Below are positions 1 through 64,000 of a DNA stretch of 64,000 bases, piece after piece. Positions within the stretch are counted from its first letter, which is position 1. Every line of letters starts with the position of its first letter. The translations under genes and the position numbers were made by a program. The stretch is from Halogeometricum rufum (lineage in GTDB: Archaea > Halobacteriota > Halobacteria > Halobacteriales > Haloferacaceae). The notes below the pieces were generated by a model. It was not told where the DNA came from. It searched no databases and saw only the letters and a program-made list of their open reading frames with translations. Location of the stretch: positions 186,001-250,000 of the forward strand of contig NZ_FOYT01000004.1 of NCBI RefSeq assembly GCF_900112175.1, written 5' to 3'.

Positions 1-302
1 ACTCGCGCGTGGAGACCATCTTCCGCGTCGTCGTCCCCCTCTCGTTGCCCGTCCTCGTCGCGACGTTCCTGTTCGCGTTCAAGATAGCGTGGAACGAGTA
101 CATCTTCGCGTCGGTGTTCCTCAAGTCGCAGGCAAAACTCACCCTGCCCATCGGCATCGAACAGATGAACGCCAACTTCTCGAACGTCTGGGGGCAGATC
201 ATGGCCGCGTCGTTCCTGACGACGCTTCCCATCATCGTGATGTTCCTCTACCTGGAGAAGTACATGGTCGAGGGACTCACCGCGGGGGCGGTGGAGGGCT
301 GA
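1..302 (+). CDS. Sugar ABC transporter permease, C-terminal part (MalG/UgpE type)
   Basis: This is the C-terminal 100 or so residues of an inner-membrane permease; the start lies before the window. The visible frame begins at base 3 with SRVETIFRVV followed by the PLSLPVL segment, which is the usual sequence just after the EAA loop that contacts the ATPase. Two hydrophobic segments follow, around residues 10-35 and 70-88 of the visible part, and the protein ends in a short polar tail, as in carbohydrate-uptake permeases of the MalG/UgpE group. The stop is three bases before the first ATPase gene, so the genes form one operon. The substrate cannot be read from this fragment; the neighbouring glycosidase and TrmB regulator suggest a sugar or oligosaccharide. 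Confidence 0.9.
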   Translation, partial: SRVETIFRVVVPLSLPVLVATFLFAFKIAWNEYIFASVFLKSQAKLTLPIGIEQMNANFSNVWGQIMAASFLTTLPIIVMFLYLEKYMVEGLTAGAVEG

Positions 303-305
303 CAG

Positions 306-1475
306 ATGCACGAGACTGCCTCAGACGCCGAGACGACGGCGCGCGACGACGGCCCGTACGACGGAACCGTGGTCGGCGAGACGGGCGGCGAGACGGTCAC
401 GTTGTCGTCGCTGACGAAGCGGTTCGGCGACGAGACGGCGGTGGACGGCGTGTCGCTCCCCGTCGAGGCGGGCGAGTTGGTCGTCCTGCTCGGCCCGTCG
501 GGGTGCGGGAAGACGACGACGCTCCGGATGATTGCGGGGTTAGAGAGCGTCACCGACGGCTCCGTCGCCATCGGCGACACGGACGTCTCCGAGGAACCGC
601 CGCAGGACCGCGACGTGGCGATGGTGTTCCAGAACTACGCGCTGTACCCCCACAAGACCGTCCGCCAGAACATCCGCTTCCCGTTGCGGAAGACCGACCT
701 CTCGGACGCCGAACAGACGGAGCGAATCGAGTCCACGGCGGCGTTGCTGGACATCACGGACCTCCTCGAGAAGGAACCGGCGGCGTTGAGCGGCGGTCAG
801 CGACAACGCGTCGCCATCGGACGCGCCATCGCCCGGGAGCCGTCGGTGCTGTTGATGGACGAACCGCTGTCGAACCTCGACGCCAAACTCCGCGTGCGGA
901 CGCGGTCCGAACTCCGGAGCCTCCAGCAGCGACTCGGCATCACGACGGTCTACGTCACCCACGACCAGGAGGAAGCGATGAGCATCGCCGACCGCATCGC
1001 CATCATGAACGACGGCGAAATCGAGCAGGTCGGGACGCCCGAGGAGGTGTACGAAGACCCCACGTCCGCGTTCATCGCCGACTTCCTCGGCGACCCGTCG
1101 ATGAACCTCCTCCCCACCGACGCCGCCCGGCGGTCGGCCGACGACGACGCACTCGACGCCGCTCTCGCCGCGGCCGTTCCCGACGAGGCGCGACGCGTCG
1201 GCGTCCGCCCTGAGAACCTCTACCTCGTGGACGACGCGGGGTCGGTCGTCGGCCCCGACGGCCCCGAGACGACCGCCGCCGTCCACGACTGCGAGGTGAC
1301 CGTGGTCGAGCCCATCGGTCGCGCCTACGAACTCACGCTGTCGACGCCGTCCGGTCCCGTCGTCGTCCGGGCGCGGACCGTCCCGGACGAACTCCGGGGG
1401 GAACCCCGAATCGGCGTCACGTACGACCCGGACGCGCTGTACGCGTTCGACGAGGACGGAGGACGAATCAGATGA
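306..1475 (+). CDS. Sugar ABC transporter ATP-binding protein (MalK/UgpC type), first copy
   Basis: A 389-residue cytoplasmic ATPase that would power sugar import through the upstream permease. Walker A is GPSGCGKTT at residues 63-71, the ABC signature LSGGQ is near 161-165, Walker B LLMDEP is near 181-186, and the H-loop lies in VTHDQEEA. The C-terminal 130 residues form a TOBE/MOBE-type regulatory region (VGVRPENLYL). An acidic N-terminal extension of about 28 residues precedes the domain; a start further inside is possible. The stop codon overlaps a 12-codon mini-frame that runs into the second ATPase gene, so the two ATPases are probably translated from one message. Confidence 0.93.
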   Translation: MHETASDAETTARDDGPYDGTVVGETGGETVTLSSLTKRFGDETAVDGVSLPVEAGELVVLLGPSGCGKTTTLRMIAGLESVTDGSVAIGDTDVSEEPPQDRDVAMVFQNYALYPHKTVRQNIRFPLRKTDLSDAEQTERIESTAALLDITDLLEKEPAALSGGQRQRVAIGRAIAREPSVLLMDEPLSNLDAKLRVRTRSELRSLQQRLGITTVYVTHDQEEAMSIADRIAIMNDGEIEQVGTPEEVYEDPTSAFIADFLGDPSMNLLPTDAARRSADDDALDAALAAAVPDEARRVGVRPENLYLVDDAGSVVGPDGPETTAAVHDCEVTVVEPIGRAYELTLSTPSGPVVVRARTVPDELRGEPRIGVTYDPDALYAFDEDGGRIR

Positions 1476-1510
1476 GCGACGACGCGAACGGCGGTGAGAA
1501 CGCATGGTAG
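1472..1510 (+). other. 12-codon mini-reading frame bridging two ATPase genes
   Basis: ATG at 1472 overlaps the stop of the first ATPase gene (ATGA). The frame encodes MSDDANGGENAW and stops at 1508-1510, just after the ATG (1504) of the second ATPase gene, which is in another frame. It overlaps both neighbours, so it could act as a translational coupler. It is very short and may be chance. Confidence 0.25.
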
Positions 1511-2649
1511 AACTCGTACTCGACGCGGTGACGAAGCGGTACGACGACGCACAGGGGACGGAGACGGCCGTCGACGACGTGTCGCTCTCCGTCGAAGACG
1601 AACTGCTCGTGTTGCTCGGCCCGTCGGGGTGCGGGAAGACGACGACGCTCCGCATGGTCGCCGGACTGGAGACGGTGACCGACGGCCGAATCGACATCGG
1701 GGGTCGCGACGTGACCGACCGGCACCCGAGCGACCGGTCGATAGCGATGGTGTTCCAGGACTACGGACTGTACACCATGATGTCCGTCGGGGAGAACATG
1801 GCCTACGGCCTGAAGCACTCGACCGACCTCTCGAAGGCCGAACGAGACGAGCGAGTCGAGTCGATGGCCGAGATGTTCGGCATCGAGGACCTGCTCGACC
1901 GCGACGTGACGGACCTCTCGGGCGGGCAGAAACAGCGCGTCGCCCTCGGCCGCGCGATGGTCCGCGAACCCGACGTGTTCCTGCTGGACGAACCGCTGGC
2001 GAGTCTGGACGCGAAGCTTCGCTCGCAGATGCGGACCGAACTCCAGCAGTTGCAGGAGGAGATGGACATCACGACGATGTACGTCACCCACGACCAGAAG
2101 GAGGCGATGACGATGGCCGACCGCGTCGCCGTGATGAACGACGGGGTGCTCAGACAGGTCGGCCCGCCCGAGGAGGTGTACGAGAACCCCGTCGACAGCT
2201 TCGTCGCCGACTTCCTCGGCAACCCGTCGATGAACCAGCTTCCGGCGACGGTCGACAGGCAGGGCGAGCGCTACGTCCTCAGGACGGACGTCGGCGACGG
2301 CCGCATCGCGTTCGCCTCGATTCCGCGCGAGGGGACCGACGCGGCCGACGGCGACCGAGTCACCGTCGGCGTCCGCCCGGAACATCTCAGACTGTCCGAC
2401 CCCGAGACCGCCGACTTCGACGCGACGGTGTCCGTCACCGAGTACCAGGGGAGCGACAACTTCGTCCACGTCGACGTCGGCGAGGTGGAACTCACCGCCG
2501 TCGTCTCGCCGTCGGTCCGACCCGAACCGGGCGAGACGGTGCCGGTCACGGTACCGGCGTCCGCCGTCCACGTGTTCGACGGCGAGACTGGCGAGTCCCT
2601 GCGGACCTCGCGCGAGTCGGACCCCCGGTCGAAGACCGTCCGCTCCTGA
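1504..2649 (+). CDS. Sugar ABC transporter ATP-binding protein (MalK/UgpC type), second copy
   Basis: A 381-residue paralogue of the preceding gene, with Walker A GPSGCGKTT at 39-47, signature LSGGQKQR near 139-146, Walker B FLLDEP and a C-terminal TOBE region with VGVRPEHL. It lacks the acidic N-terminal extension of the first copy. Two MalK-type ATPases side by side in one operon is unusual: many sugar ABC systems use a single ATPase as a homodimer, so a heterodimer, or service to a second transporter, is possible. Transcription ends against the convergent glycosidase gene. Confidence 0.93.
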   Translation: MVELVLDAVTKRYDDAQGTETAVDDVSLSVEDELLVLLGPSGCGKTTTLRMVAGLETVTDGRIDIGGRDVTDRHPSDRSIAMVFQDYGLYTMMSVGENMAYGLKHSTDLSKAERDERVESMAEMFGIEDLLDRDVTDLSGGQKQRVALGRAMVREPDVFLLDEPLASLDAKLRSQMRTELQQLQEEMDITTMYVTHDQKEAMTMADRVAVMNDGVLRQVGPPEEVYENPVDSFVADFLGNPSMNQLPATVDRQGERYVLRTDVGDGRIAFASIPREGTDAADGDRVTVGVRPEHLRLSDPETADFDATVSVTEYQGSDNFVHVDVGEVELTAVVSPSVRPEPGETVPVTVPASAVHVFDGETGESLRTSRESDPRSKTVRS

Positions 2650-2721
2650 CCCGACGTGCGACCGGTGTCGTCTCGGTCAGTATCGACCCGGCGGGCGTCT
2701 CCCCGGAGGATGTCCAGTCGC

Positions 2722-2805
2722 TCGGACGTTCAGAGCGGTCGGCCGAACGTCCAGAGCGGTCGATTGAGCCTCAGAACGGCCGTCCGAACCCTCAGAACGG
2801 CCGGT
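2722..2805. repeat. Four tandem copies of a roughly 21-base repeat
   Basis: The octamer CAGAGCGG or CAGAACGG begins at 2731, 2752, 2772 and 2793, with similar flanks (AACGTCCAGAGCGGTCG type), giving a period of 20-21 bases. The array fills the space between the convergent ATPase and glycosidase genes, and the last copy covers the glycosidase stop codon. It could contribute to bidirectional termination; no function is shown. Confidence 0.6.
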
Positions 2806-3718
2806 CGACGGTCGCGCGGCGGAGTTCGAAGCTCCCGTCCTCGCGGGCGACTTCCGCGAACAGTTCCCAGTCGTCCTCGCGTCTGCGCACGTCGAGATAC
2901 CGGCAGGTGCCGAACGTCGACAGTCCGGTTTGTCGGTCGGCGGCGGGCGAGGCGTAGAGCGGGCCGTCCGGGCAGGTGTCGGTGAACGTCTTCAGGTCCG
3001 TCGTCACGGCCATCCCCGTCCGAAGGTTCCACGTGCGCCCCTCGTCGGCCACGCCGCTCCCGTCGTAGAACACGAGCCACGCGGGCGCGTCGGGCGCGGG
3101 GACGACCGTCGAGACGCGCGTGTGGTGGTCGTGCCAGTACCCCCGTTCGAGGACTGGGTTGTTCGCGGCGCGCGTCCACGTCTCGCCGTCGACGCTGGTG
3201 GCGAGGTGCGCCTGTTCGGAGAGGCCGTCTGCCCCGGCGTAGAACATGTAGTAGCGGCCGCCGACGGTCAGTATCGTCGGGTCCTTGACGACGCCGGCGT
3301 CGGTCCCGCCGGGGGCGGGACGGAGGACGGGGCGAGCGGTCGTCGGGTCGACCGATTCGACCGAGGGCGCGTCGGCGCACTTGCGAATCGTCCAGTCGTT
3401 CCCGCCGCGGTCGACCGGCAGGTAGAGTTGGACGTCGCCGGTCCGCGGGTGCGTCACGAGCGACGGGCGTTCGATGCTGACGACGCCCAACTGCTCGGCC
3501 GTCACCGTCAGCACCGCCTCCCCGACGCCGTCGTCGTACGCGTAGACGGTGACGCGGTGCCCCCGTCGGTCCGGGTCGCGTTCGCGGACCGCGAGGTAGG
3601 CGTCGTCGCCGTGGTCGTACGCGCACGGGGCGCCGACCCAGTTCCCCTCGCCCGTCGCGTCGGGCGAGAGGAGCGTCTCCGCGTCGCCGAAGTCGACCGC
3701 CGGCGGTGTCGCGTGCAT
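2792..3718 (-). CDS. Five-bladed beta-propeller glycosidase-like protein (GH43/GH32/GH130-type fold)
   Basis: A 308-residue protein with no signal peptide, so probably cytoplasmic. The repeated pattern of an Asp-containing blade start (KDPTIL then GGRYYMFYAG), the ATSVDGETWTR blade and the VFYDGSG segment are typical of the GH43/GH32/GH62/GH130 propeller superfamily, which hydrolyse or phosphorolyse sugar chains. The exact family and substrate cannot be assigned. The start at 3718 (MHATPP) is preferred over 3733 because an AT-rich TATA-like box lies about 30 bases upstream, fitting a leaderless message. The gene is divergent from a TrmB regulator and convergent with sugar-transport genes, so it probably processes the imported sugar. 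Confidence 0.8.
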   Translation of the reverse strand: MHATPPAVDFGDAETLLSPDATGEGNWVGAPCAYDHGDDAYLAVRERDPDRRGHRVTVYAYDDGVGEAVLTVTAEQLGVVSIERPSLVTHPRTGDVQLYLPVDRGGNDWTIRKCADAPSVESVDPTTARPVLRPAPGGTDAGVVKDPTILTVGGRYYMFYAGADGLSEQAHLATSVDGETWTRAANNPVLERGYWHDHHTRVSTVVPAPDAPAWLVFYDGSGVADEGRTWNLRTGMAVTTDLKTFTDTCPDGPLYASPAADRQTGLSTFGTCRYLDVRRREDDWELFAEVAREDGSFELRRATVDRPF

Positions 3719-3743
3719 GAAACAAGACAACAACTCGCAGGGG

Positions 3744-3753
3744 TTATAATTTA
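3744..3753 (-). promoter_or_regulatory. TATA-like box of the glycosidase gene
   Basis: On the minus strand this reads TAAATTATAA, centred about 30 bases from the ATG at 3718. It is the only AT-rich stretch in the divergent intergenic region and supports the shorter, leaderless start. Confidence 0.55.
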
Positions 3754-3807
3754 CTGCGGCGTCTACGGAGTCGTGACGATGCGCAGCGAACGAGGGGGAC
3801 GACGAGG

Positions 3808-4875
3808 ATGAACGAGCACGAACTGCTGCAGGAACTGGAGGACCTCGGGTTGACCGAGTACCAGTCGAGGACGTACCTCGCGGCCGTGCGCGCCGGAGAG
3901 GCGCGCCCGAGCGAACTGGTCGACGACTCCGGCGTCCCGCAGGGCCGAATCTACGGCGTCATCGACACGCTCGAAGAGATGGGTCTCGTGGAGGTGCGCG
4001 CGGGGCCGCAGGGCAAGGAGGTGAGCGCGCCGTCGCCGAAAGTCGTCCTCGACGACCTCAAGCGGCGGCGCATCGACGACCTGACCGAGACGGTGTCGTC
4101 CGTCGCGACCGGACTCGAAGAACTCCACCACCGCTCGGACGGAGAGCCGCGGAGTTTCGTCTCGATGGTCAAGCGCGACGAGACGGCGCTCCGACACGCC
4201 CGGCGGGCGATAGACGCGGCGGAGTACTGGCTGACCGTCTGCCTGCCCGACGAGCGCTACGTCGAACTCGAACCGCACCTCCTCGAAGCCGCGGACCGGG
4301 GCGTCACCGTCCGCGTGCTGTTCATCGGGACGGACCCCGACGAGGTGGGTCGGACGTTCCCGGACCGGTTCCACATCCGTCACCGCGCCGCCGCCGACAC
4401 GTTCGTCGTCGCCGACCGGACGTACGGCATCTTCTCCAGCAAACACCCGGTTCAGGACCGACAGCCGTACATCATCACCCAGGAGCCGAACCTCGTCCTC
4501 CTGTTTCAGAACTACGGCGAGCAGGTGTGGCACGCTTCGCGAGTCGTCCAGACGTCGCCCTCGTTCCCGCGCCGGTACCTCGACCCGTGGCGAACGGTCA
4601 TCGACCTCGGGGAGCGATTCGAGGCCGGCGAGGAGTTCTCGGCCGTCGTCGAGGGGCGGCGGACGGGACACCGCGAACGCGGGCGCTGGGCGGGCCCAAT
4701 CGTCGAGTACGACGTGGGCGGGCCGGCGGACGTGGACTACACGAACTCGCCGCCGACGTACGCCACGCTGACCGTCGAGACGGACGACGAGACGGTGAAG
4801 GTCGGCGGTTGGAAGGCGACGTTCGAGGACGTGGCCGCGAGGGGAATCGAGGTGCGGACGGGCGACGACGAGTAG
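3808..4875 (+). CDS. TrmB family sugar-responsive transcriptional regulator
   Basis: A 355-residue regulator. Residues 1-100 form a winged helix (LGLTEYQSRTYLAAV, then a recognition region ending GRIYGVIDTLEEMGLVEV), followed by a coiled stretch and a C-terminal TrmB sugar-binding region of about 230 residues. Members of this family bind sugars and control uptake and glycolytic genes in haloarchaea and Thermococcales. It is divergent from the glycosidase gene and next to the sugar ABC operon, so it probably regulates both. Its stop is four bases from the convergent rhomboid gene. Confidence 0.92.
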   Translation: MNEHELLQELEDLGLTEYQSRTYLAAVRAGEARPSELVDDSGVPQGRIYGVIDTLEEMGLVEVRAGPQGKEVSAPSPKVVLDDLKRRRIDDLTETVSSVATGLEELHHRSDGEPRSFVSMVKRDETALRHARRAIDAAEYWLTVCLPDERYVELEPHLLEAADRGVTVRVLFIGTDPDEVGRTFPDRFHIRHRAAADTFVVADRTYGIFSSKHPVQDRQPYIITQEPNLVLLFQNYGEQVWHASRVVQTSPSFPRRYLDPWRTVIDLGERFEAGEEFSAVVEGRRTGHRERGRWAGPIVEYDVGGPADVDYTNSPPTYATLTVETDDETVKVGGWKATFEDVAARGIEVRTGDDE

Positions 4876-4879
4876 CGCG

Positions 4880-5506
4880 TCACGCCGGTCGGCGCGGACC
4901 GGCTCGGAGCAGTCGCAGGCGACCGGCGACCAGTCCCATCGCCGCCCCCGCGAAGTGCGCGACCAGCGCGCTCCCGGGTGCGCTGAACAGGACGGTCAAG
5001 GCGAGGGCCGCGAGGGCGACGGCGACGACGACGACGCGTGCCGGCAGTCGGAGTCGGTCGAGGACCGCGCTCGACGCCGGGTTGGCCGACAGCACGTACC
5101 CGACGAGTGCGAACGCCGCGCCACTCGACCCGAGCACCCCCGCCCGGACGCCGAACAGGCCGGCCGTCCAGACGTGCGCGAGACCAGCGAGCACGCCCGT
5201 GACGACGAAGAACGCGTGGAACCGGAGTCGCGTCGTCGTCAGCGAGACGAGCGACCCCGCCAGCAGGACGACGACGGCGTTCGAGAGGAGGTGCCCCGGG
5301 CCGGCGTGCGCGTAGACGCTGGTGACGAGCGTCCACGGCGGGAGGAGGACGGGCGGCGCGAGGGCGAACAGGCCGACGAGACCGACGACCGACGCCGCCC
5401 ACGACAGGAGGGAAACGACGAGCATGGCCGCGAGCGTCTCCACCACGGGGTTGCGGCTGAGGGACCGCGAGCGCCGGTCTCGGCGGGGGTCGGACGCGAG
5501 CGACAT
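4880..5506 (-). CDS. Rhomboid family intramembrane serine protease
   Basis: A 208-residue polytopic membrane protein with about six hydrophobic segments. The active-site motif GSSG places the nucleophile at Ser128, and the partner His184 is in HFAGAAMG of the last helix. The HxxxN motif (GHLLSN, His72 and Asn76) of the second helix is present, so the catalytic dyad looks intact. The start at MSLASD is chosen because the upstream extension is basic, low-complexity sequence. Substrates are unknown. It faces the divergent subtilase gene across 89 bases. Confidence 0.9.
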   Translation of the reverse strand: MSLASDPRRDRRSRSLSRNPVVETLAAMLVVSLLSWAASVVGLVGLFALAPPVLLPPWTLVTSVYAHAGPGHLLSNAVVVLLAGSLVSLTTTRLRFHAFFVVTGVLAGLAHVWTAGLFGVRAGVLGSSGAAFALVGYVLSANPASSAVLDRLRLPARVVVVAVALAALALTVLFSAPGSALVAHFAGAAMGLVAGRLRLLRAGPRRPA

Positions 5507-5573
5507 GGGTTCGCTCCACTCTCGGGGGCGTCGGCGCAAAGAGCTTCGCACCTCCGACCCCCGGCGTTTTTCT

Positions 5574-5592
5574 TGATTGCTACCAACAATCA
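5574..5592. promoter_or_regulatory. Inverted repeat ahead of the subtilase start
   Basis: TGATTG and CAATCA form perfect 6-base arms around a 7-base spacer (CTACCAA). The repeat ends three bases before the ATG at 5596, and a T-rich stretch (5566-5573) that could serve as TATA box lies just before it. A protein bound here would cover the expected transcription start of a leaderless message. Confidence 0.45.
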
Positions 5593-5595
5593 CAC

Positions 5596-6624
5596 ATGTT
5601 CGAGATTCGGACCGACCCGCAGATAACGACCGGACGAACCGGCGGCGTGGTCACGGTCTCAGACATCCGCGCGATACACGGGCTGCCCGACCCCGCTTCG
5701 GACGACGCGCCCTCCGGCGCGGGCCTCACCGTCGCCGTGATGGACTCCGGCGTCGACGAGAGCCACGAGGTGTTCGACGGTATCGAGGTCGAACACCACA
5801 ACTTCACCGGCGCGCCCGACGAACCGTACGACGACGTGGGGCACGGAACGGCCGTCGCCGGCCTCATCGCCCAACTGTCGCCCGGCATCGAGCGCATCGT
5901 CGACCTCCGCATCTTCGGAAAGAGCGGGAGCGGCAACAGCAAGCCGATATTCGACGCGTACGACTGGGCGCGGTCGCACGCCGACGAACTCGCCACCATC
6001 AACCTCTCGTGGGGGTCCAGCGAGCGGAATCGCGAAATCGACCACGAGCACACCCGCCTGATGAACGCCGGGGTGCAGGACGTCGTCTCGGCGGGGAACA
6101 CCGGCGAGACGAGCGGCAGTCCGGCCACCGCGATGGACGCCTACGGAATCGGCGCCATGACCGAGGAGCGAGAGCTGACGCGGTTCAGCAGTTACAATCC
6201 CGGGGCCGTCGAGAACCCCGACACCGTGGCGCTGGGGAAGGACGTCCGCCTCCCGCGTGCGACGGACACCTCGCTGGGGACCGTTCTCGACGACGACTAC
6301 GTGAAGGCCAGCGGGACGAGTTTCAGCGCCCCTATCGCCACCGCGGCGATGAACCTCTTCGTCGAGGTGCGGAAGCGAGCGTCGGAACTCCCCTTCGAGC
6401 GCACGGCGGTGGACATCCCGGGGACGCCGGAGGACGTCCACGGCTACATCCGCTACGACCGCGCGGTCGAGTCGGACGCCGCCGGTGCCGAGGTGGAACT
6501 GTTCGACCTGCCCTTCACCGACTACGAGGGCGTGGCGCTCCCGGCCGGGTGGGCGAACGGGGCGACCCGCGCGGTCCTCGAACGGGAGAGCGACCGGGAG
6601 ACGGTGGTCCGGTTCGAGCGGTGA
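5596..6624 (+). CDS. Subtilisin-like serine protease (peptidase S8), no signal peptide
   Basis: A 342-residue S8 peptidase. The catalytic triad is visible: Asp50 in VMDSGVDESH, His83 in GHGTAVAG and Ser242 in SGTSFSAP, with the oxyanion Asn in SAGNTG. The N-terminus (MFEIRTDPQI) is neither a Sec nor a Tat signal and there is no long propeptide, so the enzyme probably stays in the cytoplasm, unlike secreted halolysins. The last 80 residues form a small beta-rich tail. It is divergent from the rhomboid protease gene. Confidence 0.9.
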   Translation: MFEIRTDPQITTGRTGGVVTVSDIRAIHGLPDPASDDAPSGAGLTVAVMDSGVDESHEVFDGIEVEHHNFTGAPDEPYDDVGHGTAVAGLIAQLSPGIERIVDLRIFGKSGSGNSKPIFDAYDWARSHADELATINLSWGSSERNREIDHEHTRLMNAGVQDVVSAGNTGETSGSPATAMDAYGIGAMTEERELTRFSSYNPGAVENPDTVALGKDVRLPRATDTSLGTVLDDDYVKASGTSFSAPIATAAMNLFVEVRKRASELPFERTAVDIPGTPEDVHGYIRYDRAVESDAAGAEVELFDLPFTDYEGVALPAGWANGATRAVLERESDRETVVRFER

Positions 6625-6723
6625 TGGGACGCGACGGCGAGAATCGAGAGCGGAGGAGACAGCAGCACGTGAGAAATCGTATCGCTCGACGAAGATTCGA
6701 GCCGTCCGCGAGAGACGAGCCCG

Positions 6724-7344
6724 CTACGACGCGCCGGGAGTCCGCCCGAGGCCGCGGCGGCCCGACCGGGTCAGGAGGACGTGGTAGCTGAGGACGCCCA
6801 CGGCGACGCCCGCGAGAGCGCCGAAGGGGATGCCGACGACCATCGACGGCCAGATGTACGGGTCGAGGAGCGCCGTCACTCCGAGACCGACGCCGACGAA
6901 CGTGACGACGGCGGCGAGGACGCTCGCGAAGACGGGGACGGCGCGCGGCCGGGACTCCCCGTCGCCGGCGTCGACGCGCGCGGCGCGTTCGGCCCTGTCG
7001 GCCTCGACCACGGCACCCAGCGCGCCGCCGACGGCGGCGACGACGGTCCAGAGCGCGCCGGCCAAGAGGAGGCCGAGGACCGGGACGCCGCCGACGGTGC
7101 CGACGTCGAGGTTCGCCACGGCGACGCCCAGCGAGAGGATGCTCGCGACGACGGCGACGGCGAGGCCGACGATGCCGCCGACGAGCGCGCCGCGCCGAGT
7201 CCCCGCCCGTTCGAGGTAGCCCGCCACCCCGCCTCCGATGAGGGGCGCGACGAGCGAGACGAACGGGACGTAACTCGCAAGGAGTCCGACGAGGACGCCG
7301 AGGGAGACGTTACGACCGGTTCTACGAGTGAAGATGGTGCTCAT
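6724..7344 (-). CDS. Haloarchaeal multi-helix membrane protein (DUF5518-like)
   Basis: A 206-residue protein with about six hydrophobic helices and Gly-rich turns. The segment LIGGGVAGYLERAGTRRGAL near residues 35-54 resembles haloarchaeal DUF5518 membrane proteins. No catalytic or transport motif is visible and the function is unknown. It is transcribed towards the subtilase gene, about 100 bases away. Confidence 0.7.
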   Translation of the reverse strand: MSTIFTRRTGRNVSLGVLVGLLASYVPFVSLVAPLIGGGVAGYLERAGTRRGALVGGIVGLAVAVVASILSLGVAVANLDVGTVGGVPVLGLLLAGALWTVVAAVGGALGAVVEADRAERAARVDAGDGESRPRAVPVFASVLAAVVTFVGVGLGVTALLDPYIWPSMVVGIPFGALAGVAVGVLSYHVLLTRSGRRGLGRTPGAS

Positions 7345-7472
7345 GAGAGATAGTACGTCCGCTGTGGGCCACTCCTTGTCGATGGTTCTCGCACCGAGAG
7401 AGACGGGGTCGGCGGGACCCGCGTGGGTATGCGAAAGAAGCGAAAGAAGAGAACGCGGTCAGCGGGTCGGCG

Positions 7473-8267
7473 TCACCGAAGCCGACGCACCGCGAACAGT
7501 GCTGCTGCCAGCGCCGCCAAGACGGCCCCGGCGGCCCACGCGGAGACGCCGCCGACGCCGAACGGAATCGGCGAGGCGCTCGGCACCGACTCCGCCGACC
7601 CGTCGGCCGCGTCCGGCGTGGCCGCGGCCGCGTCGTCGGCGTTCTCCGGCGCGTCCGTCGCCGTCCCGTCCGCGGCGTCGGCCGCCGTGGCGCCGGTCGA
7701 CTCGTCGGGCGCCGAATCTGCCCCACCGACCGTGTCGGCGGGCGTGGTGGTCGCGTCGGCGACGGTCACCGACGCCGACCGACTCTCGACGGGGTATCGC
7801 GACCCGTCCTCCGCGCCGAGCGCCGACACGGAGACGGAGACGTCCGTCGTTCCGGGGGCGGCGCCGGAGAGCGTCACCGCCGCGATGGTCACCGTCCCGG
7901 CGTCGTCGGTGTCCAACAGCGCCGCGTTCAGTCGGGCGCGCGAGCCGTTCGACGACACGTTCACGGTCTGTAGTCCGGGGTCACCGACGAGTTGCACGTC
8001 GGTGATGGTCGCGACGGACGGGTCCGAGAGGCCGACCACGAGGTCGTACGCGCCGACGCCGCCGTCGACGTTGTCGACGACGACGCGGACCGTAGTCGTC
8101 TCCGAGACGGCCACGCGGTCGTTCGACGCGTCCAACTGCACCGTCGTCGCACTCGCGGCGCCCGTCGTCGCGCCCACCGTCGCGGCCGAGACGGCCACGC
8201 AGAGGACGAACGCGACGGCGGCGACGCGTGCGAGGCCGCCGACCGTACCCCGAAGCGAGTTCAGCAT
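7473..8267 (-). CDS. Membrane-anchored cohesin-domain surface protein
   Basis: A 264-residue exported protein. Residues 1-37 form a Sec-type signal, and residues 38-180 form one cohesin-like beta-sandwich (VDNVDGGVGAYDLVVGLSDP, then a TVTIAAVTLSG strand). A disordered Ala/Asp/Thr-rich linker spans about 181-230, and residues 235-262 form a membrane helix ending in basic residues (VRRLR). The domain is clearly homologous to the two cohesin-like domains of the next gene upstream. Cohesins bind dockerins, and this protein has the layout of an anchoring scaffoldin: one outward-facing cohesin tethered to the cell. It is last of three genes on this strand, 24 bases from its neighbour. Confidence 0.82.
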   Translation of the reverse strand: MLNSLRGTVGGLARVAAVAFVLCVAVSAATVGATTGAASATTVQLDASNDRVAVSETTTVRVVVDNVDGGVGAYDLVVGLSDPSVATITDVQLVGDPGLQTVNVSSNGSRARLNAALLDTDDAGTVTIAAVTLSGAAPGTTDVSVSVSALGAEDGSRYPVESRSASVTVADATTTPADTVGGADSAPDESTGATAADAADGTATDAPENADDAAAATPDAADGSAESVPSASPIPFGVGGVSAWAAGAVLAALAAALFAVRRLR

Positions 8268-8291
8268 CGTGGGACCTCCCCGGTCATGAGT

Positions 8292-10358
8292 TCAGGCGTC
8301 CTCGCTGTTCTGTGCGACCTCGTTGTAGTACAGCCACTGGACGTCGAGGATGTCGAAGGTCCCGTCGCCGTTGAAGTCGAAGGCTTCGGGGTTCGACACC
8401 GTCGTGTCGCTGTTCCGGTAGTAGAACAGCGTCTGGACGTCCAGCACGTCCACGACGCCGTCGCCGTTGACGTCCTCGTGGAGTCCGTCGTCGTCGCCGT
8501 CGGCGGCCGGACCGTCGGAGTCGCCGACGACCAGCGTCGTGACGGTCAGCGACGAGCCCTGAACGTCGTCCACGTCGTAGGCCGTCCCGGCCTCGGTGCC
8601 GAGCGTCGTCACGTCTATCGAGAGGTCGCTCTCGCCCTCGACGGCGCCCTGTACCGCGACGGTACCGAGCGTCACCGGGCCGGTGTCGTTCGTGTCGACC
8701 ATGACGGTCTCGATGGTGACCGACGAGCCGTCCTCGGCCAGTTGCACGTCAGAGAGCCCGCCGCCCGCGAGTTCGACGCCGGCGATGCTCCCGACGCTGG
8801 GGTTCGAGAGCGACAGCGTGATGCTGTACGCCCCGACGCCGCCGTCGACCGGGTCGACCACGATGTCGTACGTCCCGTTCTGGTTCACGCCGAGGAGGTC
8901 CTGCGACGGCGAGAGGCTGACGTTCGTAGACGCCTGGCCGTCCGCCGGCGGTTCGGGGTCGGCCTCCGCTTCGACGGTCATCGTCGCGCTCGCGCTGTCG
9001 TTCTCCGTCGCGAGGACGACGGCGTACGCGCCGGACGAGAGCCCGGTCGTATCGACTGCGAAGCTGACCTGTTGGCTCGCACCGCCCGCGAGCGTCAGTT
9101 CCTCGCTCCCGACGGCCGACCCGTCTGCGGAGAGCGAGACCGTCTGCGTTCCCTGTTCGTCGCCGACGTTCTCGACCGTCGCGGTGACCGTCGCCGAGTC
9201 ACCCTGCGTCACCGGCGACGGGACGGCCAGGTTCGTCACCTGGAAGTCCGCCGGGACGGGGTCGGGCGTCGGTTCCGAGACCGTGAGCTGTGCGGTCGCG
9301 GTGTCGTTGTCGGTCGCGACGCCGTGCGTGTACGTGCCGGCGGCGACGCCGGCGGTGTCGACCGCGAAGGAGACGGTCTGACTCGCGCCGCCCGCGAGCG
9401 TCACGCTCTCCGTCTGTGCGACGCTCCCGTCGAAGCTGAACGCGACGGTCTGCGTCGCCTGCTGGCCGCCGACGTTCTCGACCGTCGCCGAGACCGTCAC
9501 CGAGTCGCCCTGCGTCGCCGTCGTCGGCGCGGTCAGGCCCGAGACCTGGAAGTCGGCCGGTGCGGGCGCTTCGGTGACGGTGACCGTCTGCGTCGCCGTC
9601 GTCGTCGCGCCGTCGTCGTCGGTCACGCTCACCTCGACCTCGTACTCGCCCGCCGCGGCGTACGCGTGCGTGACGGACTGGCCGGAGACGGTCGTGCCGT
9701 CGCCGAGGGTCCAGTCGTAGCCGGCGACCGAGCCGTCGGCGTCGGCGGCGGACGCCTCGAACGTCAGTTCGTCGCCCACCTGCGCGCTCGACGGACCGGT
9801 TATCGAGACGGTCGGCGGCGCGTTCGTCTCCGCGACGGTCAGCGTGGCGCTCCCGACTGACGAGAGCGTGTAGCCGGTGCCGCCCTCGTCGGACAGGAAC
9901 AGCCCCAGGTCGAGGCCGCCCGCCTCCGACGGCGAGACGACGTCGATAGCTGTCGTCCCGGCCGCCTGACCCTCCAGCGTGACGGTGAGGACCGTGACCG
10001 AGCCGGCGTCCGCGGTGTCGTCGAACGCGTAGACGGCGCTCGCCGCGGAGCCGTCGGCCGCGACCGAGAGGTCCGTACTACCGGGGGAACTCCCCGCAGC
10101 GACGTCGACGATGGTCGCGACGCTCGGGTCGCTGAGTTGGACCCCGACCTGTCCGGACCCGACGCCGCCGTCGGCGTCGTCGAGGACGACTTCGACCGTC
10201 GTCGTCTCGCCGGGTGCGAGTTCTGATTGAGCGGGCGATACGCTGATACTCGTCGTCCCGGCCGCACTGACGACGCCACCGGCCATCGAGAGGACGGTGA
10301 GCGCCGCCAGCACGACCGCGAGCGTCCTGGTGGTCCAGTGAGTTGTGTTATCGGGCAT
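8292..10358 (-). CDS. Secreted scaffold protein: cohesin, PKD, two CARDB, cohesin, dockerin
   Basis: A 688-residue secreted protein. In order: Sec signal (1-33), cohesin-like domain (about 35-176), PKD domain (about 180-266, PPTVSITGPSS to the DDDGATTTATQTV strand), two CARDB-type beta-sandwiches (268-362 and 364-466), a second cohesin-like domain (468-612) and a type I dockerin (about 620-683). The dockerin has two EF-like calcium loops, DVNGDGVVDVLD and DFNGDGTFDILD. A protein with both cohesins and a dockerin matches an adaptor scaffoldin, which could dock onto the membrane-anchored cohesin protein downstream and recruit the dockerin-bearing giant protein encoded upstream. Binding partners are inferred, not shown. 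Confidence 0.85.
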   Translation of the reverse strand: MPDNTTHWTTRTLAVVLAALTVLSMAGGVVSAAGTTSISVSPAQSELAPGETTTVEVVLDDADGGVGSGQVGVQLSDPSVATIVDVAAGSSPGSTDLSVAADGSAASAVYAFDDTADAGSVTVLTVTLEGQAAGTTAIDVVSPSEAGGLDLGLFLSDEGGTGYTLSSVGSATLTVAETNAPPTVSITGPSSAQVGDELTFEASAADADGSVAGYDWTLGDGTTVSGQSVTHAYAAAGEYEVEVSVTDDDGATTTATQTVTVTEAPAPADFQVSGLTAPTTATQGDSVTVSATVENVGGQQATQTVAFSFDGSVAQTESVTLAGGASQTVSFAVDTAGVAAGTYTHGVATDNDTATAQLTVSEPTPDPVPADFQVTNLAVPSPVTQGDSATVTATVENVGDEQGTQTVSLSADGSAVGSEELTLAGGASQQVSFAVDTTGLSSGAYAVVLATENDSASATMTVEAEADPEPPADGQASTNVSLSPSQDLLGVNQNGTYDIVVDPVDGGVGAYSITLSLSNPSVGSIAGVELAGGGLSDVQLAEDGSSVTIETVMVDTNDTGPVTLGTVAVQGAVEGESDLSIDVTTLGTEAGTAYDVDDVQGSSLTVTTLVVGDSDGPAADGDDDGLHEDVNGDGVVDVLDVQTLFYYRNSDTTVSNPEAFDFNGDGTFDILDVQWLYYNEVAQNSEDA

Positions 10359-10486
10359 TGTCTGTTGTCTGGGTGTCTCGGTCTCCTGCGATACCGCCGG
10401 TCGCCGCTCCGAGGGGAGAGACGAGACCGTCTGGAGTGGTCTCGGAGCGTCGTCGGAACGTCGGAGTCGACTGCGTCATGGAGTGA

Positions 10487-13400
10487 TCAGCTCCCTCCGA
10501 CCAGTTCGGTGAACAGCGCCTGTGCGTCCCCGACGTTGACCGTCCCGTCGCCGTTGACGTCGAACGCGTCGACGTTGGACTGAACGACCGGGTCGGTCAG
10601 GTTGGAGAACAGCGCCTGCGCGTCGCCGGTGTTGACCGTCCCGTCGCCGTTGACGTCCTCGTAGACGCCGTCGCCGTCGGGGTCGGTCGGCGCGTCGGTG
10701 GAGTCGCCCACCGGTCCCGGACCGGTCGCGGCCGCCTCGACGGTCAGCACGAACGTCTGCGAGACGCTCGCGTCGCCGTCGGCGGCGGTGACGGTCACGG
10801 TGTACGGGCCGTCGGCCGCCGCGCCGACGGGCGGCGCGAACGCGAGTTCGCCCGTGCCGTCGCCGGCGTCGGTCAGGGTGGTGAACCCGGCGGCGTCGCC
10901 GGCGTCGACCGACAGCGACACGTCGTCGCCGTCGGGGTCGGTGGCGTTCAGCGCAACGGTGAGCGACTCGTTCTCGGTGACCGTCTGGTTCGTCACCGCG
11001 TCGAGCGTCGGCGGCGCGTTCGCCTCGACTTCGACGACTTCGATGCCGTTCACCTGCGGGTTCTCGGTGACGTGACCGAACGAGACGTTCAGTTCGTCGT
11101 CGCTCGGCGTGACGACGAACGTCTGCGTGCCCGCGGTGTTGTCGCCGTACGTCTCGATGACGTCGAACTCCGTGAGGACCTGTTCGCCCTCGACGGCCAC
11201 GTCGAAGACGCGGTCACCGACGGCGTCGGTCTGCGGGTAGCCGTCGTGGAAGTGCAGGCGCACCTCGTACGTCGTCCCCGACTGCACCGGGAACGACCAC
11301 GCCATCTCCGGGCTCTCCGACGCGTCGTACCGCTCGGTCGCGAATATCGCCGTCGGCGTGCCGTTCGGCACGGACGCGTCGACACTCGCCGGCTGGTACT
11401 GACTGTCGGGCAGGTCACCGCCGGCGACGAGGTACTCGCTCGGCGCCGACTCGGTGTCGGCCGTCCAGTCGGTGCCGCCCTCGACGGCGATGGCGGGACC
11501 GCCGACGTTCACGCGGTAGAGCGCGTCGCCGGTCGGGTCGCCGCCGTCGTCGGGCGTGCCGGCGCTCTCGTCGTAGCGCAACACCACGACGTTCGACGCG
11601 AGTCCGGTCTCGCCCTCCGCGTCCGCGGCGGCGGCGATGAAGTAGTTCAGGCCGCCGGCGGCCGAGGAGTTCGTCAGTTCGACGGGTACCGTCGCGGTGC
11701 CGTCGGAACCGACGGTGACGGTGTACTCCTCGACGTCGAGGGCGTTGTTGGCCTCGAACGCCTCGACGTCGTAGCCGGCCGTGCCGTCGTAGTCGGGCAC
11801 GCCGACGAGGTTGGTCTCTGCCTCCACTCGCAGGAGGGTCACCGTCGAACCGGGGTCGCCGGTGACGGTCACCGTCTGCTGTGCGTCGGCCACCGTCGCG
11901 GCCGTGTGAGCGTCCGAGAGCGTCGTCGCGTTCAGCGTGACGTTCTCGACGCCGACGCTCGGTGCGGCGGCGGTCGTCGCGTCGGCGACGGCCTGCGACC
12001 CGCCGGCGCTTCCGTCGCCGAACAGGCTCGTCTCGGCCGTCGCGCCGTCCGCGAACTGGACGGTCACGCTGGAGCCGGCGAGTTCCAGCCCCGAGATGGG
12101 ACCGGCCTCACCGGACTGGACCGAGGACCCGCCCTTGATGCTGGTCGGGTCGTTGTCGATGGAGAAGGCGATGGACTCGCCCGGCTGGAAGGAGCCGAAC
12201 TCGACGGTGAGCGTGCTGTAGCCGTCGGCGCCGTCGACGCCGTTCTCGGGGTCGGAGACGGTCGCCTGGACCGTCCCGCTCGTCCCGTCGTCGTCGACGG
12301 TGAAGCCCTTCGCGCCCTGGTCGCCGGCCGTGCCGTCGGGGTCGAAGACCACGTCGGGCAGGACCGCGGAACTCAGGTTCAGCGTGAGCGACTCGATGTC
12401 CTCGTCGCCGGTGTTCTCGACGACGAACGACCCGGAGTCGTACGTCGTCGCGCCGACGCCCTCGCCGGCGTCGACCTGAACGGTCGCCTCGCCGGCCGTC
12501 GGGCCGTCGTCGGCGACCTGTTCGACGCGCATCGCCGAGAGCTTCGCGTTGTCGGTGACGACCGAGAGGTCGACGTTCAGTTCGCCGTCGGTCACCTCGA
12601 CCGTGTACGTCTGCTCGCTCGCGGTGAGCGGACCGACGTCGGCGTAGATGTCGTAGCTCGACAGCACCTGCTCGCCCTCGATGGAGGCGTCGAACAGGCG
12701 GTCGTTCTCGTTCGTGCCGTCGCTCGGACCCGAGGAGTCGGGCTGGTCGTTCGTCGAGACGCCCTGGTAGATTTCGGCGAACTGGAGCGTCACCACGTAC
12801 GTCCCGTTCTCGACGGGGACGTCGTAGCCGAACGCCTCGCCGTACCGCTCGGTGTGGTACAGTTCGTCGTCGTCCGTGCCGTTTATCTCGGGGTCCGACG
12901 GCGTGCCGGCGGCCCCGACGGTGAACGTCTGTCCGCCGTCGAAGTTCGTGTCGGCCTGATAGACGGTGCCGTCGGTGGCGGTGTACGCGGGACCGCCCGC
13001 GTTGACCGCGAACACCGTCTCCGTGGTCGTCGCGTCGGTGTCCTCAACGGCGACCGTCACCGTGTCGGTGTCCGATGCGCCCGCCTCGTCGGTCACGGTC
13101 ACCTCGAAGGTGAGCGTGGTGTCGCCGTCCACGTCGGGCGCGGTGAACGTCGGTTGGGCGCCGTCCTGCACGCTCAGTTGCGCGTCGGGACCGCCCGTCT
13201 GCGTCCACGAGTAGCCGAGTTGGTCGCCGTCGGCGTCGGTCGAACCGGTCGCGTCGAACGTCACCGTGGCGCCCTCCGAGACCGTCTGGTCGGCGCCGGC
13301 GTCGGCGACGGGCGCGGCGTTCGCGCCGATTTCGGTCACGGTCAACCGGTCCCACGACGCGGAGAACGTCTCGTCCGCGCCGTTGGCCGTGCTGATGAGG

Positions 13401-16400
13401 CCGACGGCCATACCCTGGTTCTCGTCGGCGTACCAGCTCTCGGGGACGGTGAGCGTCTGGTCGAGATAGACGCGTTCGCCGCCGTCGATGGCGTAACTGG
13501 CTATCGCCGTGTCGTTCGACGGGTAGACGTCGACGAACAGGTCGATGGTCTGCCCGCTTCCGAACACGTCGGGCTCGGAGACGATAACGGAGTCGCCGTT
13601 AGCGACCTGCCCGCCGGACTCCTTCAGGAACTGGACCCCGCCGTTGGGGTTGCCGTTCGCGTCCTGTGCGCCCGCGACCAGTTTGACGTAGTTGTCCTGG
13701 TCGCCGGTGCCGAGGTACATCCCGGCGGCCTGGTAGTTCTCGGGCGTCGTGTCGTTCGAGAACGGCGATTCGACCGTCCCGGAGACGGTGAACGGCGCGT
13801 CGCCGGTCGCGTTCACGCCGTACTGGAACGCGTACGCCTGCGAGTTCTTGTTCTCGTAGGCGTCGCCGAAGGGCGCGGCGTCCACCGAGATGCGCTCGGT
13901 TGCGCCGCCGGCGCGGACCTGCGAGGCGTTGTAGAGGTCCGCGTAGTCGGTGCCGTTCGTCATCAGGCCGGTGAAGCCGAGGCCGAACAGCGACTGCGGG
14001 TGCTGCCCCGCCTCGAACTGCCGGTCGACCGGTAGGTCGTTGTCGAGGCCGTTCTGCGCGTCGATGGCGAACGGATCCTCGCCGTCGGAGAGTCCGTCGT
14101 TGTCGTCGTCGGTGTCTATCGAGTCGGGCGAACCGTCGAAGTCCCTGTCCTCGGGCTGTGAGGCCTGCGAGCAGGGGTCCGTGCCGACCTGGTTCTCGTC
14201 GGCGTTGGTGTAGCCGTCGCCGTCGGCGTCACCGTCCGGGTCGTACTCCGAGGAGTCGGGGTCGTCCGCCGTGCAGACGCCGCCCGCCGCCCCGTCGTAG
14301 TCGTTCGGTTCGAAGACGGTTATCTGGTTGCTGCCGTAGGTGGCGGCCCACACCGTGCCGGGGAACACCGCGTCGTCGCCCTGTGCGTGGACGTCGAGCG
14401 GGTTGCTCCCGATGTTCTCGAACAGCGCTTCGGTGGACGTGGCCTCGGTCCCCTGCGCGTTCAGTTCGACGCGCTGGACGTCGCCGGAGTTCCACATCGC
14501 GAGGAGCAGGTCGCCCTGCATCGCGCCGCCGAAGTTCGACGCCGTGTAGACGTCCATCCCCTGCGCCGTCGCGCCGAACGTCTCGAGCGCGGCGCTCTCG
14601 GAGGAACCGTTCGTCGGCGAGATGAAGTCGCAGTTCACCGAGTCGTGGAGACCGCTCTCCACGGCCGCGCCGAACTGGCTGTTCGGGTTACCGCGGGTCG
14701 GGTTCGGGTGACCGGCGTAGTAGTCCTCGCCGTCGACGTGGTAGACGCCCGCGGCGGAGAACTCGTCCTGTTCGTTCTGCTCGTTGGTGCAGACGCCCTG
14801 CGGCCCCTCGTCCACGACGATGCCGCCCCAACCGGGGTTGGCGCTGTTGTCCGTCGCGTACAGTTTGCCGCTCTCCCCGAGAGCGATGTCGTAGGCGTTC
14901 CGGTAGCCCGGCGAGTAGACGTCGACCGGACTGTCGGCCGTCCACTTCGCCATGTTCGCGCCGTCCATCCCGCCGAACGGGCCGTCGGTCGGCGTCGCGT
15001 CCGGGTCCAGGGTCGGCAGGTCGTACAGGTACGTCGCGTCGGTGTTGGCGGCGTCCTTCTCGGCCATCGCGTCTATCTGGCCGAGGTCGATGGAGAGAAT
15101 CGCCGCCGAGAGCGCGTACTCCGGCGTCAGCGCGAAGTTGTCCGAGGGCGCGCCCTTGTTCGTGTGGCCGCCCTGCGCGACGTACAGCGTGTCGTTCGCC
15201 GCGTCGTACTGGAGGCCGTTCGTCGCGTGGTTCTCCTCGGACCGCGGCAGGCCGCGGACGAGCATGTCGTGGTCCCACCCGCCGTCGCTCTGCTGAGTCA
15301 ACCGCGAGACGACGCCGGAGTTGGTGTCCAGTCCGCTGTCGGTGTGGCCGCCGCCGGCCCCGATGCGGGGGTCGCTGGACGTGACGTAGACGACGGGCGT
15401 GTCGGCCGTCCCCTCGACGATGAGCCCCGTCACCTGCCTGTTGCCGACGCCCGGGTTGTACGACCCGTCGTCGTCGTGGTTCGGGATGTCCTGCACGGCG
15501 TCGATGACCTCGGAGTCGGTCACCGCGTAGTCGTTCGGGCCGTTGCGGGTGATCTCGAACGCCTTTATCTCGCCGGACTGCTGGGAGACGTAGAGGCGTC
15601 CGTCGGGGCCGAAGTCGAGCGACGTCGGGTTCCCGAGGTTCACGTCGAGTCCGCTCACGCCGAAGCCGACGGGGACGGAACTGGAGCCGTCGCCGGCGAG
15701 TTCGACCGTCAGCGGACTAGCCGTGTTGGGCGCGTCGTGGTCGACTTCGAGCGTCGCCGCCTTCGGCGTCGCGTCCGACGGCGTGAAGGTCACCTCGACG
15801 GCCACCGTCTCGCCGGGCGCGAGCGTCGTGCTGCCCGCGAAGTCGGCGGTGAACTCGTCCGCGTCCGCACCCGTCACGGAGACGTCGGAGACGGTGATGT
15901 CGGCGTCGCCCGACCCGCCGTCGTTCGAGAGCGTGACCGTCTGCGTCTCGCTGGCTCCCGCGACGACGGTGCCGAAGTCGAGTTCCTCCGGACCGCCGAG
16001 TTCGCCGGGCGACGGCGTCGCCTCGACGATCTCGATGGCGTTGACCTGCGGGTTCTCGGTCACGTGTGCGAAGTCGACGTCGACCGTTCCGTCGCTGGTG
16101 ACGGTGAACGTCTCCATCCCCGCCGTCTGGTCGCCGTAGGCGGCGATGGGGTCGAAGTTCTCGACGGTCTGGCCCTCGACGCTGACGTCGAAGACGCGGT
16201 CGCCGGGCGCGCTCGTGCCGTCGAATCCGTCGTAGAAGTAGAGTCGGACCTCGACTTTCTGTCCGGACGGAACGTCGAACTCGTACTGCATCTCGTCTCC
16301 CTCCGGCGGGTCGTACCGCTCGGTGGTCCAGATGCCCGCGGGCGTCCCGGACGGAACTGTGCTGTCTATCGTACTCGGTGCCGGATTGCTGGCGGTGCTC

Positions 16401-16603
16401 CCGCCGGCGACCAGGTACTGGGTGTCGGACACCCAGTCCGGGCCGTCGGTCGCGGCGACTGCCCCGCCCGCGTTCGCGCGGTAGAGGACGTCACCCGGTG
16501 CCGCCGCGGCCGTGCCCGAGAAGGCGACGGTTCCGGCGAACACCGAGGTGACCATCAGCACCGCGACGAATACGGTCGTGATCCGTTTCGTGCGTCGTGT
16601 CAT
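10487..16603 (-). CDS. Giant secreted malectin / sugar-dehydrogenase-like propeller / dockerin protein
   Basis: A 2038-residue secreted protein. Approximate domains: Sec signal (1-36), malectin-like carbohydrate-binding domain (37-200), choice-of-anchor-D Ig-like domain (203-304), a six-bladed propeller resembling glucose/sorbosone dehydrogenases (312-768), calcium-binding TSP3-like repeats (775-858), a concanavalin-like sandwich (865-1094), a PKD/Ig domain (1097-1188), second malectin (1192-1365), two further sandwiches (to about 1680), third malectin (1692-1863), cadherin-like domain (1865-1968) and a type I dockerin (1972-2038). The dockerin has two textbook loops, DVNGDGTVNTGD and DVNGDGTVNVGD. 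It probably binds and perhaps oxidises polysaccharide or sugars outside the cell. The propeller assignment is by motif only and catalysis is unproven. It leads the cohesin-dockerin cluster; the next gene is 128 bases away. Confidence 0.88.
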   Translation of the reverse strand: MTRRTKRITTVFVAVLMVTSVFAGTVAFSGTAAAAPGDVLYRANAGGAVAATDGPDWVSDTQYLVAGGSTASNPAPSTIDSTVPSGTPAGIWTTERYDPPEGDEMQYEFDVPSGQKVEVRLYFYDGFDGTSAPGDRVFDVSVEGQTVENFDPIAAYGDQTAGMETFTVTSDGTVDVDFAHVTENPQVNAIEIVEATPSPGELGGPEELDFGTVVAGASETQTVTLSNDGGSGDADITVSDVSVTGADADEFTADFAGSTTLAPGETVAVEVTFTPSDATPKAATLEVDHDAPNTASPLTVELAGDGSSSVPVGFGVSGLDVNLGNPTSLDFGPDGRLYVSQQSGEIKAFEITRNGPNDYAVTDSEVIDAVQDIPNHDDDGSYNPGVGNRQVTGLIVEGTADTPVVYVTSSDPRIGAGGGHTDSGLDTNSGVVSRLTQQSDGGWDHDMLVRGLPRSEENHATNGLQYDAANDTLYVAQGGHTNKGAPSDNFALTPEYALSAAILSIDLGQIDAMAEKDAANTDATYLYDLPTLDPDATPTDGPFGGMDGANMAKWTADSPVDVYSPGYRNAYDIALGESGKLYATDNSANPGWGGIVVDEGPQGVCTNEQNEQDEFSAAGVYHVDGEDYYAGHPNPTRGNPNSQFGAAVESGLHDSVNCDFISPTNGSSESAALETFGATAQGMDVYTASNFGGAMQGDLLLAMWNSGDVQRVELNAQGTEATSTEALFENIGSNPLDVHAQGDDAVFPGTVWAATYGSNQITVFEPNDYDGAAGGVCTADDPDSSEYDPDGDADGDGYTNADENQVGTDPCSQASQPEDRDFDGSPDSIDTDDDNDGLSDGEDPFAIDAQNGLDNDLPVDRQFEAGQHPQSLFGLGFTGLMTNGTDYADLYNASQVRAGGATERISVDAAPFGDAYENKNSQAYAFQYGVNATGDAPFTVSGTVESPFSNDTTPENYQAAGMYLGTGDQDNYVKLVAGAQDANGNPNGGVQFLKESGGQVANGDSVIVSEPDVFGSGQTIDLFVDVYPSNDTAIASYAIDGGERVYLDQTLTVPESWYADENQGMAVGLISTANGADETFSASWDRLTVTEIGANAAPVADAGADQTVSEGATVTFDATGSTDADGDQLGYSWTQTGGPDAQLSVQDGAQPTFTAPDVDGDTTLTFEVTVTDEAGASDTDTVTVAVEDTDATTTETVFAVNAGGPAYTATDGTVYQADTNFDGGQTFTVGAAGTPSDPEINGTDDDELYHTERYGEAFGYDVPVENGTYVVTLQFAEIYQGVSTNDQPDSSGPSDGTNENDRLFDASIEGEQVLSSYDIYADVGPLTASEQTYTVEVTDGELNVDLSVVTDNAKLSAMRVEQVADDGPTAGEATVQVDAGEGVGATTYDSGSFVVENTGDEDIESLTLNLSSAVLPDVVFDPDGTAGDQGAKGFTVDDDGTSGTVQATVSDPENGVDGADGYSTLTVEFGSFQPGESIAFSIDNDPTSIKGGSSVQSGEAGPISGLELAGSSVTVQFADGATAETSLFGDGSAGGSQAVADATTAAAPSVGVENVTLNATTLSDAHTAATVADAQQTVTVTGDPGSTVTLLRVEAETNLVGVPDYDGTAGYDVEAFEANNALDVEEYTVTVGSDGTATVPVELTNSSAAGGLNYFIAAAADAEGETGLASNVVVLRYDESAGTPDDGGDPTGDALYRVNVGGPAIAVEGGTDWTADTESAPSEYLVAGGDLPDSQYQPASVDASVPNGTPTAIFATERYDASESPEMAWSFPVQSGTTYEVRLHFHDGYPQTDAVGDRVFDVAVEGEQVLTEFDVIETYGDNTAGTQTFVVTPSDDELNVSFGHVTENPQVNGIEVVEVEANAPPTLDAVTNQTVTENESLTVALNATDPDGDDVSLSVDAGDAAGFTTLTDAGDGTGELAFAPPVGAAADGPYTVTVTAADGDASVSQTFVLTVEAAATGPGPVGDSTDAPTDPDGDGVYEDVNGDGTVNTGDAQALFSNLTDPVVQSNVDAFDVNGDGTVNVGDAQALFTELVGGS

Positions 16604-16972
16604 TGTATCATGTGTCGTGTCGTTCGTTGGTTCGTGGTCGATCGTCCCGCTCGCACCGCACCAGCCCCACAGTCGGCGTGCGAGAGTGCCGAGTCGGGTA
16701 CGAGTCAGAGCGTGTCGGCATAGTATCAGTATTATTACAATACTCGTCCGGGGCGGGCCGATTCGGAATCGTAACGGTTCGTTGAGCGGATTATCGGCGT
16801 CGTAACCGAACGGATAGGCGCACCGAAACCGCTGATTCGGGGTCTCTCGGTGGCCGAGAGCGGCGAGAGAACTGTCGTCCGGCGCTCGAGAAACATATCG
16901 CTACGTCGAGAGGTTACGGTCGCGAGTGCGGCCGCTATCGAGTCGGATGGGCGACGAGAGCGAACCACCGAG
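16604..16972. other. Non-coding stretch between the giant protein gene and a winged-helix gene
   Basis: No convincing gene. An AT-rich patch at 16719-16743 contains AGTATCAGTATTATTACAAT, with partly self-complementary ends, about 120 bases before the giant protein's ATG. It could be its promoter with an untranslated leader. The remainder is GC-rich and featureless. Confidence 0.5.
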
Positions 16973-17515
16973 TCAGGCGGGCCGGTGGAGCGACCGGACG
17001 GAGAGAGCGAAGAGCAGGGAGAACAGGAGGCCGAACGTCGTGGCGACGGGCAGGCGCGGCGACACCACGCCGAGGACGACGGCGGCGGCGACGGCGACGC
17101 CCGCACCCGAGAGGACGGCGGCGTACCGACTCCAGTCTCGCGCGGGGCCGTCGTGGGTCCGTTCCTCGAACCCGAAGTCGAGTTCGGCCGCCGCCTCGGT
17201 GAGTTCGATGCCCACCCAGCGCCGGTCGGCCCGGACGAGTCCGGCGTCGACCAGTTTGCCGAGGTGGTTCTGGTAGAGCGCCGTGTACGCGCTCTTTCGC
17301 TGTTCGGGCGTCACCTCTTCGACGGGCACGCCGTTCTCCACCGCGGCGACGTACTCGGCGAGTTCGCCGACCGATGCGGGAGCCGAGTGCTCGCGGAGGT
17401 ACCGAAGCGCGTGCCGGCGACGCGAGTTTCCGAGCATCTCGTAGAGGTCGGCCTCCTCGATGCCGTCCGCAGCGTCGTCGTCGCGTTCGGGCGTCCGTTC
17501 GAGAGCCTGCGACAT
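16973..17515 (-). CDS. Winged-helix membrane protein (DUF7344-like putative regulator)
   Basis: A 180-residue protein. Residues 28-115 form a winged helix typical of haloarchaeal DUF7344 proteins (MLGNSRRRHALRYLREH, VEEVTPEQRKSAYTALYQNH, LGKLVDAGLV). Residues 130-177 form two hydrophobic helices, so it is probably a membrane-tethered DNA-binding protein. The start at 17515 is supported by a strong Shine-Dalgarno sequence seven bases upstream. The target is unknown. Confidence 0.82.
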   Translation of the reverse strand: MSQALERTPERDDDAADGIEEADLYEMLGNSRRRHALRYLREHSAPASVGELAEYVAAVENGVPVEEVTPEQRKSAYTALYQNHLGKLVDAGLVRADRRWVGIELTEAAAELDFGFEERTHDGPARDWSRYAAVLSGAGVAVAAAVVLGVVSPRLPVATTFGLLFSLLFALSVRSLHRPA

Positions 17516-17522
17516 GGTAGAT

Positions 17523-17530
17523 TCACCTCC
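17523..17530 (-). promoter_or_regulatory. Strong Shine-Dalgarno sequence
   Basis: On the minus strand GGAGGTGA lies seven bases before the ATG at 17515 and is a full match to the archaeal 16S rRNA tail. It stands out because several other starts in this window appear leaderless. Confidence 0.75.
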
Positions 17531-17631
17531 GGGAGACAGCCCTTTTGTTATGTCAACAGTATCGAAATATACCTTCGAACGACGGTCAGCCCGCCTCGTC
17601 CCCTCGCGAGCCCCGTCGGCGAAACGGCCCG

Positions 17632-17646
17632 TTTAGCGGCGCTAAA
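17632..17646. promoter_or_regulatory. Perfect palindrome between antiporter and winged-helix genes
   Basis: TTTAGCG-G-CGCTAAA is a perfect 15-base palindrome, followed at 17653 by the related GGTTAGCGCC. It lies 43 bases after the antiporter stop and 117 bases before the winged-helix gene start. It could be a terminator stem for the first or a binding site for the second. Confidence 0.5.
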
Positions 17647-17688
17647 TCGGGAGGTTAGCGCCGGAAGCGGCCGGCTAGCGGGGGCGGT

Positions 17689-18699
17689 TCACGCGCCGGG
17701 GATGAAGTTCGTGACGTCCATCGTCTCGGCGACCATCCAGCAGACGAAGCCGAGATAGGTGACGAACAGGCCGTACGACTCCCGGTCCGACAGCGAGAGG
17801 TCCGTCCGGAGGACGGTGAACAGGAGCACCGTCGCGAGCGTGAGAAAGCCCATCGTCGGGACGGCGATGGCGAAGTCGATGGGTGCCGCGCCGACGATGA
17901 GGACGCCGAGTGGGATGGCGACGAGGAGGTCGAACGTGTTCGACCCGAGGACGTTGGCGAGACTGGTGACGCCGCGGTTGCCGCGCGCGGCGCGGACGCT
18001 GACGAGCGTATCGGGGAGACTCGTCGCCGCCGCCAGCACCGTGATACCCCACAGGAAGTCGGGTGCGTCGTAGACGTCGCCGACGAACTGGATGGCGTGA
18101 ACCAACTGCTCGACGGCGACGAGGATGACGGCGAGACCCGCAAGCAGCGTCGCCCACTGTCGCAGGACGGCCACGTCCCCGGCCGGTTCGGCCTCGTAGT
18201 CGGCCGTGTCGGCGTACTGGATGAAGACGTAGAGGGCGTAGAGTGCGAGCGGCATCACCGCGAGAGGCCGCGTGACGGTCCCGGTCAGCGTCGCCTCGCC
18301 GGGGTAGTAGATGACCGCCATCGCGAACGTGATGACGACGACGGAGACGGCGATCATGTAGAACTGCGCCTCCTTGTAGACGAGCGTCCGACTCGCCTCC
18401 ACGTCGTCGTCGGTCAGGATGCCCGACAGCGCCGGAATGACGAGGATGTTGAAGATTGCCGACCCGACGATGGCGCCGACGCCGAGGCCGAACGACCCCG
18501 AGAGCGCCGCGAACACGACGCTCGCCAGTTCCGGGAAACTGGACCCGACGGCCGCGACGATGGCCCCCTGGACGACGAGTGGCAGTCCGTAGTACCGCGA
18601 CAGCGTCTCGCTCGCCCCTTCGAGCCAGCCGCTCCCGACGTAGACTGCCGCCGTCGCGAGGAGGATGACGACGACGTTGCCCGCGAGCGATTGGACCAT
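17689..18699 (-). CDS. Sodium/calcium antiporter (CaCA family)
   Basis: A 336-residue membrane protein with about ten helices and the two inverted alpha-repeats of the CaCA family. Repeat 1 carries GSSFPEL and GSAIFN, and repeat 2 carries ATSLPDT and GSNTFD. These motifs line the ion path and coordinate Ca2+ and Na+. It would use the cell's sodium gradient to export calcium or a related cation. It is divergent from nrdR across about 190 bases and has no obvious functional partner here. Confidence 0.93.
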   Translation of the reverse strand: MVQSLAGNVVVILLATAAVYVGSGWLEGASETLSRYYGLPLVVQGAIVAAVGSSFPELASVVFAALSGSFGLGVGAIVGSAIFNILVIPALSGILTDDDVEASRTLVYKEAQFYMIAVSVVVITFAMAVIYYPGEATLTGTVTRPLAVMPLALYALYVFIQYADTADYEAEPAGDVAVLRQWATLLAGLAVILVAVEQLVHAIQFVGDVYDAPDFLWGITVLAAATSLPDTLVSVRAARGNRGVTSLANVLGSNTFDLLVAIPLGVLIVGAAPIDFAIAVPTMGFLTLATVLLFTVLRTDLSLSDRESYGLFVTYLGFVCWMVAETMDVTNFIPGA

Positions 18700-18818
18700 T
18701 CGTTGCCCCCGTCTCGGCCGCGGGTGAAATTCGTTCGGATACGCGGTGCGACGCCGAAAGACAAGTGAGATTGTCTTAGTGCAATTCTATTGGGTAAGCT
18801 TTATCACCGACTCGCCGG

Positions 18819-18834
18819 ACACGACATATTGCGG
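18819..18834 (+). promoter_or_regulatory. Possible NrdR box upstream of nrdR
   Basis: ACACGACATATTGCGG matches about ten of sixteen positions of the bacterial NrdR box, including the C-A-AT-T-G core, and ends about 60 bases before nrdR. Only one box is seen, its symmetry is weak, and the true archaeal consensus is not assumed to be the same. Confidence 0.3.
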
Positions 18835-18895
18835 TCGATAGCAGCGACCCACGAGATGTGGAACTAACCGGCTGGAGGGTTCAGTAGTGACAACC

Positions 18896-19405
18896 ATGGA
18901 CTGTCCCGACTGCGGACACGGGCGAACGGGCGTCGTCGACACGCGGACGGGCGAGGACGGAACGACCGTCCGGCGCCGCCGCGAGTGCCGACGGTGTTCG
19001 TTCCGCTTCACGACGTACGAGCGACCCGAGTGGGAGACCCTCCAGGTGAAGAAACGCGACGGACGCATCGAACCGTTCGACCGGGAGAAACTCGCCGCGG
19101 GCATCGAACGGGCCGCGGAGAAACGGCCCGTGGACGCCGCGGCCGTCGAGTCACTCGTCGAGGAGATAGCGCGCGAACTCGCCGGGCGGGAGACGAGAAT
19201 CGTCTCCTCGAGCCTCGTCGGCGAACTCGCCTCCGAGCGACTGCGGGAACTCGACTCGGTGGCGTACATCCGGTTCGTCTCGGTGTACGAGGCGTTCTCG
19301 GACCCCGAGGAGTTCCTCGACGAACTCGACCGGGTGCTCGACGACCGGTTGGACGACGCGGCCGGCGCGTCCGACCAGACTGACGACGATTCACCAGATG
19401 GCTAG
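18896..19405 (+). CDS. nrdR: Transcriptional repressor NrdR
   Basis: A 169-residue regulator of ribonucleotide reductase genes. The N-terminal zinc ribbon has CPDC at residues 3-6 and CRRC about 30 residues later. An ATP-cone follows from about residue 50 (VKKRDGRIEPFDREKL), which senses ATP/dATP. The ATG at 18896 is preferred over the GTG at 18887 because NrdR proteins begin directly at the zinc ribbon. The stop overlaps the nrdA start by eight bases, so regulator and enzyme are one operon. The protein is slightly longer than bacterial NrdR because of an acidic tail. Confidence 0.95.
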   Translation: MDCPDCGHGRTGVVDTRTGEDGTTVRRRRECRRCSFRFTTYERPEWETLQVKKRDGRIEPFDREKLAAGIERAAEKRPVDAAAVESLVEEIARELAGRETRIVSSSLVGELASERLRELDSVAYIRFVSVYEAFSDPEEFLDELDRVLDDRLDDAAGASDQTDDDSPDG

Positions 19406-21908
19406 CACACAGACGACGCAGACTGACGACGTACGGACGATTCTCGAACAGGCGCGGACGGGCTACGAAGCCGTCCTCACAGACGAGGTGGTGGACCGAC
19501 TCGTCGACGAGGCGGAGCGGAACCTCTACGACGGGGCGTCGACGGACGAGGTGTACGAGGCGCTCGAAGGCGTGACGACGGCGCGAATCGAGCGCGACCC
19601 GGCGTACCAGTACGTCGCCGCCGACGTGCATCGGCGGCGCTACTTCCGACGGGTGACCGGGGAGCGACTCGGAGTGGCCGAGGAGGGAGACGGTGCCGAC
19701 GGTGACGACACCGGCTACCTCTCCGCCGACGCCGACGCGACGTACCGCGACACGTTCGTGTCGAACCTCGAACGCGGCGTCGAGGCGGACCTGCTGGACG
19801 AACGCCTCCTCGACGGGCGGTTCGACCGCTCGGCACTCGCCGACGCCCTCGTCCCCGAACGCGACGAGACGTTCGACTACATCGCGATGTCCACGCTGAC
19901 GCAGCGGTACTTCGTCGAGACGAACGACGGCGACCCCCTCGAACTGCCGCAGGCGTTCTGGATGCGGGTGGCGATGGGGCTGGCTATCGAGGAGGACGAC
20001 CCGCAACGACGGGCGCTTGAATTCTACGACGTGCTCTCCCGCCTGCTGTTCACCCCCTCGACGCCGACGCTGTTCCACAGTGGGACGACCCACCCGCAAC
20101 TGTCCTCCTGCTACCTCACCACCGTCGAAGACGACTTAGAGCACATCTTCGACTCGTACAAACACCACGCGCAACTGTCGAAGTGGAGCGGCGGCCTCGG
20201 CAACGACTGGACGAACCTCCGCGCGGAGGGCGCACTCATCGAGAGCACGGGCGTCGAGTCCACCGGGACGGTGCCGTTCCTGAAGATAAGCAACGACGTG
20301 ACCGCGGCCATCAACCGCTCCGGGAAGCGGCGCGGCGCGGCCTGCGCCTACCTCGAAGCGTGGCACCTCGACTTCCCCGCGTTCCTCGACTTGCGGCGGA
20401 ACACCGGCGACGAACGCCGCCGCACCCACGACATGAACACCGCCGCGTGGGTGCCCGACCTGTTCATGGAGCGAGTGGCGGACGACGCGGAGTGGACGCT
20501 GTTCTCCCCCGACGAGGTGCCCGAACTCCACGAGACGTACGGCGAGGAGTTCGCGGACCTGTACGAGGAGTACGAGGCGAAGGCCGAGGCGGGGGAACTC
20601 CGCCAGTCCGAGACGGTCGACGCCGCCGACCTCTGGCGGACGATGCTCACGCGCCTGTTCGAGACGGGCCACCCGTGGATAACGTTCAAGGACCCCTGCA
20701 ACGTCCGGTCGCCGCAGGACCACGTGGGAACGGTTCACTCCTCGAACCTCTGCACGGAGATTACGCTGAACACGAGCAGCGACGAACACGCCGTCTGCAA
20801 CCTCGGCAGCGTCAACCTCTCGAACCACGTCGCCGACGACGAGTTGGACAGGGACGCCCTCGCCGACACCATCGAGACGGCGATGCGGATGCTCGACAAC
20901 GTCGTGGACCTCTGTTTCTACCCGACCGACGAGGCGGAGTACTCCAACATGCGGCACCGACCCATCGGTCTCGGCGTGATGGGCTTCCACGACGCGCTGA
21001 TGCAGACGGGGACGCCGATGGCCTCCGAGGACGCAGTCGAGGCGGCGAACCGCTGGCAGGAGTTCGTCTCCTACCACGCCATCCTGAACAGTTCCCGGTT
21101 GGCGAGAGAGCGCGGTGCGTACGAGACGTTCGAGGGGAGCAAGTGGGACCGCGGCATCCTCCCGCACGACACGGTGGACCGCCTCGAAGCGGAACGGGGT
21201 CGCGAGATTCCGACCGACCGCTCGGAGACGATGGACTGGGACCGGGTGCGCGACCACGTCGACGCGCACGGGATGCGTAACTCGAACACGATGGCCGTCG
21301 CGCCGACGGCGACCATCTCCACCATCAACGGGACGACGCCCTCCATCGAACCCATCTACTCGAACCTCTACGTCAAGTCGAACATGAGCGGCGACTTCAC
21401 CGTCGTCAACGAGCGGTTGGTCGCCGACCTCAAGGAACGAGACCTGTGGGACGACGAGATGGTCGACCGCATCAAGTTCCACGACGGGTCGATTCAGGAA
21501 GTCGCGGAGATTCCCGCGGCGACGCGCGAACTGTACCGGAGCGCGTTCGAGATAGACCCGCGACACCAACTCCGCCTGACCGCCCACCGCGGCCAGTGGA
21601 TAGACCAGTCCGTCTCCCACAACGTGTTCTTCCCGAGTACGGACGGTTCGCTGCTGGACGACGTGTACAAGACGGCGTGGCGACTCGGCGTGAAGACGAC
21701 GTACTATCTCCGGACGCTCGGCGCGTCGCAGATAGAGAAGTCCACGCTCGACATGGCCGAGTACGGCCGGACGCAACGCCGCGACGGCGTCGGCGCGTCC
21801 GAGGGGTCCGCCGCCGACGCGGACGAACGCGCCGACGCGGACGACGCAGACGGCGACGGTTCCTCGCTCGCCCGAGTCGAAGACCCGACCTGCGACGCCT
21901 GCCAGTGA
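19398..21908 (+). CDS. nrdA: Ribonucleotide reductase large (alpha) subunit
   Basis: An 836-residue class I large subunit that makes deoxyribonucleotides from ribonucleotides. The first 95 residues resemble the rear part of an ATP-cone but lack its usual KRDG start. The ten-stranded barrel carries SSCYLTT (active-site Cys), the NLCTEI and CNLGSVNL radical-site segments and NTMAVAPTATIS. The C-terminal tail ends in CDACQ, whose Cys pair would be re-reduced by thioredoxin or a similar partner. An acidic insertion (about 790-815) precedes the tail. It is followed 28 bases later by nrdB. Confidence 0.96.
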   Translation: MASTQTTQTDDVRTILEQARTGYEAVLTDEVVDRLVDEAERNLYDGASTDEVYEALEGVTTARIERDPAYQYVAADVHRRRYFRRVTGERLGVAEEGDGADGDDTGYLSADADATYRDTFVSNLERGVEADLLDERLLDGRFDRSALADALVPERDETFDYIAMSTLTQRYFVETNDGDPLELPQAFWMRVAMGLAIEEDDPQRRALEFYDVLSRLLFTPSTPTLFHSGTTHPQLSSCYLTTVEDDLEHIFDSYKHHAQLSKWSGGLGNDWTNLRAEGALIESTGVESTGTVPFLKISNDVTAAINRSGKRRGAACAYLEAWHLDFPAFLDLRRNTGDERRRTHDMNTAAWVPDLFMERVADDAEWTLFSPDEVPELHETYGEEFADLYEEYEAKAEAGELRQSETVDAADLWRTMLTRLFETGHPWITFKDPCNVRSPQDHVGTVHSSNLCTEITLNTSSDEHAVCNLGSVNLSNHVADDELDRDALADTIETAMRMLDNVVDLCFYPTDEAEYSNMRHRPIGLGVMGFHDALMQTGTPMASEDAVEAANRWQEFVSYHAILNSSRLARERGAYETFEGSKWDRGILPHDTVDRLEAERGREIPTDRSETMDWDRVRDHVDAHGMRNSNTMAVAPTATISTINGTTPSIEPIYSNLYVKSNMSGDFTVVNERLVADLKERDLWDDEMVDRIKFHDGSIQEVAEIPAATRELYRSAFEIDPRHQLRLTAHRGQWIDQSVSHNVFFPSTDGSLLDDVYKTAWRLGVKTTYYLRTLGASQIEKSTLDMAEYGRTQRRDGVGASEGSAADADERADADDADGDGSSLARVEDPTCDACQ

Positions 21909-21936
21909 GACGACCGACTCCCGACACAGACACCTC

Positions 21937-22929
21937 ATGCCAATCCTGAACCACGACGCGGAACACGACCCGAACAAGATACTGCCCATCGACTACGACT
22001 GGGCGCGCCAGTACTACCGCGACGGCGTCGCCAACAACTGGGTGCCCGAGGAGATACCGATGCAGGAGGACGTCGCCCAGTGGAACGGCGACGCCCTGAC
22101 CGACTCGGAGCGACGGTTGGTCGAGTGGAACCTCGGCTTCTTCTCCACCGCGGAGTCGCTGACGGCGAACAACATCGTCCTCGCCCTCTACGAGTACGTC
22201 ACCGCCCCCGAGTGCCGCCAGTACCTGCTCCGACAGGCCTACGAGGAGGCCATCCACACGGACACGTTCATCTACTGCTGTGACTCGCTTGGGTTCGACC
22301 CCGAGTACATGTACGGCATGTACGACCGCGTCCCCGCGATTCAGGAGAAAGACGAGTTCGTCGTCGACCTGACGCGGAACCTCGACGACGCCGACTTCGC
22401 GGTCGAAGACACCGAGGACGTGCGTGACCTCCTGCGGGACCTGGTCGGCTTCTACGTCGTCATGGAGGGCGTGTTCTTCTACGCCGGGTTCGCCATGATG
22501 CTGGCGCTGAAGCGACAGAACAAGATGGTCGGCATCGGTCAGCAGTTCGAGTACATCATGCGCGACGAGTCCCTGCACGTGGGGTTCGGCGTGGACCTCA
22601 TAAACCAGATTCGCGCGGAGAACCCCGGCGTCTGGACCGACGCGTTCGGCGCGGAGGTGCGTGACCTGATTGAGGAGGCGGTGGAGTTAGAGCAGTTGTA
22701 CGCCCGCGAGGCGTGCCCCGACGACGTGCTGGGGATGAGTCCCGGCCAGTTCGCCGAGTACGTGGAACACGTCGCCGACCGGCGACTCGGGCAGTTGGAC
22801 CTCGACCCCAGTTACGGGACGGACAACCCGTTCCCGTGGATGAGCGAGGCGGTCGACCTCAACAAGGAGAAGAACTTCTTCGAGACGCAGGTGACGGAGT
22901 ACCAGAGCGGCGGGTCGCTGGACTGGTAG
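21937..22929 (+). CDS. nrdB: Ribonucleotide reductase small (beta) subunit, class Ic-like
   Basis: A 330-residue dimetal subunit that generates the radical used by NrdA. Metal ligands by spacing are Glu73, Glu104, His107, Glu177, Glu211 and His214. The first ligand is Glu rather than Asp, and the residue seven after Glu104 is Phe111, where class Ia enzymes carry the radical tyrosine. This Glu/Phe pair is the established mark of class Ic subunits (Chlamydia trachomatis type), which use an Mn/Fe cofactor in place of a tyrosyl radical. Metal content is inferred. It is third gene of the nrdR-nrdA-nrdB operon and ends 12 bases before the convergent amidohydrolase stop. Confidence 0.95.
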   Translation: MPILNHDAEHDPNKILPIDYDWARQYYRDGVANNWVPEEIPMQEDVAQWNGDALTDSERRLVEWNLGFFSTAESLTANNIVLALYEYVTAPECRQYLLRQAYEEAIHTDTFIYCCDSLGFDPEYMYGMYDRVPAIQEKDEFVVDLTRNLDDADFAVEDTEDVRDLLRDLVGFYVVMEGVFFYAGFAMMLALKRQNKMVGIGQQFEYIMRDESLHVGFGVDLINQIRAENPGVWTDAFGAEVRDLIEEAVELEQLYAREACPDDVLGMSPGQFAEYVEHVADRRLGQLDLDPSYGTDNPFPWMSEAVDLNKEKNFFETQVTEYQSGGSLDW

Positions 22930-22941
22930 CCCGCCCGACCC

Positions 22942-24237
22942 TCACCGCGACTCGCCCAGTCGCAGGACGGCGTCGGCGAGGACGTCCACCGCGAGTTCGA
23001 GGCTCCGTTCGTCGACGTCGAACGTCGGCGTGTGGTGGCCGCCGGGATGGTCCGTTCCGACGACGGCGTACGCCGCGTTTCCGCCGTTCTCGTTCACCCG
23101 GCGCATCAGGAACGTGGCGTCCTCGCTCGCGCCGAAGTCGGCCGACGGAATCGTCGTCGTCACGCCGGGGTGCGCCCGCGCGGCCCGTTCGACGTGTTCG
23201 GCCGTCGCCGCGTCGCTGTCGGCCCGCGGCGCCTCGCCCGTGACGGCGATGTCGACGTCACAGCCGTGACGCTCGGCCGCGGTCCGAATCACCGTCGCGC
23301 ACTCCTCGAACATGTACTCCATCAGGTCGGTGTCCTCGCCGCGGACCTCCGCCTCGAAGGCGGCCCGGTCGGCGACGACGTTCGTGTGCGCGGGCGCGCC
23401 ACCGTCGACGTGGCCGACGTTGACCCGCGTCGCGCCGTCGCCGTGGCGGGGGACGGCGTACAGGTCCGACGCCGCCGACACCGCCGCCTGAATCGCGTTG
23501 TCGCCGGCCTCGGGGTTCTTCGCGGCGTGAGCGGGCGTCCCGGAGAACGTCGCGACGAACCGGCGAATCGCGAGGGGTTTGACGACGCCCGCGACGACGG
23601 TTCCCGTCGGCCTGTCGAGGCCGAGGTGGACGGCGAGGAGGTGGTCCACGTCGTCCACCTGCCCGCCCGCCGCGAGGGCCTTCGCGCCGCCGGCCACCTC
23701 CTCTGCGGGTTGGAAGAGGACTTTGAACGTCCCCGCGAAGTCGCTCTCGGCGACGGCTTCGAGGACGCCGAGGCCGATGGTCGCGTGGCCGTCGTGGCCG
23801 CAGGCGTGCATCACGCCGTCGTTGGTCGAGCGGAACCCCTCTGCGGCGGGGCGGTGCGACGGGTCGTCGGACTCGGTGACGGAGAGGGCATCGACGTCCA
23901 CGCGGAGGGCCACGACGGGACCGTCGCCGCGTTCGAGGACGGCCACCGCGCCCGTGTGCCCGCCGCGCATCCGTTCGAGGACGTCCGCGCGCACGCCGTG
24001 GTCCTCGGCGCGCCGGAACCACTCGTCCAGTCGTTCCTCCGCCGGCACGGACAGTCGACTGTCCGGGTCGGTCACGTCTGGACCGTACCGCACCTCGTCG
24101 ACGCCGATGCGTTCGACGGAGTCGACGACGCGAGCGGTCGTGACGAACTCGCACCACGCCGGTTCGGGGTAGCGGTGGAACGCCCGCCGAATCTCGCGCA
24201 ACTCGTCTCGAATCCGCCCCGAGTCGGCGGCCGTCAT
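22942..24237 (-). CDS. M20 family amidohydrolase / peptidase
   Basis: A 431-residue cytoplasmic metal-dependent hydrolase of the M20D type (aminoacylase or auxin-conjugate hydrolase-like). The motif HACGHDGHAT carries metal ligands, FQPAEE supplies the catalytic glutamate region, and an inserted lid/dimerisation domain follows. The start MTAADSG is used because it sits on a 4-base ATGA overlap with the stop of the threonine dehydratase gene upstream; the open frame further upstream is only that gene's shadow. Pairing with a PLP dehydratase suggests amino-acid catabolism, such as removal of N-acyl groups before deamination. The substrate is unknown. Confidence 0.9.
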   Translation of the reverse strand: MTAADSGRIRDELREIRRAFHRYPEPAWCEFVTTARVVDSVERIGVDEVRYGPDVTDPDSRLSVPAEERLDEWFRRAEDHGVRADVLERMRGGHTGAVAVLERGDGPVVALRVDVDALSVTESDDPSHRPAAEGFRSTNDGVMHACGHDGHATIGLGVLEAVAESDFAGTFKVLFQPAEEVAGGAKALAAGGQVDDVDHLLAVHLGLDRPTGTVVAGVVKPLAIRRFVATFSGTPAHAAKNPEAGDNAIQAAVSAASDLYAVPRHGDGATRVNVGHVDGGAPAHTNVVADRAAFEAEVRGEDTDLMEYMFEECATVIRTAAERHGCDVDIAVTGEAPRADSDAATAEHVERAARAHPGVTTTIPSADFGASEDATFLMRRVNENGGNAAYAVVGTDHPGGHHTPTFDVDERSLELAVDVLADAVLRLGESR

Positions 24238-25268
24238 TCCGACCCCCCGCCCTCCCCGCAGACCGCCGCTTCCAGTTTCGACGCGGCGAGGTTGCGCCCC
24301 GAAACCTGCAGTACCACCGTCTGCCCGGCGAGTTCGTCGCCGCGTTCGAGTGCCGCCGCGACGGCGGCACAGGCCGCCCCCTCCAGGAGGAGGTGTTCCT
24401 CCCGGAGCATCGTCTCGACGGCGTCCTCGATTCGGTCGTCGCTCACGAGGACCATCTCGGAGAGGCCCTCGCGCAGCATCTCGGTCGTGAGGGCGAACGG
24501 GACGCGCGACTGGAGGCCCTCGGCGTAGGTGTCCGCGTCCTCGCGCGGGCGGAGGTGCCCCTCGGCCCACGCGTGGTACATCGCACTCGCGTTCTCCGAC
24601 TGCACGCCGACGACGTCGGCGTCCGCGATGTCGCCGACGGTCAGACAGTAGCCCGACGCGCTACTGCCGCCGCCGACGGGGCAGAACAGGGTGTCCACCT
24701 CGGGGACTCGTTCGACGACTTCGAGGCCGGCGGTGGCGACGCCCGCGACGAGTGCCGGTTCGTTCGCCGAGTGGACGTAGCGGTAGCCCTCCGTTCGCGC
24801 CCGCGCTTCGGCCCACTCGCGCGCGTCGTCGTAATCGCGGCCGTGCGGGTGTACCTCCGCACCGAACCGCTCCATCGCCGCCACCTTGTCGGGGTTCGGG
24901 TCGCCCGGGACGGCGACGACGACGGGGATGTCGAACTCCCGGCCCGCGTAGGCGACGGACTGGCCGTGGTTCCCCGTACTCGCCGCGACGAGGCCGGGGT
25001 CGTGAAATTCCTCGTCGAGTCGGGCGCAGAGGTTGACGCCGCCGCGGACCTTGAACGCGCCCGTCGGCAGCGTATCCTCGCGCTTGAGGTAGACGTCGGC
25101 GTCGAGTTCGGCCGAGAGGAACTCGCTGCGGACGAGGGGCGTCTCCGGCAGGTGTCGGCTGACGACCGAACGTGCCGCGTACACGTCCGAGAGCGTCGGC
25201 GGTTCGAGGTCGTGATACGAGAACACCGTCGTCTCGTCGGGCGACTCTACGGTGTCGTACGTTGTCAT
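24234..25268 (-). CDS. Threonine/serine dehydratase (PLP fold type II)
   Basis: A 344-residue PLP enzyme that would deaminate threonine or serine to a 2-oxo acid. The PLP lysine lies in TGAFKVRGG, the substrate loop is ASTGNHGQSVAYA, and the phosphate-binding glycine loop is PVGGGSSASG. There is no C-terminal ACT domain, so it is the short catabolic form and not the isoleucine-regulated biosynthetic one. The start at 25268 (MTTYDT) is chosen over upstream alternatives by alignment to the family start. It overlaps the downstream amidohydrolase gene by four bases. Confidence 0.9.
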   Translation of the reverse strand: MTTYDTVESPDETTVFSYHDLEPPTLSDVYAARSVVSRHLPETPLVRSEFLSAELDADVYLKREDTLPTGAFKVRGGVNLCARLDEEFHDPGLVAASTGNHGQSVAYAGREFDIPVVVAVPGDPNPDKVAAMERFGAEVHPHGRDYDDAREWAEARARTEGYRYVHSANEPALVAGVATAGLEVVERVPEVDTLFCPVGGGSSASGYCLTVGDIADADVVGVQSENASAMYHAWAEGHLRPREDADTYAEGLQSRVPFALTTEMLREGLSEMVLVSDDRIEDAVETMLREEHLLLEGAACAAVAAALERGDELAGQTVVLQVSGRNLAASKLEAAVCGEGGGSE

Positions 25269-25463
25269 AGGCCACGTTGCAGGCTGACGGATATAAATCT
25301 CCGTGAGCCGGGTCGGGACGGCAGTACGAAGCGAAGTCCTCCGTCCTGAGAGAGGTTTGGCGCGAGGATGGAGTGTCATCTCAGTTAGAATTTCGCCCGG
25401 ATACGCAGTTCAATTCTGTCGCAAAAAGTGTTTAATATCTGTTACGAGCAGTTGCCGTTGCAG

Positions 25464-27044
25464 ATGTCGAACGAAAATACCGCAGACGACGGCGTCGAAC
25501 GACGAAGCGTGATACAGACAGGAGCGCTCCTCTCGGCCGGCATCTTCGCCGGCTCGCAGGGAGTCGCCGCGAACGAGGACGACTCGACAGCGACACCGAC
25601 GGCCGACGGTGCCTCGGAGGGAGAAACTGTCGGCTGCGGCGACACGATAACGGGAGAGTTGACCGAGGACGACGAGAGCGGGTTCCGCGGTGACGGACAC
25701 TATCAGGACGCGTATCAGTTGTCCGTCGAGGACGACGCGTTCGTCTCGCTCACGCTCTCGACGAGTCAGCCCGAGGACCCCGAGGAGGGAACGAACGACC
25801 CGTACCTCTATCTCCTCGACTCGAACGGTTTCGTCCTCGCCGAGGACGACGACAGCGGCGGGGAGCTGAACTCGGCCATCAGCCGCGTTCGGCTGTCCGC
25901 CTCCGAGACGTACACCGTCCTCGCGACGACGTACGCCCCGGAAGACACCTTCTCGTACGAGTTGGGCGTCGACTGCATCCTCGCCCTCTCTGCGGAGAAG
26001 TGGCTCGGCTGCGGCGACACGCTGACGAAACCGCTGGAGAGCAGCGACGAGACGGGGTTCCGCGGGCCGAACTTCTACCACGACGTCATCGGCTTCGAGG
26101 GGTCGGCGGGCCAGAACGTGCGCATCTCGATGTCGTCGGCCGAGGGCGACACGTACGTCTACCTCGTCGCCCCGGACGGCGAAATCGTCGCTCAAGACGA
26201 CGATAGCGGGGAGGGAACGAACTCGCTCGTCACGGCAACGCTCGACGCCGACGGCGACCACTACATCGTCGCGACGAGTTGGGCCCCCGAGACGACGTTC
26301 GAGTACGACATCTCGCTCGACTGTCCGCCCGAACGCGACCCCGAGGTCATCGAGTGCGGTCAGGAGGTGGCCGGCGAACTCGCGCGGGGAGACCGGACCG
26401 GCTTCCGCGGCGACGGGTTCTACAGCGACTTCTACGCGTTCGAGGGTACCGCCGGCGACTTCGTCTCGGTTCTGATGGGACCGCCGCGGTTCGAGTCGGG
26501 CGACGCCTACCTCTACCTCCTCGACCCGGACGGACGCATCATCGCCGAGGACGACGACGGCGGTATCGGCACGGACGCGCTCATCAACCGACGGCTCGGG
26601 GCGGACGGCGAGTACACCATCGTCGCGACGAGTTTCGGCTCGGGCGAACGGTTCCCGTACGAGCTGATTCTGGGTTGTCAGTCCACCGGAGCGCCGCCCT
26701 GCAACGAGACCATCGCGTGCAACACCACCGTCACGGGGACCCTCGAACCCGGCGACCAGAGCGGCTTCCGCGGACCGAACTACTTCCAGGACGTCCACTG
26801 CTTCGACGGCGAGAGCGGCGACGTCGTGACCGTCTCGCACTCCAGCGAGGCGTTCGCCGACCCGTATCTCTACCTCGTCGACCCGGACGGAACAGTCGTC
26901 GCCGAGGACGACGACAGCGGCGGCAACCTCGATTCGCTGATTCGGGAGTACGAACTCACCCAGTCGGGGACCTATCAGATCGTGGCTACCAGCTACGCCC
27001 GAGGGGCGTCGTTCGACTACAACCTGACGCTCCAGTGTCGGTGA
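25464..27044 (+). CDS. Tat-exported protein with four PPC-like repeats, each bounded by cysteines
   Basis: A 526-residue exported protein. The N-terminus has a Tat-type motif (ERRSVIQTG plus hydrophobic stretch, about 12-36). Four homologous modules of about 115-120 residues follow, each resembling a pre-peptidase C-terminal (PPC) beta-sandwich: a start like CGDTITGEL, a GFRG motif, a YLYLLD strand, an acidic AEDDDSGG loop likely to bind calcium, then a YTVLATTYAPEDTFSYEL strand. Every module begins and ends with a cysteine, so each is probably closed by a disulfide. There is no catalytic domain; function is unknown, perhaps surface adhesion. The ATG at 25464 is preferred over 25428 because it gives a compact Tat signal. 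Confidence 0.82.
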   Translation: MSNENTADDGVERRSVIQTGALLSAGIFAGSQGVAANEDDSTATPTADGASEGETVGCGDTITGELTEDDESGFRGDGHYQDAYQLSVEDDAFVSLTLSTSQPEDPEEGTNDPYLYLLDSNGFVLAEDDDSGGELNSAISRVRLSASETYTVLATTYAPEDTFSYELGVDCILALSAEKWLGCGDTLTKPLESSDETGFRGPNFYHDVIGFEGSAGQNVRISMSSAEGDTYVYLVAPDGEIVAQDDDSGEGTNSLVTATLDADGDHYIVATSWAPETTFEYDISLDCPPERDPEVIECGQEVAGELARGDRTGFRGDGFYSDFYAFEGTAGDFVSVLMGPPRFESGDAYLYLLDPDGRIIAEDDDGGIGTDALINRRLGADGEYTIVATSFGSGERFPYELILGCQSTGAPPCNETIACNTTVTGTLEPGDQSGFRGPNYFQDVHCFDGESGDVVTVSHSSEAFADPYLYLVDPDGTVVAEDDDSGGNLDSLIREYELTQSGTYQIVATSYARGASFDYNLTLQCR

Positions 27045-27187
27045 ACTGAGTCGTCGGCGGGGACAACCGCCCCGACGCCGACGTGACGTTCTTTCCGTCG
27101 TACTGACCGGGAAGAAAACCTGAAATTCGGTGGAAGACGGTCCATCTGCCGTGACTTCTTTGTGTACTTCGGGCGCAAGTTCACGTC

Positions 27188-27985
27188 ATGAGCACCACGT
27201 CGGGAGTCGTCTCGTCGGCCAAGGCCGTGGGCGAAGCGTTCCGCGAGAAGAACGTCACCTTCCTCGCGGGGAGCATCGCCTACAACGCCTTCGTCTCCCT
27301 CGTTCCCATCCTGTTGTTCTTCGTCCTCGTCGTCGCGTTCTTCGGAACGGGATGGCAGGACCAGATTCTCTCGACCATCACGCAGAACGTCTCGCCGACC
27401 ATCGGCGACTTCATCAAACGGATGTTCGCCACGCAGGCCGACAAGGTCACCGGCTCGTCCGTCGTCGGGTTCGCCGTCCTCGTATGGAGTGCGCTGAAGA
27501 TATTCCGCGGCCTCGACACGGCGTTCTCCGAGATATACGAGGTGGAGGCCGACAACTCCATCGTCGACCAGATAAAAGACGGCGTCGTCGTCCTCGTCAG
27601 CCTGCTGCTCTCCATCGCGGCCATGATAGCCGCGACCAGCGTGTTCGGGGCGTTTCAGGGGATGATTCCCTACCTCGGCGCACTCCTGCCCTTCCTGCTC
27701 GCCCTCGGACTCGTCGTGGCGTTCTTCCCGATATACTACGTCTTCCCCGACGTGGACGTCTCCGCCCGGGAGATTCTCCCCGGCGTCGTCGTCGCGGCGG
27801 TGGGCTGGGCGCTCCTGCAGGGCCTGTTCCAGATATACGTCGCTCACTCGACGGCCGGCGGTACCGACATCGTCACCGGCATCATGCTGCTTCTCACCTG
27901 GCTCTACTTCACCGGCGTCGTCCTCCTCCTCGGCGCGGTCATCAACGCCGTCCGCGGCGGCTACACGAAGTATCAGCGAGCTTGA
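27188..27985 (+). CDS. YihY/virulence factor BrkB family membrane protein
   Basis: A 265-residue membrane protein with about six helices. The first segment (FLAGSIAYNAFVSLVPIL) matches the conserved start of the family, and the C-terminal VTGIMLLLTWLYFTGVVLLLGAVIN-type stretch its end (residues about 225-255). The family has no firmly assigned activity; the old link to RNase BN is not accepted. Preceded by 143 bases with no gene and followed by a convergent regulator. Confidence 0.9.
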   Translation: MSTTSGVVSSAKAVGEAFREKNVTFLAGSIAYNAFVSLVPILLFFVLVVAFFGTGWQDQILSTITQNVSPTIGDFIKRMFATQADKVTGSSVVGFAVLVWSALKIFRGLDTAFSEIYEVEADNSIVDQIKDGVVVLVSLLLSIAAMIAATSVFGAFQGMIPYLGALLPFLLALGLVVAFFPIYYVFPDVDVSAREILPGVVVAAVGWALLQGLFQIYVAHSTAGGTDIVTGIMLLLTWLYFTGVVLLLGAVINAVRGGYTKYQRA

Positions 27986-28039
27986 GAAGAGGGAGTTCGA
28001 CGGCCGTTCGAGTGCGTCGCCGGCGTACCGATGCGGTGG

Positions 28040-28450
28040 CTACCGCGACATCGCCGACCGCGCGTCGTCGGTCGACTCGCGGTCGTACTTCCGCTCGAAC
28101 TCGCCGATGAGTTGTCCCATCTCCGCGTACCAGTCGTTGAGCATGCGCTGCATGTTGGTGGCAATCTCGTCCGAGTCGGCCGGCGAGTAGACGTGGTAGT
28201 AGCCGCCTTGGTCGTAGTTCACCTGCTCCTTCTCGATGAAGCCGCTCTCGAGGAGACGTTGGACCGCCCGGTACGCGGTGGACCGTTCGCGGTCGACCGC
28301 GTCGGCCACCCCGTCCACGGTGAGGGGGTCGTCGGCTGTGACGAGGGCTCTGTAACACTCCTTGTCGAGTTGCTTCAGACCGTAGAAGCACTCGAGGAGC
28401 CCCTCACATTCGATGTCCGCCTCGAGTTGCTTGGACATTGAATCGGGCAT
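28040..28450 (-). CDS. Winged-helix transcriptional regulator (TrmB-like)
   Basis: A 136-residue protein. The winged helix covers about 20-95 (CFYGLKQLDKECYRALV, LTVDGVADAVDRERSTAYRAV, QRLLESGFIEKEQVNY), followed by a C-terminal helical stretch that may dimerise. It starts at 28450, or at 28438 if the second Met is used. It is divergent from the TauE/SafE exporter operon across 541 bases and is the best local candidate regulator of the sulfur-handling genes; that link is inference. Confidence 0.8.
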   Translation of the reverse strand: MPDSMSKQLEADIECEGLLECFYGLKQLDKECYRALVTADDPLTVDGVADAVDRERSTAYRAVQRLLESGFIEKEQVNYDQGGYYHVYSPADSDEIATNMQRMLNDWYAEMGQLIGEFERKYDRESTDDARSAMSR

Positions 28451-28991
28451 CGTATGTTCGCTCCTACGACCGCGGCGGGTATAACGTTTGTGTAGGGAAT
28501 TTACAATTCTGCAGGTAAACCAACGACGAACGGGTCGAGATGCCGCGGTACGGGCCCCCGTCACCCATCGGCGAGCGCTCGGTCTCTCGGTGTCGAATCC
28601 CGTACCACACACGCTCGACTATCCGCGAAATCACTCGCCCGCCGACGCGTCAGTTTCGACCCATCCGTTCGGTGCACCTTCGTGATTCCTCGCGTTACGT
28701 GGGGAGAAATCACAATATATTCCACGATACGAGACTCGTCACTCGCGAGACGAGTCGAGTTCTCCGATTCGTCGGAGTCGTGTTCGATGACGCGCGCGCA
28801 TCGGAAGCGACGATTCGTCGAGCGAGGGCGCTCGAACCCCTCGTAGCCACTCGTAACTTACACATCACTATGGGTGAGTTACCGAGATACAGTATTGTAC
28901 CATGATTGCAAAACTATTATAGCCTCTGACCGGATACAGAGTGATGTGAGGATTCCATGATACGCACAAGACTGCCTCAAGGTGTCGACCG
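28451..28991. other. Long intergenic region upstream of the TauE operon
   Basis: No gene is supported over these 541 bases. The left part is GC-rich. The right part has AT-rich promoter-like DNA at 28886-28925 and a Shine-Dalgarno-like AAGGTG at 28979-28984 before the small ORF at 28992. The distance from TATA to ATG (about 75 bases) implies a leadered message. Confidence 0.5.
28892..28922 (+). promoter_or_regulatory. TauE operon promoter with GTATTG and TGATTGCA elements
   Basis: GTATTG (28892-28897), five bases, TGATTGCA (28903-28910), then a TATA-like CTATTATAG (28914-28922). The same GTATTG-TGATTGCA-TATA order occurs in the promoter of the rhodanese-MBL gene at 34664-34635, so it may be an activator or repressor site shared by the sulfur genes. 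Confidence 0.5.
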
Positions 28992-29141
28992 ATGTTAGGG
29001 CTCGAAGGTCTGAGCGGGAACATGCTGGCGGCGACCCTCATCGGGTTGGTGCTGGTAGAAGCGATCGTGCTGTACGTGGGGTACGGCATTCTCGAATCGG
29101 CGCTGGGGAAGCGCGTGACCGACCTCATCAGGGGTATCTAA
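28992..29141 (+). CDS. 49-residue single-helix membrane peptide (DUF7512-like)
   Basis: A short gene encoding 49 residues: MLGLEGLSGN, a membrane helix of about 22 residues (residues 12-34), then a basic amphipathic tail (KRVTDLIRGI). It has a Shine-Dalgarno-like AAGGTG seven bases upstream, and its TAA is two bases before the TauE/SafE gene ATG, so it is almost certainly co-translated with that exporter. Small peptides of this layout next to TauE genes occur in other haloarchaea (DUF7512, from memory). It may be an accessory subunit; the function is unknown. Confidence 0.75.
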   Translation: MLGLEGLSGNMLAATLIGLVLVEAIVLYVGYGILESALGKRVTDLIRGI

Positions 29142-29143
29142 CG

Positions 29144-30175
29144 ATGGAGATACTCGGAGTCGGCGTCGAGTTGCTGACGATGTTCGCCGGATTCGGACTG
29201 CTCATCGGAATCCTGTTCGGGTTCTTCGGGATGGGCGGTTCGTTCCTCGTCACGCCGGCGTTACTCGTGATGGGGTACGCACCGAACGTCGCCGTCGGGT
29301 CCGGCCTCGCGTTCGTGTTCGGTACCTCCGTCATCGCGACGCTCAAACACCGGGACCTCGGACAGGTGGACTACAAACTCGGTGTGCTGATGATAGCCGG
29401 GACGACCGCCGGCATCGAAGTCGGGAAGATAGGGTTGGAGTACCTCCAACACATCGGACTCGCGGGTAGCATCGTCAGCATCGCCTACGTGGGCCTGCTG
29501 GGTTCTATCGGCGTGTTCGTGACGTACAACGCGGTCAAGGGCGGCGGCGGCGGTATCTCGCACGACGCCGAGGACGCCGACGCCGACGCCGACGACATCC
29601 CCGACATCGCGAAGAAGATTCAGTCGTACCACGTCCCCCCGATGATCTCCCTCCGGGGCGGCATCACCGTCTCGCTGTGGATGGTCCTCCTGGTCGCGTT
29701 CGCGACGGGACTGCTCTCGGGCTTCCTCGGCGTGGGTGGCGGCTTCATCCGCATGCCCGCGCTGTTCTACCTCGTGGGCGTCCCCGTCCCCGTCGCGGTC
29801 GGGACGGACCTGTTCGAGATCGTGTTCTCGGGCGGTATCGGGTCGTTCCTGTACGCCCAGTCCGGCGCGGTGGACCTGTCCATCGTCGTGCCGCTACTGG
29901 CCGGGAGCGCTCTCGGTGCGAGACTCGGCGCCGGCGCGACGAGCCTCGTCGACGAGGACGACATCAAGGTCTACTTCGGCGTGATGCTGCTGCTCGGCGC
30001 GTTCGCCGTCGCCGTCCGGCAGGTCGGCGACTACGTCGGCATCGAAGTGTTCGACGTCGTCAGCCTCGCCATCATCCTCGGCGCGGCACTGCTGGTGAGT
30101 GGCGCAGTCGTCCTCAGCAGCATCCGCGAACTCCGCGCCGAGGCGGTCACCAGCGAACGGTCGACCGCCGACTGA
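29144..30175 (+). CDS. Sulfite exporter TauE/SafE family protein
   Basis: A 343-residue membrane protein with about eight helices in two homologous halves, each starting with the family glycine motif (GILFGFFGMGGSFLVTPAL and LLSGFLGVGGGFIRMPALF). A charged cytoplasmic loop of about 35 residues rich in Asp/Ala joins the halves (near 140-175). The family exports sulfite, sulfoacetate or other sulfur anions. The start at 29144 is two bases after the small membrane peptide gene. Nearby YeeE, TusA and DsrE genes support a role in sulfur compound movement; the direction is not known. Confidence 0.9.
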   Translation: MEILGVGVELLTMFAGFGLLIGILFGFFGMGGSFLVTPALLVMGYAPNVAVGSGLAFVFGTSVIATLKHRDLGQVDYKLGVLMIAGTTAGIEVGKIGLEYLQHIGLAGSIVSIAYVGLLGSIGVFVTYNAVKGGGGGISHDAEDADADADDIPDIAKKIQSYHVPPMISLRGGITVSLWMVLLVAFATGLLSGFLGVGGGFIRMPALFYLVGVPVPVAVGTDLFEIVFSGGIGSFLYAQSGAVDLSIVVPLLAGSALGARLGAGATSLVDEDDIKVYFGVMLLLGAFAVAVRQVGDYVGIEVFDVVSLAIILGAALLVSGAVVLSSIRELRAEAVTSERSTAD

Positions 30176-30295
30176 CCCACCGCGACGGTCGGTCACACGC
30201 GAACGAAAGCGCGGTCCCGGCGTTCGGGACCGACTGTGGCTACTTTTCTCGTCGTCGACCGCTCCTGCGTCGAGCGCTCGGACGGCCAAACGGCG

Positions 30296-30589
30296 TTACT
30301 CGATGCGCGGTGGCTCCTCGTCGGTTCGCCCCGGGAGTTCTAATTCTATCTCGAGTTCGGGTTCCCCGACGCCCTCGTAGTCGATTTCGAGTTCTACCGG
30401 TTCGCCGAACGCGAAGGGGAGTTCCCACTCGTCAGTCGAAATCGTGACCTCGTCGCCGTCGCGCAACTGTTCGCCGAGGGCCACGAGGAAGTCGCCCGCC
30501 TCGCGGGCGTCGAGTCGGAACTCCTCTTCGAAGTCGCGTCCGGAACGGATCACGGTACGGTCTTCGGTCGGTGAGTCGTCGTCCGTCAT
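30296..30589 (-). CDS. Amphi-Trp domain-containing protein
   Basis: A 97-residue acidic cytoplasmic protein. Residues 10-85 match the amphi-Trp domain: RSGRDFEEEFRLDAREAGDF, then VTISTDEWELPFAFGEPVEL with the conserved Trp and alternating acidic strand. The role of the domain is unknown. A palindrome at 30598-30613 lies between an ATTATTATTTA-type TATA box and the ATG, so expression is probably repressed by an operator-binding protein. Confidence 0.85.
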   Translation of the reverse strand: MTDDDSPTEDRTVIRSGRDFEEEFRLDAREAGDFLVALGEQLRDGDEVTISTDEWELPFAFGEPVELEIDYEGVGEPELEIELELPGRTDEEPPRIE

Positions 30590-30597
30590 CGGTCGCG

Positions 30598-30613
30598 TTT
30601 AGGGAGGCCTAAA
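30598..30613. promoter_or_regulatory. Palindromic operator candidate of the amphi-Trp gene
   Basis: TTTAGG-GAGG-CCTAAA has perfect 6-base arms. It abuts the TATA-like AT-rich stretch (30611-30620) and ends nine bases before the start codon. In gene orientation its TTAGGCC half matches the palindrome before the FAD oxidoreductase gene at 40999-41012. Confidence 0.55.
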
Positions 30614-30797
30614 TAATAATTGATGCGGCCCCGACTCGCGGGCGGACCGGACGCGGATTCCGCGCGTGCCCCGAGACGACTCACCGACGCACTCGACCGA
30701 CCCTGTCCGGCCGGCACGAACTCCGGCCCCCCGTGCGGTGGGCGGCGGAGACGTCGACAGATGCACTTACCCGCGTCGGCCTCGAATCTCGACTCGA

Positions 30798-31043
30798 ATG
30801 ACAACCGACGTCGTAGTTCGCTGCGCCGACTGCGCGTACGCGGCCGCGTTCGACTCGCTTCGGGCCGCCCGGACGGCCCTCGACGACCACGAACGGGAGA
30901 CGGGCCACTCGGTCGAGTGGAACATCGGACGCCTGTCCGGCGGCGTCGAACGCGCCGGCGCGGACGCCGGCGTCTGCGGACGCGAGGGCTGTGCGAATCC
31001 GGACTCGCCGTTGCTCGACCACGGCGGGAGCGACGACGCGTAA
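30798..31043 (+). CDS. Small zinc-ribbon-like protein
   Basis: An 81-residue protein with CADC at residues 9-12, a histidine pair in DDHERETGH and a CGREGC motif near residues 63-68, arranged as possible zinc ligands. The rest is Gly/Asp rich. The start at 30798 is used because upstream sequence is low-complexity and has no helix or strand pattern. Small haloarchaeal zinc-finger proteins of this size are common, and most have unknown roles. Confidence 0.7.
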   Translation: MTTDVVVRCADCAYAAAFDSLRAARTALDDHERETGHSVEWNIGRLSGGVERAGADAGVCGREGCANPDSPLLDHGGSDDA

Positions 31044-31149
31044 CCCGTTCCGTCTGAACTCGCCGTTCCCGCGGCCATCGCCTCCTCGCTCCCGAGACGA
31101 CCGGCGTGCCGGCGTCTGTCGGGTGCGGTCGTCACACGTGAACGAGTCT

Positions 31150-31168
31150 GACACAAGTCTCATGTGTC
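31150..31168. promoter_or_regulatory. Inverted repeat upstream of htpX
   Basis: GACACA and TGTGTC form perfect 6-base arms around a 7-base spacer. It ends 23 bases before the htpX ATG, where a leaderless gene's TATA/BRE region would be, so it may be a regulatory site. Evidence is positional only. Confidence 0.35.
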
Positions 31169-31191
31169 TCGATTGGAGAACGTCTGACCGC

Positions 31192-32067
31192 ATGAGACAT
31201 CTGGGACTCAAAGTACGGATGGCCGTCGTCGGTGCCATCCTCGCGGCGTTCTATCTCGTCGCAGTCGCCGCCGCGATGGTGACGTTCGGTCAGGGCGTCC
31301 TGCCCGTCGCCATCGTCGGCAGCGTCCTCCTCGTCGGCGTCCAGTACAAGGTCGGAAAGTGGATAGCGCTCCGGAGCGTCGGCGCCGAGGACCTGTCCGA
31401 ACAGCGGTACCCGCAGGTCCACCGGATGGTCGAAGAACACTCCCGGGAGATGGGTATCGAGAAACCCGACCTGAAGATAGCCCGCATGGGCGTCCCGAAC
31501 GCGTTCGCCGTCGGCCGGAAGGGTGCCGGCGTCGTCGTCGTCTCCGAGGAACTCCTCGGACTGCTCGACCGCGACGAACTCGAGGGCGTCCTCGCGCACG
31601 AACTCGCGCACATCGCCAACCGCGACGTCGTGACGATGCAACTCGGGCAGGGAATCGCCTCCATCGTCGCCATCGTCGCCCAGTACGCCGTACTGCTCAC
31701 GGGCGACAGCGACCTCGCGGACTTCTTCCTCGCCATCGTCGTCGGCAACATCGTGCAGTTCTTCGTGATGCTGTTCGTCCTCGCCATCTCGCGGTACCGC
31801 GAGTACGTCGCCGACGCCGACGCCAAGCGCGCTATCGGGTCCGGCGACCCGCTCGCACGCGCCCTCGAGAAGATCCACGAGGGGAACCAGCGGACCCGCG
31901 AGTCGGCCCGGAGTTCCCGACGCGGCCGCGGCCGTGGGCGAGGCGACGGCGGCGTGGACCAGCAGGTGAGCGCGCTCTGCATCTCCAGCCCCGACAGGGG
32001 TCTCCTCCAGCGTATCGTGTCCACCCACCCGCCGATGGAGAAGCGCATCCAGCGGCTCCGCTCGTAG
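31192..32067 (+). CDS. htpX: HtpX-like membrane zinc metalloprotease (M48)
   Basis: A 291-residue membrane protease with two N-terminal helices (residues 10-55), the zinc site HELAH in VLAHELAHIANRD (about 135-147), and two further helices after it. The downstream Glu ligand is in YREYVADADA. Family members degrade misfolded membrane proteins. A Gly/Arg-rich loop (RRGRGRGRGDGG) near 242-253 is longer than in bacterial HtpX. Its stop abuts the ATG of the next small membrane gene. Confidence 0.93.
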   Translation: MRHLGLKVRMAVVGAILAAFYLVAVAAAMVTFGQGVLPVAIVGSVLLVGVQYKVGKWIALRSVGAEDLSEQRYPQVHRMVEEHSREMGIEKPDLKIARMGVPNAFAVGRKGAGVVVVSEELLGLLDRDELEGVLAHELAHIANRDVVTMQLGQGIASIVAIVAQYAVLLTGDSDLADFFLAIVVGNIVQFFVMLFVLAISRYREYVADADAKRAIGSGDPLARALEKIHEGNQRTRESARSSRRGRGRGRGDGGVDQQVSALCISSPDRGLLQRIVSTHPPMEKRIQRLRS

Positions 32068-32304
32068 ATGGCCGGCGTCCGCGAACTACTCGCCGTCGTC
32101 CTCGGTGCCGCGCTCGGCGTCGCGGCCCTCGCCGCTCCGCGGGCCGCGCTCAAACTGTCGGTGTTCGGCGGCCCGAGCCGTCGGCGGCGAGGCGACTACG
32201 GCGCCGACGCCGCCGTCTCCGAGCGTTCGGTGTGGGTCGTCCGCGCTCTGGGCGTCGTCTGTCTGTTGATTTCGGCGTCCATCGCCGCACAGACGTACCT
32301 CTGA
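32068..32304 (+). CDS. Small two-helix membrane protein downstream of htpX
   Basis: A 78-residue protein with hydrophobic helices at about 6-28 and 57-77, and a charged loop (PSRRRRGDYG) between. Its ATG follows the htpX stop with no gap, which indicates translational coupling and a likely partner or accessory role for the protease. The family is not recognised. Confidence 0.72.
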   Translation: MAGVRELLAVVLGAALGVAALAAPRAALKLSVFGGPSRRRRGDYGADAAVSERSVWVVRALGVVCLLISASIAAQTYL

Positions 32305-32461
32305 CGGGCCGTCGGACGCTCGAAGCGCTCGGACGGCCGTCGTCGAGGCTGCCGGCGCACGCGTTTTCTCGGATTCGAGTCGTATTCGTGAGCGCGCACG
32401 GACGAGAAGGGGAAAAGGGAAGCCGGTTCGGACGACGGTTCGTCGGGGGAAAGCGCGCCGG

Positions 32462-32920
32462 TCAGTCGGCGCTGGTCGCGGCCGGGTCCGCGGCGTCGCT
32501 GCGACTCCGCCACAGTCCCTGCACGTACGCGCCGACGAACATGCCGGCGAGCGCCCAGAGGATGGTGACGTTCCCGATGCCGAGGCTGGCGTAGGCCGCG
32601 CCGGGACAGATGCCCGACAGCCCCCAGCCGGCACCGAATATCGCGCCGCCGACGAGGACGTTCCGGTCGAACGACTTCAGGCGGCGCTCGAAGCTCCGCC
32701 CCGTTATCGGCGGGCGACCGAGCAGTTTGGGGCCGAGGAAGTACGCCAGTCCGGTGACGGCCGCGCCGCCGAACATGACGAACGGGAGCCCCAGGTCCTC
32801 GAACTGGAGGAAGTCCAGCACGACTTCCGGACGGGCCATGTGGCTGAACCCCAGACCGAAGCCGAATATCAGGCCGCCGACCAGTATCAGCGGCATGAAC
32901 AGGGGATGTCTGTCCGCCAT
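32462..32920 (-). CDS. YeeE/YedE half-transporter, C-terminal partner (DUF6691-like)
   Basis: A 152-residue membrane protein with four helices and two conserved motifs (FGFGLGFSHMARP and FGAGWGLSGICPGAA), the latter carrying the conserved Cys. It corresponds to one half of YeeE/YedE thiosulfate or sulfur-compound importers. The start at 32920 overlaps the stop of the other half by one base, so the two are co-translated and should form one transporter. Confidence 0.88.
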   Translation of the reverse strand: MADRHPLFMPLILVGGLIFGFGLGFSHMARPEVVLDFLQFEDLGLPFVMFGGAAVTGLAYFLGPKLLGRPPITGRSFERRLKSFDRNVLVGGAIFGAGWGLSGICPGAAYASLGIGNVTILWALAGMFVGAYVQGLWRSRSDAADPAATSAD

Positions 32921-33411
32921 CAGGGGCTCACCCCCAGAGCCGCGACCAGTTGCGCCACGCCGATGGCGACGAGCAGGAACGTGACGACGCCCACCAGCGA
33001 CGTTCGCGACGCGGAGCCGACGCCACAGACCCCGTGGCCGGACGTGCAGCCCTTCCCCACGCGGGTGCCGACGCCGACGAGGACGCCGCCGACGAACAGC
33101 CGCCACGGCTGAACGGACGTGGTCCACGCACCGTCCTGATAGAGGAGGGCGTACACGGCCGCCCCCATGATGATGCCGAACGTGAACACCAATCGCCAGT
33201 CTCGCGAGGCGACGTACTGCTTGAACCGCGACTGGTCGGAGACGTACGAGAGCGTCGACTCGAGGAACGTGCTCGCGCCGGCGCTGATACCCGTGCCCAG
33301 GTAGATGATACTGGCGCCGAGACCGACGAACAGGCCGCCGACGGCGTACCGGCTGATGCCGTTGGGGAAGAACTCCGACAGCAACTGGAGCGGGACTGGG
33401 TCTAGTACCAT
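32920..33411 (-). CDS. YeeE/YedE half-transporter, N-terminal partner
   Basis: A 163-residue membrane protein with four helices. Residues about 115-130 contain GTRVGKGCTSGHGVCGVGS, the signature of YeeE/YedE proteins, with the cysteine thought to relay sulfur from imported thiosulfate. It follows the rhodanese-MBL gene by nine bases on the same strand and precedes the second half-transporter, forming a three-gene sulfur operon. Confidence 0.9.
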   Translation of the reverse strand: MVLDPVPLQLLSEFFPNGISRYAVGGLFVGLGASIIYLGTGISAGASTFLESTLSYVSDQSRFKQYVASRDWRLVFTFGIIMGAAVYALLYQDGAWTTSVQPWRLFVGGVLVGVGTRVGKGCTSGHGVCGVGSASRTSLVGVVTFLLVAIGVAQLVAALGVSP

Positions 33412-33420
33412 GGAGCGTCG

Positions 33421-34611
33421 TTAGTCACCGGCGAGCGACTCCTGACTGGCGGCGCAGTTGTTCGGGCCGAGTTCGAGGGTGAACGCCTCCTCGTCGTCGG
33501 CTTCCTGCTGTCCCAGGTTGGTCGCGATGATTGCCTCGTAGTTCGCCGGACGCGGCGGCATGTCCGCCAGAATCGTCTCCACGAACTCCGCTTCGTCCAT
33601 CGACAGCGCGTCCATGCGCTCGACGAGAGCACCGACCGTCGCGGTGTAGGTGCCGTCCTCGGCGGGCACAGCGGCGTCGCTGAAGTGCGCGCCGCCGACG
33701 AGCGTGTCGTCGGGCAGGGTCAGCACGCGCGTCTGTAGCGAGTCGTACAGCATCCGCGCGGCCTCGGGCGCGCCGTCGTCGCCCTCTTCGAGGTCCGGGC
33801 GGGCGACACTCTCGATGAACAGCCCGTCACCCGTGGTGAGCAGGCTGTCGCCGAGCAGGTACGAGGTCATGCCGCTGGTGTGACCCGGCGTGTAGACCGT
33901 CTCGACGACGGCGTCGCCGACCTCGAACTCGTCGCCGTCCGCCGCCGTCTCCAGTTCGTCCGCGTACGTGACGCCGCGCGGGACGGACTCCGCGGGGATG
34001 ACCCCGGTCACGCCCTCCGCGTCGAGTTCGCGCAGGCCGCTGATGTGGTCGGCGTGGATGTGCGTGTCGAACGCGTACGTCAGTTCGACGCCCAGTTCCT
34101 CCGCGTCCGCGAAGTAGCGGTCGGTGAACGCCCGGAGCGGGTCGACAATCGCGGCCTCGTCGTCCGAGACGAGCAGGTAGCCCAGACAGCCCGAGGAGGG
34201 ACGCTGGTACTGGTAGACGGTGCCGGGTCCGTCGTACCCGGTGACCTCCTTCCGCTCGTAGATGCGCGCCCACCCGTTCATCCCCTCTTCGAGGTGGTTC
34301 ACGTCGTAGTCGAGTTGGCTCAGCTTGCTCGCGACGTACTCGCTGGCGCCGCCCTTCGCGCACAGCACGGTGACTTCGCGGTCGTCGGGAATCTGTTCGA
34401 GAACGTCGTCGGCGATCTCGTCCTCGAAGAACTCGAAGTACGGGACGTTGACCGACTCGACGTTCGGCCCGTCTATCTTCCACTCCTCGTAATCGGACGC
34501 CATCCGCGCGTCGAGGAGCGTGACCTCCTCGCCGGCGTCGATACGACTCTTGAGTTCTTCGGGCACGATCGATTCGACGGCGACCTCCGGTTCGGGGAAT
34601 TCGTCTGCCAT
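33421..34611 (-). CDS. Rhodanese / metallo-beta-lactamase fusion (persulfide dioxygenase-type)
   Basis: A 396-residue cytoplasmic protein. The N-terminal rhodanese domain (about 10-120) has its persulfide-carrying Cys84 in LCAKGGAS. The C-terminal metallo-beta-lactamase domain (about 130-350) has HIHADH with metal ligands His184, His186, Asp188 and His189, and GHTSGM further on. This layout matches ETHE1-like persulfide dioxygenases fused to rhodanese, which oxidise persulfide sulfur to sulfite. The order rhodanese-then-MBL is the reverse of some bacterial fusions. The start at 34611 is leaderless from a TATA at 34635-34642. It leads the operon with the YeeE halves; substrate is inferred. Confidence 0.88.
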   Translation of the reverse strand: MADEFPEPEVAVESIVPEELKSRIDAGEEVTLLDARMASDYEEWKIDGPNVESVNVPYFEFFEDEIADDVLEQIPDDREVTVLCAKGGASEYVASKLSQLDYDVNHLEEGMNGWARIYERKEVTGYDGPGTVYQYQRPSSGCLGYLLVSDDEAAIVDPLRAFTDRYFADAEELGVELTYAFDTHIHADHISGLRELDAEGVTGVIPAESVPRGVTYADELETAADGDEFEVGDAVVETVYTPGHTSGMTSYLLGDSLLTTGDGLFIESVARPDLEEGDDGAPEAARMLYDSLQTRVLTLPDDTLVGGAHFSDAAVPAEDGTYTATVGALVERMDALSMDEAEFVETILADMPPRPANYEAIIATNLGQQEADDEEAFTLELGPNNCAASQESLAGD

Positions 34612-34945
34612 CAAGATACCCAATGGACCCCTGTAAAATAAGTATTGTGCAATCAATCCAATACCGAACAACTTGGAGGCCCACCCTCACACGAGCGAGT
34701 GCGAGGACCCACTCTGAAGCCATTCTGCTCTCAGAGCACTACAGAGCCCTAAATTCGACACATTATCGCGATTCGATACCGCCGAGTTCACGCTTCGTCA
34801 ACCCGTCAGCGAACCGTCGTACGGCTCGGTAGCGCGGCTTCGCCCCCACCAGAAGACACTATATTGTGCTATTCTCGCAATCAGATTCGCGCGGTCGCGA
34901 CTCGCTCGTCGGAGCGGGTTCGAGGGGGGTCGTCGGTGGCGGCGG
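34612..34945. other. Intergenic region with no gene
   Basis: Between the rhodanese-MBL start and the end of the DUF2270 gene. It holds the rhodanese-MBL promoter at its left edge and, at its right, an AT-rich CACTATATTGTGCTATTCTC stretch (34856-34875) followed by GCAATCA (34877-34883), reminiscent of the promoter element. No coding sequence is supported. Confidence 0.5.
34635..34664 (-). promoter_or_regulatory. Rhodanese-MBL promoter with GTATTG and TGATTGCA elements
   Basis: On the minus strand: GTATTG (34664-34659), three bases, TGATTGCA (34655-34648), CAATAC, then TATA-like TTATTTTA (34642-34635), about 27 bases ahead of the ATG. GTATTG and CAATAC on the plus strand (34642-34664) also make an inverted repeat with an 11-base spacer. 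Confidence 0.55.
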
Positions 34946-35656
34946 TCAGCGGTCCGAACGCTCCCGAAGGTCCTCGTCGAGGAGTTCGCCCTCGGTGTGC
35001 CACGTTCGGGGACGGCAGCAGACCACCGCCGCGACCACGTGGAGTCCGACGACGGCCGCGGTCACGACGAGACCGGACACCGACCCCACCGCCGCGCTCT
35101 CCGGCCACGGCGTCTCGCCGAAGGCCGTCACGCGCAACAGCCACGCGCCGTTGAGCACGGTGAACAGCGCGAAGTAGACGCGCCGGAGTCTGTGCGCGAG
35201 GGCCTCTTCGGTCGATATCTTCAGGACGGGCGTGCGGTAGTCCCGCGCGAGGCGTTCGCGCCACGCCGTCTCCTCCACCTCCATCTCCGGGTCGAGTCCG
35301 ACGGCCCACACGTTCTGCTGGAGGTCACGCACCCGCGAACGCCACAGGTCGTACGCGCGGTATCGGCGCGCCTCGACGAACAGGAACATCACCACCGCGG
35401 CGTCGCCGACGAGCAACACGTAGTGCGGGTTCGACGCACTGGAGAACGCCCACGTGAGGACGGCGGCGATGAGTAGCACGACCCAGTTCGTGGTCTGGTC
35501 CAGTCGCTCGCGCCAGAACTTCATCCGATGAATCTCGCCGCGGTAGAGGTGTGCGAGCGCGGAACTCGGCCCCATGTCCTCGTCGAGGAGCCCCGCCCCG
35601 ACGGACGACGCCGGGTCGGGGCCGTTCGAGGGCGCGTCGGGGTCTTCCCGGGTCAT
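34946..35656 (-). CDS. DUF2270 membrane protein
   Basis: A 236-residue protein matching DUF2270: a conserved YRGEIHRMKFWRERLDQTTN before the first helix pair (about 55-95), an RVRDLQQNVWA loop and a second helix pair (about 165-215). Many haloarchaea have one copy; the function is unknown. Its ATG overlaps the stop of a short rhodanese-like frame upstream (ATGA). Confidence 0.88.
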   Translation of the reverse strand: MTREDPDAPSNGPDPASSVGAGLLDEDMGPSSALAHLYRGEIHRMKFWRERLDQTTNWVVLLIAAVLTWAFSSASNPHYVLLVGDAAVVMFLFVEARRYRAYDLWRSRVRDLQQNVWAVGLDPEMEVEETAWRERLARDYRTPVLKISTEEALAHRLRRVYFALFTVLNGAWLLRVTAFGETPWPESAAVGSVSGLVVTAAVVGLHVVAAVVCCRPRTWHTEGELLDEDLRERSDR

Positions 35657-35841
35657 CTCGCCGTCCCGTCGTCGGCGGCGCAGTCGTTCGGAGCGGATTC
35701 GAGCGCGACCGCCTCCCCGTCGTCCCGCCTCGAACGGACGTCGAGAACGAACGCACCGTCGCCGCTCGCGATTCGCTCTCGGAGTCGCTCGGGCGAAATC
35801 GCCCCGGCCGAGTCGACGCCCGCAGATTGCGTTCCGTCCAT
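35653..35841 (-). pseudogene. Truncated rhodanese-like frame upstream of DUF2270
   Basis: A 62-residue frame. ISPERLRERIASGDGAFVLD followed by VRSRRD is a clear rhodanese N-terminal half, but the following HIPGA region and the active-site loop are missing; it ends NDCAADDGTAR. It overlaps the DUF2270 start by four bases, so translation appears intact. It could be a deletion remnant kept as a coupler, or a minimal domain. An upstream Met at 35853 would add four residues. Confidence 0.55.
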
Positions 35842-36066
35842 CGTTACCCTCACCTACCCGGAGAAGCCGGATAACGCTTTGCATGGTAAGTCGTGTTTTC
35901 TGCAATACTAACTGGCGTCGAGAAAGCGTGAGAGTCGAATCAGGCCGTACGAAGGTCAGAATAGACTCGTCCCGTCCGACACTCGCACAGAGTAGTGTGC
36001 ATTTTTGGAACTACTACCGACACACTTTTGTTTACCCCGCCGATATTGTACGACGAGTTCAACACC

Positions 36067-36309
36067 ATGAACGACTTCGAGATTACCGAGACGCTCGACG
36101 TGAAAGGAGAAAACTGCCCGATGCCGGTCGTCAAGACCAAACAGTCCATCGACGAACTCGCCGCAGGCGACGTGCTGGAAGTCGTGGCGACTGACTCCGG
36201 CAGCATGAGCGACATCGCGGGATGGGCGGACACCACCGACGGCGTCGAACTGCTCGACCAGAGCGAGGGTGACGGCGTCTACAAGCACTACGTGCAGAAG
36301 GCCGAGTAG
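36067..36309 (+). CDS. tusA: TusA family sulfurtransferase
   Basis: An 80-residue sulfur carrier protein. The TusA signature is at LDVKGENCPMPVVKTK, with persulfide-carrying Cys17 in the CPMP motif. The start at 36067 (MNDFEIT) is standard for the family. It hands sulfur to partners such as DsrE-like proteins, one of which follows after three bases in the same operon. TATA-like TTTTGTTTA at 36027-36035 suggests a short leader. Confidence 0.93.
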   Translation: MNDFEITETLDVKGENCPMPVVKTKQSIDELAAGDVLEVVATDSGSMSDIAGWADTTDGVELLDQSEGDGVYKHYVQKAE

Positions 36310-36312
36310 AAC

Positions 36313-36897
36313 ATGAGCACGGACAGCACACCGACGCCCAGCGACGACGGCGACCAGTCCCGCGCGGAACTGGCGGCGCGCGTCGCAGAACTGGAGGAGC
36401 GACTCGCCGACGTGGAGTCGGCGACGGAGGACGAGGGGCCGCCGAAGATGTCCATCATCGCCACGAAGGGGACGCTGGACATGGCGTACCCGCCGCTCAT
36501 CCTCGCCAGCACCGCGGCCGCGTTCGGCTACGAGGTGACCGTGTTCCACACGTTCTGGGGGCTGGACATCCTCCACGAGGAGCGTTCGAGCAACCTGAAG
36601 CTGAGTTCGGTCGGGAACCCGAACATGCCGATGCCGAACGCCCTCGCCACGCTCCCCGGCATGGACCGCGTGACGACGGAGATGATGAAGAAGCGCATCC
36701 GCGACAACGACACCGCGTCCATCGAGGAACTCATCCAGACGTCGCTGGACCTCGGCGTCGAGTTCCAGGCCTGTCAGATGACCATCGAACTGATGGGGTA
36801 CGACGAGGACGACTTCTTCTCGGGCGTCACGACGGGCGTCGGCGCGGCGACGGCCATCCAGGACATGGCCGACGCCGACATCCAGTTGATGATCTGA
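36313..36897 (+). CDS. DsrE/DsrF/DrsH-like sulfur relay protein
   Basis: A 194-residue protein with an acidic coiled N-terminus (1-42), then a DsrE-type alpha/beta fold: KMSIIATKGTLDMAYPPLIL, the FHTFWGLDIL strand and the conserved Cys154 in ACQMTIELMG. It is expected to accept sulfur from TusA. It is directly downstream of tusA, and its last stretch ATAIQDMADADIQLMI is typical for the family. Partner enzymes may be the rhodanese-MBL and YeeE proteins nearby. Confidence 0.9.
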   Translation: MSTDSTPTPSDDGDQSRAELAARVAELEERLADVESATEDEGPPKMSIIATKGTLDMAYPPLILASTAAAFGYEVTVFHTFWGLDILHEERSSNLKLSSVGNPNMPMPNALATLPGMDRVTTEMMKKRIRDNDTASIEELIQTSLDLGVEFQACQMTIELMGYDEDDFFSGVTTGVGAATAIQDMADADIQLMI

Positions 36898-36911
36898 GGC
36901 CGCTTTCGGCC
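36898..36911 (+). terminator. Short hairpin right after the DsrE-like gene
   Basis: GGCCG and CGGCC form a 5-base stem with a CTTT loop, starting on the base after the stop codon. It could help end the tusA operon, though no T-run follows. Confidence 0.35.
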
Positions 36912-36961
36912 GCAGACCGCTCCGGGTGATTCCCCCCGGACCCCCTCCCCCAGCGGACGAC

Positions 36962-37009
36962 CTACCGAAGCTAGTTCGGTAGAAACGTATTTTTGGTAGA
37001 AAGCGCTAC
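36962..37009. promoter_or_regulatory. Palindromic operator region of the vapBC operon
   Basis: CTACCGAA (36962-36969) and TTCGGTAG (36975-36982) are perfect 8-base arms with a 5-base spacer. A second, weaker pair, GTAG (36996-36999) and CTAC (37006-37009), follows. A T-rich TATA-like stretch (36989-36994) between them lies about 25 bases before the vapB ATG. VapBC complexes usually repress their own operon by binding such sites. Confidence 0.6.
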
Positions 37010-37016
37010 TGAAGCT

Positions 37017-37292
37017 ATGGCGACGTCCGTGAAGATGGACGAGGAGACGAAGTCGTACCTCGAACGCCTCCAGGCGGAGATTCGGCTGGAGACGGGGCGG
37101 CGGGTCACGCAACAGGACCTCCTGGCGCGACTGGTCGAAGACGCCTACGCGTCGAAGGAGGACCTGATCGAGTCGTTCAGAGCGTCTTCCGTCCCCGTCG
37201 ACGAGGACGCGCGCACGCGCGTTCACGAGGGAATGGTCGACTCGGGGCGGTCCACCGACGAGGACGACATCGACGAGATTCTGTACGGATGA
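37017..37292 (+). CDS. vapB: Antitoxin of a VapBC-type module
   Basis: A 91-residue protein. Residues 1-50 look like a ribbon-helix-helix DNA-binding region (VKMDEETKSYLERLQAEI, GRRVTQQDLLARLVEDAY). The acidic C-terminal part would wrap the toxin. The start at 37017 fits a leaderless message. It overlaps the PIN toxin gene by four bases (ATGA), the standard antitoxin-first order. The symbol is by module type. Confidence 0.8.
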   Translation: MATSVKMDEETKSYLERLQAEIRLETGRRVTQQDLLARLVEDAYASKEDLIESFRASSVPVDEDARTRVHEGMVDSGRSTDEDDIDEILYG

Positions 37293-37714
37293 GCGTCTTC
37301 GTCGACACGGGCGTCTTCTTCGCGCACCACGACCGGTCGGCGAGTCGCCACGAGGACGCCCGGGCACTCGTGGACGCGATTCTCGACGGCGAGTACGGCC
37401 ACCCGTACACGAGCGACTACGTCTACGACGAGACGGTCACGCTCACCAGACGCCGCACCGGGTCGTTCGAGGCGGCGAAGAATGTCGGGGACCGAATCCT
37501 CGGACGCGGCCGGTTTCCCGAGGTGTTCGAGACGGTGGTCGTCGACGGCGGTCTGTTCCGCCAGAGCGTCGCGGCGTTCGAACGGTACGACGACCAGGAC
37601 CTGAGTTTCACCGACGCCGCGACGCTGGCGGTGTGCGACGCGCGCGGCGTCGACTGCGTCGCGAGTTTCGACGACGATTTCGACGGACTCGTCGAACGGG
37701 TCGAGTCCGCCTGA
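37289..37714 (+). CDS. vapC: PIN domain ribonuclease toxin (VapC type)
   Basis: A 141-residue PIN domain. The four acidic active-site positions are visible: Asp6 in VDTG, Glu48 in YDETVTL, Asp109 in SFTDAATLAV and an Asp in SFDDDFDG (128-130). VapC toxins cleave tRNA or rRNA. It is translationally coupled to the antitoxin. It ends six bases from the convergent thiD stop. Confidence 0.88.
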   Translation: MSVFVDTGVFFAHHDRSASRHEDARALVDAILDGEYGHPYTSDYVYDETVTLTRRRTGSFEAAKNVGDRILGRGRFPEVFETVVVDGGLFRQSVAAFERYDDQDLSFTDAATLAVCDARGVDCVASFDDDFDGLVERVESA

Positions 37715-37719
37715 GCGAG

Positions 37720-38553
37720 TCAGTTCTCGAACGCGCCGACCGTCTCGCTCGCGTCCACGAGGTGGTTCACGCTCCCGTTCTCGCCCACGTCGGCCGGCCG
37801 TTCGATGGCCGCGCGGACGAAGTCGATGCCTCGCTCGACGGCCGTCGCCCGGTCGTCACCGCGCGCGAGGCGGGCGGCGATAGCGCTCGACAGCGTGCAT
37901 CCCGACCCGTGCGTCGTCTCCGTGTCGACGCGGGGGGAGGCGAACACCGTCCGGTCGTCCGGCGTGGCGAGGACGTCCCGCACCTCGTCGCCGTCGGCGA
38001 CGTGGCCGCCCTTGAACAGGACGGCGTCGACGCCCCACTCGAAGAACTGCGCCGCGGCAGCGTCACGCGCCGCCGCCGAGTCGGGCCACTCGCCCGTGAG
38101 CGCCTCCGTCTCGTCGGCGTTCGGCGTCACCAGCGTCGCCCGCGCGAACAGGTCGGTGTAGGCGTCGACGGCGTCGGCGTCGAGGAGTCTGTCACCCGAC
38201 GTGGCGACCATCACGGGGTCGACGACGACCGGCCCCTCGTAGGCGTCGAGGCAGTCGGCGACGGTCCGCACGGCGTCGGCCGTCGCCAGCATCCCGAGTT
38301 TCACCGCACCGACGTCGAAGTCGTCGGTGACGGCGTCGAACTGCGCGCGAATCTCCTCGGTCGGGAGGACGTGCGTCGACTCCACGCCGCGGGTGTTCTG
38401 CGCCGTGACGGCGACGACGACGGACCCGCCGTAGACGCCGAGGCGGGTCATCGTCTTCAGGTCCGCCTGGATGCCCGCGCCGCCGCCGGAGTCGCTGGAG
38501 GCGACGGTCAGCGCGTACGGGAGCGACTGCGGGTCGGGGTCGGCCGTCGTCAT
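37720..38553 (-). CDS. thiD: Hydroxymethylpyrimidine/phosphomethylpyrimidine kinase
   Basis: A 277-residue ribokinase-fold enzyme that phosphorylates HMP twice in thiamine synthesis. The N-terminal SSDSGGGAGIQADLKTM and C-terminal TTHGSGCTLSSAIAARLARG motifs are intact. Some archaeal ThiD proteins carry a fused C-terminal ThiN domain; this one does not, consistent with a ThiE in the same operon. It overlaps thiM by four bases and is last in thiE-thiM-thiD. Confidence 0.94.
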   Translation of the reverse strand: MTTADPDPQSLPYALTVASSDSGGGAGIQADLKTMTRLGVYGGSVVVAVTAQNTRGVESTHVLPTEEIRAQFDAVTDDFDVGAVKLGMLATADAVRTVADCLDAYEGPVVVDPVMVATSGDRLLDADAVDAYTDLFARATLVTPNADETEALTGEWPDSAAARDAAAAQFFEWGVDAVLFKGGHVADGDEVRDVLATPDDRTVFASPRVDTETTHGSGCTLSSAIAARLARGDDRATAVERGIDFVRAAIERPADVGENGSVNHLVDASETVGAFEN

Positions 38554-39380
38554 CGCTCGTCCACCACCCGTTCGATGCGAGACGCGGCGTCCGGCAGGTC
38601 GACGCCGTCGAGTCCGGCCACCGCGTCGAGGAAGGCGACTTTGTAGCTCGCCGGGCCCGCGTAGTCGCCGAACCGGCCGTCGGCGGCCGCCTCGCCGGCG
38701 AGTCCGAACGCCAGCGTGCCCGCGAGGGCGGCCTCCCGAACGTCGTCGGTCGCGCCGGCGAAGGTGGCGAGCGTGACCCCGAGCATGCAACCGGTGCCGA
38801 CGACCCGTCCCATCATCTCGTGGCCCGCGCGCACCTCGAACGCCTCGTCGGCCGTCGCGACCACGTCCGTCTCGCCGGAGGCGACGACGACGGCACCGGT
38901 CGTCCGGGCGCAGGCGACGGCCGTCTCCGCGATGTCGGCGTACTCGCCCACGGACTCGACGCCGCGGACCTCGGCGTCCGCGCCGACGAGGGCGCTTATC
39001 TCGCCGTAGTTGCCGTTGAGCACGTCCACGTCGAGGTCGGTGACGAGGCGGTCCGCGACCCGGTCTCGGGTCGGCGTCGCGCCGACGCCGACGGGGTCCA
39101 CGACGAGGGGGACGCCGTTCTCGTTCGCCGACGCCCCCGCGGCGACCATCGCCGCCTCGCCGTCCTCGCTGACCGTCCCCATGTTGAGCAGGCAGGCCTG
39201 CGCGCCTGCGACCATGTCGCCGACCTCGCGTTCGTCGTCGGACATGACCGGCAGACCGCCCCAGTGAAGCGTCACGTTCGCCACGTCGCTCACGGTCACG
39301 TCGTTCGTGACCGAGTTGACGAGCGGTTGGACCGACCGGACGGCCGAGAGCGCCGCGTCGAGGTCCACGTCGGCCGTCAT
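38550..39380 (-). CDS. thiM: Hydroxyethylthiazole kinase
   Basis: A 276-residue kinase salvaging the thiazole half of thiamine. The start VQPLVNSVTNDVTVSDVANV and the late VGTGCMLGVTLATFAG motifs are family hallmarks. It overlaps both thiE and thiD by ATGA junctions, giving a tightly coupled operon. The set of ThiM and ThiD with ThiE covers salvage of both halves; de novo ThiC and thiazole synthase genes are not in this window. Confidence 0.94.
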   Translation of the reverse strand: MTADVDLDAALSAVRSVQPLVNSVTNDVTVSDVANVTLHWGGLPVMSDDEREVGDMVAGAQACLLNMGTVSEDGEAAMVAAGASANENGVPLVVDPVGVGATPTRDRVADRLVTDLDVDVLNGNYGEISALVGADAEVRGVESVGEYADIAETAVACARTTGAVVVASGETDVVATADEAFEVRAGHEMMGRVVGTGCMLGVTLATFAGATDDVREAALAGTLAFGLAGEAAADGRFGDYAGPASYKVAFLDAVAGLDGVDLPDAASRIERVVDER

Positions 39381-40015
39381 CGCGCGACCCGCCCCCGTCC
39401 CTCGTCGACCGCGCGGCGAAGTCGGCGCGTCGCCGCCGCCGGGTCGTCTGCGTCGGTGATGGCCGAGACGACGGCTACGCCCGACGCCCCCGCCTCGGCG
39501 ACGGCGCGGGCGTTGTCGGCGGTGATGCCGCCGATGCCGACGACGGGGATGTCGACGGCGGCCGCGACGTCGGCCAGCCTCGCGGTGCCGATTTCGGCCT
39601 CGTCGTCGGCCACGTCCTTCGTCCCGGTGGCGAAGACGGCGCCGACCCCGAGGTAGTCCGCGCCGGCGCGTTCGGCCTCGCGGGCGGCCTCGGGCGTGGA
39701 GACGGACCGCCCGACTATCGCCTCCTCGCCGAGGTGGTCGCTGGCCACCGACACCGGGAGGTCCTCGTCGCCGAGGTGGACCCCGTCCGCGTCGACGGCC
39801 GCGGCGATGTCCACGCGGTCGTTCACGACGAACGCCACCCCGGCCTCTCGGGTGAGGTCGCGGAGTTCCAGACCGAGTTCGTATCGCTCGCGCGCCGTCG
39901 CGTGCTTCTCGCGCAACTGGACCACGTCGACGCCGCCGTCGATGGCGGCACGAACCACGTCCGCGGTTCCTCGCGCGCCGGAGCGGTCCCCCTGCGTCAC
40001 CAGATACGTCCGCAT
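39377..40015 (-). CDS. thiE: Thiamine phosphate synthase
   Basis: A 212-residue TIM-barrel enzyme joining HMP-PP and thiazole phosphate. Motifs: QLREKHATARE, the NDRVDIAAAVDADGVHLG segment and a phosphate loop at GIGGITADNARAV. The start at 40015 (MRTYLVTQ) is preferred over 40027 because a TATA-like ACTATACAA lies about 24 bases upstream and the family starts here. It leads the operon. Confidence 0.94.
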   Translation of the reverse strand: MRTYLVTQGDRSGARGTADVVRAAIDGGVDVVQLREKHATARERYELGLELRDLTREAGVAFVVNDRVDIAAAVDADGVHLGDEDLPVSVASDHLGEEAIVGRSVSTPEAAREAERAGADYLGVGAVFATGTKDVADDEAEIGTARLADVAAAVDIPVVGIGGITADNARAVAEAGASGVAVVSAITDADDPAAATRRLRRAVDEGRGRVAR

Positions 40016-40030
40016 GGGTATATTCATCGG

Positions 40031-40039
40031 TTGTATAGT
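40031..40039 (-). promoter_or_regulatory. TATA-like box of the thi operon
   Basis: ACTATACAA on the minus strand, about 20-24 bases from the ATG at 40015. It is the only AT-rich hexamer in the gap to the FAD oxidoreductase gene. No thiamine riboswitch fold is visible in the short space available. Confidence 0.5.
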
Positions 40040-40088
40040 CTGGTGTTTAGCGGCAAAACCCTGTCGGAACCCGGGGCCGCACGCGCGG

Positions 40089-40994
40089 TCAGTCGTCGAG
40101 GTACGCCCGAATCCGGTCGTCGTCGATGGCGTCCAGCAGTCGGTCGGCGCCCAGTGACGCCACGAGGCGGTCCGTCCCCGCCTCGGTTCGGCGGGCTATC
40201 TCCGACTCGGTGGCGTACTTGGCCATCCGTTCGTCGATGTACGCCTCGCGCACGCGTTCGACGTGCGCGGGGTCGTACTCGTCGCCGTCGGGCGAGAGGT
40301 GCGCGTCGAAGTGGTCGCGCCACGGGTCCCTGCCGCGCCACTCGTCGGTCAGGGAGGCGTCCCGCCGCACCCAGTCGTAGTACGTCGCCACGGCGTCCCA
40401 GTAGCCGTCGTCTCTGCGTGCGTCCGCGACCAGGCGGCCGCCGACGCGCGCGCCGTGCCCCGCGGCGACGATAGCCTGGTCGTCCACGCCCGAGAGGGGG
40501 CCGGCGACGTACAGTCCCTCGAGAGGCGTCGCCCCCTCCGCGTCCGGGTACGACGGGTCGAGTTCCGTTCCGCCGTGGCCGTCGGGTTCGAGCATCTCCT
40601 CGTCCAGTCCGGCGAGGTAGCCGACGTCGTACTTCGTCGCCGCGACGACGCGCGGGGTTCGGACGACCGTTCCGTCCTGCGTCTCGACGGTGAAGTCGCC
40701 CTCGTCCTCGTCTCGCGCCACGGATTCGACGAGTTCGGCGACGACGGTGCCGCCGGCGGCGTCGACGTGGTCGTGCATCAGCGAGTAGAACGCGTCGATG
40801 TCGATACCGCCCGGGAACCCCAGATAGTTCTCCAGGTAGCCGCACCGCCGAATCGACGACCGACCGCGGTCGAACACGACGGTATCGAAACCGTACCTGG
40901 CGGCGAAGACGGCCGCCGAACACCCCGCCGGGCCGCCGCCCACGACGACCACGTCGTACTCCTCGCGCGTCGACGTTGCCTCGTCTGTAGCCAT
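40089..40994 (-). CDS. FAD-dependent oxidoreductase, thioredoxin-reductase-like without CxxC
   Basis: A 301-residue flavoprotein. The dinucleotide motif VVVVGGGPAGCSAAVFAARYG is at residues 14-34, the segment RRCGYLENYLGFPGG resembles thioredoxin reductases, and LYVAGPLSGVDDQAIVAAGHG is the second FAD motif. The CxxC redox pair is absent, and residues 190-301 are an extra helical region with no family match. Substrate is unknown. A perfect palindrome sits five bases before the ATG. Confidence 0.82.
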   Translation of the reverse strand: MATDEATSTREEYDVVVVGGGPAGCSAAVFAARYGFDTVVFDRGRSSIRRCGYLENYLGFPGGIDIDAFYSLMHDHVDAAGGTVVAELVESVARDEDEGDFTVETQDGTVVRTPRVVAATKYDVGYLAGLDEEMLEPDGHGGTELDPSYPDAEGATPLEGLYVAGPLSGVDDQAIVAAGHGARVGGRLVADARRDDGYWDAVATYYDWVRRDASLTDEWRGRDPWRDHFDAHLSPDGDEYDPAHVERVREAYIDERMAKYATESEIARRTEAGTDRLVASLGADRLLDAIDDDRIRAYLDD

Positions 40995-40998
40995 ATTT

Positions 40999-41012
40999 TT
41001 AGGCCGGCCTAA
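40999..41012. promoter_or_regulatory. Perfect palindrome at the FAD oxidoreductase start
   Basis: TTAGGCCGGCCTAA, a 14-base perfect palindrome, four bases before the ATG at 40994 and downstream of a weak TATA-like TTTAC (41019-41023). The location suits repression. The TTAGGC/GCCTAA halves resemble DtxR/IdeR-type iron repressor sites described in haloarchaea; this is similarity only. Confidence 0.55.
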
Positions 41013-41125
41013 TCGTTCGTAAAGCCACCGGTCGCGCCTCGGATTCCCGACGTTCCCCGGCGGTGAGACAAACGTCCGCTTGTGTCAACGTCGTGATTAT
41101 AGTTACGGACGGCGAGGATGGAGAC

Positions 41126-41767
41126 ATGGATACGACGCGACGCACGCTGCTCAGTACCTGTGGTATCGGGACGCTCGCTCTCCTCGCCGGCTGTCTGGGT
41201 GGAGGCGGCGGCGACGGCGGCGACGGGACGGAGACAGACCTGCCGACTGACACGACGGACGGCTCCGACGACACCCGGCCCAGCGGCACCGGTGGTCCCG
41301 GACTCGCCCTCGTCTCGACGGACGAACGCCCCGACGCGCCCGTTCGTCCCGAAATCGAGGTGACGCGGGACGCCGCCACGGCGGACCACCCGCCGGGACT
41401 CCGGGCGACGGTGACGAACGAGGGCGACCGGACCCTGACGCTGGGCGAGGGGCGCGCCATCGTCTTCGCCTACCGGTACGACACGTCGGACCAGTTACAG
41501 CTCCTGCCCGCGGGCGAGGACTACCCCGCCGAACCGGACTGCTGGCGTCTCACCGAACCCATCGCCGTCACGGAGGAGTACCAGATGGTGACGTTGGAGC
41601 CGGGCGAGTCCACGAGTCGGGACCTCGAACTGTACGGCGCGCCCGGCGAGGACGCCTGCCTCCCCGTCGGCACCTTCCGGTTCGAGTCGCCGTTCTCGGT
41701 GATGGACGAACCCGACGGCGAGGAGGTAGCGTCGTTCACGTGGGGCTTCGAAGTCTCGCTGGAGTGA
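41126..41767 (+). CDS. Tat-exported lipoprotein, Ig-like
   Basis: A 213-residue protein. The signal has the twin arginine RRTLLSTCG and a lipobox LLAGC at residues 20-24, so it would be exported by Tat and lipid-anchored. A Gly/Asp/Thr-rich linker (25-55) leads to a beta-sandwich (about 65-213) with ATVTNEGDRTLTLG. Function is unknown. It is convergent with another Tat lipoprotein gene 29 bases away, whose mature domain shows a similar NEG/NRG strand pattern. Confidence 0.8.
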   Translation: MDTTRRTLLSTCGIGTLALLAGCLGGGGGDGGDGTETDLPTDTTDGSDDTRPSGTGGPGLALVSTDERPDAPVRPEIEVTRDAATADHPPGLRATVTNEGDRTLTLGEGRAIVFAYRYDTSDQLQLLPAGEDYPAEPDCWRLTEPIAVTEEYQMVTLEPGESTSRDLELYGAPGEDACLPVGTFRFESPFSVMDEPDGEEVASFTWGFEVSLE

Positions 41768-41796
41768 GCGGGGCGGGCCGTCACGAGGGGGGGGCG

Positions 41797-42336
41797 TCAG
41801 TCGACCGCGATTCGGAAGACGGCGACGCAGTCGATGGTCGTCTCCTGACGCGTGGCGGGGAGCACGGCGGCGTACAGTCCCGACTGCACCTCGTCGTCGA
41901 ACGCGTCGAACATCGTTCGCAGTCCGGTCCACGTCATCGCGCGCCCCGGACGGGTCCTGACGGTGCCGTCCGACCGACTCGACCCGGCGGACTCCGTCGG
42001 CGTATTCGCGTCCGAGAGACGCGCCCACTTGGGGCCGCTGTTTCGCCAGAGTTCCCACTCGGTCGACTCGAACTCGATGGGCCCGTCACCGCGATTGCGG
42101 ACCGAAATCGTGAAGTCGAACATCTTCTGCTCGGAGTCCAGCGTCCGCGAGGAGAGGCTGACCTCGACGCCGTTCTCGGCGGCGTCGGTGTGCGAACACG
42201 ATGCGGTCGACCGGACGAACCCGCCCGGCGGGCAGGGTTGCTCGGACACCGAGGGCGGTTCGCTCGCGAGGGCCGAGCATCCGGAGAGGAGACCGGTCGA
42301 ACACGCGGCCGCGAGTATCTGTCGTCTCGAAGGCAC
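41797..42336 (-). CDS. Tat-exported lipoprotein
   Basis: A 179-residue protein with signal SRRQILAAACSTGLLSGC (twin Arg and lipobox LLSGC, cysteine at 20). The mature part is a single beta-sandwich with FDFTISVRNRGDGPIEFEST. Four further cysteines (about 34, 47, and near 168) may form disulfides. Function unknown; perhaps a distant relative of the convergent lipoprotein. Confidence 0.78.
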   Translation of the reverse strand: MPSRRQILAAACSTGLLSGCSALASEPPSVSEQPCPPGGFVRSTASCSHTDAAENGVEVSLSSRTLDSEQKMFDFTISVRNRGDGPIEFESTEWELWRNSGPKWARLSDANTPTESAGSSRSDGTVRTRPGRAMTWTGLRTMFDAFDDEVQSGLYAAVLPATRQETTIDCVAVFRIAVD

Positions 42337-42376
42337 GCCCGTACGTCCACTCGAGTTGATAAATCAGTTTTCCCTG

Positions 42377-43309
42377 TCACTCTGCGACCGCCGCGACGCG
42401 TTCGCGCGACGGCACCGCCGCCTGCACGCCCTCGCGTTCGGTCGAAAGCGCGCCCGCGACGGTGGCCAGACGGACCGCCCGTTCGAAGTCCGTCCCGGCG
42501 GCCAGTTCCGCGCCGAGATAGCCCGAGAACACGTCGCCCGCGCCCGTCGTGTCCACGGGTTCGACCGAGGGCGACGCGACGGCGAGTCGGCGCTCCCCCC
42601 GAACGACGACGCCGTCTGCCCCTCGCGTGCGGACGACGGTGCCGTCGAACGCCGCTATCGCCTCCCGAAGCGCCTCGTACTCGCCGTCGTTCGGCGTCAC
42701 CACGTCCACGCAGTCGTGCGCGAGGATGGCCGCCGCACCCGCCGCGGGCGCGGGGTCGTAGACGACTAGCGGTCGGGCGTCCCGCACCGCGAGACGGTCG
42801 AGCGCCGCTCGGACCGTCTCGGCAGGCAGTTCGTTCTGGACGAGGAGACAGTCCGCAGTCGCGAGCGTCTCCGCGTGCCGGTCGACGTACGCCTCGCCGA
42901 CGCGCCCGTTCGCCCCCGCGAGGATGGCGATGTAGTTCTCCCCCGTCTCGTCCACCGCGACGTACGCCGCGCCCGTCGGCCCGTCCGCCCGCCCCACGTC
43001 GTTCACGTCCACGCCACGTCGGGTGAGCGTCTCGCACACCTCGTACTCCGCCTCGTCGTCGCCGACCATCCCCAAGAGCGAGGTGTCGGCGCCGGCGGCC
43101 GCCGCCGCGACTGCCTGATTCGCCCCCTTGCCGCCGAGGTGCGTCTCCGCGTAGGCCGCGTCGAGAGCGTCCGGAAACGACGCCACCCGGACCGTCTCGC
43201 CCGCCGCGGGGAACCAGTCGTAGGCGGCCGCAGTCTCCCGAATCCACTCCGTTGACGTGTACCCCACGTGGTCGACGTTGATGCTCCCGAGACTGACGAC
43301 GCGGCCCAT
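42377..43309 (-). CDS. Ribokinase-like PfkB sugar kinase
   Basis: A 310-residue PfkB-family kinase. The N-terminal GSINVDHVGYT and GGKGANQAVAAAAAG motifs and the C-terminal DTTGAGDVFSGYLGAELA with the catalytic Asp match ribokinases. It would phosphorylate ribose or deoxyribose. The start at 43309 (MGRVVSLG) fits the family. It is divergent from the SDR gene, and a nucleoside hydrolase gene lies 2 kb further, so a nucleoside-to-ribose-phosphate route is plausible. Confidence 0.88.
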   Translation of the reverse strand: MGRVVSLGSINVDHVGYTSTEWIRETAAAYDWFPAAGETVRVASFPDALDAAYAETHLGGKGANQAVAAAAAGADTSLLGMVGDDEAEYEVCETLTRRGVDVNDVGRADGPTGAAYVAVDETGENYIAILAGANGRVGEAYVDRHAETLATADCLLVQNELPAETVRAALDRLAVRDARPLVVYDPAPAAGAAAILAHDCVDVVTPNDGEYEALREAIAAFDGTVVRTRGADGVVVRGERRLAVASPSVEPVDTTGAGDVFSGYLGAELAAGTDFERAVRLATVAGALSTEREGVQAAVPSRERVAAVAE

Positions 43310-43444
43310 ACGTCGTCGTCGCGCGCCGTCGGTAAGACCCTTCGGCGTTCGGCCGGGGCGGTCGACCCCGACGCCATCCGAGCGAGCGTCCCGTCGGAAT
43401 CCGTGGATTACAGTTATCACCGGCCGAGGAGAAGTTCGAGCGAG

Positions 43445-44218
43445 ATGTCACTTCTCGAAGACAAGACGGCGGTTATCACGGGCAGTTCCGGCGGTATCGG
43501 ACGCGGCATCGCGCAGACGTTCGCGGACCACGGCGCGTCCGTCGTCGTCGCCGACATCCGGGAAGACCCCCGGGAGGGCGGCACACCGACGCACGAACTG
43601 CTGCAGGAGGAGGGGTCCGAGGCGACGTACGTCGAGTGCGACGTGACGGACTACGACGACTGCGTCGCGGCCGTAGAGGCGGCCGAGGAGTTCGGCGGCG
43701 TCGACGTGATGGTCAACAACGCGGGCATCGTCGGCCCGCAGGACCCACTGGTCGACCTCGACTTAGCGGAGTACCGAAACCTCGTCTCGGTCAACCTCGA
43801 CGGCGTGGTGAACGGGTCGAAGGCGGCGGCGTTGGCGATGGTCGAACGCGGCGAGGGCGGCAGCATCGTCAACATGTCGAGCGTCGCGGGGATGGTCGGA
43901 TACGGCGGCATCACGCCGTACTCGGCGGCGAAGGGCGGCGTCCGCCTGTTCACCTACGCGCTGGCGAGCGAACTCGGTCCCGACGGGATTCGCGTGAACG
44001 CCGTCCACCCGGGCGTCATCGAGACGGCGATGACGAAGGAGGACTCGCCCATCGTCGGCACCGAACAGGAAGAGCAGTTGCTCCCGACGATTCCGCTCCG
44101 CCGGGTCGGCCAACCCGAGGACATCGGCGGCGTCGTCACGTTCCTCGCCAGCGACCTGGCGTCGTACGTCACCGCGGAGTCCATCGTCGTCGACGGCGGC
44201 CAGTTGAACAGCGAATAA
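43445..44218 (+). CDS. SDR family oxidoreductase
   Basis: A 257-residue classical short-chain dehydrogenase. TGSSGGIG at residues 13-20 binds the cofactor, NNAG is at about 91-94, and the catalytic Ser (MSSVAGM) and YSAAK follow. A Asp after the second strand (VVADIRED) suggests NAD preference. The substrate may be a sugar or sugar alcohol, given the neighbouring ribokinase and nucleoside hydrolase, but the sequence does not say. Confidence 0.9.
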   Translation: MSLLEDKTAVITGSSGGIGRGIAQTFADHGASVVVADIREDPREGGTPTHELLQEEGSEATYVECDVTDYDDCVAAVEAAEEFGGVDVMVNNAGIVGPQDPLVDLDLAEYRNLVSVNLDGVVNGSKAAALAMVERGEGGSIVNMSSVAGMVGYGGITPYSAAKGGVRLFTYALASELGPDGIRVNAVHPGVIETAMTKEDSPIVGTEQEEQLLPTIPLRRVGQPEDIGGVVTFLASDLASYVTAESIVVDGGQLNSE

Positions 44219-44307
44219 ACCGTCGACCGATATATCGAGTCGACGGGGCGGCGACCCCGTCGCACCGCCCAGAGAAACTAAACGGCGCGGCGGGGAAACG
44301 TCACGCC

Positions 44308-45261
44308 ATGAGCAGACGCGTCCTCATCGACACCGACACGGCCGGCGACGACGCGATGGCGATTCTCCTCGCGGCAGTCGCCGACTCCGTCAGCGTGGAG
44401 GCACTCACCATCGTCGCCGGCAACGTCGAGTTCGACTACGAAGTCGAGAACGCGAAGCACTCGCTCGAAGTCGCCGACGCCACGGACGTCCCCGTCTACG
44501 AGGGCGCGCGCGCACCTCTCGTCAAGGACCACGAACACGCCGACCAGGTCCACGGCGAGGGCGGACTCGGCGGCAACCTCTTTCCCGACACCGGCATCCC
44601 TTCGGCCGATGGACACGGCGCCGAGGCCATCGTCGAACGCGCCCGCGAGTCGCCCGGTGAGTTGACTCTCGTCTGCATCGGGCCGTTGACGAACGTGGCC
44701 ATCGCCCTCCGCCTGGAACCCGACCTGAACGAACTCCTCGACGAGGTGTGGGTGATGGGCGGCGCCGTCAACACTCTCGGCAACGACACGCCGTCGGCGG
44801 AGTTCAACTTCTGGGTCGACCCCGACGCCGCGAGCGTCGTCGTCGACGAACTGGACGTGACCCTCGTCGACTGGGGACTCTCCCTCCGACAGGGGACGTT
44901 CGAAACCGATACGCTCGCCGAGATAGAGGCGATGGGAACCGACTACGCGGAGTTCTTCACCACCGCCTCCGAACGCGCCCGGGAGTTCGCCCGCGAACAG
45001 TACGGCGAGGACAGCACCACCCAACCCGACTCGCTGGCGATGGCGTGCGCGCTCTACCCGGAACTCGTCGACGAGGCGAACGACTACTACGTCGACGTGG
45101 ACGAACGCAAGGGGATGACCCGAGGCTACAGCCTCGTGGACGAACACGGCGTCACCGGCGAGGAACCGAACGCGCGCGTAGTCGAGTCGGTGGACGAGGA
45201 GGCGTTCGAGACGCTGTTCCTCGACGCGATGCGGCACGGCGACCCGGAGCGGTCGCTGTAA
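44308..45261 (+). CDS. Nucleoside hydrolase
   Basis: A 317-residue nucleoside hydrolase (IUNH family). The calcium-binding N-terminal motif is DTDTAGDDA at residues 8-16, a one-residue variant of the usual DTDxGxDD, and NFWVDPDAA (near 171-179) supplies the later Asp. It splits ribonucleosides to base and ribose, which the divergent ribokinase could use. The start at 44308 (MSRRVLIDTD) is standard. Confidence 0.9.
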   Translation: MSRRVLIDTDTAGDDAMAILLAAVADSVSVEALTIVAGNVEFDYEVENAKHSLEVADATDVPVYEGARAPLVKDHEHADQVHGEGGLGGNLFPDTGIPSADGHGAEAIVERARESPGELTLVCIGPLTNVAIALRLEPDLNELLDEVWVMGGAVNTLGNDTPSAEFNFWVDPDAASVVVDELDVTLVDWGLSLRQGTFETDTLAEIEAMGTDYAEFFTTASERAREFAREQYGEDSTTQPDSLAMACALYPELVDEANDYYVDVDERKGMTRGYSLVDEHGVTGEEPNARVVESVDEEAFETLFLDAMRHGDPERSL

Positions 45262-45294
45262 CCGCTCTCCTCCGGTTTCGCCGGTCGGACGGTC

Positions 45295-45549
45295 TTGGAG
45301 TGCTCGTCCCTGCCGCCGGAGGCCGAACGGTTGTTAGGTGTCGGGCGCGGAGAGACGGGCGTGACCGTTCCCCCGCCGAACGTGGACGACATCGACGTGA
45401 CAGACGAGGACGTCGACCCGCGACCGCACGCCGACCTGGTGGCCGCAGCGATGGAGGTCCGTTCCTGTTCGCGACCCGACGCGGCGGACTGGGTCGAACG
45501 GGTCGGCCCGGAGTACGCCGAGCGGGTGGTTCGCGCGCGATGGCTGTAA
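45295..45549 (+). CDS. Small acidic protein of unknown function
   Basis: A frame of up to 84 residues starting with TTG at 45295, or 62 residues from GTG at 45361. It has an acidic N-terminal half (DDIDVTDEDVDPRPHADLV) and a C-terminal helical region ending ADWVERVGPEYAERVVRARW. It is in the same frame as the nucleoside hydrolase, beyond its stop, so a read-through tail is conceivable. No family recognised. Confidence 0.4.
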   Translation: MECSSLPPEAERLLGVGRGETGVTVPPPNVDDIDVTDEDVDPRPHADLVAAAMEVRSCSRPDAADWVERVGPEYAERVVRARWL

Positions 45550-45634
45550 AACCGGTTCAGGAGACCAGAGACGCCCGTATCGTCACACGGGAACAGAGTC
45601 GGGGATTTATTAGGTGCGGAGACGAGCATCGGCC

Positions 45635-46483
45635 ATGTTCGGCCGTCTTACAGGAGACGAACGCGCGGGGGCCGCCTCCTCGGACGGTGACGACGAGGCG
45701 TCGGGTGAGCGGGTGCTCTGTCTGTTCGATTCGGGAGAGGCGACCGACGGGCGGTTCGTTCAGGTCGCGGCGGCGATGGCCGACGGCGGTCGGTTCGTCG
45801 TCCCGGTGGACGGGGCGGCGACGGCCCAGTCGCTGAAACCGGAATCGACCCGCTCTCCGGTCGAGTACGAGACGCGATTCCTCGAACGCCCGTCGGCGAT
45901 AACGACCGAGTGGGTCGTCGACGTGGTCAACCGCTTCGACATCTCCATCATCTTCGACATCCGCGACCGACAGTCCGTCCTCGGCGGCGGCGAACTCGCG
46001 TTGGCGACGGGACGCACGCACGTCACGGTGACGCCCGGCACCGAAGTCGAGAACCTCTCGTCCTGTCTCGTGCCCGTCGCCCGAGGGCCTCACCTCGACG
46101 AGACGCTGGACGTGGCTCGCGCCATCGGCGAGTCGCACGACGCCTGGTTGGACCTGTTCCACGTCGAGGACGGCGACCCGCAGGCGGAGACGGACGCCCT
46201 GTTCGACTACTGTGCGGACCGCCTCGGCGACTTCGACGCCTTCGACACGTGGCAGTACGACGGCTGGTCGCCGGCACAGGCCATCGTCGAGCAGTCCTCC
46301 TACTACGACGCGACGGTCATCGCCGCCCCGTGCAAGGGCCGACTCCGGGAGTTCGTGGACGGGTCGACGACCGAAGTCGTGCAATCGCTGTGCGAGAACT
46401 CGGTCGTCACCGTTCGAAGCGGCGACGTGGACTGCTCCCGCCTCGGCCGGTGGCTGGGGGAGTTCCTCGCGCCGAAGCGCTGA
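45635..46483 (+). CDS. Universal stress protein-like protein
   Basis: A 282-residue cytoplasmic protein. The C-terminal half (about 130-270) has the UspA-like fold: a VTVTPGTEVENLSSCLVPVA strand, a helical stretch, then YDATVIAAPCKGRLREFVDG and VVQSLCENSVVTVRSG. The N-terminal half (about 25-120) may be a second, degenerate Usp-like domain. Ligand and role unknown. Start at MFGRLTGD. Confidence 0.72.
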   Translation: MFGRLTGDERAGAASSDGDDEASGERVLCLFDSGEATDGRFVQVAAAMADGGRFVVPVDGAATAQSLKPESTRSPVEYETRFLERPSAITTEWVVDVVNRFDISIIFDIRDRQSVLGGGELALATGRTHVTVTPGTEVENLSSCLVPVARGPHLDETLDVARAIGESHDAWLDLFHVEDGDPQAETDALFDYCADRLGDFDAFDTWQYDGWSPAQAIVEQSSYYDATVIAAPCKGRLREFVDGSTTEVVQSLCENSVVTVRSGDVDCSRLGRWLGEFLAPKR

Positions 46484-46494
46484 GTTCCCGCCAC

Positions 46495-46626
46495 GTGCAC
46501 CGGTTGCGAGCGATTTCGTCCCAGATTCGCGAGCGAATCGTCCGAACCGCCCCACGAGACTACTTCGTACTCGTTCTTATTTCTATCCTGTTCGACGCGA
46601 TAGCCGTCCTTATCCTCCTGACGTGA
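46495..46626 (+). CDS. 43-residue single-helix membrane peptide
   Basis: A GTG-started frame: a basic N-terminus (VHRLRAISSQIRERIVRTAP), then RDYFVLVLISILFDAIAVLI with two more leucines as one membrane helix. Positive-inside charge and a helix of the right length argue for a real small membrane protein. It begins 11 bases after the Usp-like gene stop. Confidence 0.5.
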   Translation: MHRLRAISSQIRERIVRTAPRDYFVLVLISILFDAIAVLILLT

Positions 46627-46777
46627 CATCGATCGGACATGGTCCGGCGCCGCCCACCGCCCGAACTCGGTCGGCCCGCCGCGCGCCGCGCGTGCGAACC
46701 GCTCGGCCGCCGCCCGAGAAACGGACAGTTCTCCAACCGCCAGACGAACGTCGCAGCCCCCATCCACAGGTCCCCCG

Positions 46778-48682
46778 ATGCCCACCTCACTCTCCCGACG
46801 ACGGTTCCTCTCGCGTTCCACCGCGGTCGGAGCCGGTACCGTCGTCGCCGCCAGCGGTCTGTCACGAGCCGAATCGAACGCCGAAACCGGTCGAGACGAC
46901 GGAATCGAGTCGGTCGTCGAGCGGGCGGCCGAGCGCGCGCTGTCTGACCACGACGCCGGCGGCCTGGCCGTCGCCGTGGTCGAGGACGGTGACGTCGCCC
47001 TCACGGGCGGGTACGGCCACGCGTTCCGGAGCGAAGACGTCCCCGTTCGGGCCGACGAGACGCTCTTTCGCGTCGGCTCCGTCTCGAAAGTCGCGACGTG
47101 GACGGCGGCGATGCAACTGGTCGACGCCGACAGGGTCGACGCGGGCGCGTCGGTGAACGACTACCTCGACGCCGTCACCGTCCCGCGGGCGGACTACGAA
47201 CCCGTCGCGCTCGAACATCTCGCGACGCACACCCCGGGGTTCGAGGTTCGGGGCTGGGGCGACGCCGTCAGAGACCCCGCGTACGTCCGCCCCCTCGCCG
47301 AGTCGGTTTCCACGGACGTTCCGACGCGCGTCAGGCCGCCGGGCGAACTCCCGCAGTACACCAACTACGCCGCCGCACTCGCGGGTCAGTTGGTGGCCGA
47401 CGTGCGGGGTCGGTCGTTCGGCGCGTCCGTCGAGGCGACGGTGTTCGACCCCCTCGGGATGACGAACAGCACGTTTCGGCCGGCCCCGTCGGGACTCGTT
47501 CCGGCCGACGGGACGGCCGTGGCGGACGTCGTGGACTTCTACTCCGACGTGGCACCGGCGTCGGGACTGCACACCACCGCCGGCGACATGGTGCGGTTGC
47601 TGCAGGCGCACTTGAACGGCGGCGTCGCGGACGGCGAGCGAATCCTCTCGGCCGACGCCGTCGCGGAGATGCACCGGCGGTGGTACGCGCCGCACGAGCG
47701 GATGGACGGGATGGCGTTCGGCCTGTTCGAGCAGTCTCGCGGCGACGCGCGACTGGTCCGACACGGCGGCTCCGTTCCGAGTTTCGCCGCCGAGTTCTCG
47801 CTGCGCCCCGAAACCGGGAGCGGCCTGTTCGTCGTCGCGCACGGTCCCGAGGCGTCGGACGCCAAGCAGGAAGTGGTCGACGCGATACTCGACCGGATTG
47901 CCCCCGTCGAGTCTGGCGGTGCGCGACCCACTCCTTCGGCGATGCCCGAACGCGCGGACGAACTCGCCGGTCGCTACCGCTCCGTGAACACGGCCGACAA
48001 CGCCACGAGCGAGAAACTCGTGTTCGGACTCCTCACCGGCCAGCCGATAGACGTCCGCGTCGCGGACGACGGCACTCTCGTCACGGAACAGGGTGACAGC
48101 GTCGACAGGTGGGTCGAAGTCGAACCGCTGCTGTTCGAACACGTCGAGACGGACGAGATGCTCCTGTTCAGCGACGACGGGGGAGAAGTGAGTCACCTGT
48201 TGCGCGGTCTGTCCGCGCACGAGCGAATCGGCTACCTCGAACGGCTCTCCGTGCAGGGGTGGCTGGCGACACTGGCGGCGGTGACCGCGCTGACGGGGCT
48301 GGTGGGGTGGCCCCTCGCGCGTGGCTGGCGTCGGGTCCGCGGCGGCGGGTCCCCGCCGCCGTCGGCGACGCGGGCGCGGTGGGTCGCCGGTGCCGGCGTC
48401 GGCGGACTGGTGCTGTTCGTCGTCGCGACGACGCTCGCCGTCGTCGCCGTGACGACGATGGACCGGCCGACGCTGTTCAACCGACCTCCCGAGTGGTTCG
48501 AGGCCGTCTTCGTCGTCCCGACGCTCGGAGCGGTTGCGACGCTCGTCGCCGTCGGCCTCGGGGCGCGCGCTTGGCACCGGAGCGAGTGGTCGCTCGGGGC
48601 TCGCGTCCACTACGCCCTCGTCGTCGCCGGGACGGTGGTCCTCTACGGCCTGCTGCACTACTGGAATCTCCTGGCGGTCTGA
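46778..48682 (+). CDS. Membrane-anchored serine hydrolase (beta-lactamase / class C PBP-like)
   Basis: A 634-residue protein. An N-terminal Tat signal (SRRRFLSRSTAVG, 1-33) leads to a class C beta-lactamase fold: SVSK with nucleophile Ser101 and Lys104, a YTN motif near 194-196, and HGG at 329-331. Residues about 400-480 form a lipocalin-like domain, and four membrane helices (about 488-630) close the protein. It probably acts outside the cell as an esterase or peptidase; haloarchaea have no murein, so it is not a cell-wall peptidase in the bacterial sense. Confidence 0.88.
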   Translation: MPTSLSRRRFLSRSTAVGAGTVVAASGLSRAESNAETGRDDGIESVVERAAERALSDHDAGGLAVAVVEDGDVALTGGYGHAFRSEDVPVRADETLFRVGSVSKVATWTAAMQLVDADRVDAGASVNDYLDAVTVPRADYEPVALEHLATHTPGFEVRGWGDAVRDPAYVRPLAESVSTDVPTRVRPPGELPQYTNYAAALAGQLVADVRGRSFGASVEATVFDPLGMTNSTFRPAPSGLVPADGTAVADVVDFYSDVAPASGLHTTAGDMVRLLQAHLNGGVADGERILSADAVAEMHRRWYAPHERMDGMAFGLFEQSRGDARLVRHGGSVPSFAAEFSLRPETGSGLFVVAHGPEASDAKQEVVDAILDRIAPVESGGARPTPSAMPERADELAGRYRSVNTADNATSEKLVFGLLTGQPIDVRVADDGTLVTEQGDSVDRWVEVEPLLFEHVETDEMLLFSDDGGEVSHLLRGLSAHERIGYLERLSVQGWLATLAAVTALTGLVGWPLARGWRRVRGGGSPPPSATRARWVAGAGVGGLVLFVVATTLAVVAVTTMDRPTLFNRPPEWFEAVFVVPTLGAVATLVAVGLGARAWHRSEWSLGARVHYALVVAGTVVLYGLLHYWNLLAV

Positions 48683-48762
48683 CGCCGGCCGTTCGGTCGT
48701 CGACGACTCTCCTCTCTTCCAGTCGGGCGAACGACGCGGGCTGTCACGCCGACCCGGAGGAA

Positions 48763-48848
48763 GTCAAGCTGTCAAAACCGTCAAATAGTCAAAACCATAA
48801 AAAACGTCAAAAACGTCAAAATCGTCAAATCGTCAAATCGTCAAAACT
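48763..48848. repeat. A-rich array of nine GTCAA repeats
   Basis: GTCAA begins at 48763, 48771, 48780, 48788, 48806, 48815, 48824, 48832 and 48840; typical units are GTCAAAACC, GTCAAAAAC and GTCAAATC, with period 8-9 bases. This A-rich island stands out in GC-rich DNA, between the serine hydrolase and formate dehydrogenase genes. A missing unit near 48797 leaves an 18-base step. It could be a multi-site binding array or a satellite. Confidence 0.8.
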
Positions 48849-48974
48849 GATATTTTCGTTCCTCCCTCGCAGCGACGCCGATTCGTTCGAGGGTCGGGCA
48901 GTCCGTCGGCACCGACGTCCCGAGGTGTGAGAACTACCCGCATCAACTAACTCCGTTCGTGTCGTACGCCCGTC

Positions 48975-51080
48975 ATGGCCGATTCCGAAGACAGGGAGTT
49001 CGAGGCGCGACAGACCATCTGTCCGTTCTGCGGCGTCGGGTGCGCACTCGCGTACGACCCGAAAAACGGGAAGGCGACGGGACGAGAGGGGCCGGTGAAC
49101 GCGCGCGGCGAACTCTGCCCGAAGGGGGTGGCGGCGTTCGACGTCGTGGACCACGACGACCGGTTGACGAAACCGCTCGTTCGCGAACACGGCCGGTTCG
49201 TCACCGCCCCGTGGGAGGAGGCGTTCGACCGCATCGAGGCGGCGTTCGGCGACATCGTCGCGGAACACGGGCCGGACGCGCTGACCTTCTTCGCCTCCTC
49301 GAACTGCACGAACGAGGAGAACTACGTCCTCCAGAAACTCGCGCGCATGCTCGGCACGAACAGCGTGGACAACTGCGCGCGCCTCTGTCACTCCTCCACC
49401 GTCGCCGCGATGGGCGAACGGTTCGGCGCGGGGGCGATGACGAACTCGATGGCGGACCTGAGGGAGGCGGACGCCTACCTCGTCGTCGGCGCCAACCCGG
49501 CCGAGAACCACCCCATCACCTTCCAGTCGTACCTCGCGCCCGCCATCAAGTCGGGGACGACGCTGATACACGTCGACCCGCGGGCGAACGCGACGACCAA
49601 GCAGGCGGACCACCACCTCCCGGTCAGACCGGGCTACGACATCCCCCTGCTGAACGCGATGGCGAAGGTGGTCGTCGAGGAGGGACTGACCGACGAGGCG
49701 TTCCTCGACGAACGCGTCGAGGGGTACGACGCGCTACGCGCGTTCCTCGACGACGTGGACGTGGACCGGAACGCGGACCTGGCCGGCGTCGACGCCGACG
49801 AACTGCGCGCGGCGGCGCGCGCGTACGCGAGTGTCGAACGCGGTGCCATCTTCACCGGGATGGGGATGAGCCAGCACCACTGCGGGACTGACAACGTCCA
49901 CGCCCTCCTCAACCTCGCACTCCTGACCGGGAACGTCGGAAAGCCGGGGTCCGGGGTGAACCCGCTCCGCGGGCAGAACAACGTTCAGGGCGCGGGCGAC
50001 GTGGGCGCACTGCCGAACGTCCTCCCCGGCTACCGGCCGGTGACGGACGAGGACGCGCGGGAACGACTGGCCGCGGAGTGGGGCATCGAACCCCCGCCGA
50101 TGCCGGGGTTGACGGAGGTGGAGGCGACGCACGCGTTCGGCGACGAGGTGCGCGGCGCGTTCGTCCTCGGCGAGAACCCGGCGATGACGGAACCGAACGC
50201 GAACCGCGTCAGAGAGCAGTTCGAACGCCTCGACTTCCTCGTGGTGCAGGACCTGTTCCGCACGGAGACGGCCGAACACGCCGACGTGGTGCTTCCGGGG
50301 AGCGCGTGGGCCGAACGCGGCGGGACCGTCACGAACACCGACCGACAGGTCCAGCGGATGCGACCGAACGGCGACCCGCCGGGCGACGCCCGACCGGACC
50401 TCGACGTCCTCTGCGAACTCGGCGCGCGACTGGTCGACGCCGACGCGTTCGACTACGACGGTCCCGAGGCGGTGTTCGAGGAGTTGACTCGCGTGACGCC
50501 GCAGTACGCGGGGATGTCGTACGACGGCATCGGCGCCGGGAGCCAGCGGTGGCCGTTCCCCGAGGGCGCCGAGGAGGGCACCGCTGTCCTCCACCGGGAG
50601 ACGTTCGGCACCGGCGAGAAACGGGCCGAACTGCGGGTCGTCGAACACGTCGACCCGGTGGACTCCGTCGACGACGACGAACTCGTCCTGACGACCGGTC
50701 GGGTCCTCCAGCACTTCAACAGCGGGGCGCTCAGCCGTCGGTCGGGCATCCTCGTCCGTCTCCGCGGCGAGGACGTTCTCCAGATTCACCCCGACGACGC
50801 CGCCGCGCGCGGCATCGAGGACGGCGACGAAGTCCGCGTCAGCAACGACCGAGGGACGGTGACCGTCGAAGCGGACGTGACCCCCGGCATCAGGCACGGG
50901 ACGGTGTTCGCGACGTTCCACTACGCCGACCCGCTGGTGAACGTCCTCACCGGCGACACGCTCGACCCGGTGGCGAAGATTCCCGAGTACAAACACTCGG
51001 CCGTCCGCGTCAGCGTCGAACGCGCGGACGAGTCCGGCGAACCCGCCGACGAGTCGGGGGCGGCGACGGGGACTGATTGA
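48975..51080 (+). CDS. Formate-dehydrogenase-type molybdopterin oxidoreductase
   Basis: A 701-residue cytoplasmic molybdoenzyme. A [4Fe4S] cluster is bound by Cys16, Cys19, Cys23 and Cys48 (CPFCGVGC then CPKG, with Lys50). The metal ligand is Cys138 in NCARLCHSS, followed by His139; it is Cys and not selenocysteine. Three MGD-binding regions follow (VVGANPAENHP, GQNNVQGAGDVGALPNVLPG and the C-terminal HFNSGALSRRS). It matches FdhF/FdhA alpha subunits. No diaphorase or beta subunit is encoded next to it, so the electron acceptor is unknown. Confidence 0.9.
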   Translation: MADSEDREFEARQTICPFCGVGCALAYDPKNGKATGREGPVNARGELCPKGVAAFDVVDHDDRLTKPLVREHGRFVTAPWEEAFDRIEAAFGDIVAEHGPDALTFFASSNCTNEENYVLQKLARMLGTNSVDNCARLCHSSTVAAMGERFGAGAMTNSMADLREADAYLVVGANPAENHPITFQSYLAPAIKSGTTLIHVDPRANATTKQADHHLPVRPGYDIPLLNAMAKVVVEEGLTDEAFLDERVEGYDALRAFLDDVDVDRNADLAGVDADELRAAARAYASVERGAIFTGMGMSQHHCGTDNVHALLNLALLTGNVGKPGSGVNPLRGQNNVQGAGDVGALPNVLPGYRPVTDEDARERLAAEWGIEPPPMPGLTEVEATHAFGDEVRGAFVLGENPAMTEPNANRVREQFERLDFLVVQDLFRTETAEHADVVLPGSAWAERGGTVTNTDRQVQRMRPNGDPPGDARPDLDVLCELGARLVDADAFDYDGPEAVFEELTRVTPQYAGMSYDGIGAGSQRWPFPEGAEEGTAVLHRETFGTGEKRAELRVVEHVDPVDSVDDDELVLTTGRVLQHFNSGALSRRSGILVRLRGEDVLQIHPDDAAARGIEDGDEVRVSNDRGTVTVEADVTPGIRHGTVFATFHYADPLVNVLTGDTLDPVAKIPEYKHSAVRVSVERADESGEPADESGAATGTD

Positions 51081-51113
51081 TACGCCCCGGTGACGTATCG
51101 TCGGGTGAGGACC

Positions 51114-51554
51114 ATGGACCACATTCAATTCGTATACACGTTCGGGATGGAGGAATCGGAGGTGGAGGAGCGACTCCGCTCGGAGGTGGCCGGAGTGCTG
51201 TCGTTGGCCGACGACGGGACGGCGTACGGCGTCCCCGTCCACCACTACTACGACGGCGAGTCGCTCTACTTCAGACTCGGCGACGACGACCACAGCAAGA
51301 AGCTGTCGTTCGTGGAGACGACGACGGAGGCGTCGTTCGTCCTCTTCGGCGTCGAGGAACCGGAGTCGTGGAGCGTCCTCGTCGCGGGGACGCTCAGGAG
51401 ACTGACCGGCGAAGAACGGGAAGCGTTCGACGCGGCCGAGATAAACGAGGACTTCGGGCCGTTTCGGGTGTTCGACGAAGCGGTGGACGAGGTGGAACTC
51501 GAACTCTTCGAGATGGAGATATCGTCCGTCACCGGGCGGCAGACGGGGAGGTAA
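51114..51554 (+). CDS. Pyridoxamine 5'-phosphate oxidase-fold (flavin-binding) protein
   Basis: A 146-residue split-barrel protein (MDHIQFVYTFGMEESEVEERL, then GVLSLADDGTAYGVPVHHYY and ETTTEASFVLFGV). Small PNPOx-like proteins bind FMN, F420 or heme; which one is not visible. The start at 51114 is chosen because the residues between 51090 and 51114 are not part of the fold. Confidence 0.82.
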   Translation: MDHIQFVYTFGMEESEVEERLRSEVAGVLSLADDGTAYGVPVHHYYDGESLYFRLGDDDHSKKLSFVETTTEASFVLFGVEEPESWSVLVAGTLRRLTGEEREAFDAAEINEDFGPFRVFDEAVDEVELELFEMEISSVTGRQTGR

Positions 51555-51591
51555 CGTCCCGAACGGGACTCCGCGGGCGGGCGAGAGAGCG

Positions 51592-54126
51592 TTACGCGCT
51601 CGTCTCGGGGGCTAGCCGCCAAGTGACGCGTCCGACTTCCTCGTCACCGTACAGTTGGCGGGCGGAAACCTCGAACGACCCGCGGCGGTGTTCCTTCGGG
51701 ACGTCGACCAAGAGCGTCGCCCTCGCCCGAGAGCCGATTGGCAGCGTCGTCTCGCCGAACGTCGTCCGGCCGTGCGGATTCACCGGGATTCGGACGTCTC
51801 CATCCTCACCTTCGACCGTCGCGCCTCCGAGGTGTTCGTCCATCTTCGCGGCGTTCTCGCGGGGGAGTTGGATGAACGCGCGGGACCCCTTGGGAAGGGC
51901 CGCGTCTATCGATAACCGCGTCCGTACGTTCTCGCGCCGCCCGCCGGCGATGAAGAACGGCAACCGGACGAACGAGAACCCGGCCGCGGGCGCGTTCGAG
52001 ACGACGTTGAAGTTGCGCCACGCGACGTTGTTGCGTTCGCTGACGAACCGCCTGTAATTCTCCATCGTATCGAAGTCCGTCGGTTCCGGCGCGGGGTCCG
52101 CCTCGGACCCGATCAGCGCCACGAAGCAGTAGTGGCCCGCCTCGGGAAGGTCAGCTTCGTCCCACTCGATCGGACCGGCCACCGTCAGCGTCTCGTCGTC
52201 CGCGGGGACGTTCGAGACGGTGACGGTCCCGATTTCGTTGTCGGCCCACAGATGGCCCCACATGAGCGTCGACGGTTCGCAGTAGTACACCGTCGCGGTC
52301 ACGTCCCTCGCGTCGACCGGTCCGCGGTTGTCGATGCGGACGTAGACGTAGTGGTCCTGCCCGGAGACGACCAGCGACCCGAGCGAGTCGCTGTCGACGT
52401 TCTCGCCGGTGCCGAACTCCGTCTGCGGGTCGGCGGAGGCGTCGTGTCGGACGAAGACGTCTGGGCTGCGCCAGAGAGTCGGATGGTCGTGCGGGTCGCC
52501 GGTGTCGCCGACGTGGTCCCGGAGGAACGGGTCCGGTTCGGTGTTGAGGACCTCCTCGGAAATCCACTGCAGGTTCGGCATGACCCCGATGCGGTCGACC
52601 GTCGGGTCGAACGAGGGCGTGTTCCCCTCGCCGGGGGCCGCGCCGGGCGCAGGCCGTCGACTCAGAATCTGGCGCAGATGGCGGGGGCTGAACCGGTATC
52701 CCAGGTTCGCCTCGGCCATGCTCTGGACGGACACCGCCGCACCGGCGACGATGGCCGACGCCGACGAGGTCCCGCTAAAGTCGGTGAAGACACGGTCGGT
52801 CACTGACTCGGGAGTCTCCCCTTCGACGCCGAGCGTGGTCACGTCTCTCCCCCACGCGAAGCAGTCGATCCGGCTTCCGTAGTTGGAGAAGTCCGCCCGG
52901 GCGCGCGCACCACTGACCGCGGGGAAGAGGGGGTCCTTACAGGCGCCCACTAGGATAGCGCCCGAGTCCTCGAACGTCGGCGCGTCTCGGTTCAGTTCGA
53001 CCTCGACGAGAGGCGTCTCGCCGTCGATTTGCAGCAACGAACTGAGCGTGTCCAGATCGACCCCGGTGTCGCCGCCGGGAATACCGTTTCCGGCCGCTTC
53101 GACGACGACGATTCCCAGCGCCGTACAGAGGCGAATCGCGTCGAAGTTGTGTCGTTGGGCCTCCGCCGGCGAGAGCTTGTAGTTGCCCTCACTCGTGTCG
53201 ATGAGCAACGGACTCAGTTCGATGAGCAGAACGTCACCGAATCGGAGTTCCTTCGCGGCGACGAGCAGTGCGTCGGTGAGGCCACCCGCGTCGTCTTCGT
53301 TGATGTCGGCGATGTTCTTCGCCGAAATCGCTTCGACGGAGTCGAGTTCCGGGACGACGCCGAGGACCGCCTGGTCGTTGTCCCGACCGGCGACGACGCC
53401 GAGAACGGCCGTCCCGTGGTTTATCGCCTCGACTCGGGCCGCCGGTTCGGTCGCGTCGTCGGGGTTCAACACCGGCGCGTTCTCGCCTGCAAGGAGTGCG
53501 CTCTCGGTGAGGTTTAAATCGGTGTGATCGAACTTCCAGCCGTGTTCGATGTCGACGAATCGAACGGTGCTCCCCTGACCGTCGCCGCCCGGGACGGCCC
53601 ACGCGCCTGTCGCGACGGTGTCTCGAGCGGAGGGGTGGACGATTGCACCGATGCCCGTCGGGGCCGCTTCGAGGAACTGCTGTGCAGTGAAGAACGGGTC
53701 GTCCTGGTACTGAACGGTGACGGAAGCCGGAATCGGCTCTCCCGGGACGTAAGCCGTCTCGACCGTACTCCAATCCTCGAGTTCCCGTGCTAACTCCAAC
53801 GGGTCGCGTCCGACCGGACACTCCGCCACGAAGTACGTGAGGAGGTTGGGAGGACGGTACGTCGGGTCGGCCTTCGTCGCTCGTCGAACTAATCGAGTAA
53901 TCTCCTTCGAGTCGAGCGCACGAAGGAGTTTCCGGAGGCTCACGCCGGGGAACTTCGCCTCGACGTCGCTCCACGGACCGATGCCGCGTCTTTCGACGAC
54001 GTCCTCGACGGCGTCCTCGTAGGGAATCGTCACGTCGTCGCGGAACTTCACCACGACGGGTTGTCCGTACGCTCGTTCCGCTGCACTCACGCCGTCCGGC
54101 CGTCGCTCTCGCGTCTCGTTTTCCAT
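51592..54126 (-). CDS. Large subtilisin-like serine protease without signal peptide
   Basis: An 844-residue peptidase S8. The triad is Asp192 (VDIEHGWKFDH), His237 (NHGTAVLG) and Ser454 (SGTSSASA), with oxyanion Asn347 in AAGNG. The first 180 residues are an unusual N-terminal region with no signal or known prodomain, and residues 480-844 form beta-rich C-terminal domains. The ATG at 54126 gives no export signal. Only five cysteines are visible. The target is unknown; a cytoplasmic or self-processing role is possible. Confidence 0.88.
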   Translation of the reverse strand: MENETRERRPDGVSAAERAYGQPVVVKFRDDVTIPYEDAVEDVVERRGIGPWSDVEAKFPGVSLRKLLRALDSKEITRLVRRATKADPTYRPPNLLTYFVAECPVGRDPLELARELEDWSTVETAYVPGEPIPASVTVQYQDDPFFTAQQFLEAAPTGIGAIVHPSARDTVATGAWAVPGGDGQGSTVRFVDIEHGWKFDHTDLNLTESALLAGENAPVLNPDDATEPAARVEAINHGTAVLGVVAGRDNDQAVLGVVPELDSVEAISAKNIADINEDDAGGLTDALLVAAKELRFGDVLLIELSPLLIDTSEGNYKLSPAEAQRHNFDAIRLCTALGIVVVEAAGNGIPGGDTGVDLDTLSSLLQIDGETPLVEVELNRDAPTFEDSGAILVGACKDPLFPAVSGARARADFSNYGSRIDCFAWGRDVTTLGVEGETPESVTDRVFTDFSGTSSASAIVAGAAVSVQSMAEANLGYRFSPRHLRQILSRRPAPGAAPGEGNTPSFDPTVDRIGVMPNLQWISEEVLNTEPDPFLRDHVGDTGDPHDHPTLWRSPDVFVRHDASADPQTEFGTGENVDSDSLGSLVVSGQDHYVYVRIDNRGPVDARDVTATVYYCEPSTLMWGHLWADNEIGTVTVSNVPADDETLTVAGPIEWDEADLPEAGHYCFVALIGSEADPAPEPTDFDTMENYRRFVSERNNVAWRNFNVVSNAPAAGFSFVRLPFFIAGGRRENVRTRLSIDAALPKGSRAFIQLPRENAAKMDEHLGGATVEGEDGDVRIPVNPHGRTTFGETTLPIGSRARATLLVDVPKEHRRGSFEVSARQLYGDEEVGRVTWRLAPETSA

Positions 54127-54383
54127 CTGTATCACTTCCGTCCGGCCCGAAGCGACGACGCATCGAGTCCGACGAACCCATTACATTACGCTCTCTCGGG
54201 CAATAACCTTCGCTACTCCTCGGTTTGGAGACTTTCGGCCGTCCAGACGGCAGGGTTTCGATCGGCCCGGACTCCGAGCATCTCTCCGTTCGAGGGAGTA
54301 GGTCGAGACGGGACACCGAACAGCACAGTCGCACGTCGCTATCAGTCAGTATTTTCTATTACAGTTAATCAGACGACGTCTGT

Positions 54384-54425
54384 ATGTCCGAGAACCGCGC
54401 GGCGCAGTTCGGTGTGATACAATGA
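54384..54425 (+). other. 13-codon leader frame overlapping a small gene
   Basis: ATG at 54384, encoding MSENRAAQFGVIQ, stops at 54423-54425 and overlaps the ATG (54422) of a 42-residue gene (ATGA). A TATA-like TATTTTCTATTA (54349-54360) lies about 27 bases before it, so the transcript may begin at this frame. It may be a translational coupler. Confidence 0.35.
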
Positions 54426-54550
54426 ATCTCGAGGAATTTATCGAAACGCGCGGATCGGAAGAGGGCGGAGAGACGTTCCAACTCCACTTCGGCGGCGAGA
54501 GCGGGTTCGTCGTCCTCCAACCGTACGAGGAGTTCCAGCCCGGCCAATGA
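54422..54550 (+). CDS. 42-residue acidic protein
   Basis: Encodes MNLEEFIETRGSEEGGETFQ, then LHFGGESGFVVLQPYEEFQP and GQ: acidic with a short beta-strand core (FVVLQ). It has a plausible promoter upstream and a hairpin and T-run right after it, so it looks like a real, short transcription unit. Family unknown. Confidence 0.5.
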   Translation: MNLEEFIETRGSEEGGETFQLHFGGESGFVVLQPYEEFQPGQ

Positions 54551-54554
54551 GCGT

Positions 54555-54576
54555 CGGCGGTCGCTTTTTTTCGCCG
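54555..54576 (+). terminator. T-run terminator with flanking stem
   Basis: Seven T's at 54565-54571 sit between CGGCG (54555-54559) and CGCCG (54572-54576). T-runs end archaeal transcripts; this one is five bases or so past the small gene's stop. Confidence 0.5.
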
Positions 54577-54663
54577 AGCGGAGAACGCACGGCCACGAAC
54601 GATGCGTCGAGTTCCTATCGATTCCTCTTTCGCCGTCGTCCCTCACCCGACCGCCGAGTTGGG

Positions 54664-54681
54664 TAGCAAAACTAGCAAAAC
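54664..54681. repeat. Tandem TAGCAAAAC iterons upstream of parA
   Basis: TAGCAAAAC occurs twice back-to-back (54664-54672 and 54673-54681), 23 bases before the parA TATA box. Related elements, including its inverse form GTTTTGATA, recur at 58395-58431 after the AAA+ gene. Such repeats are candidates for a partition site bound by the ParA partner protein. Confidence 0.55.
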
Positions 54682-54702
54682 CATACGAATAGCCTTTGCC
54701 GG

Positions 54703-54711
54703 AAAGTATAA
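54703..54711 (+). promoter_or_regulatory. TATA box of parA
   Basis: AAGTATAAG, about 28 bases before the ATG at 54736. It supports the start MSGPAK and a leaderless message, over the ATGs at 54715 and 54718. Confidence 0.55.
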
Positions 54712-54735
54712 GTTTTGATGGACAAGCCGTGCAGT

Positions 54736-55536
54736 ATGAGTGGTCCGGCAAAACTCTGCGTCTCGAACCAGAAGGGTGGGGTGGGAAAGACGACTATCGC
54801 CATCAACGTGGCGGGCGCGATAAACGAACGCGGCCACGACGTGTTGTTCGTCGACTTGGACCCGCAGGGCAACGCGACGGAGAACCTCGGTCTGATGGAG
54901 GCGTACGACGACGAACCGCCGACGCTGTTCGACTGTCTCACGGACCCCGAGACGCGGGAGGCGGTGACCGACATCGTCCGGGAACACGAGGAGATGGACG
55001 TCATCCCCTCGAACATCGACATGACGGCCGCCGAGCCGGAACTGACGCTCTCGCGACGAAGCGGCGAACAGTTGGCGCTGGTCCTCCGCGAGGTGGAAGA
55101 CGACTACGACTACGTCATCGTCGACTGTCCGCCGAACCTGGGTAACCTGATGGACAACGCCCTGTTCGCCACGCAGAACGTCCTCATCCCCGCTCTCGCC
55201 GAGTCCACTTCCAAGCGCGCGTTCGAACTACTCTTCGACCACGTGGACGCGTTGGAGTACGACTACGAGATAGACATCGAGGACTGCGGCGTCGTCGTCA
55301 ACCGCATCGACGTGCGGAAGAAACAGGCCCGCGAGATGGTCGAGTGGATCAACGCCGCGTTCGACGACGTGCCGGTGTGGCAGGTTCGCGAACGCGCGGA
55401 CGTCCAGAAGGCACTCGACGCCGGCGTCTCCCTCCTCCAGTACAACCCCGACTGCGACATGTGCGAGGTGTTCCGGGACGTCGCCGCCGGTCTAGACGAC
55501 CAGTTCGGTCTGGAGGAACCGGAGGTCGAAGCATGA
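54736..55536 (+). CDS. parA: ParA family partition ATPase
   Basis: A 266-residue ParA/Soj ATPase. The deviant Walker A KGGVGKTT is at residues 13-20, with the signature Lys13; VDLDPQGNATENLG and VIVDCPPNLG are the switch and Walker B regions. ParA dimers bind DNA and move partner-bound DNA for replicon segregation. It overlaps the next gene by four bases (ATGA), is preceded by TAGCAAAAC iterons and lies near an Orc1/Cdc6 gene with an origin, all consistent with partition of this replicon. Confidence 0.93.
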   Translation: MSGPAKLCVSNQKGGVGKTTIAINVAGAINERGHDVLFVDLDPQGNATENLGLMEAYDDEPPTLFDCLTDPETREAVTDIVREHEEMDVIPSNIDMTAAEPELTLSRRSGEQLALVLREVEDDYDYVIVDCPPNLGNLMDNALFATQNVLIPALAESTSKRAFELLFDHVDALEYDYEIDIEDCGVVVNRIDVRKKQAREMVEWINAAFDDVPVWQVRERADVQKALDAGVSLLQYNPDCDMCEVFRDVAAGLDDQFGLEEPEVEA

Positions 55537-55973
55537 GCGGTGAGGACCGGGCCGACCGACTCCGACGCCGACGACAACGCGCCCGTGACAAGGTCAAGTC
55601 GGACGAGGGGGACGATACGGACGAGACGGCAGAGACGGCAAAACCGGACGAGACGGCAGAGTCAGACGAGGCGACAAAGCCGGACGAGACGGACGCGACG
55701 GGCGAGAGCGACGAGGGAGACGAGACAGGCGGGAGCGAAAAACCGACGCTGTCGGTCAAAGACGAACAGAAACCGACCTACATGTATCTCCCTCACTCGA
55801 TTCGTCGTGACCTAGACCGGTCGTACTCGATGCTGAAAGCCGAGTACGAGTACGAGTACCAGGAGGGTTTCGAGAAGAACCGGCACTTCTACCCGCTGGT
55901 CGTCTCTCTCGGACTGGAGGCCGTCGAGGAACTGGACCCGGAAGACGTCCGTGCCCACCTCGCCGACGAATGA
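55533..55973 (+). CDS. ParA partner protein, putative centromere-binding
   Basis: A 146-residue protein translationally coupled to parA. The N-terminal 20 residues are basic (RLRRRRQRARDKVK), then a disordered Thr/Glu/Asp-rich segment of about 50 residues. The C-terminal 70 residues are folded: YMYLPHSIRRDLDRSYSMLK, then FYPLVVSLGLEAVEEL, which could be a DNA-binding dimer. It fills the ParB position in the operon but has no ParB domain. Confidence 0.8.
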   Translation: MSGEDRADRLRRRRQRARDKVKSDEGDDTDETAETAKPDETAESDEATKPDETDATGESDEGDETGGSEKPTLSVKDEQKPTYMYLPHSIRRDLDRSYSMLKAEYEYEYQEGFEKNRHFYPLVVSLGLEAVEELDPEDVRAHLADE

Positions 55974-56062
55974 GAGGAGAGACCGACCCGAACGTCGCCG
56001 CGAGGGCCGTGTCCGTCCGCAAGGTCACTCCCGGTCGAAAATAGCGGTGACTGCGGCCGTCG

Positions 56063-56302
56063 TTACAGGTCTCGCAGTCGAATCTCGTCGTCCGTGACGG
56101 CCTGGACGCGCGCTTCCTGCAGGGGGTAGTCCTCCTCGTCGGAGTCGCCCCAGCCGAGTTTCGCCATCAGTTTCTCCGTGATGCCCGGGTCGGGGTCGAT
56201 GTAGGCCGTCCCGTGTTCGACCGAGGAGACGACGCCGACCTGGTTTCCGTCGCTATCCACGACCGGTTTGCCCGTCTCGTCGTCGGTGATAGTTGTCGCC
56301 AT
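56063..56302 (-). CDS. PRC-barrel-like small protein
   Basis: A 79-residue protein resembling haloarchaeal PRC-barrel proteins: GKPVVDSDGNQVGVVSSVEH then IDPDPGITEKLMAKLGWG and a final beta strand (DEIRLRDL). Cytoplasmic, no catalytic motif. PRC barrels often bind RNA or partner proteins; role unknown. Confidence 0.72.
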   Translation of the reverse strand: MATTITDDETGKPVVDSDGNQVGVVSSVEHGTAYIDPDPGITEKLMAKLGWGDSDEEDYPLQEARVQAVTDDEIRLRDL

Positions 56303-56701
56303 GCAGTCGAAAGGTAGACCGGAACGATTGATGGTGAGTGTGGCTGTATATACCGGGTGTTTTAAATTACGTCTCAGACACAGCGGACCAGCACGCGAAT
56401 CTGCCCTCGTGAGACGACGAACGCCGACCACAGGAGAGGCTCGAATTCGGGACGAGACCGGCCGTGATCCGGAGCAGAGAGCGACGAGAGAGACGAGATG
56501 GAAACGACGACAAAGATGTTTTTGCCGTCTTTGCCATCAAATTCGTCACGGAAGCCGAAACGCGACGGCGACCTCACGCCGCACGCCGCGTCCGAACGGT
56601 TTTGTCGGCCGACACGCCCCCGTGATGCGTTCGCGCGCGTCGAGTATCACGAGTGAGAACGAAGAATCGACTTTTTAACGAGGGTCGGCGAACAGGCGGA
56701 C
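56303..56701. other. Intergenic region between the PRC-barrel and AAA+ genes
   Basis: No gene is supported. It holds the PRC gene promoter (AT-rich TGTATATACCGGGTGTTTTA at about 56344-56363), a divergent promoter for the AAA+ gene (ACTTTTTAACG near 56669-56679), and a TTTTTGCCGTCTTTGCC patch at 56519-56535 whose reverse complement loosely resembles the TAGCAAAAC iterons. Confidence 0.5.
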
Positions 56702-58273
56702 GTGATAGTAGGGGGGCGAACCGAAGACGTGGCGTATCTCTGCGCGGACGGGTCCGTGAGGCAGGGATACCGACTCGGAGACGCGCGGCCGTTGCGGACG
56801 CTCGGTCGAATCCAGTACGCGTGGGACCGGACGACGGACGACGGACAGATTCGCGAGTACGTCACCACCGCGGGGTTCCTCGTCCGAGACGGGCAGTTGT
56901 CCGCCGCGAACGTCGCCGCGACGCTCCACTTCGAACGGGTGCTCGACGTCGAACACGTCGAGGAGTTCGTCGAGGCGTGCGAGACGCGTGGCGAGGAGAT
57001 TAGCTCGGAAGCGGCCGCGAACTGCGACCCGGCGAAACTTCGCGGACACGCCGCCGACGCCGTCGAGTTCGTCAACAACGCCGCTCGCGGGGCGGCGGAA
57101 CATCGGTACTGGGACTGGGACCGGGCGCAGACGCCCATCGGCCGAAATGGCCGGTTCGTCCAGAGCCTCCCGGACGGGTTCCACGCGGACCTGCGCGACG
57201 CACTCGAAACCGAGTTCGGCTGGGCCTCCCACGCCGACGCCACGGTCCTCGCGAACCTGACGCCGAGACGCGTCCGCGGCGTCGTTCGGTTCCAGCGGGG
57301 CGACCAGAAGCAGCCGACGACGCCCGACGACGTGACCGACGAGATGTCCGAGGCGGTCCGACCCGCCGGCGAAGACGACGAACACGGGGAGGCCGAACAG
57401 TGGCTGTGCGAACCCGATACGACGTTCGACGACGTCGCCGCGATGCACGAGGTGAAAGACCGCTTGCGGCAGACGGTGTTGCACCCGCTTCGGGACCCAG
57501 AACTGTTCGAGGAGTACGGCGTCGGAACGATAAACGGGATACTCCTCCACGGCCCGCCGGGAACGGGGAAGACGTACGTGAGCCGTGCGCTCGCGGGCGA
57601 ACTCGACCGACCGTTCCTCCGGATCACGCCTGCAAACGTGACGAGCAAGTTCGTCGGCGAGAGCGCGGACAACGTCGCGGAGGTGTTCGAAGTCGCCCGC
57701 AGACACCAGCCGAGTATCGTCTTCATCGACGAACTCGACGCACTCGGGACCGACCGGAGCGCGACGCACAACACGCAGAGTGAACGGCAGATGCAGAATC
57801 AGCTCCTGCTGGAGTTGGCGGACTTGGAGGCCGACGACGTCGTCGTCATCGGCGCGACGAACAAACTCGACGAGTTGGACGAGGCACTCACCCGAACGGG
57901 TCGCTTCGACGAGTGGATCGCCGTCCCCCTCCCGAACGCGGAGTCGAGGCTGTCGATGCTGTTGCACCACCTCCGGGACCGACCGACAGACATCGACGAA
58001 GCCGATTTAGGTGAGTTCGCCACGCTGACGGAAGGCTTCAGCGCGAGCGACATCGAATCCATCGCGAACGAGGCGGCGAGACGCGCTATCGACGAGACGT
58101 ACGACACCGGAACTCGGCAACCGATAGCCGCGCGCCACGTTCGCGCCGCCGTCGAAGCCACCGACTCCCACACCGACCGAACGGTGAGTCGGTCGAGGGA
58201 TTCGGGCGACGGCGTCGACGTGGCCGACGACGGTACCGAGGAGTCCGACAGACACCCCCAGATGTCGCTGTAG
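56702..58273 (+). CDS. AAA+ ATPase (CDC48/proteasome-activating type) with a novel N-terminal region
   Basis: A 523-residue AAA+ protein. Residues 1-235 have no recognised domain, with a helical core and acidic linker. The ATPase domain starts near 240: Walker A GPPGTGKT at 284-291, Walker B IVFIDELDALG near 339-349, sensor ATNK and Arg finger in RTGRFDEW, then a small C-terminal helical domain and acidic tail. The start is a GTG 27 bases after a T-rich TATA, consistent with a leaderless message. It lies between ParA and Orc1, so a role in replicon biology is plausible but unproven. Confidence 0.87.
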   Translation: MIVGGRTEDVAYLCADGSVRQGYRLGDARPLRTLGRIQYAWDRTTDDGQIREYVTTAGFLVRDGQLSAANVAATLHFERVLDVEHVEEFVEACETRGEEISSEAAANCDPAKLRGHAADAVEFVNNAARGAAEHRYWDWDRAQTPIGRNGRFVQSLPDGFHADLRDALETEFGWASHADATVLANLTPRRVRGVVRFQRGDQKQPTTPDDVTDEMSEAVRPAGEDDEHGEAEQWLCEPDTTFDDVAAMHEVKDRLRQTVLHPLRDPELFEEYGVGTINGILLHGPPGTGKTYVSRALAGELDRPFLRITPANVTSKFVGESADNVAEVFEVARRHQPSIVFIDELDALGTDRSATHNTQSERQMQNQLLLELADLEADDVVVIGATNKLDELDEALTRTGRFDEWIAVPLPNAESRLSMLLHHLRDRPTDIDEADLGEFATLTEGFSASDIESIANEAARRAIDETYDTGTRQPIAARHVRAAVEATDSHTDRTVSRSRDSGDGVDVADDGTEESDRHPQMSL

Positions 58274-58324
58274 GCATCGAGACTCCGTCGTCCGCCTCTC
58301 TCGTCTCGTTATCTCGGGAGAGGG

Positions 58325-58378
58325 GCGGAGATACCGACGACTGCGGAGATAGCGATTATTGCGGAGATACCGACGAAT
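58325..58378. repeat. Three tandem 18-base repeats after the AAA+ gene
   Basis: Copies at 58325-58342, 58343-58360 and 58361-58378, each GCGGAGATA followed by CCGACGACT or a variant. They fall in the convergent gap between the AAA+ and thioesterase genes. Confidence 0.75.
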
Positions 58379-58394
58379 GAGGAGTTGGTTCTGG

Positions 58395-58437
58395 TAGCAA
58401 AACCGGTTTTGATAGAAAAATAGTTTTGATAGCAAAT
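58395..58437. repeat. TAGCAAAAC / GTTTTGATA iteron cluster
   Basis: TAGCAAAAC (58395-58403) faces GTTTTGATA (58406-58414) in a near-palindrome; another GTTTTGATA (58423-58431) and TAGCAAATA (58430-58438) follow. It matches the tandem TAGCAAAAC before parA, 3.7 kb away. Confidence 0.6.
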
Positions 58438-58562
58438 AGAGGTGCGACAGTAGAGAGAGTTTGCAGTTGAAATCGATTCCGACGGTGTCGAGAGTGGGAT
58501 AGAAACGCGAGGGTAGCGACCGGAATCGGAAACGAGAGGTCGGCGACGGCGTCGGAAACCGT

Positions 58563-59006
58563 TTACCGACTCGGTTCGTCGGCGAGTGCCTCCTCGCGGA
58601 GTTCTCGGTCCCGGTCAGTCTCGACCGCGATTTCGGGGACCTCGGTCGGTCGCATCGACTTGTCGACGGCGACGAAGACGAAGTACGATTGGGTCGTCAG
58701 TTCTCGTTCGCCGGTCGTGGGGTCCTCGCGGTACGCGCGGATGCGGACGCGGACGCTGGTCCGTCCGGCGGCGTACGCGTACGCCTCCACGACGCACGTC
58801 TCGCCGCGCGGGATGGGCCGGTCGAAGTCGAGGCGGGCGACGTGTGCTGTCACGCACGTCTTCCCGGCGTGTCGCATCGCCGACATCGCGCCCACCTCGT
58901 CCATCCACTTCATCACGTTCCCCCCGTGTGCGGAGTCGTAGTTGTTCGTGTCGTCGGGTTGGACCCGTTCGCGGTTCAACAGGTAGGTGTCGGTGACTGT
59001 GGGCAC
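58563..59006 (-). CDS. Acyl-CoA thioesterase (hotdog fold)
   Basis: A 147-residue single-hotdog thioesterase. NNYDSAHGGNVMKWMDEVGA (residues 21-40) is the active-site region of the ACOT/YciA group, with Asn and Asp acting on the acyl-CoA thioester; the rest makes the beta-sheet to RSTRVEVPEIAVE-like ends. It hydrolyses acyl-CoA to free acid and CoA. It is downstream of the orc1 gene on the same strand, with an ORB-like repeat between. Confidence 0.88.
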   Translation of the reverse strand: MPTVTDTYLLNRERVQPDDTNNYDSAHGGNVMKWMDEVGAMSAMRHAGKTCVTAHVARLDFDRPIPRGETCVVEAYAYAAGRTSVRVRIRAYREDPTTGERELTTQSYFVFVAVDKSMRPTEVPEIAVETDRDRELREEALADEPSR

Positions 59007-59093
59007 GTTCGTGAGTCGCGACGGACGACCATAGGTTCGCCGCCGAGTGCCGTCGAACCGTGACCGCCGCAGTCGGTATCGTCGTCGCGCGAG

Positions 59094-59120
59094 AAACGAC
59101 GGAAACCCGGGGTGGGGGTC
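59094..59120 (+). repeat. ORB-like repeat at the orc1 3' end
   Basis: ACGACGGAAACCCGGGGTGG (59096-59115) followed by GGGTC. It matches the right-arm origin-box type (GGAAACCCGGGG) and lies at the end of the orc1 gene. Confidence 0.7.
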
Positions 59121-60378
59121 AGAACGAGTCGAGTGAGGCGTTCTCTGCGTCCGTTTCGCTGACGACGAACTGTTCGTCGTCCATCGCAGTCTGGTGAACG
59201 ATGTCGAGGTCGTGATCCGGTTGGAGGCGGGCGTAGATGGTGATGCCGCCCGCGCGTCCGAGGTTCTGCTTCCGGAGTTCGAGGATGTCGAGGAAGGCGA
59301 GACGGCGGACGAAGTCTCGAACGCGGCGGTCCGACCGGGTGGAGGTGCCCGTCGCCTCGCAGAGTTTGGTGTACGTCTCGATTATCTGTGCCATCGAGAA
59401 CTCGTCCTCGTCGGTCCCTTTGTGGAGGGCCGTCACCGCCGAGAGGACGAGTTTCTTCTGGACGGTGAGTCCGCCGATGAGGTCGCGGAATCGGTCCTTC
59501 TCGGCTTCCATCTTCGCGTCCTCGACGTGGTCGCGGGTCACGACGTCAGACCCGTCGCGTTGGGCCAACATGCCGGCGTTCCGGAGGACGTCGATGGCCT
59601 GCCGTGCGTCGCCGTGGTCCTGGGCCGCGTACGCGGCGCAGAGCGGAATCACGTCGTCGGAGAGGACCCCCTCACGAAACGCGTCGCGCCGATGGCTCAG
59701 TATCGCGCGGAGTTGGTTCGCGTCGTAGGAGTGAAAGTTGAGTTCGCGCGGTTGCAGCGACGACTTCACGCGGTCGTTCAGGTCCTCGGCCCACCGGACC
59801 TTGTTGCTGATGGCGATGAGGCCGATTCGGCAGTCGGTCTTTCCCGTCTCGACGGCCCGAGAGAGAGACATGAGAATCTGGTCGTCGGGGTGCATGTCCG
59901 CCTCGTCGAGGATGATGATGACCACGTCGTACAGTTGGTCCAGGATTTCGTACAGTCGGGTGTAGTAGGCCGCCTTGGCGAGACCGGTCTCCGGAACGCG
60001 GGTGTCCGTCGTCGCCTCGTCGTTCAGCGTTCGCCCGATCGTCGAGATGGCTTGCGTCTCGGTGTCGTCCGTCGAGCAGTCCACGTAGACCGTCCCGATT
60101 CGGACGTCGCCGGCGTTCGACTGGGCGGCCTTCGCGACGTGTTTGGCGACGAGGCTCTTTCCCGTCCCCGTCTCGCCGTAGAGAATCACGTTCTCGGGCG
60201 AATCGCCGTTGACTGCCGACCGGAGTTCCGTCGAGAGGGCGCGAATCTCGTCGTCGCGCCCGACGATGCGTTCGGGACTCGGGACGTGTTCCACCTCTAC
60301 CAGCGACTTGTTCCTGAAGATGGGGTCTTCCTGAGCGAAAATCTCCGCGGCGATGTCCTGTGACCCATCTTTCTCCAT
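59119..60378 (-). CDS. orc1/cdc6: Orc1/Cdc6 replication initiator
   Basis: A 419-residue initiator that binds origin repeats and loads the replicative helicase. The AAA+ domain has Walker A GETGTGKS at 68-75 and Walker B ILDEAD (156-161), and a C-terminal winged helix (about 335-415: FVRRLAFLDILELRKQNL) contacts DNA. The start at 60378 (MEKDGS) is preferred over 60405 because TTTTAT on the minus strand is about 27 bases upstream; the longer start remains possible. Origin-type repeats lie immediately upstream, so it is probably the cognate initiator. Confidence 0.93.
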   Translation of the reverse strand: MEKDGSQDIAAEIFAQEDPIFRNKSLVEVEHVPSPERIVGRDDEIRALSTELRSAVNGDSPENVILYGETGTGKSLVAKHVAKAAQSNAGDVRIGTVYVDCSTDDTETQAISTIGRTLNDEATTDTRVPETGLAKAAYYTRLYEILDQLYDVVIIILDEADMHPDDQILMSLSRAVETGKTDCRIGLIAISNKVRWAEDLNDRVKSSLQPRELNFHSYDANQLRAILSHRRDAFREGVLSDDVIPLCAAYAAQDHGDARQAIDVLRNAGMLAQRDGSDVVTRDHVEDAKMEAEKDRFRDLIGGLTVQKKLVLSAVTALHKGTDEDEFSMAQIIETYTKLCEATGTSTRSDRRVRDFVRRLAFLDILELRKQNLGRAGGITIYARLQPDHDLDIVHQTAMDDEQFVVSETDAENASLDSF

Positions 60379-60422
60379 GCGCAGACGGAGAGACTCGTCG
60401 CACATAAAACCACCTTCGAAGG

Positions 60423-60443
60423 ACCCCCACGTTTCCGACGTTT
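60423..60443 (-). repeat. ORB-like repeat L1
   Basis: Minus strand ACGTCGGAAACGTGGGGG; core GGAAACGTGGGG intact, one change (GTC for GAC) before the core. Confidence 0.75.
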
Positions 60444-60507
60444 TCCCCGACTTCGAAACGGTCTCGTGAACAAATTCGGCGGTTAGGGGTTCGACGATTC
60501 TGAGACC

Positions 60508-60522
60508 GAGTTTCCGACGTTC
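60508..60522 (-). repeat. Degenerate ORB half-site
   Basis: Plus-strand GAGTTTCCGACGTTC keeps the TTTCCGACGTT half but has lost the C-run, so it is probably a decayed copy. Confidence 0.4.
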
Positions 60523-60532
60523 CGACCCACAC

Positions 60533-60552
60533 ACCCCACGTTTCCGTCGTTC
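60533..60552 (-). repeat. ORB-like repeat L2
   Basis: Minus strand ACGACGGAAACGTGGGGT, the consensus, flanked by GTGTG. It is complete. Confidence 0.8.
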
Positions 60553-60642
60553 TGGGGGAGAGAACAGTCGCGAGACGGGACAGTCACAGTTCGTCGCATC
60601 CGTCGTTCGTCTATCGGCGTCGCGTCTACTCGAGGGACTGGC

Positions 60643-60665
60643 ACCCCCCACGTTTCCGTCGTTCC
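60643..60665 (-). repeat. ORB-like repeat L3
   Basis: Minus strand ACGACGGAAACGTGGGGGG, a full match with two extra G's. Confidence 0.8.
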
Positions 60666-60699
60666 TCTACTCACCGATTTCACGGTTCCAATTCCACGC

Positions 60700-60769
60700 T
60701 TCCAGCGTACCTCAAACCCACCCACCCCACGTTTTTCCAGCGTACCTCAAACCCACCCACCCCACGTTT
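60700..60769. repeat. Perfect 35-base tandem duplication inside the origin
   Basis: 60700-60734 and 60735-60769 are identical; each unit starts TTCCAGCGTACCTCAAA and ends CACCCCACGTTT, so each copy ends with a partial ORB. It is a recent duplication that multiplies origin boxes. Confidence 0.9.
60721..60745 (-). repeat. ORB-like repeat L4 (divergent)
   Basis: Minus strand ACGCTGGAAAAACGTGGGG with a longer A-run; it spans the junction of the two 35-base units. Confidence 0.55.
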
Positions 60770-60780
60770 CCGACGTTCTT
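60755..60780 (-). repeat. ORB-like repeat L5
   Basis: Minus strand ACGTCGGAAACGTGGGGTGG, including the trailing G-run (GGGTGGGT). Confidence 0.78.
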
Positions 60781-60849
60781 CCGCGGGAAGGGAGGGGTCG
60801 TGAGAGTGGAGGCGGGAAGCGACGCCCGTCGGCGTATCCCGACACCCAC

Positions 60850-60870
60850 ACCCCACGTTTCCGTCGTTCC
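60850..60870 (-). repeat. ORB-like repeat L6
   Basis: Minus strand ACGACGGAAACGTGGGGTGT, consensus, nearest to the AT-rich core on the left side. Confidence 0.8.
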
Positions 60871-61108
60871 TTCGACGAAGAGGCAGTCGATTCAGACCAC
60901 GCCTCGTTACTCGCTCGGAACCAACTCGTGCGAATATCTCGGCCTTCGGCCGAACGAACTCGACGGCTACCCACTCGTCGAAACGACCCGACGGTTCGAA
61001 CGACTCGATGCCCGACGGTTCGCACAACCCGACTCCCGCAGTTCGAACGACGGCCCCTGCAGTTCGAACAAGTAAATCCTCACTCGACACCTCGACACGA
61101 ACCGAACC

Positions 61109-61145
61109 ACACAGCAGATAACACAAATTTTTAATATGTGGCAGT
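61109..61145. other. AT-rich core, candidate duplex-unwinding element
   Basis: ACACAAATTTTTAATATGTG (61121-61140) is the most AT-rich run of the origin and has CACA...TGTG ends. It lies between the left and right ORB arms. Confidence 0.6.
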
Positions 61146-61179
61146 GAAACAGTCCATTAGCTGCATAGCAGAGTAAGGA

Positions 61180-61192
61180 GGCACTTCGTGCC
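61180..61192 (+). other. Short perfect hairpin beside the right ORBs
   Basis: GGCAC and GTGCC form a 5-base stem around a TTC loop, just before the C-rich DNA that precedes ORB R1. Confidence 0.4.
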
Positions 61193-61220
61193 TCTGACCC
61201 CCCACCCCCCGTCCGTCCCA

Positions 61221-61245
61221 GAACGACGGAAACGTGGGGTGGGTG
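61221..61245 (+). repeat. ORB-like repeat R1
   Basis: ACGACGGAAACGTGGGGTGG plus GTGT, the same consensus as the left arm but on the opposite strand, giving the inverted layout. Confidence 0.8.
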
Positions 61246-61271
61246 TGTCCGTCCACCTCTCGGAGCGAGGA

Positions 61272-61291
61272 AACGACGGAAACCCGGGGGG
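61272..61291 (+). repeat. ORB-like repeat R2
   Basis: AACGACGGAAACCCGGGGGG, with CC in place of GT before the G-run. Confidence 0.7.
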
Positions 61292-61340
61292 GACGACGAG
61301 GACTCCACGAATCCTGCGTCCAGTCGATGCCGCGACCGAA

Positions 61341-61363
61341 GAACGACGGAAATCCGGGGTGGG
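61341..61363 (+). repeat. ORB-like repeat R3
   Basis: ACGACGGAAATCCGGGGTGG, one more variant, close to the VOC gene stop. Confidence 0.7.
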
Positions 61364-61384
61364 AGCGTTCGCTCGTCCAGCCGA

Positions 61385-61810
61385 TTACGCCGACGGTTCG
61401 ATAATCTCTATCAGGTTACCTTCGGGGTCCCGAACGAAGAGGATTCGACTCCCGGTGTCCGTCGTCTGGGGTCCGCTAAGCGTCCCGACGTCGTCCGGCA
61501 GCGACTCGTAGAACCCGTCGACGTCGTCGACGGTCAATCCGAGATGCTTCGCACCGACGCGGTTCACGGCTGCTTCCTCTCGGCTCTCGCGTTCGGGGTC
61601 GTACTCGACGAGTTCGACGCGGATGCCGTCGGCATCGAGGTGCGCGAACCGACCGGTCGCGCCGTCGACACCGACTGCCGTCGAGAACTGTTCTCCCGAG
61701 ACGGTGAAGCGGTCGAGAACCGAGAGTCCGAGTACGTCGCGGTAGAACTCCACGGCACGGTCGAGATTCGAGACGGTCGTTCCGACGTGGTGTGCGCGAA
61801 GGTCCGTCAC
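61385..61810 (-). CDS. VOC family (glyoxalase-like) protein
   Basis: A 141-residue protein with two beta-alpha-beta-beta-beta modules: HHVGTTVSNLDRAVEFYRDV starts the first and HLGLTVDDVDGFYESLP the second. Candidate metal ligands are the His in HHVG, the Glu in RVELVEY, the His in KHLG and the Glu in NLIEIIE. Family members include glyoxalases and dioxygenases; the substrate is unknown. The stop abuts the origin region. Confidence 0.85.
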   Translation of the reverse strand: MTDLRAHHVGTTVSNLDRAVEFYRDVLGLSVLDRFTVSGEQFSTAVGVDGATGRFAHLDADGIRVELVEYDPERESREEAAVNRVGAKHLGLTVDDVDGFYESLPDDVGTLSGPQTTDTGSRILFVRDPEGNLIEIIEPSA

Positions 61811-61874
61811 GTGACGCCGTACTCGACGGCCGACCGAATAGCCACCGAATCACGACGGACGAACGCTCGACTCG

Positions 61875-62531
61875 TCACCGCTCCGCGACTTCGAGATACG
61901 AGGGTGGAACGCGGCGGACCGTGTACGTCCCGGCCCCACGTTTGTCTATCTCGAAGCCGTCCTCGCGCATCGAACGTGCGTCCACCGAGAGGACGACGGG
62001 GTCGTCGGCGTGTCTGCTGCCGACGTTTCGGGCTTCCTCGCGAGTCTCCGAGAGGTGGACGGCCTGCCGACCCATCGGTTTCACTCCGTCGTCGAGGATG
62101 GCGTCGAGGTTTCGCGGCGAAGTCCCGTGGTAGAGGCAGTCCGGTACCGACGTGGTCGTCGATTCGAGTTCGACGTCGACGGAGTGGCCGTAGGCCGCGC
62201 GTATTCGACCGTCCCGACGCTCGAATCGACCCTTCGAATCGGTCGCGACGACGGCTTCGACGTGTTCCGCGTCGGCCCACGGATACCGACTTCCGACCGC
62301 CTCGACGAGCGAGTCGAAGGCGACCCAGCCCGCGTCGTCCAGCGAGAGTCCGGCGTCGTCGGGGAAGTGACGCAGTGCACCGCTGACGAACTTGGAGAGT
62401 CTGACGCGGCGGTTTGCCTCGAGTACGGCGTCTCCCTCGTCATCACAGTCTGGACACGTCGCCTCATCGAAGTGGCCGTGGTCCGGACAGCGGCGAATCA
62501 CACGCTGCAGTTGCACTCGTACGTCCGTCAT
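61875..62531 (-). CDS. kptA: RNA 2'-phosphotransferase (Tpt1/KptA)
   Basis: A 218-residue enzyme that moves an internal 2'-phosphate of RNA to NAD+. Residues about 13-36 form a zinc-ribbon-like N-terminus (CPDHGHF, CPDC). The catalytic domain has RLSKFVSGALRHFP, DCLYHGTSPRN and VHLSETREEARNVG with the conserved Arg/His and NAD-binding residues. In archaea without such splicing its role is still debated. It is divergent from the ATP-grasp gene. Confidence 0.93.
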   Translation of the reverse strand: MTDVRVQLQRVIRRCPDHGHFDEATCPDCDDEGDAVLEANRRVRLSKFVSGALRHFPDDAGLSLDDAGWVAFDSLVEAVGSRYPWADAEHVEAVVATDSKGRFERRDGRIRAAYGHSVDVELESTTTSVPDCLYHGTSPRNLDAILDDGVKPMGRQAVHLSETREEARNVGSRHADDPVVLSVDARSMREDGFEIDKRGAGTYTVRRVPPSYLEVAER

Positions 62532-62746
62532 CGTGTCGATGTCCGCGCCCGGGCGCGCCAGTCGCCGAGTGTCCTATCGTTCGGAGCGAAGGGATGCGAC
62601 CCCACGACCGAGAAATCTCACGTGAGCGCAATCTCTCGGTACAGACGCGTCTTCGCTGGAGGTGCGACCTGCGACCGTTTCCAGACCGGTGGAAATCACA
62701 CTGGCAGTTTTTCATCCGGTAGGAGAAACACTATCTCAGAACTAAC

Positions 62747-62797
62747 ATGATTAAAGAAATAGAATTCGGCTGGAATCGCAGCGGGGGGAACGGATGA
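62747..62797 (+). other. 16-codon leader frame before the ATP-grasp gene
   Basis: ATG at 62747, encoding MIKEIEFGWNRSGGNG, stops at 62795-62797 and overlaps the next gene's ATG (62794) as ATGA. It could couple translation or encode a peptide substrate; chance is possible. Confidence 0.35.
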
Positions 62798-64000
62798 GCG
62801 ACACACCGGTCCGAGTGGGGGTGTTGAGTCTCCACAACAGCAAGGAGACGAAGGCTATCATAAACGCCGTCGAGGCGCTTGGACACGACACGGAGTGGCT
62901 ACGGTCGGAGAACACGGTCGTCCGGTTCGAGACGGGGGAAGCGACGCTGTCGCCGGACGTGGACGTCATCGCCAACCGACTGCTCCTCTCGAACACGGAC
63001 AACCCGTCCGAAGAGGTGGGACTGGCGCGAACGCTCGAAGGGATTCGGCCGATGCTGAACACGCCCGACGCGACGTCTCGGGCCGCCCACAAGACCGCCG
63101 CGGCCGTCGCGCTGATAAACGAGGGGCTCCCCGTTCCGCGGACCGCGCTGGCGCTCAGCAGCGACCAACTCGACCGGATTCGGCGCGAGTTCGCCGAGGA
63201 AGCCGTCTACAAGACCGCAATCGGGACGCACGGTGGCGGCGCGTGGAAAGTCGGGACGAAAGACCCGCTCACTCCTCGGGTCGGCAAACGTCGTGCGTTC
63301 ATCCAGGAACTCGTCGGACGGCGGGGGGAGACACCCCGTGACCTCCGGGTGTACGTCGTCGACGACCGGGTCGTCGGGGCGATGTACCGGACGGCGTTCG
63401 AAGGCGACTGGCGGACGAACGTCGCGCGCGGGGGTGGCGTCGAGGACGCGACGAACTCCGCGCCCGAGGAGGCGTTCGAACTCGCCCGACGGGCGGCGGC
63501 GACGCTCGGTCTCGACTACGCCGGGGTGGACCTCATCGAGGGCGAAGACGGGTGGTACATACTGGAGGCGAACCCCACGGCCGGGTTCAAGGGCCTGTAC
63601 CGGGCGACGGGTCGCAGTCCCGCACCGTACATCGCGAAGCAGGCCATCGAGTACGCCGGCGGGTCGGTTGACCCGGACCGCGTCGAGCAGTTGGCGTCCA
63701 CGCTCGACGACTCGGTGCCGGCGTGCAAGCCGACGTCCGTCACGGTGGAGTCCGACGAGGCTGTCACCATCGGCTTCACCGAACAGGTCGTCATCAGCGG
63801 AACGAGTGGGACGAAGACCGTCGTCGCCAAGTCCGACTCCGGCGCCGCCAGAACGAGCATCGACCTCCAACTGGCGGCGGACATCGGTGCCGGGCCGATT
63901 CACACCGTCTCGCGCGTTCGGTCCGGAAGTTCGAAGCAGTCGAAGACGCGACCGGTCGTCGACCTCGTCCTCGGTATCGGCGGCGACCAACACACGGTCG
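62794..64000 (+). CDS. RimK-like ATP-grasp ligase fused to aspartyl-protease-like domain, start only
   Basis: A gene running off the window; 402 residues are visible. The ATP-grasp part (about 1-290) has VYKTAIGTHGGGAWKVG and the metal/ATP segment ILEANPTAGFKGL near 252-264. Residues about 310 onward (VTIGFTEQVVISGTSGTKTV, then a DSGAARTSIDLQLAAD-type core and IGGDQHTV) resemble the retropepsin-like RimB/ATP-dependent zinc protease domain. RimK-type enzymes add glutamate or other amino acids to proteins or coenzyme F420. The start at 62794 overlaps the 16-codon frame. Confidence 0.85.
   Translation, partial: MSDTPVRVGVLSLHNSKETKAIINAVEALGHDTEWLRSENTVVRFETGEATLSPDVDVIANRLLLSNTDNPSEEVGLARTLEGIRPMLNTPDATSRAAHKTAAAVALINEGLPVPRTALALSSDQLDRIRREFAEEAVYKTAIGTHGGGAWKVGTKDPLTPRVGKRRAFIQELVGRRGETPRDLRVYVVDDRVVGAMYRTAFEGDWRTNVARGGGVEDATNSAPEEAFELARRAAATLGLDYAGVDLIEGEDGWYILEANPTAGFKGLYRATGRSPAPYIAKQAIEYAGGSVDPDRVEQLASTLDDSVPACKPTSVTVESDEAVTIGFTEQVVISGTSGTKTVVAKSDSGAARTSIDLQLAADIGAGPIHTVSRVRSGSSKQSKTRPVVDLVLGIGGDQHTV

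Follow-up and report, generated by a model that had tools for sequence, protein, structure and literature searches.

Archaeoglobus fulgidus is known to possess a non-cellulosomal cohesin-dockerin pair (Bayer 1999; Voronov-Goldman 2011; PDB 2xdh). PMC9012536 cites archaeal cohesin-dockerin binding as experimentally verified, and the A. fulgidus pair has been employed for surface display (PMC9705933). Scaffoldin-like proteins with one dockerin and up to five cohesins are known from ANME archaea, in which the cargoes include ABC-transporter binding proteins and the S-layer proteins bear dockerins (PMC9012536). For haloarchaea, two papers interpret the dockerin as substrate-binding (PMC10963439, PMC13260240), and we found no description of haloarchaeal cohesins in the library searched, most subscription papers lying outside it. 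Here, we describe an operon of Halogeometricum rufum that probably encodes a small, non-cellulosomal surface scaffold with two separate cohesin-dockerin links.

The window (the whole stretch of 64,000 nucleotides that was analysed) contains three minus-strand genes (16603-7473) encoding, in this order, a giant cargo protein, an adaptor and an anchor protein, with intergenic gaps of 128 bp (giant/adaptor) and 24 bp (adaptor/anchor) according to our own gene calls (Table 1). All three proteins have a secretion-type hydrophobic N-terminus, and only the third has a C-terminal hydrophobic helix. The domain content, established by scanning the three proteins with Pfam and NCBIfam at the domain-family cut-offs, agrees with the initial annotation, which had described a same-strand cluster in this order, a giant with three malectin domains, a sugar-dehydrogenase-like propeller and a dockerin, and an adaptor with PKD, CARDB and its own dockerin. 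A MalK-type ABC-transporter ATPase and a TrmB sugar regulator are encoded a few kilobases from the operon (window positions 1504-4872), and a gene for a subtilase-family protease without dockerin lies near the anchor gene (5596-6621, plus strand).

Table 1. Features of the three-gene operon (positions in the window; aa, amino acids of the encoded protein)
Feature	Position	Strand	Evidence
Gene 1, giant cargo protein, 2038 aa, secreted	10487..16603	-	ORF, Pfam, NCBIfam
Malectin 1 (aa 38-193) and ASH/choice-of-anchor D (aa 199-306)	15686..16492	-	Pfam, NCBIfam
GSDH-like beta-propeller (aa 306-770)	14294..15688	-	Pfam GSDH; weak fold match, low-confidence model
Conserved domain without assignment (aa 874-1090) and PKD (aa 1095-1187)	13043..13984	-	
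Malectin 2 (aa 1196-1360), strongest of three	12524..13018	-	Pfam PF11721; phmmer 4e-13 to solved malectins
Two domains without Pfam match (aa 1371-1558, 1564-1683)	11555..12493	-	
Malectin 3 (aa 1693-1857)	11033..11527	-	
Cargo dockerin (aa 1972-2031)	10511..10690	-	Pfam Dockerin_1 4e-10
Gene 2, adaptor scaffoldin, 688 aa, secreted	8292..10358	-	ORF, Pfam
coh1, N-terminal cohesin (aa 36-175)	9834..10253	-	Profile search, tree
PKD (aa 179-262) and two CARDB spacers (aa 267-360, 369-462)	8973..9824	-	Pfam
coh2, dockerin-adjacent cohesin (aa 478-606)	8541..8927	-	AlphaFold2, Foldseek, VIA
Adaptor dockerin (aa 617-678)	8325..8510	-	Pfam Dockerin_1 7e-11
Gene 3, cohesin with predicted membrane anchor, 264 aa	7473..8267	-	ORF, profile search
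Anchor cohesin (aa 41-169)	7761..8147	-	Profile search 3e-45
C-terminal hydrophobic helix ending RRLR, behind acidic Ala/Asp-rich linker	7476..7550	-	Sequence, hydropathy

The haloarchaeal signal-peptide model recognises the giant, and the domain scans confirmed its ASH and PKD domains. Pfam recognised malectin in three stretches (E 1e-66), and this identity is secure at the level of sequence, with carbohydrate binding as the predicted function. The two domains without Pfam match preceding Malectin 3 recur in orthologues as one unit, often ahead of a malectin domain, and hhalign comparison of the unassigned domains of the giant with cohesins found no similarity. The adaptor has the architecture coh1-PKD-CARDB-CARDB-coh2-dockerin. 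Both dockerins of the operon exceed the PF00404 cut-off and contain two complete EF-hand-like calcium loops; position 11 of both loops is Gly in the cargo dockerin (DVNGDGTVNTGD, DVNGDGTVNVGD) and Leu in the adaptor dockerin (DVNGDGVVDVLD, DFNGDGTFDILD).

The score of the propeller against GSDH was 30.1 bits for the isolated domain and 22.0 bits for the full-length giant (cut-off 25), and GSDH also matches 20 of 22 orthologous propeller domains. An AlphaFold2 model built from six sequences reached a pLDDT of 48, and its first matches, AA12 PQQ pyranose dehydrogenases and a putative glucose dehydrogenase, therefore carry little weight. His154, Arg263 and Asn264 of the propeller domain are invariant across 22 orthologues, but the profile alignment to a canonical GSDH of the same genome covered 41 C-terminal columns only and stopped short of the active site. 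The genome holds no PQQ-synthesis gene (pqqE) over the cut-off, below which generic radical SAM matches were detected, as they were in all 14 control genomes. Given a match at family level and no pqqE over the cut-off, oxidation of sugars is only a possible activity of the propeller, a plausible guess from its family.

Of the families named in the initial annotation, HMM searches recovered type I dockerin, malectin and GSDH, and cohesin had zero Pfam matches. Pfam at E 0.01 likewise gave zero matches for 18 haloarchaeal cohesins, NCBIfam gave none for the cohesin-like domains of the operon, and plasmid-borne homologues are mostly annotated as hypothetical protein. An HMM profile searched against PDB sequences reached at best E 0.14, with ruminococcal cohesins, so that structure was needed for the assignment. 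The AlphaFold2 model of coh2 and dockerin (adaptor aa 470-688), computed from an alignment of this region with its relatives, has a mean pLDDT of 93.1. Its best PDB match in Foldseek is 2xdh, the non-cellulosomal A. fulgidus cohesin (E 1e-9), followed by many cohesins from cellulosomes, and VIA gave a Z of 15.1 to the cohesin of 6kge (type I cohesins). The initial annotation had allowed that these domains might fold as another sandwich; for coh2, the predicted structure confirms the cohesin fold. The profile that recognises coh2 also detects coh1 and the cohesin of the anchor protein. By its hydropathy, the helix of the third protein is a predicted cell-surface anchor. Cohesins in the anchor position that lack a membrane helix (L078, L080, L151, L152, L155) have acidic repeat ends such as YGYDFDEVSRETRIEIQNDYDAQFG, possibly an unassigned surface-attachment domain.

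We annotated propeller loci and other cohesin loci with the same profiles. Of 391 haloarchaeal genomes, 30 have the propeller of the giant, mostly next to genes for an adaptor and an anchor protein; the usual order is the giant, then an adaptor with a C-terminal dockerin, then a cohesin protein, mostly with a membrane helix. The gene order is thus conserved, whereas the lack of such conservation would have counted against the initial annotation, and because the set recurs across haloarchaea, the operon is not a chance arrangement. Giants without an adjoining adaptor occur in L139, L144, L150 and L158, and relatives carry up to three cohesins per protein, compared with two in the adaptor described here. 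Cohesin-like domains (E 1e-6) were identified in 162 of the 391 genomes (about 40%), contrary to the earlier suggestion that the system is unusual. Dockerins were found in 172 of the 391, and 131 genomes have both types of domain, where 71 would be expected at random in a count that ignores kinship. In the H. rufum genome (4.19 Mb, 7 contigs), the three cohesins and the only two dockerins over the Pfam cut-off are all encoded in this operon, so that their partners, if any, are within it.

A dockerin is present on the giant in 8 of 33 loci. Most adaptors of dockerin-less giants carry an N-terminal NEW3-like domain (weak PF10633 match) in place of the cohesin, and in at least 10 genomes of this type, the dockerin of the adaptor is the sole one found, though there are two or three cohesins. 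Since dockerins are rare on giants and that of the adaptor stands alone in these genomes, the constant link would be the one from the adaptor dockerin to the anchored cohesin. We infer that the adaptor and the anchored cohesin are the conserved core, to which the cargo link is an addition. Thus, of the anchor-adaptor-enzyme logic first proposed for this locus, the cohesin fold and the conserved order stand, and the dockerin link from enzyme to adaptor falls outside the core.

Where the cargo does bear a dockerin, the adaptor and its cohesins vary with it. Of the 28 loci that have both modules, 9 have a dockerin on the cargo, and in 7 of these the adaptor has an N-terminal cohesin, which is found in 0 of the other 19 (Fisher 3e-5). 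The coh1 clade is represented among the cohesins of 7 of the 8 loci whose dockerins include one with Gly-11, vs 0 of 20 others (7e-6). Both tests were framed after inspection of the data, ignore phylogeny and concern adjacent genes, which are also co-inherited. The first pairing fails in L078 and L080, both of which have additional multi-cohesin proteins. The dockerin label of the giant changes at least six times on the propeller tree, and the co-gain of cargo dockerin and N-terminal cohesin was therefore not one event. In L141, a separate malectin protein bears the dockerin, and here too an N-terminal cohesin is present on the adaptor. This locus and L082 occupy the two ends of a single contig (G024 C3) and could together form one operon that spans a circular junction, with two serial adaptors. 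Leave-one-locus-out profiles agree with the link between Gly-11 and the coh1 clade, L148 excepted, and L140, with Val-11 in its cargo dockerin, falls outside this clade; trees of such short domains have weak forks. We rejected Gly-11 as a universal dockerin code, which fails in cohesin loci of other than the giant type (L090, L091, L093, L105, L108).

The nearest relatives differ among the parts of the operon. For the giant, the nearest match is the Halobellus rarus protein (propeller 85%, dockerin 82%); for coh2, the dockerin of the adaptor and the anchor cohesin, it is found in two congeners (73-77%), whose giants have no dockerin. This pattern of sequence similarity suggests that the cargo was exchanged and the anchoring pair retained. 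Coh1 has only about 50% identity to coh1 of H. rarus, so that coh1 and the giant would not have moved as one recent block.

In the two-link scaffold that we propose, the third protein would sit in the membrane and present one cohesin, into which the C-terminal dockerin of the adaptor (Leu-11, both loops) would plug, and the adaptor would be held at the surface in this way. The C-terminal dockerin of the giant (Gly-11, both loops) would in turn plug into coh1, with the PKD and CARDB domains as spacers. With two different dockerin-cohesin specificities, only a single order of assembly would be open to the chain. Its likely role is to keep a protein that binds carbohydrates, and possibly oxidises sugars, on the cell surface.

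These two predicted links leave coh2 to be accounted for, which may bind the dockerin of a second adaptor. The adaptors could then form a head-to-tail polymer in which each dockerin binds either coh2 of the next adaptor or the anchor cohesin, as a fibre on the cell surface that has its cap at the membrane and carries cargo on each coh1; this is compatible with the two-link scaffold and only adds a partner for coh2. Coh2 adjoins the dockerin in most loci, and at least 10 genomes have the adaptor's own dockerin as the sole detectable one despite two or three cohesins, which speaks for such a fibre. However, the adaptor of L153 has a dockerin without coh2, and other adaptors place CARDB between the two. 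The clades of coh2 and anchor cohesins group the same sets of loci, but they are different clades, and co-inheritance of neighbours explains the shared grouping, so that we consider the fibre a tentative and somewhat doubtful extension. The short linker between coh2 and the dockerin could also mean that coh2 is a structural partner of the adjoining dockerin, as the X-module is in X-dockerin dyads, and binds no dockerin at all, and the single-dockerin genomes indeed offer it no other partner. This we regard as unlikely, as the adjacency is optional (coh-CARDB-dockerin in L140, L142, L143, L148 and L152, and no coh2 in L153), and the X-modules of such dyads have an Ig-like fold of their own.

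There would be no scaffold at all if the dockerins bound substrate or calcium and the cohesin-like domains were ordinary Ig-like spacers. Haloarchaeal dockerins have been published as substrate-binding modules (PMC10963439, PMC13260240), and the cohesin-like domains lack a Pfam cohesin match. Nevertheless, the structural matches from Foldseek and VIA are specific to cohesins, and the co-occurrence of cohesins and dockerins across genomes, their co-gain and the covariation of specificities make this reading highly improbable.

Further cohesin-dockerin loci were observed in haloarchaea (L095, L097, L098; L090, L091, L093; L081, L088; L083, L093), where these domains are fused to or adjoin a PhoX phosphatase, a 5'-nucleotidase, a PQQ-type propeller or a subtilase, often followed by a gene whose short cohesin product carries a membrane helix. 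Cohesin-dockerin proteins from an uncultured bacterium and a Candidatus Acetothermia MAG (L118, L123) also match the haloarchaeal profiles. We see an even chance that haloarchaea have a general plug-and-socket system of surface display, invisible to current annotation, with membrane-anchored cohesins, exchangeable cargoes (phosphatases, nucleotidases, proteases, propellers) and orthogonal types of dockerin by which the sequence of assembly is fixed. If true, many haloarchaea would attach secreted proteins by cohesin-dockerin plugs, beyond lipid, archaeosortase and membrane anchors; the operon would be a minimal test case with two predicted orthogonal pairs and a possible source of salt-stable binding pairs.

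Like the clostridial and ruminococcal cellulosomes, the operon combines a predicted anchor cohesin, an adaptor with cohesins and its own dockerin of a different type, and a dockerin-bearing cargo. In contrast to these, the cargo here consists of malectin domains and a GSDH-like propeller, and a membrane helix takes the place of SLH or sortase as the predicted anchor. We considered a cellulosome and rejected it: a scaffoldin with several cohesins is present, dockerin-bearing plant-polysaccharide hydrolases and a cellulose-binding module are absent, and no glycoside-hydrolase or CBM family exceeded the cut-off in the three operon proteins (Pfam, NCBIfam); with no hydrolase cargo, the operon is not a cellulosome. 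The ANME proteins resemble the adaptor in being scaffoldin-like, with a dockerin and several cohesins in one archaeal protein (PMC9012536). Their cohesins are detected by standard domain libraries (PMC9012536), whereas the haloarchaeal cohesins described here match no Pfam model. The A. fulgidus pair shares the archaeal cohesin fold and provides the best structural match to coh2, but the H. rufum operon brings together a cohesin with a predicted membrane anchor, a two-cohesin adaptor, a dockerin-bearing cargo and two dockerin types.
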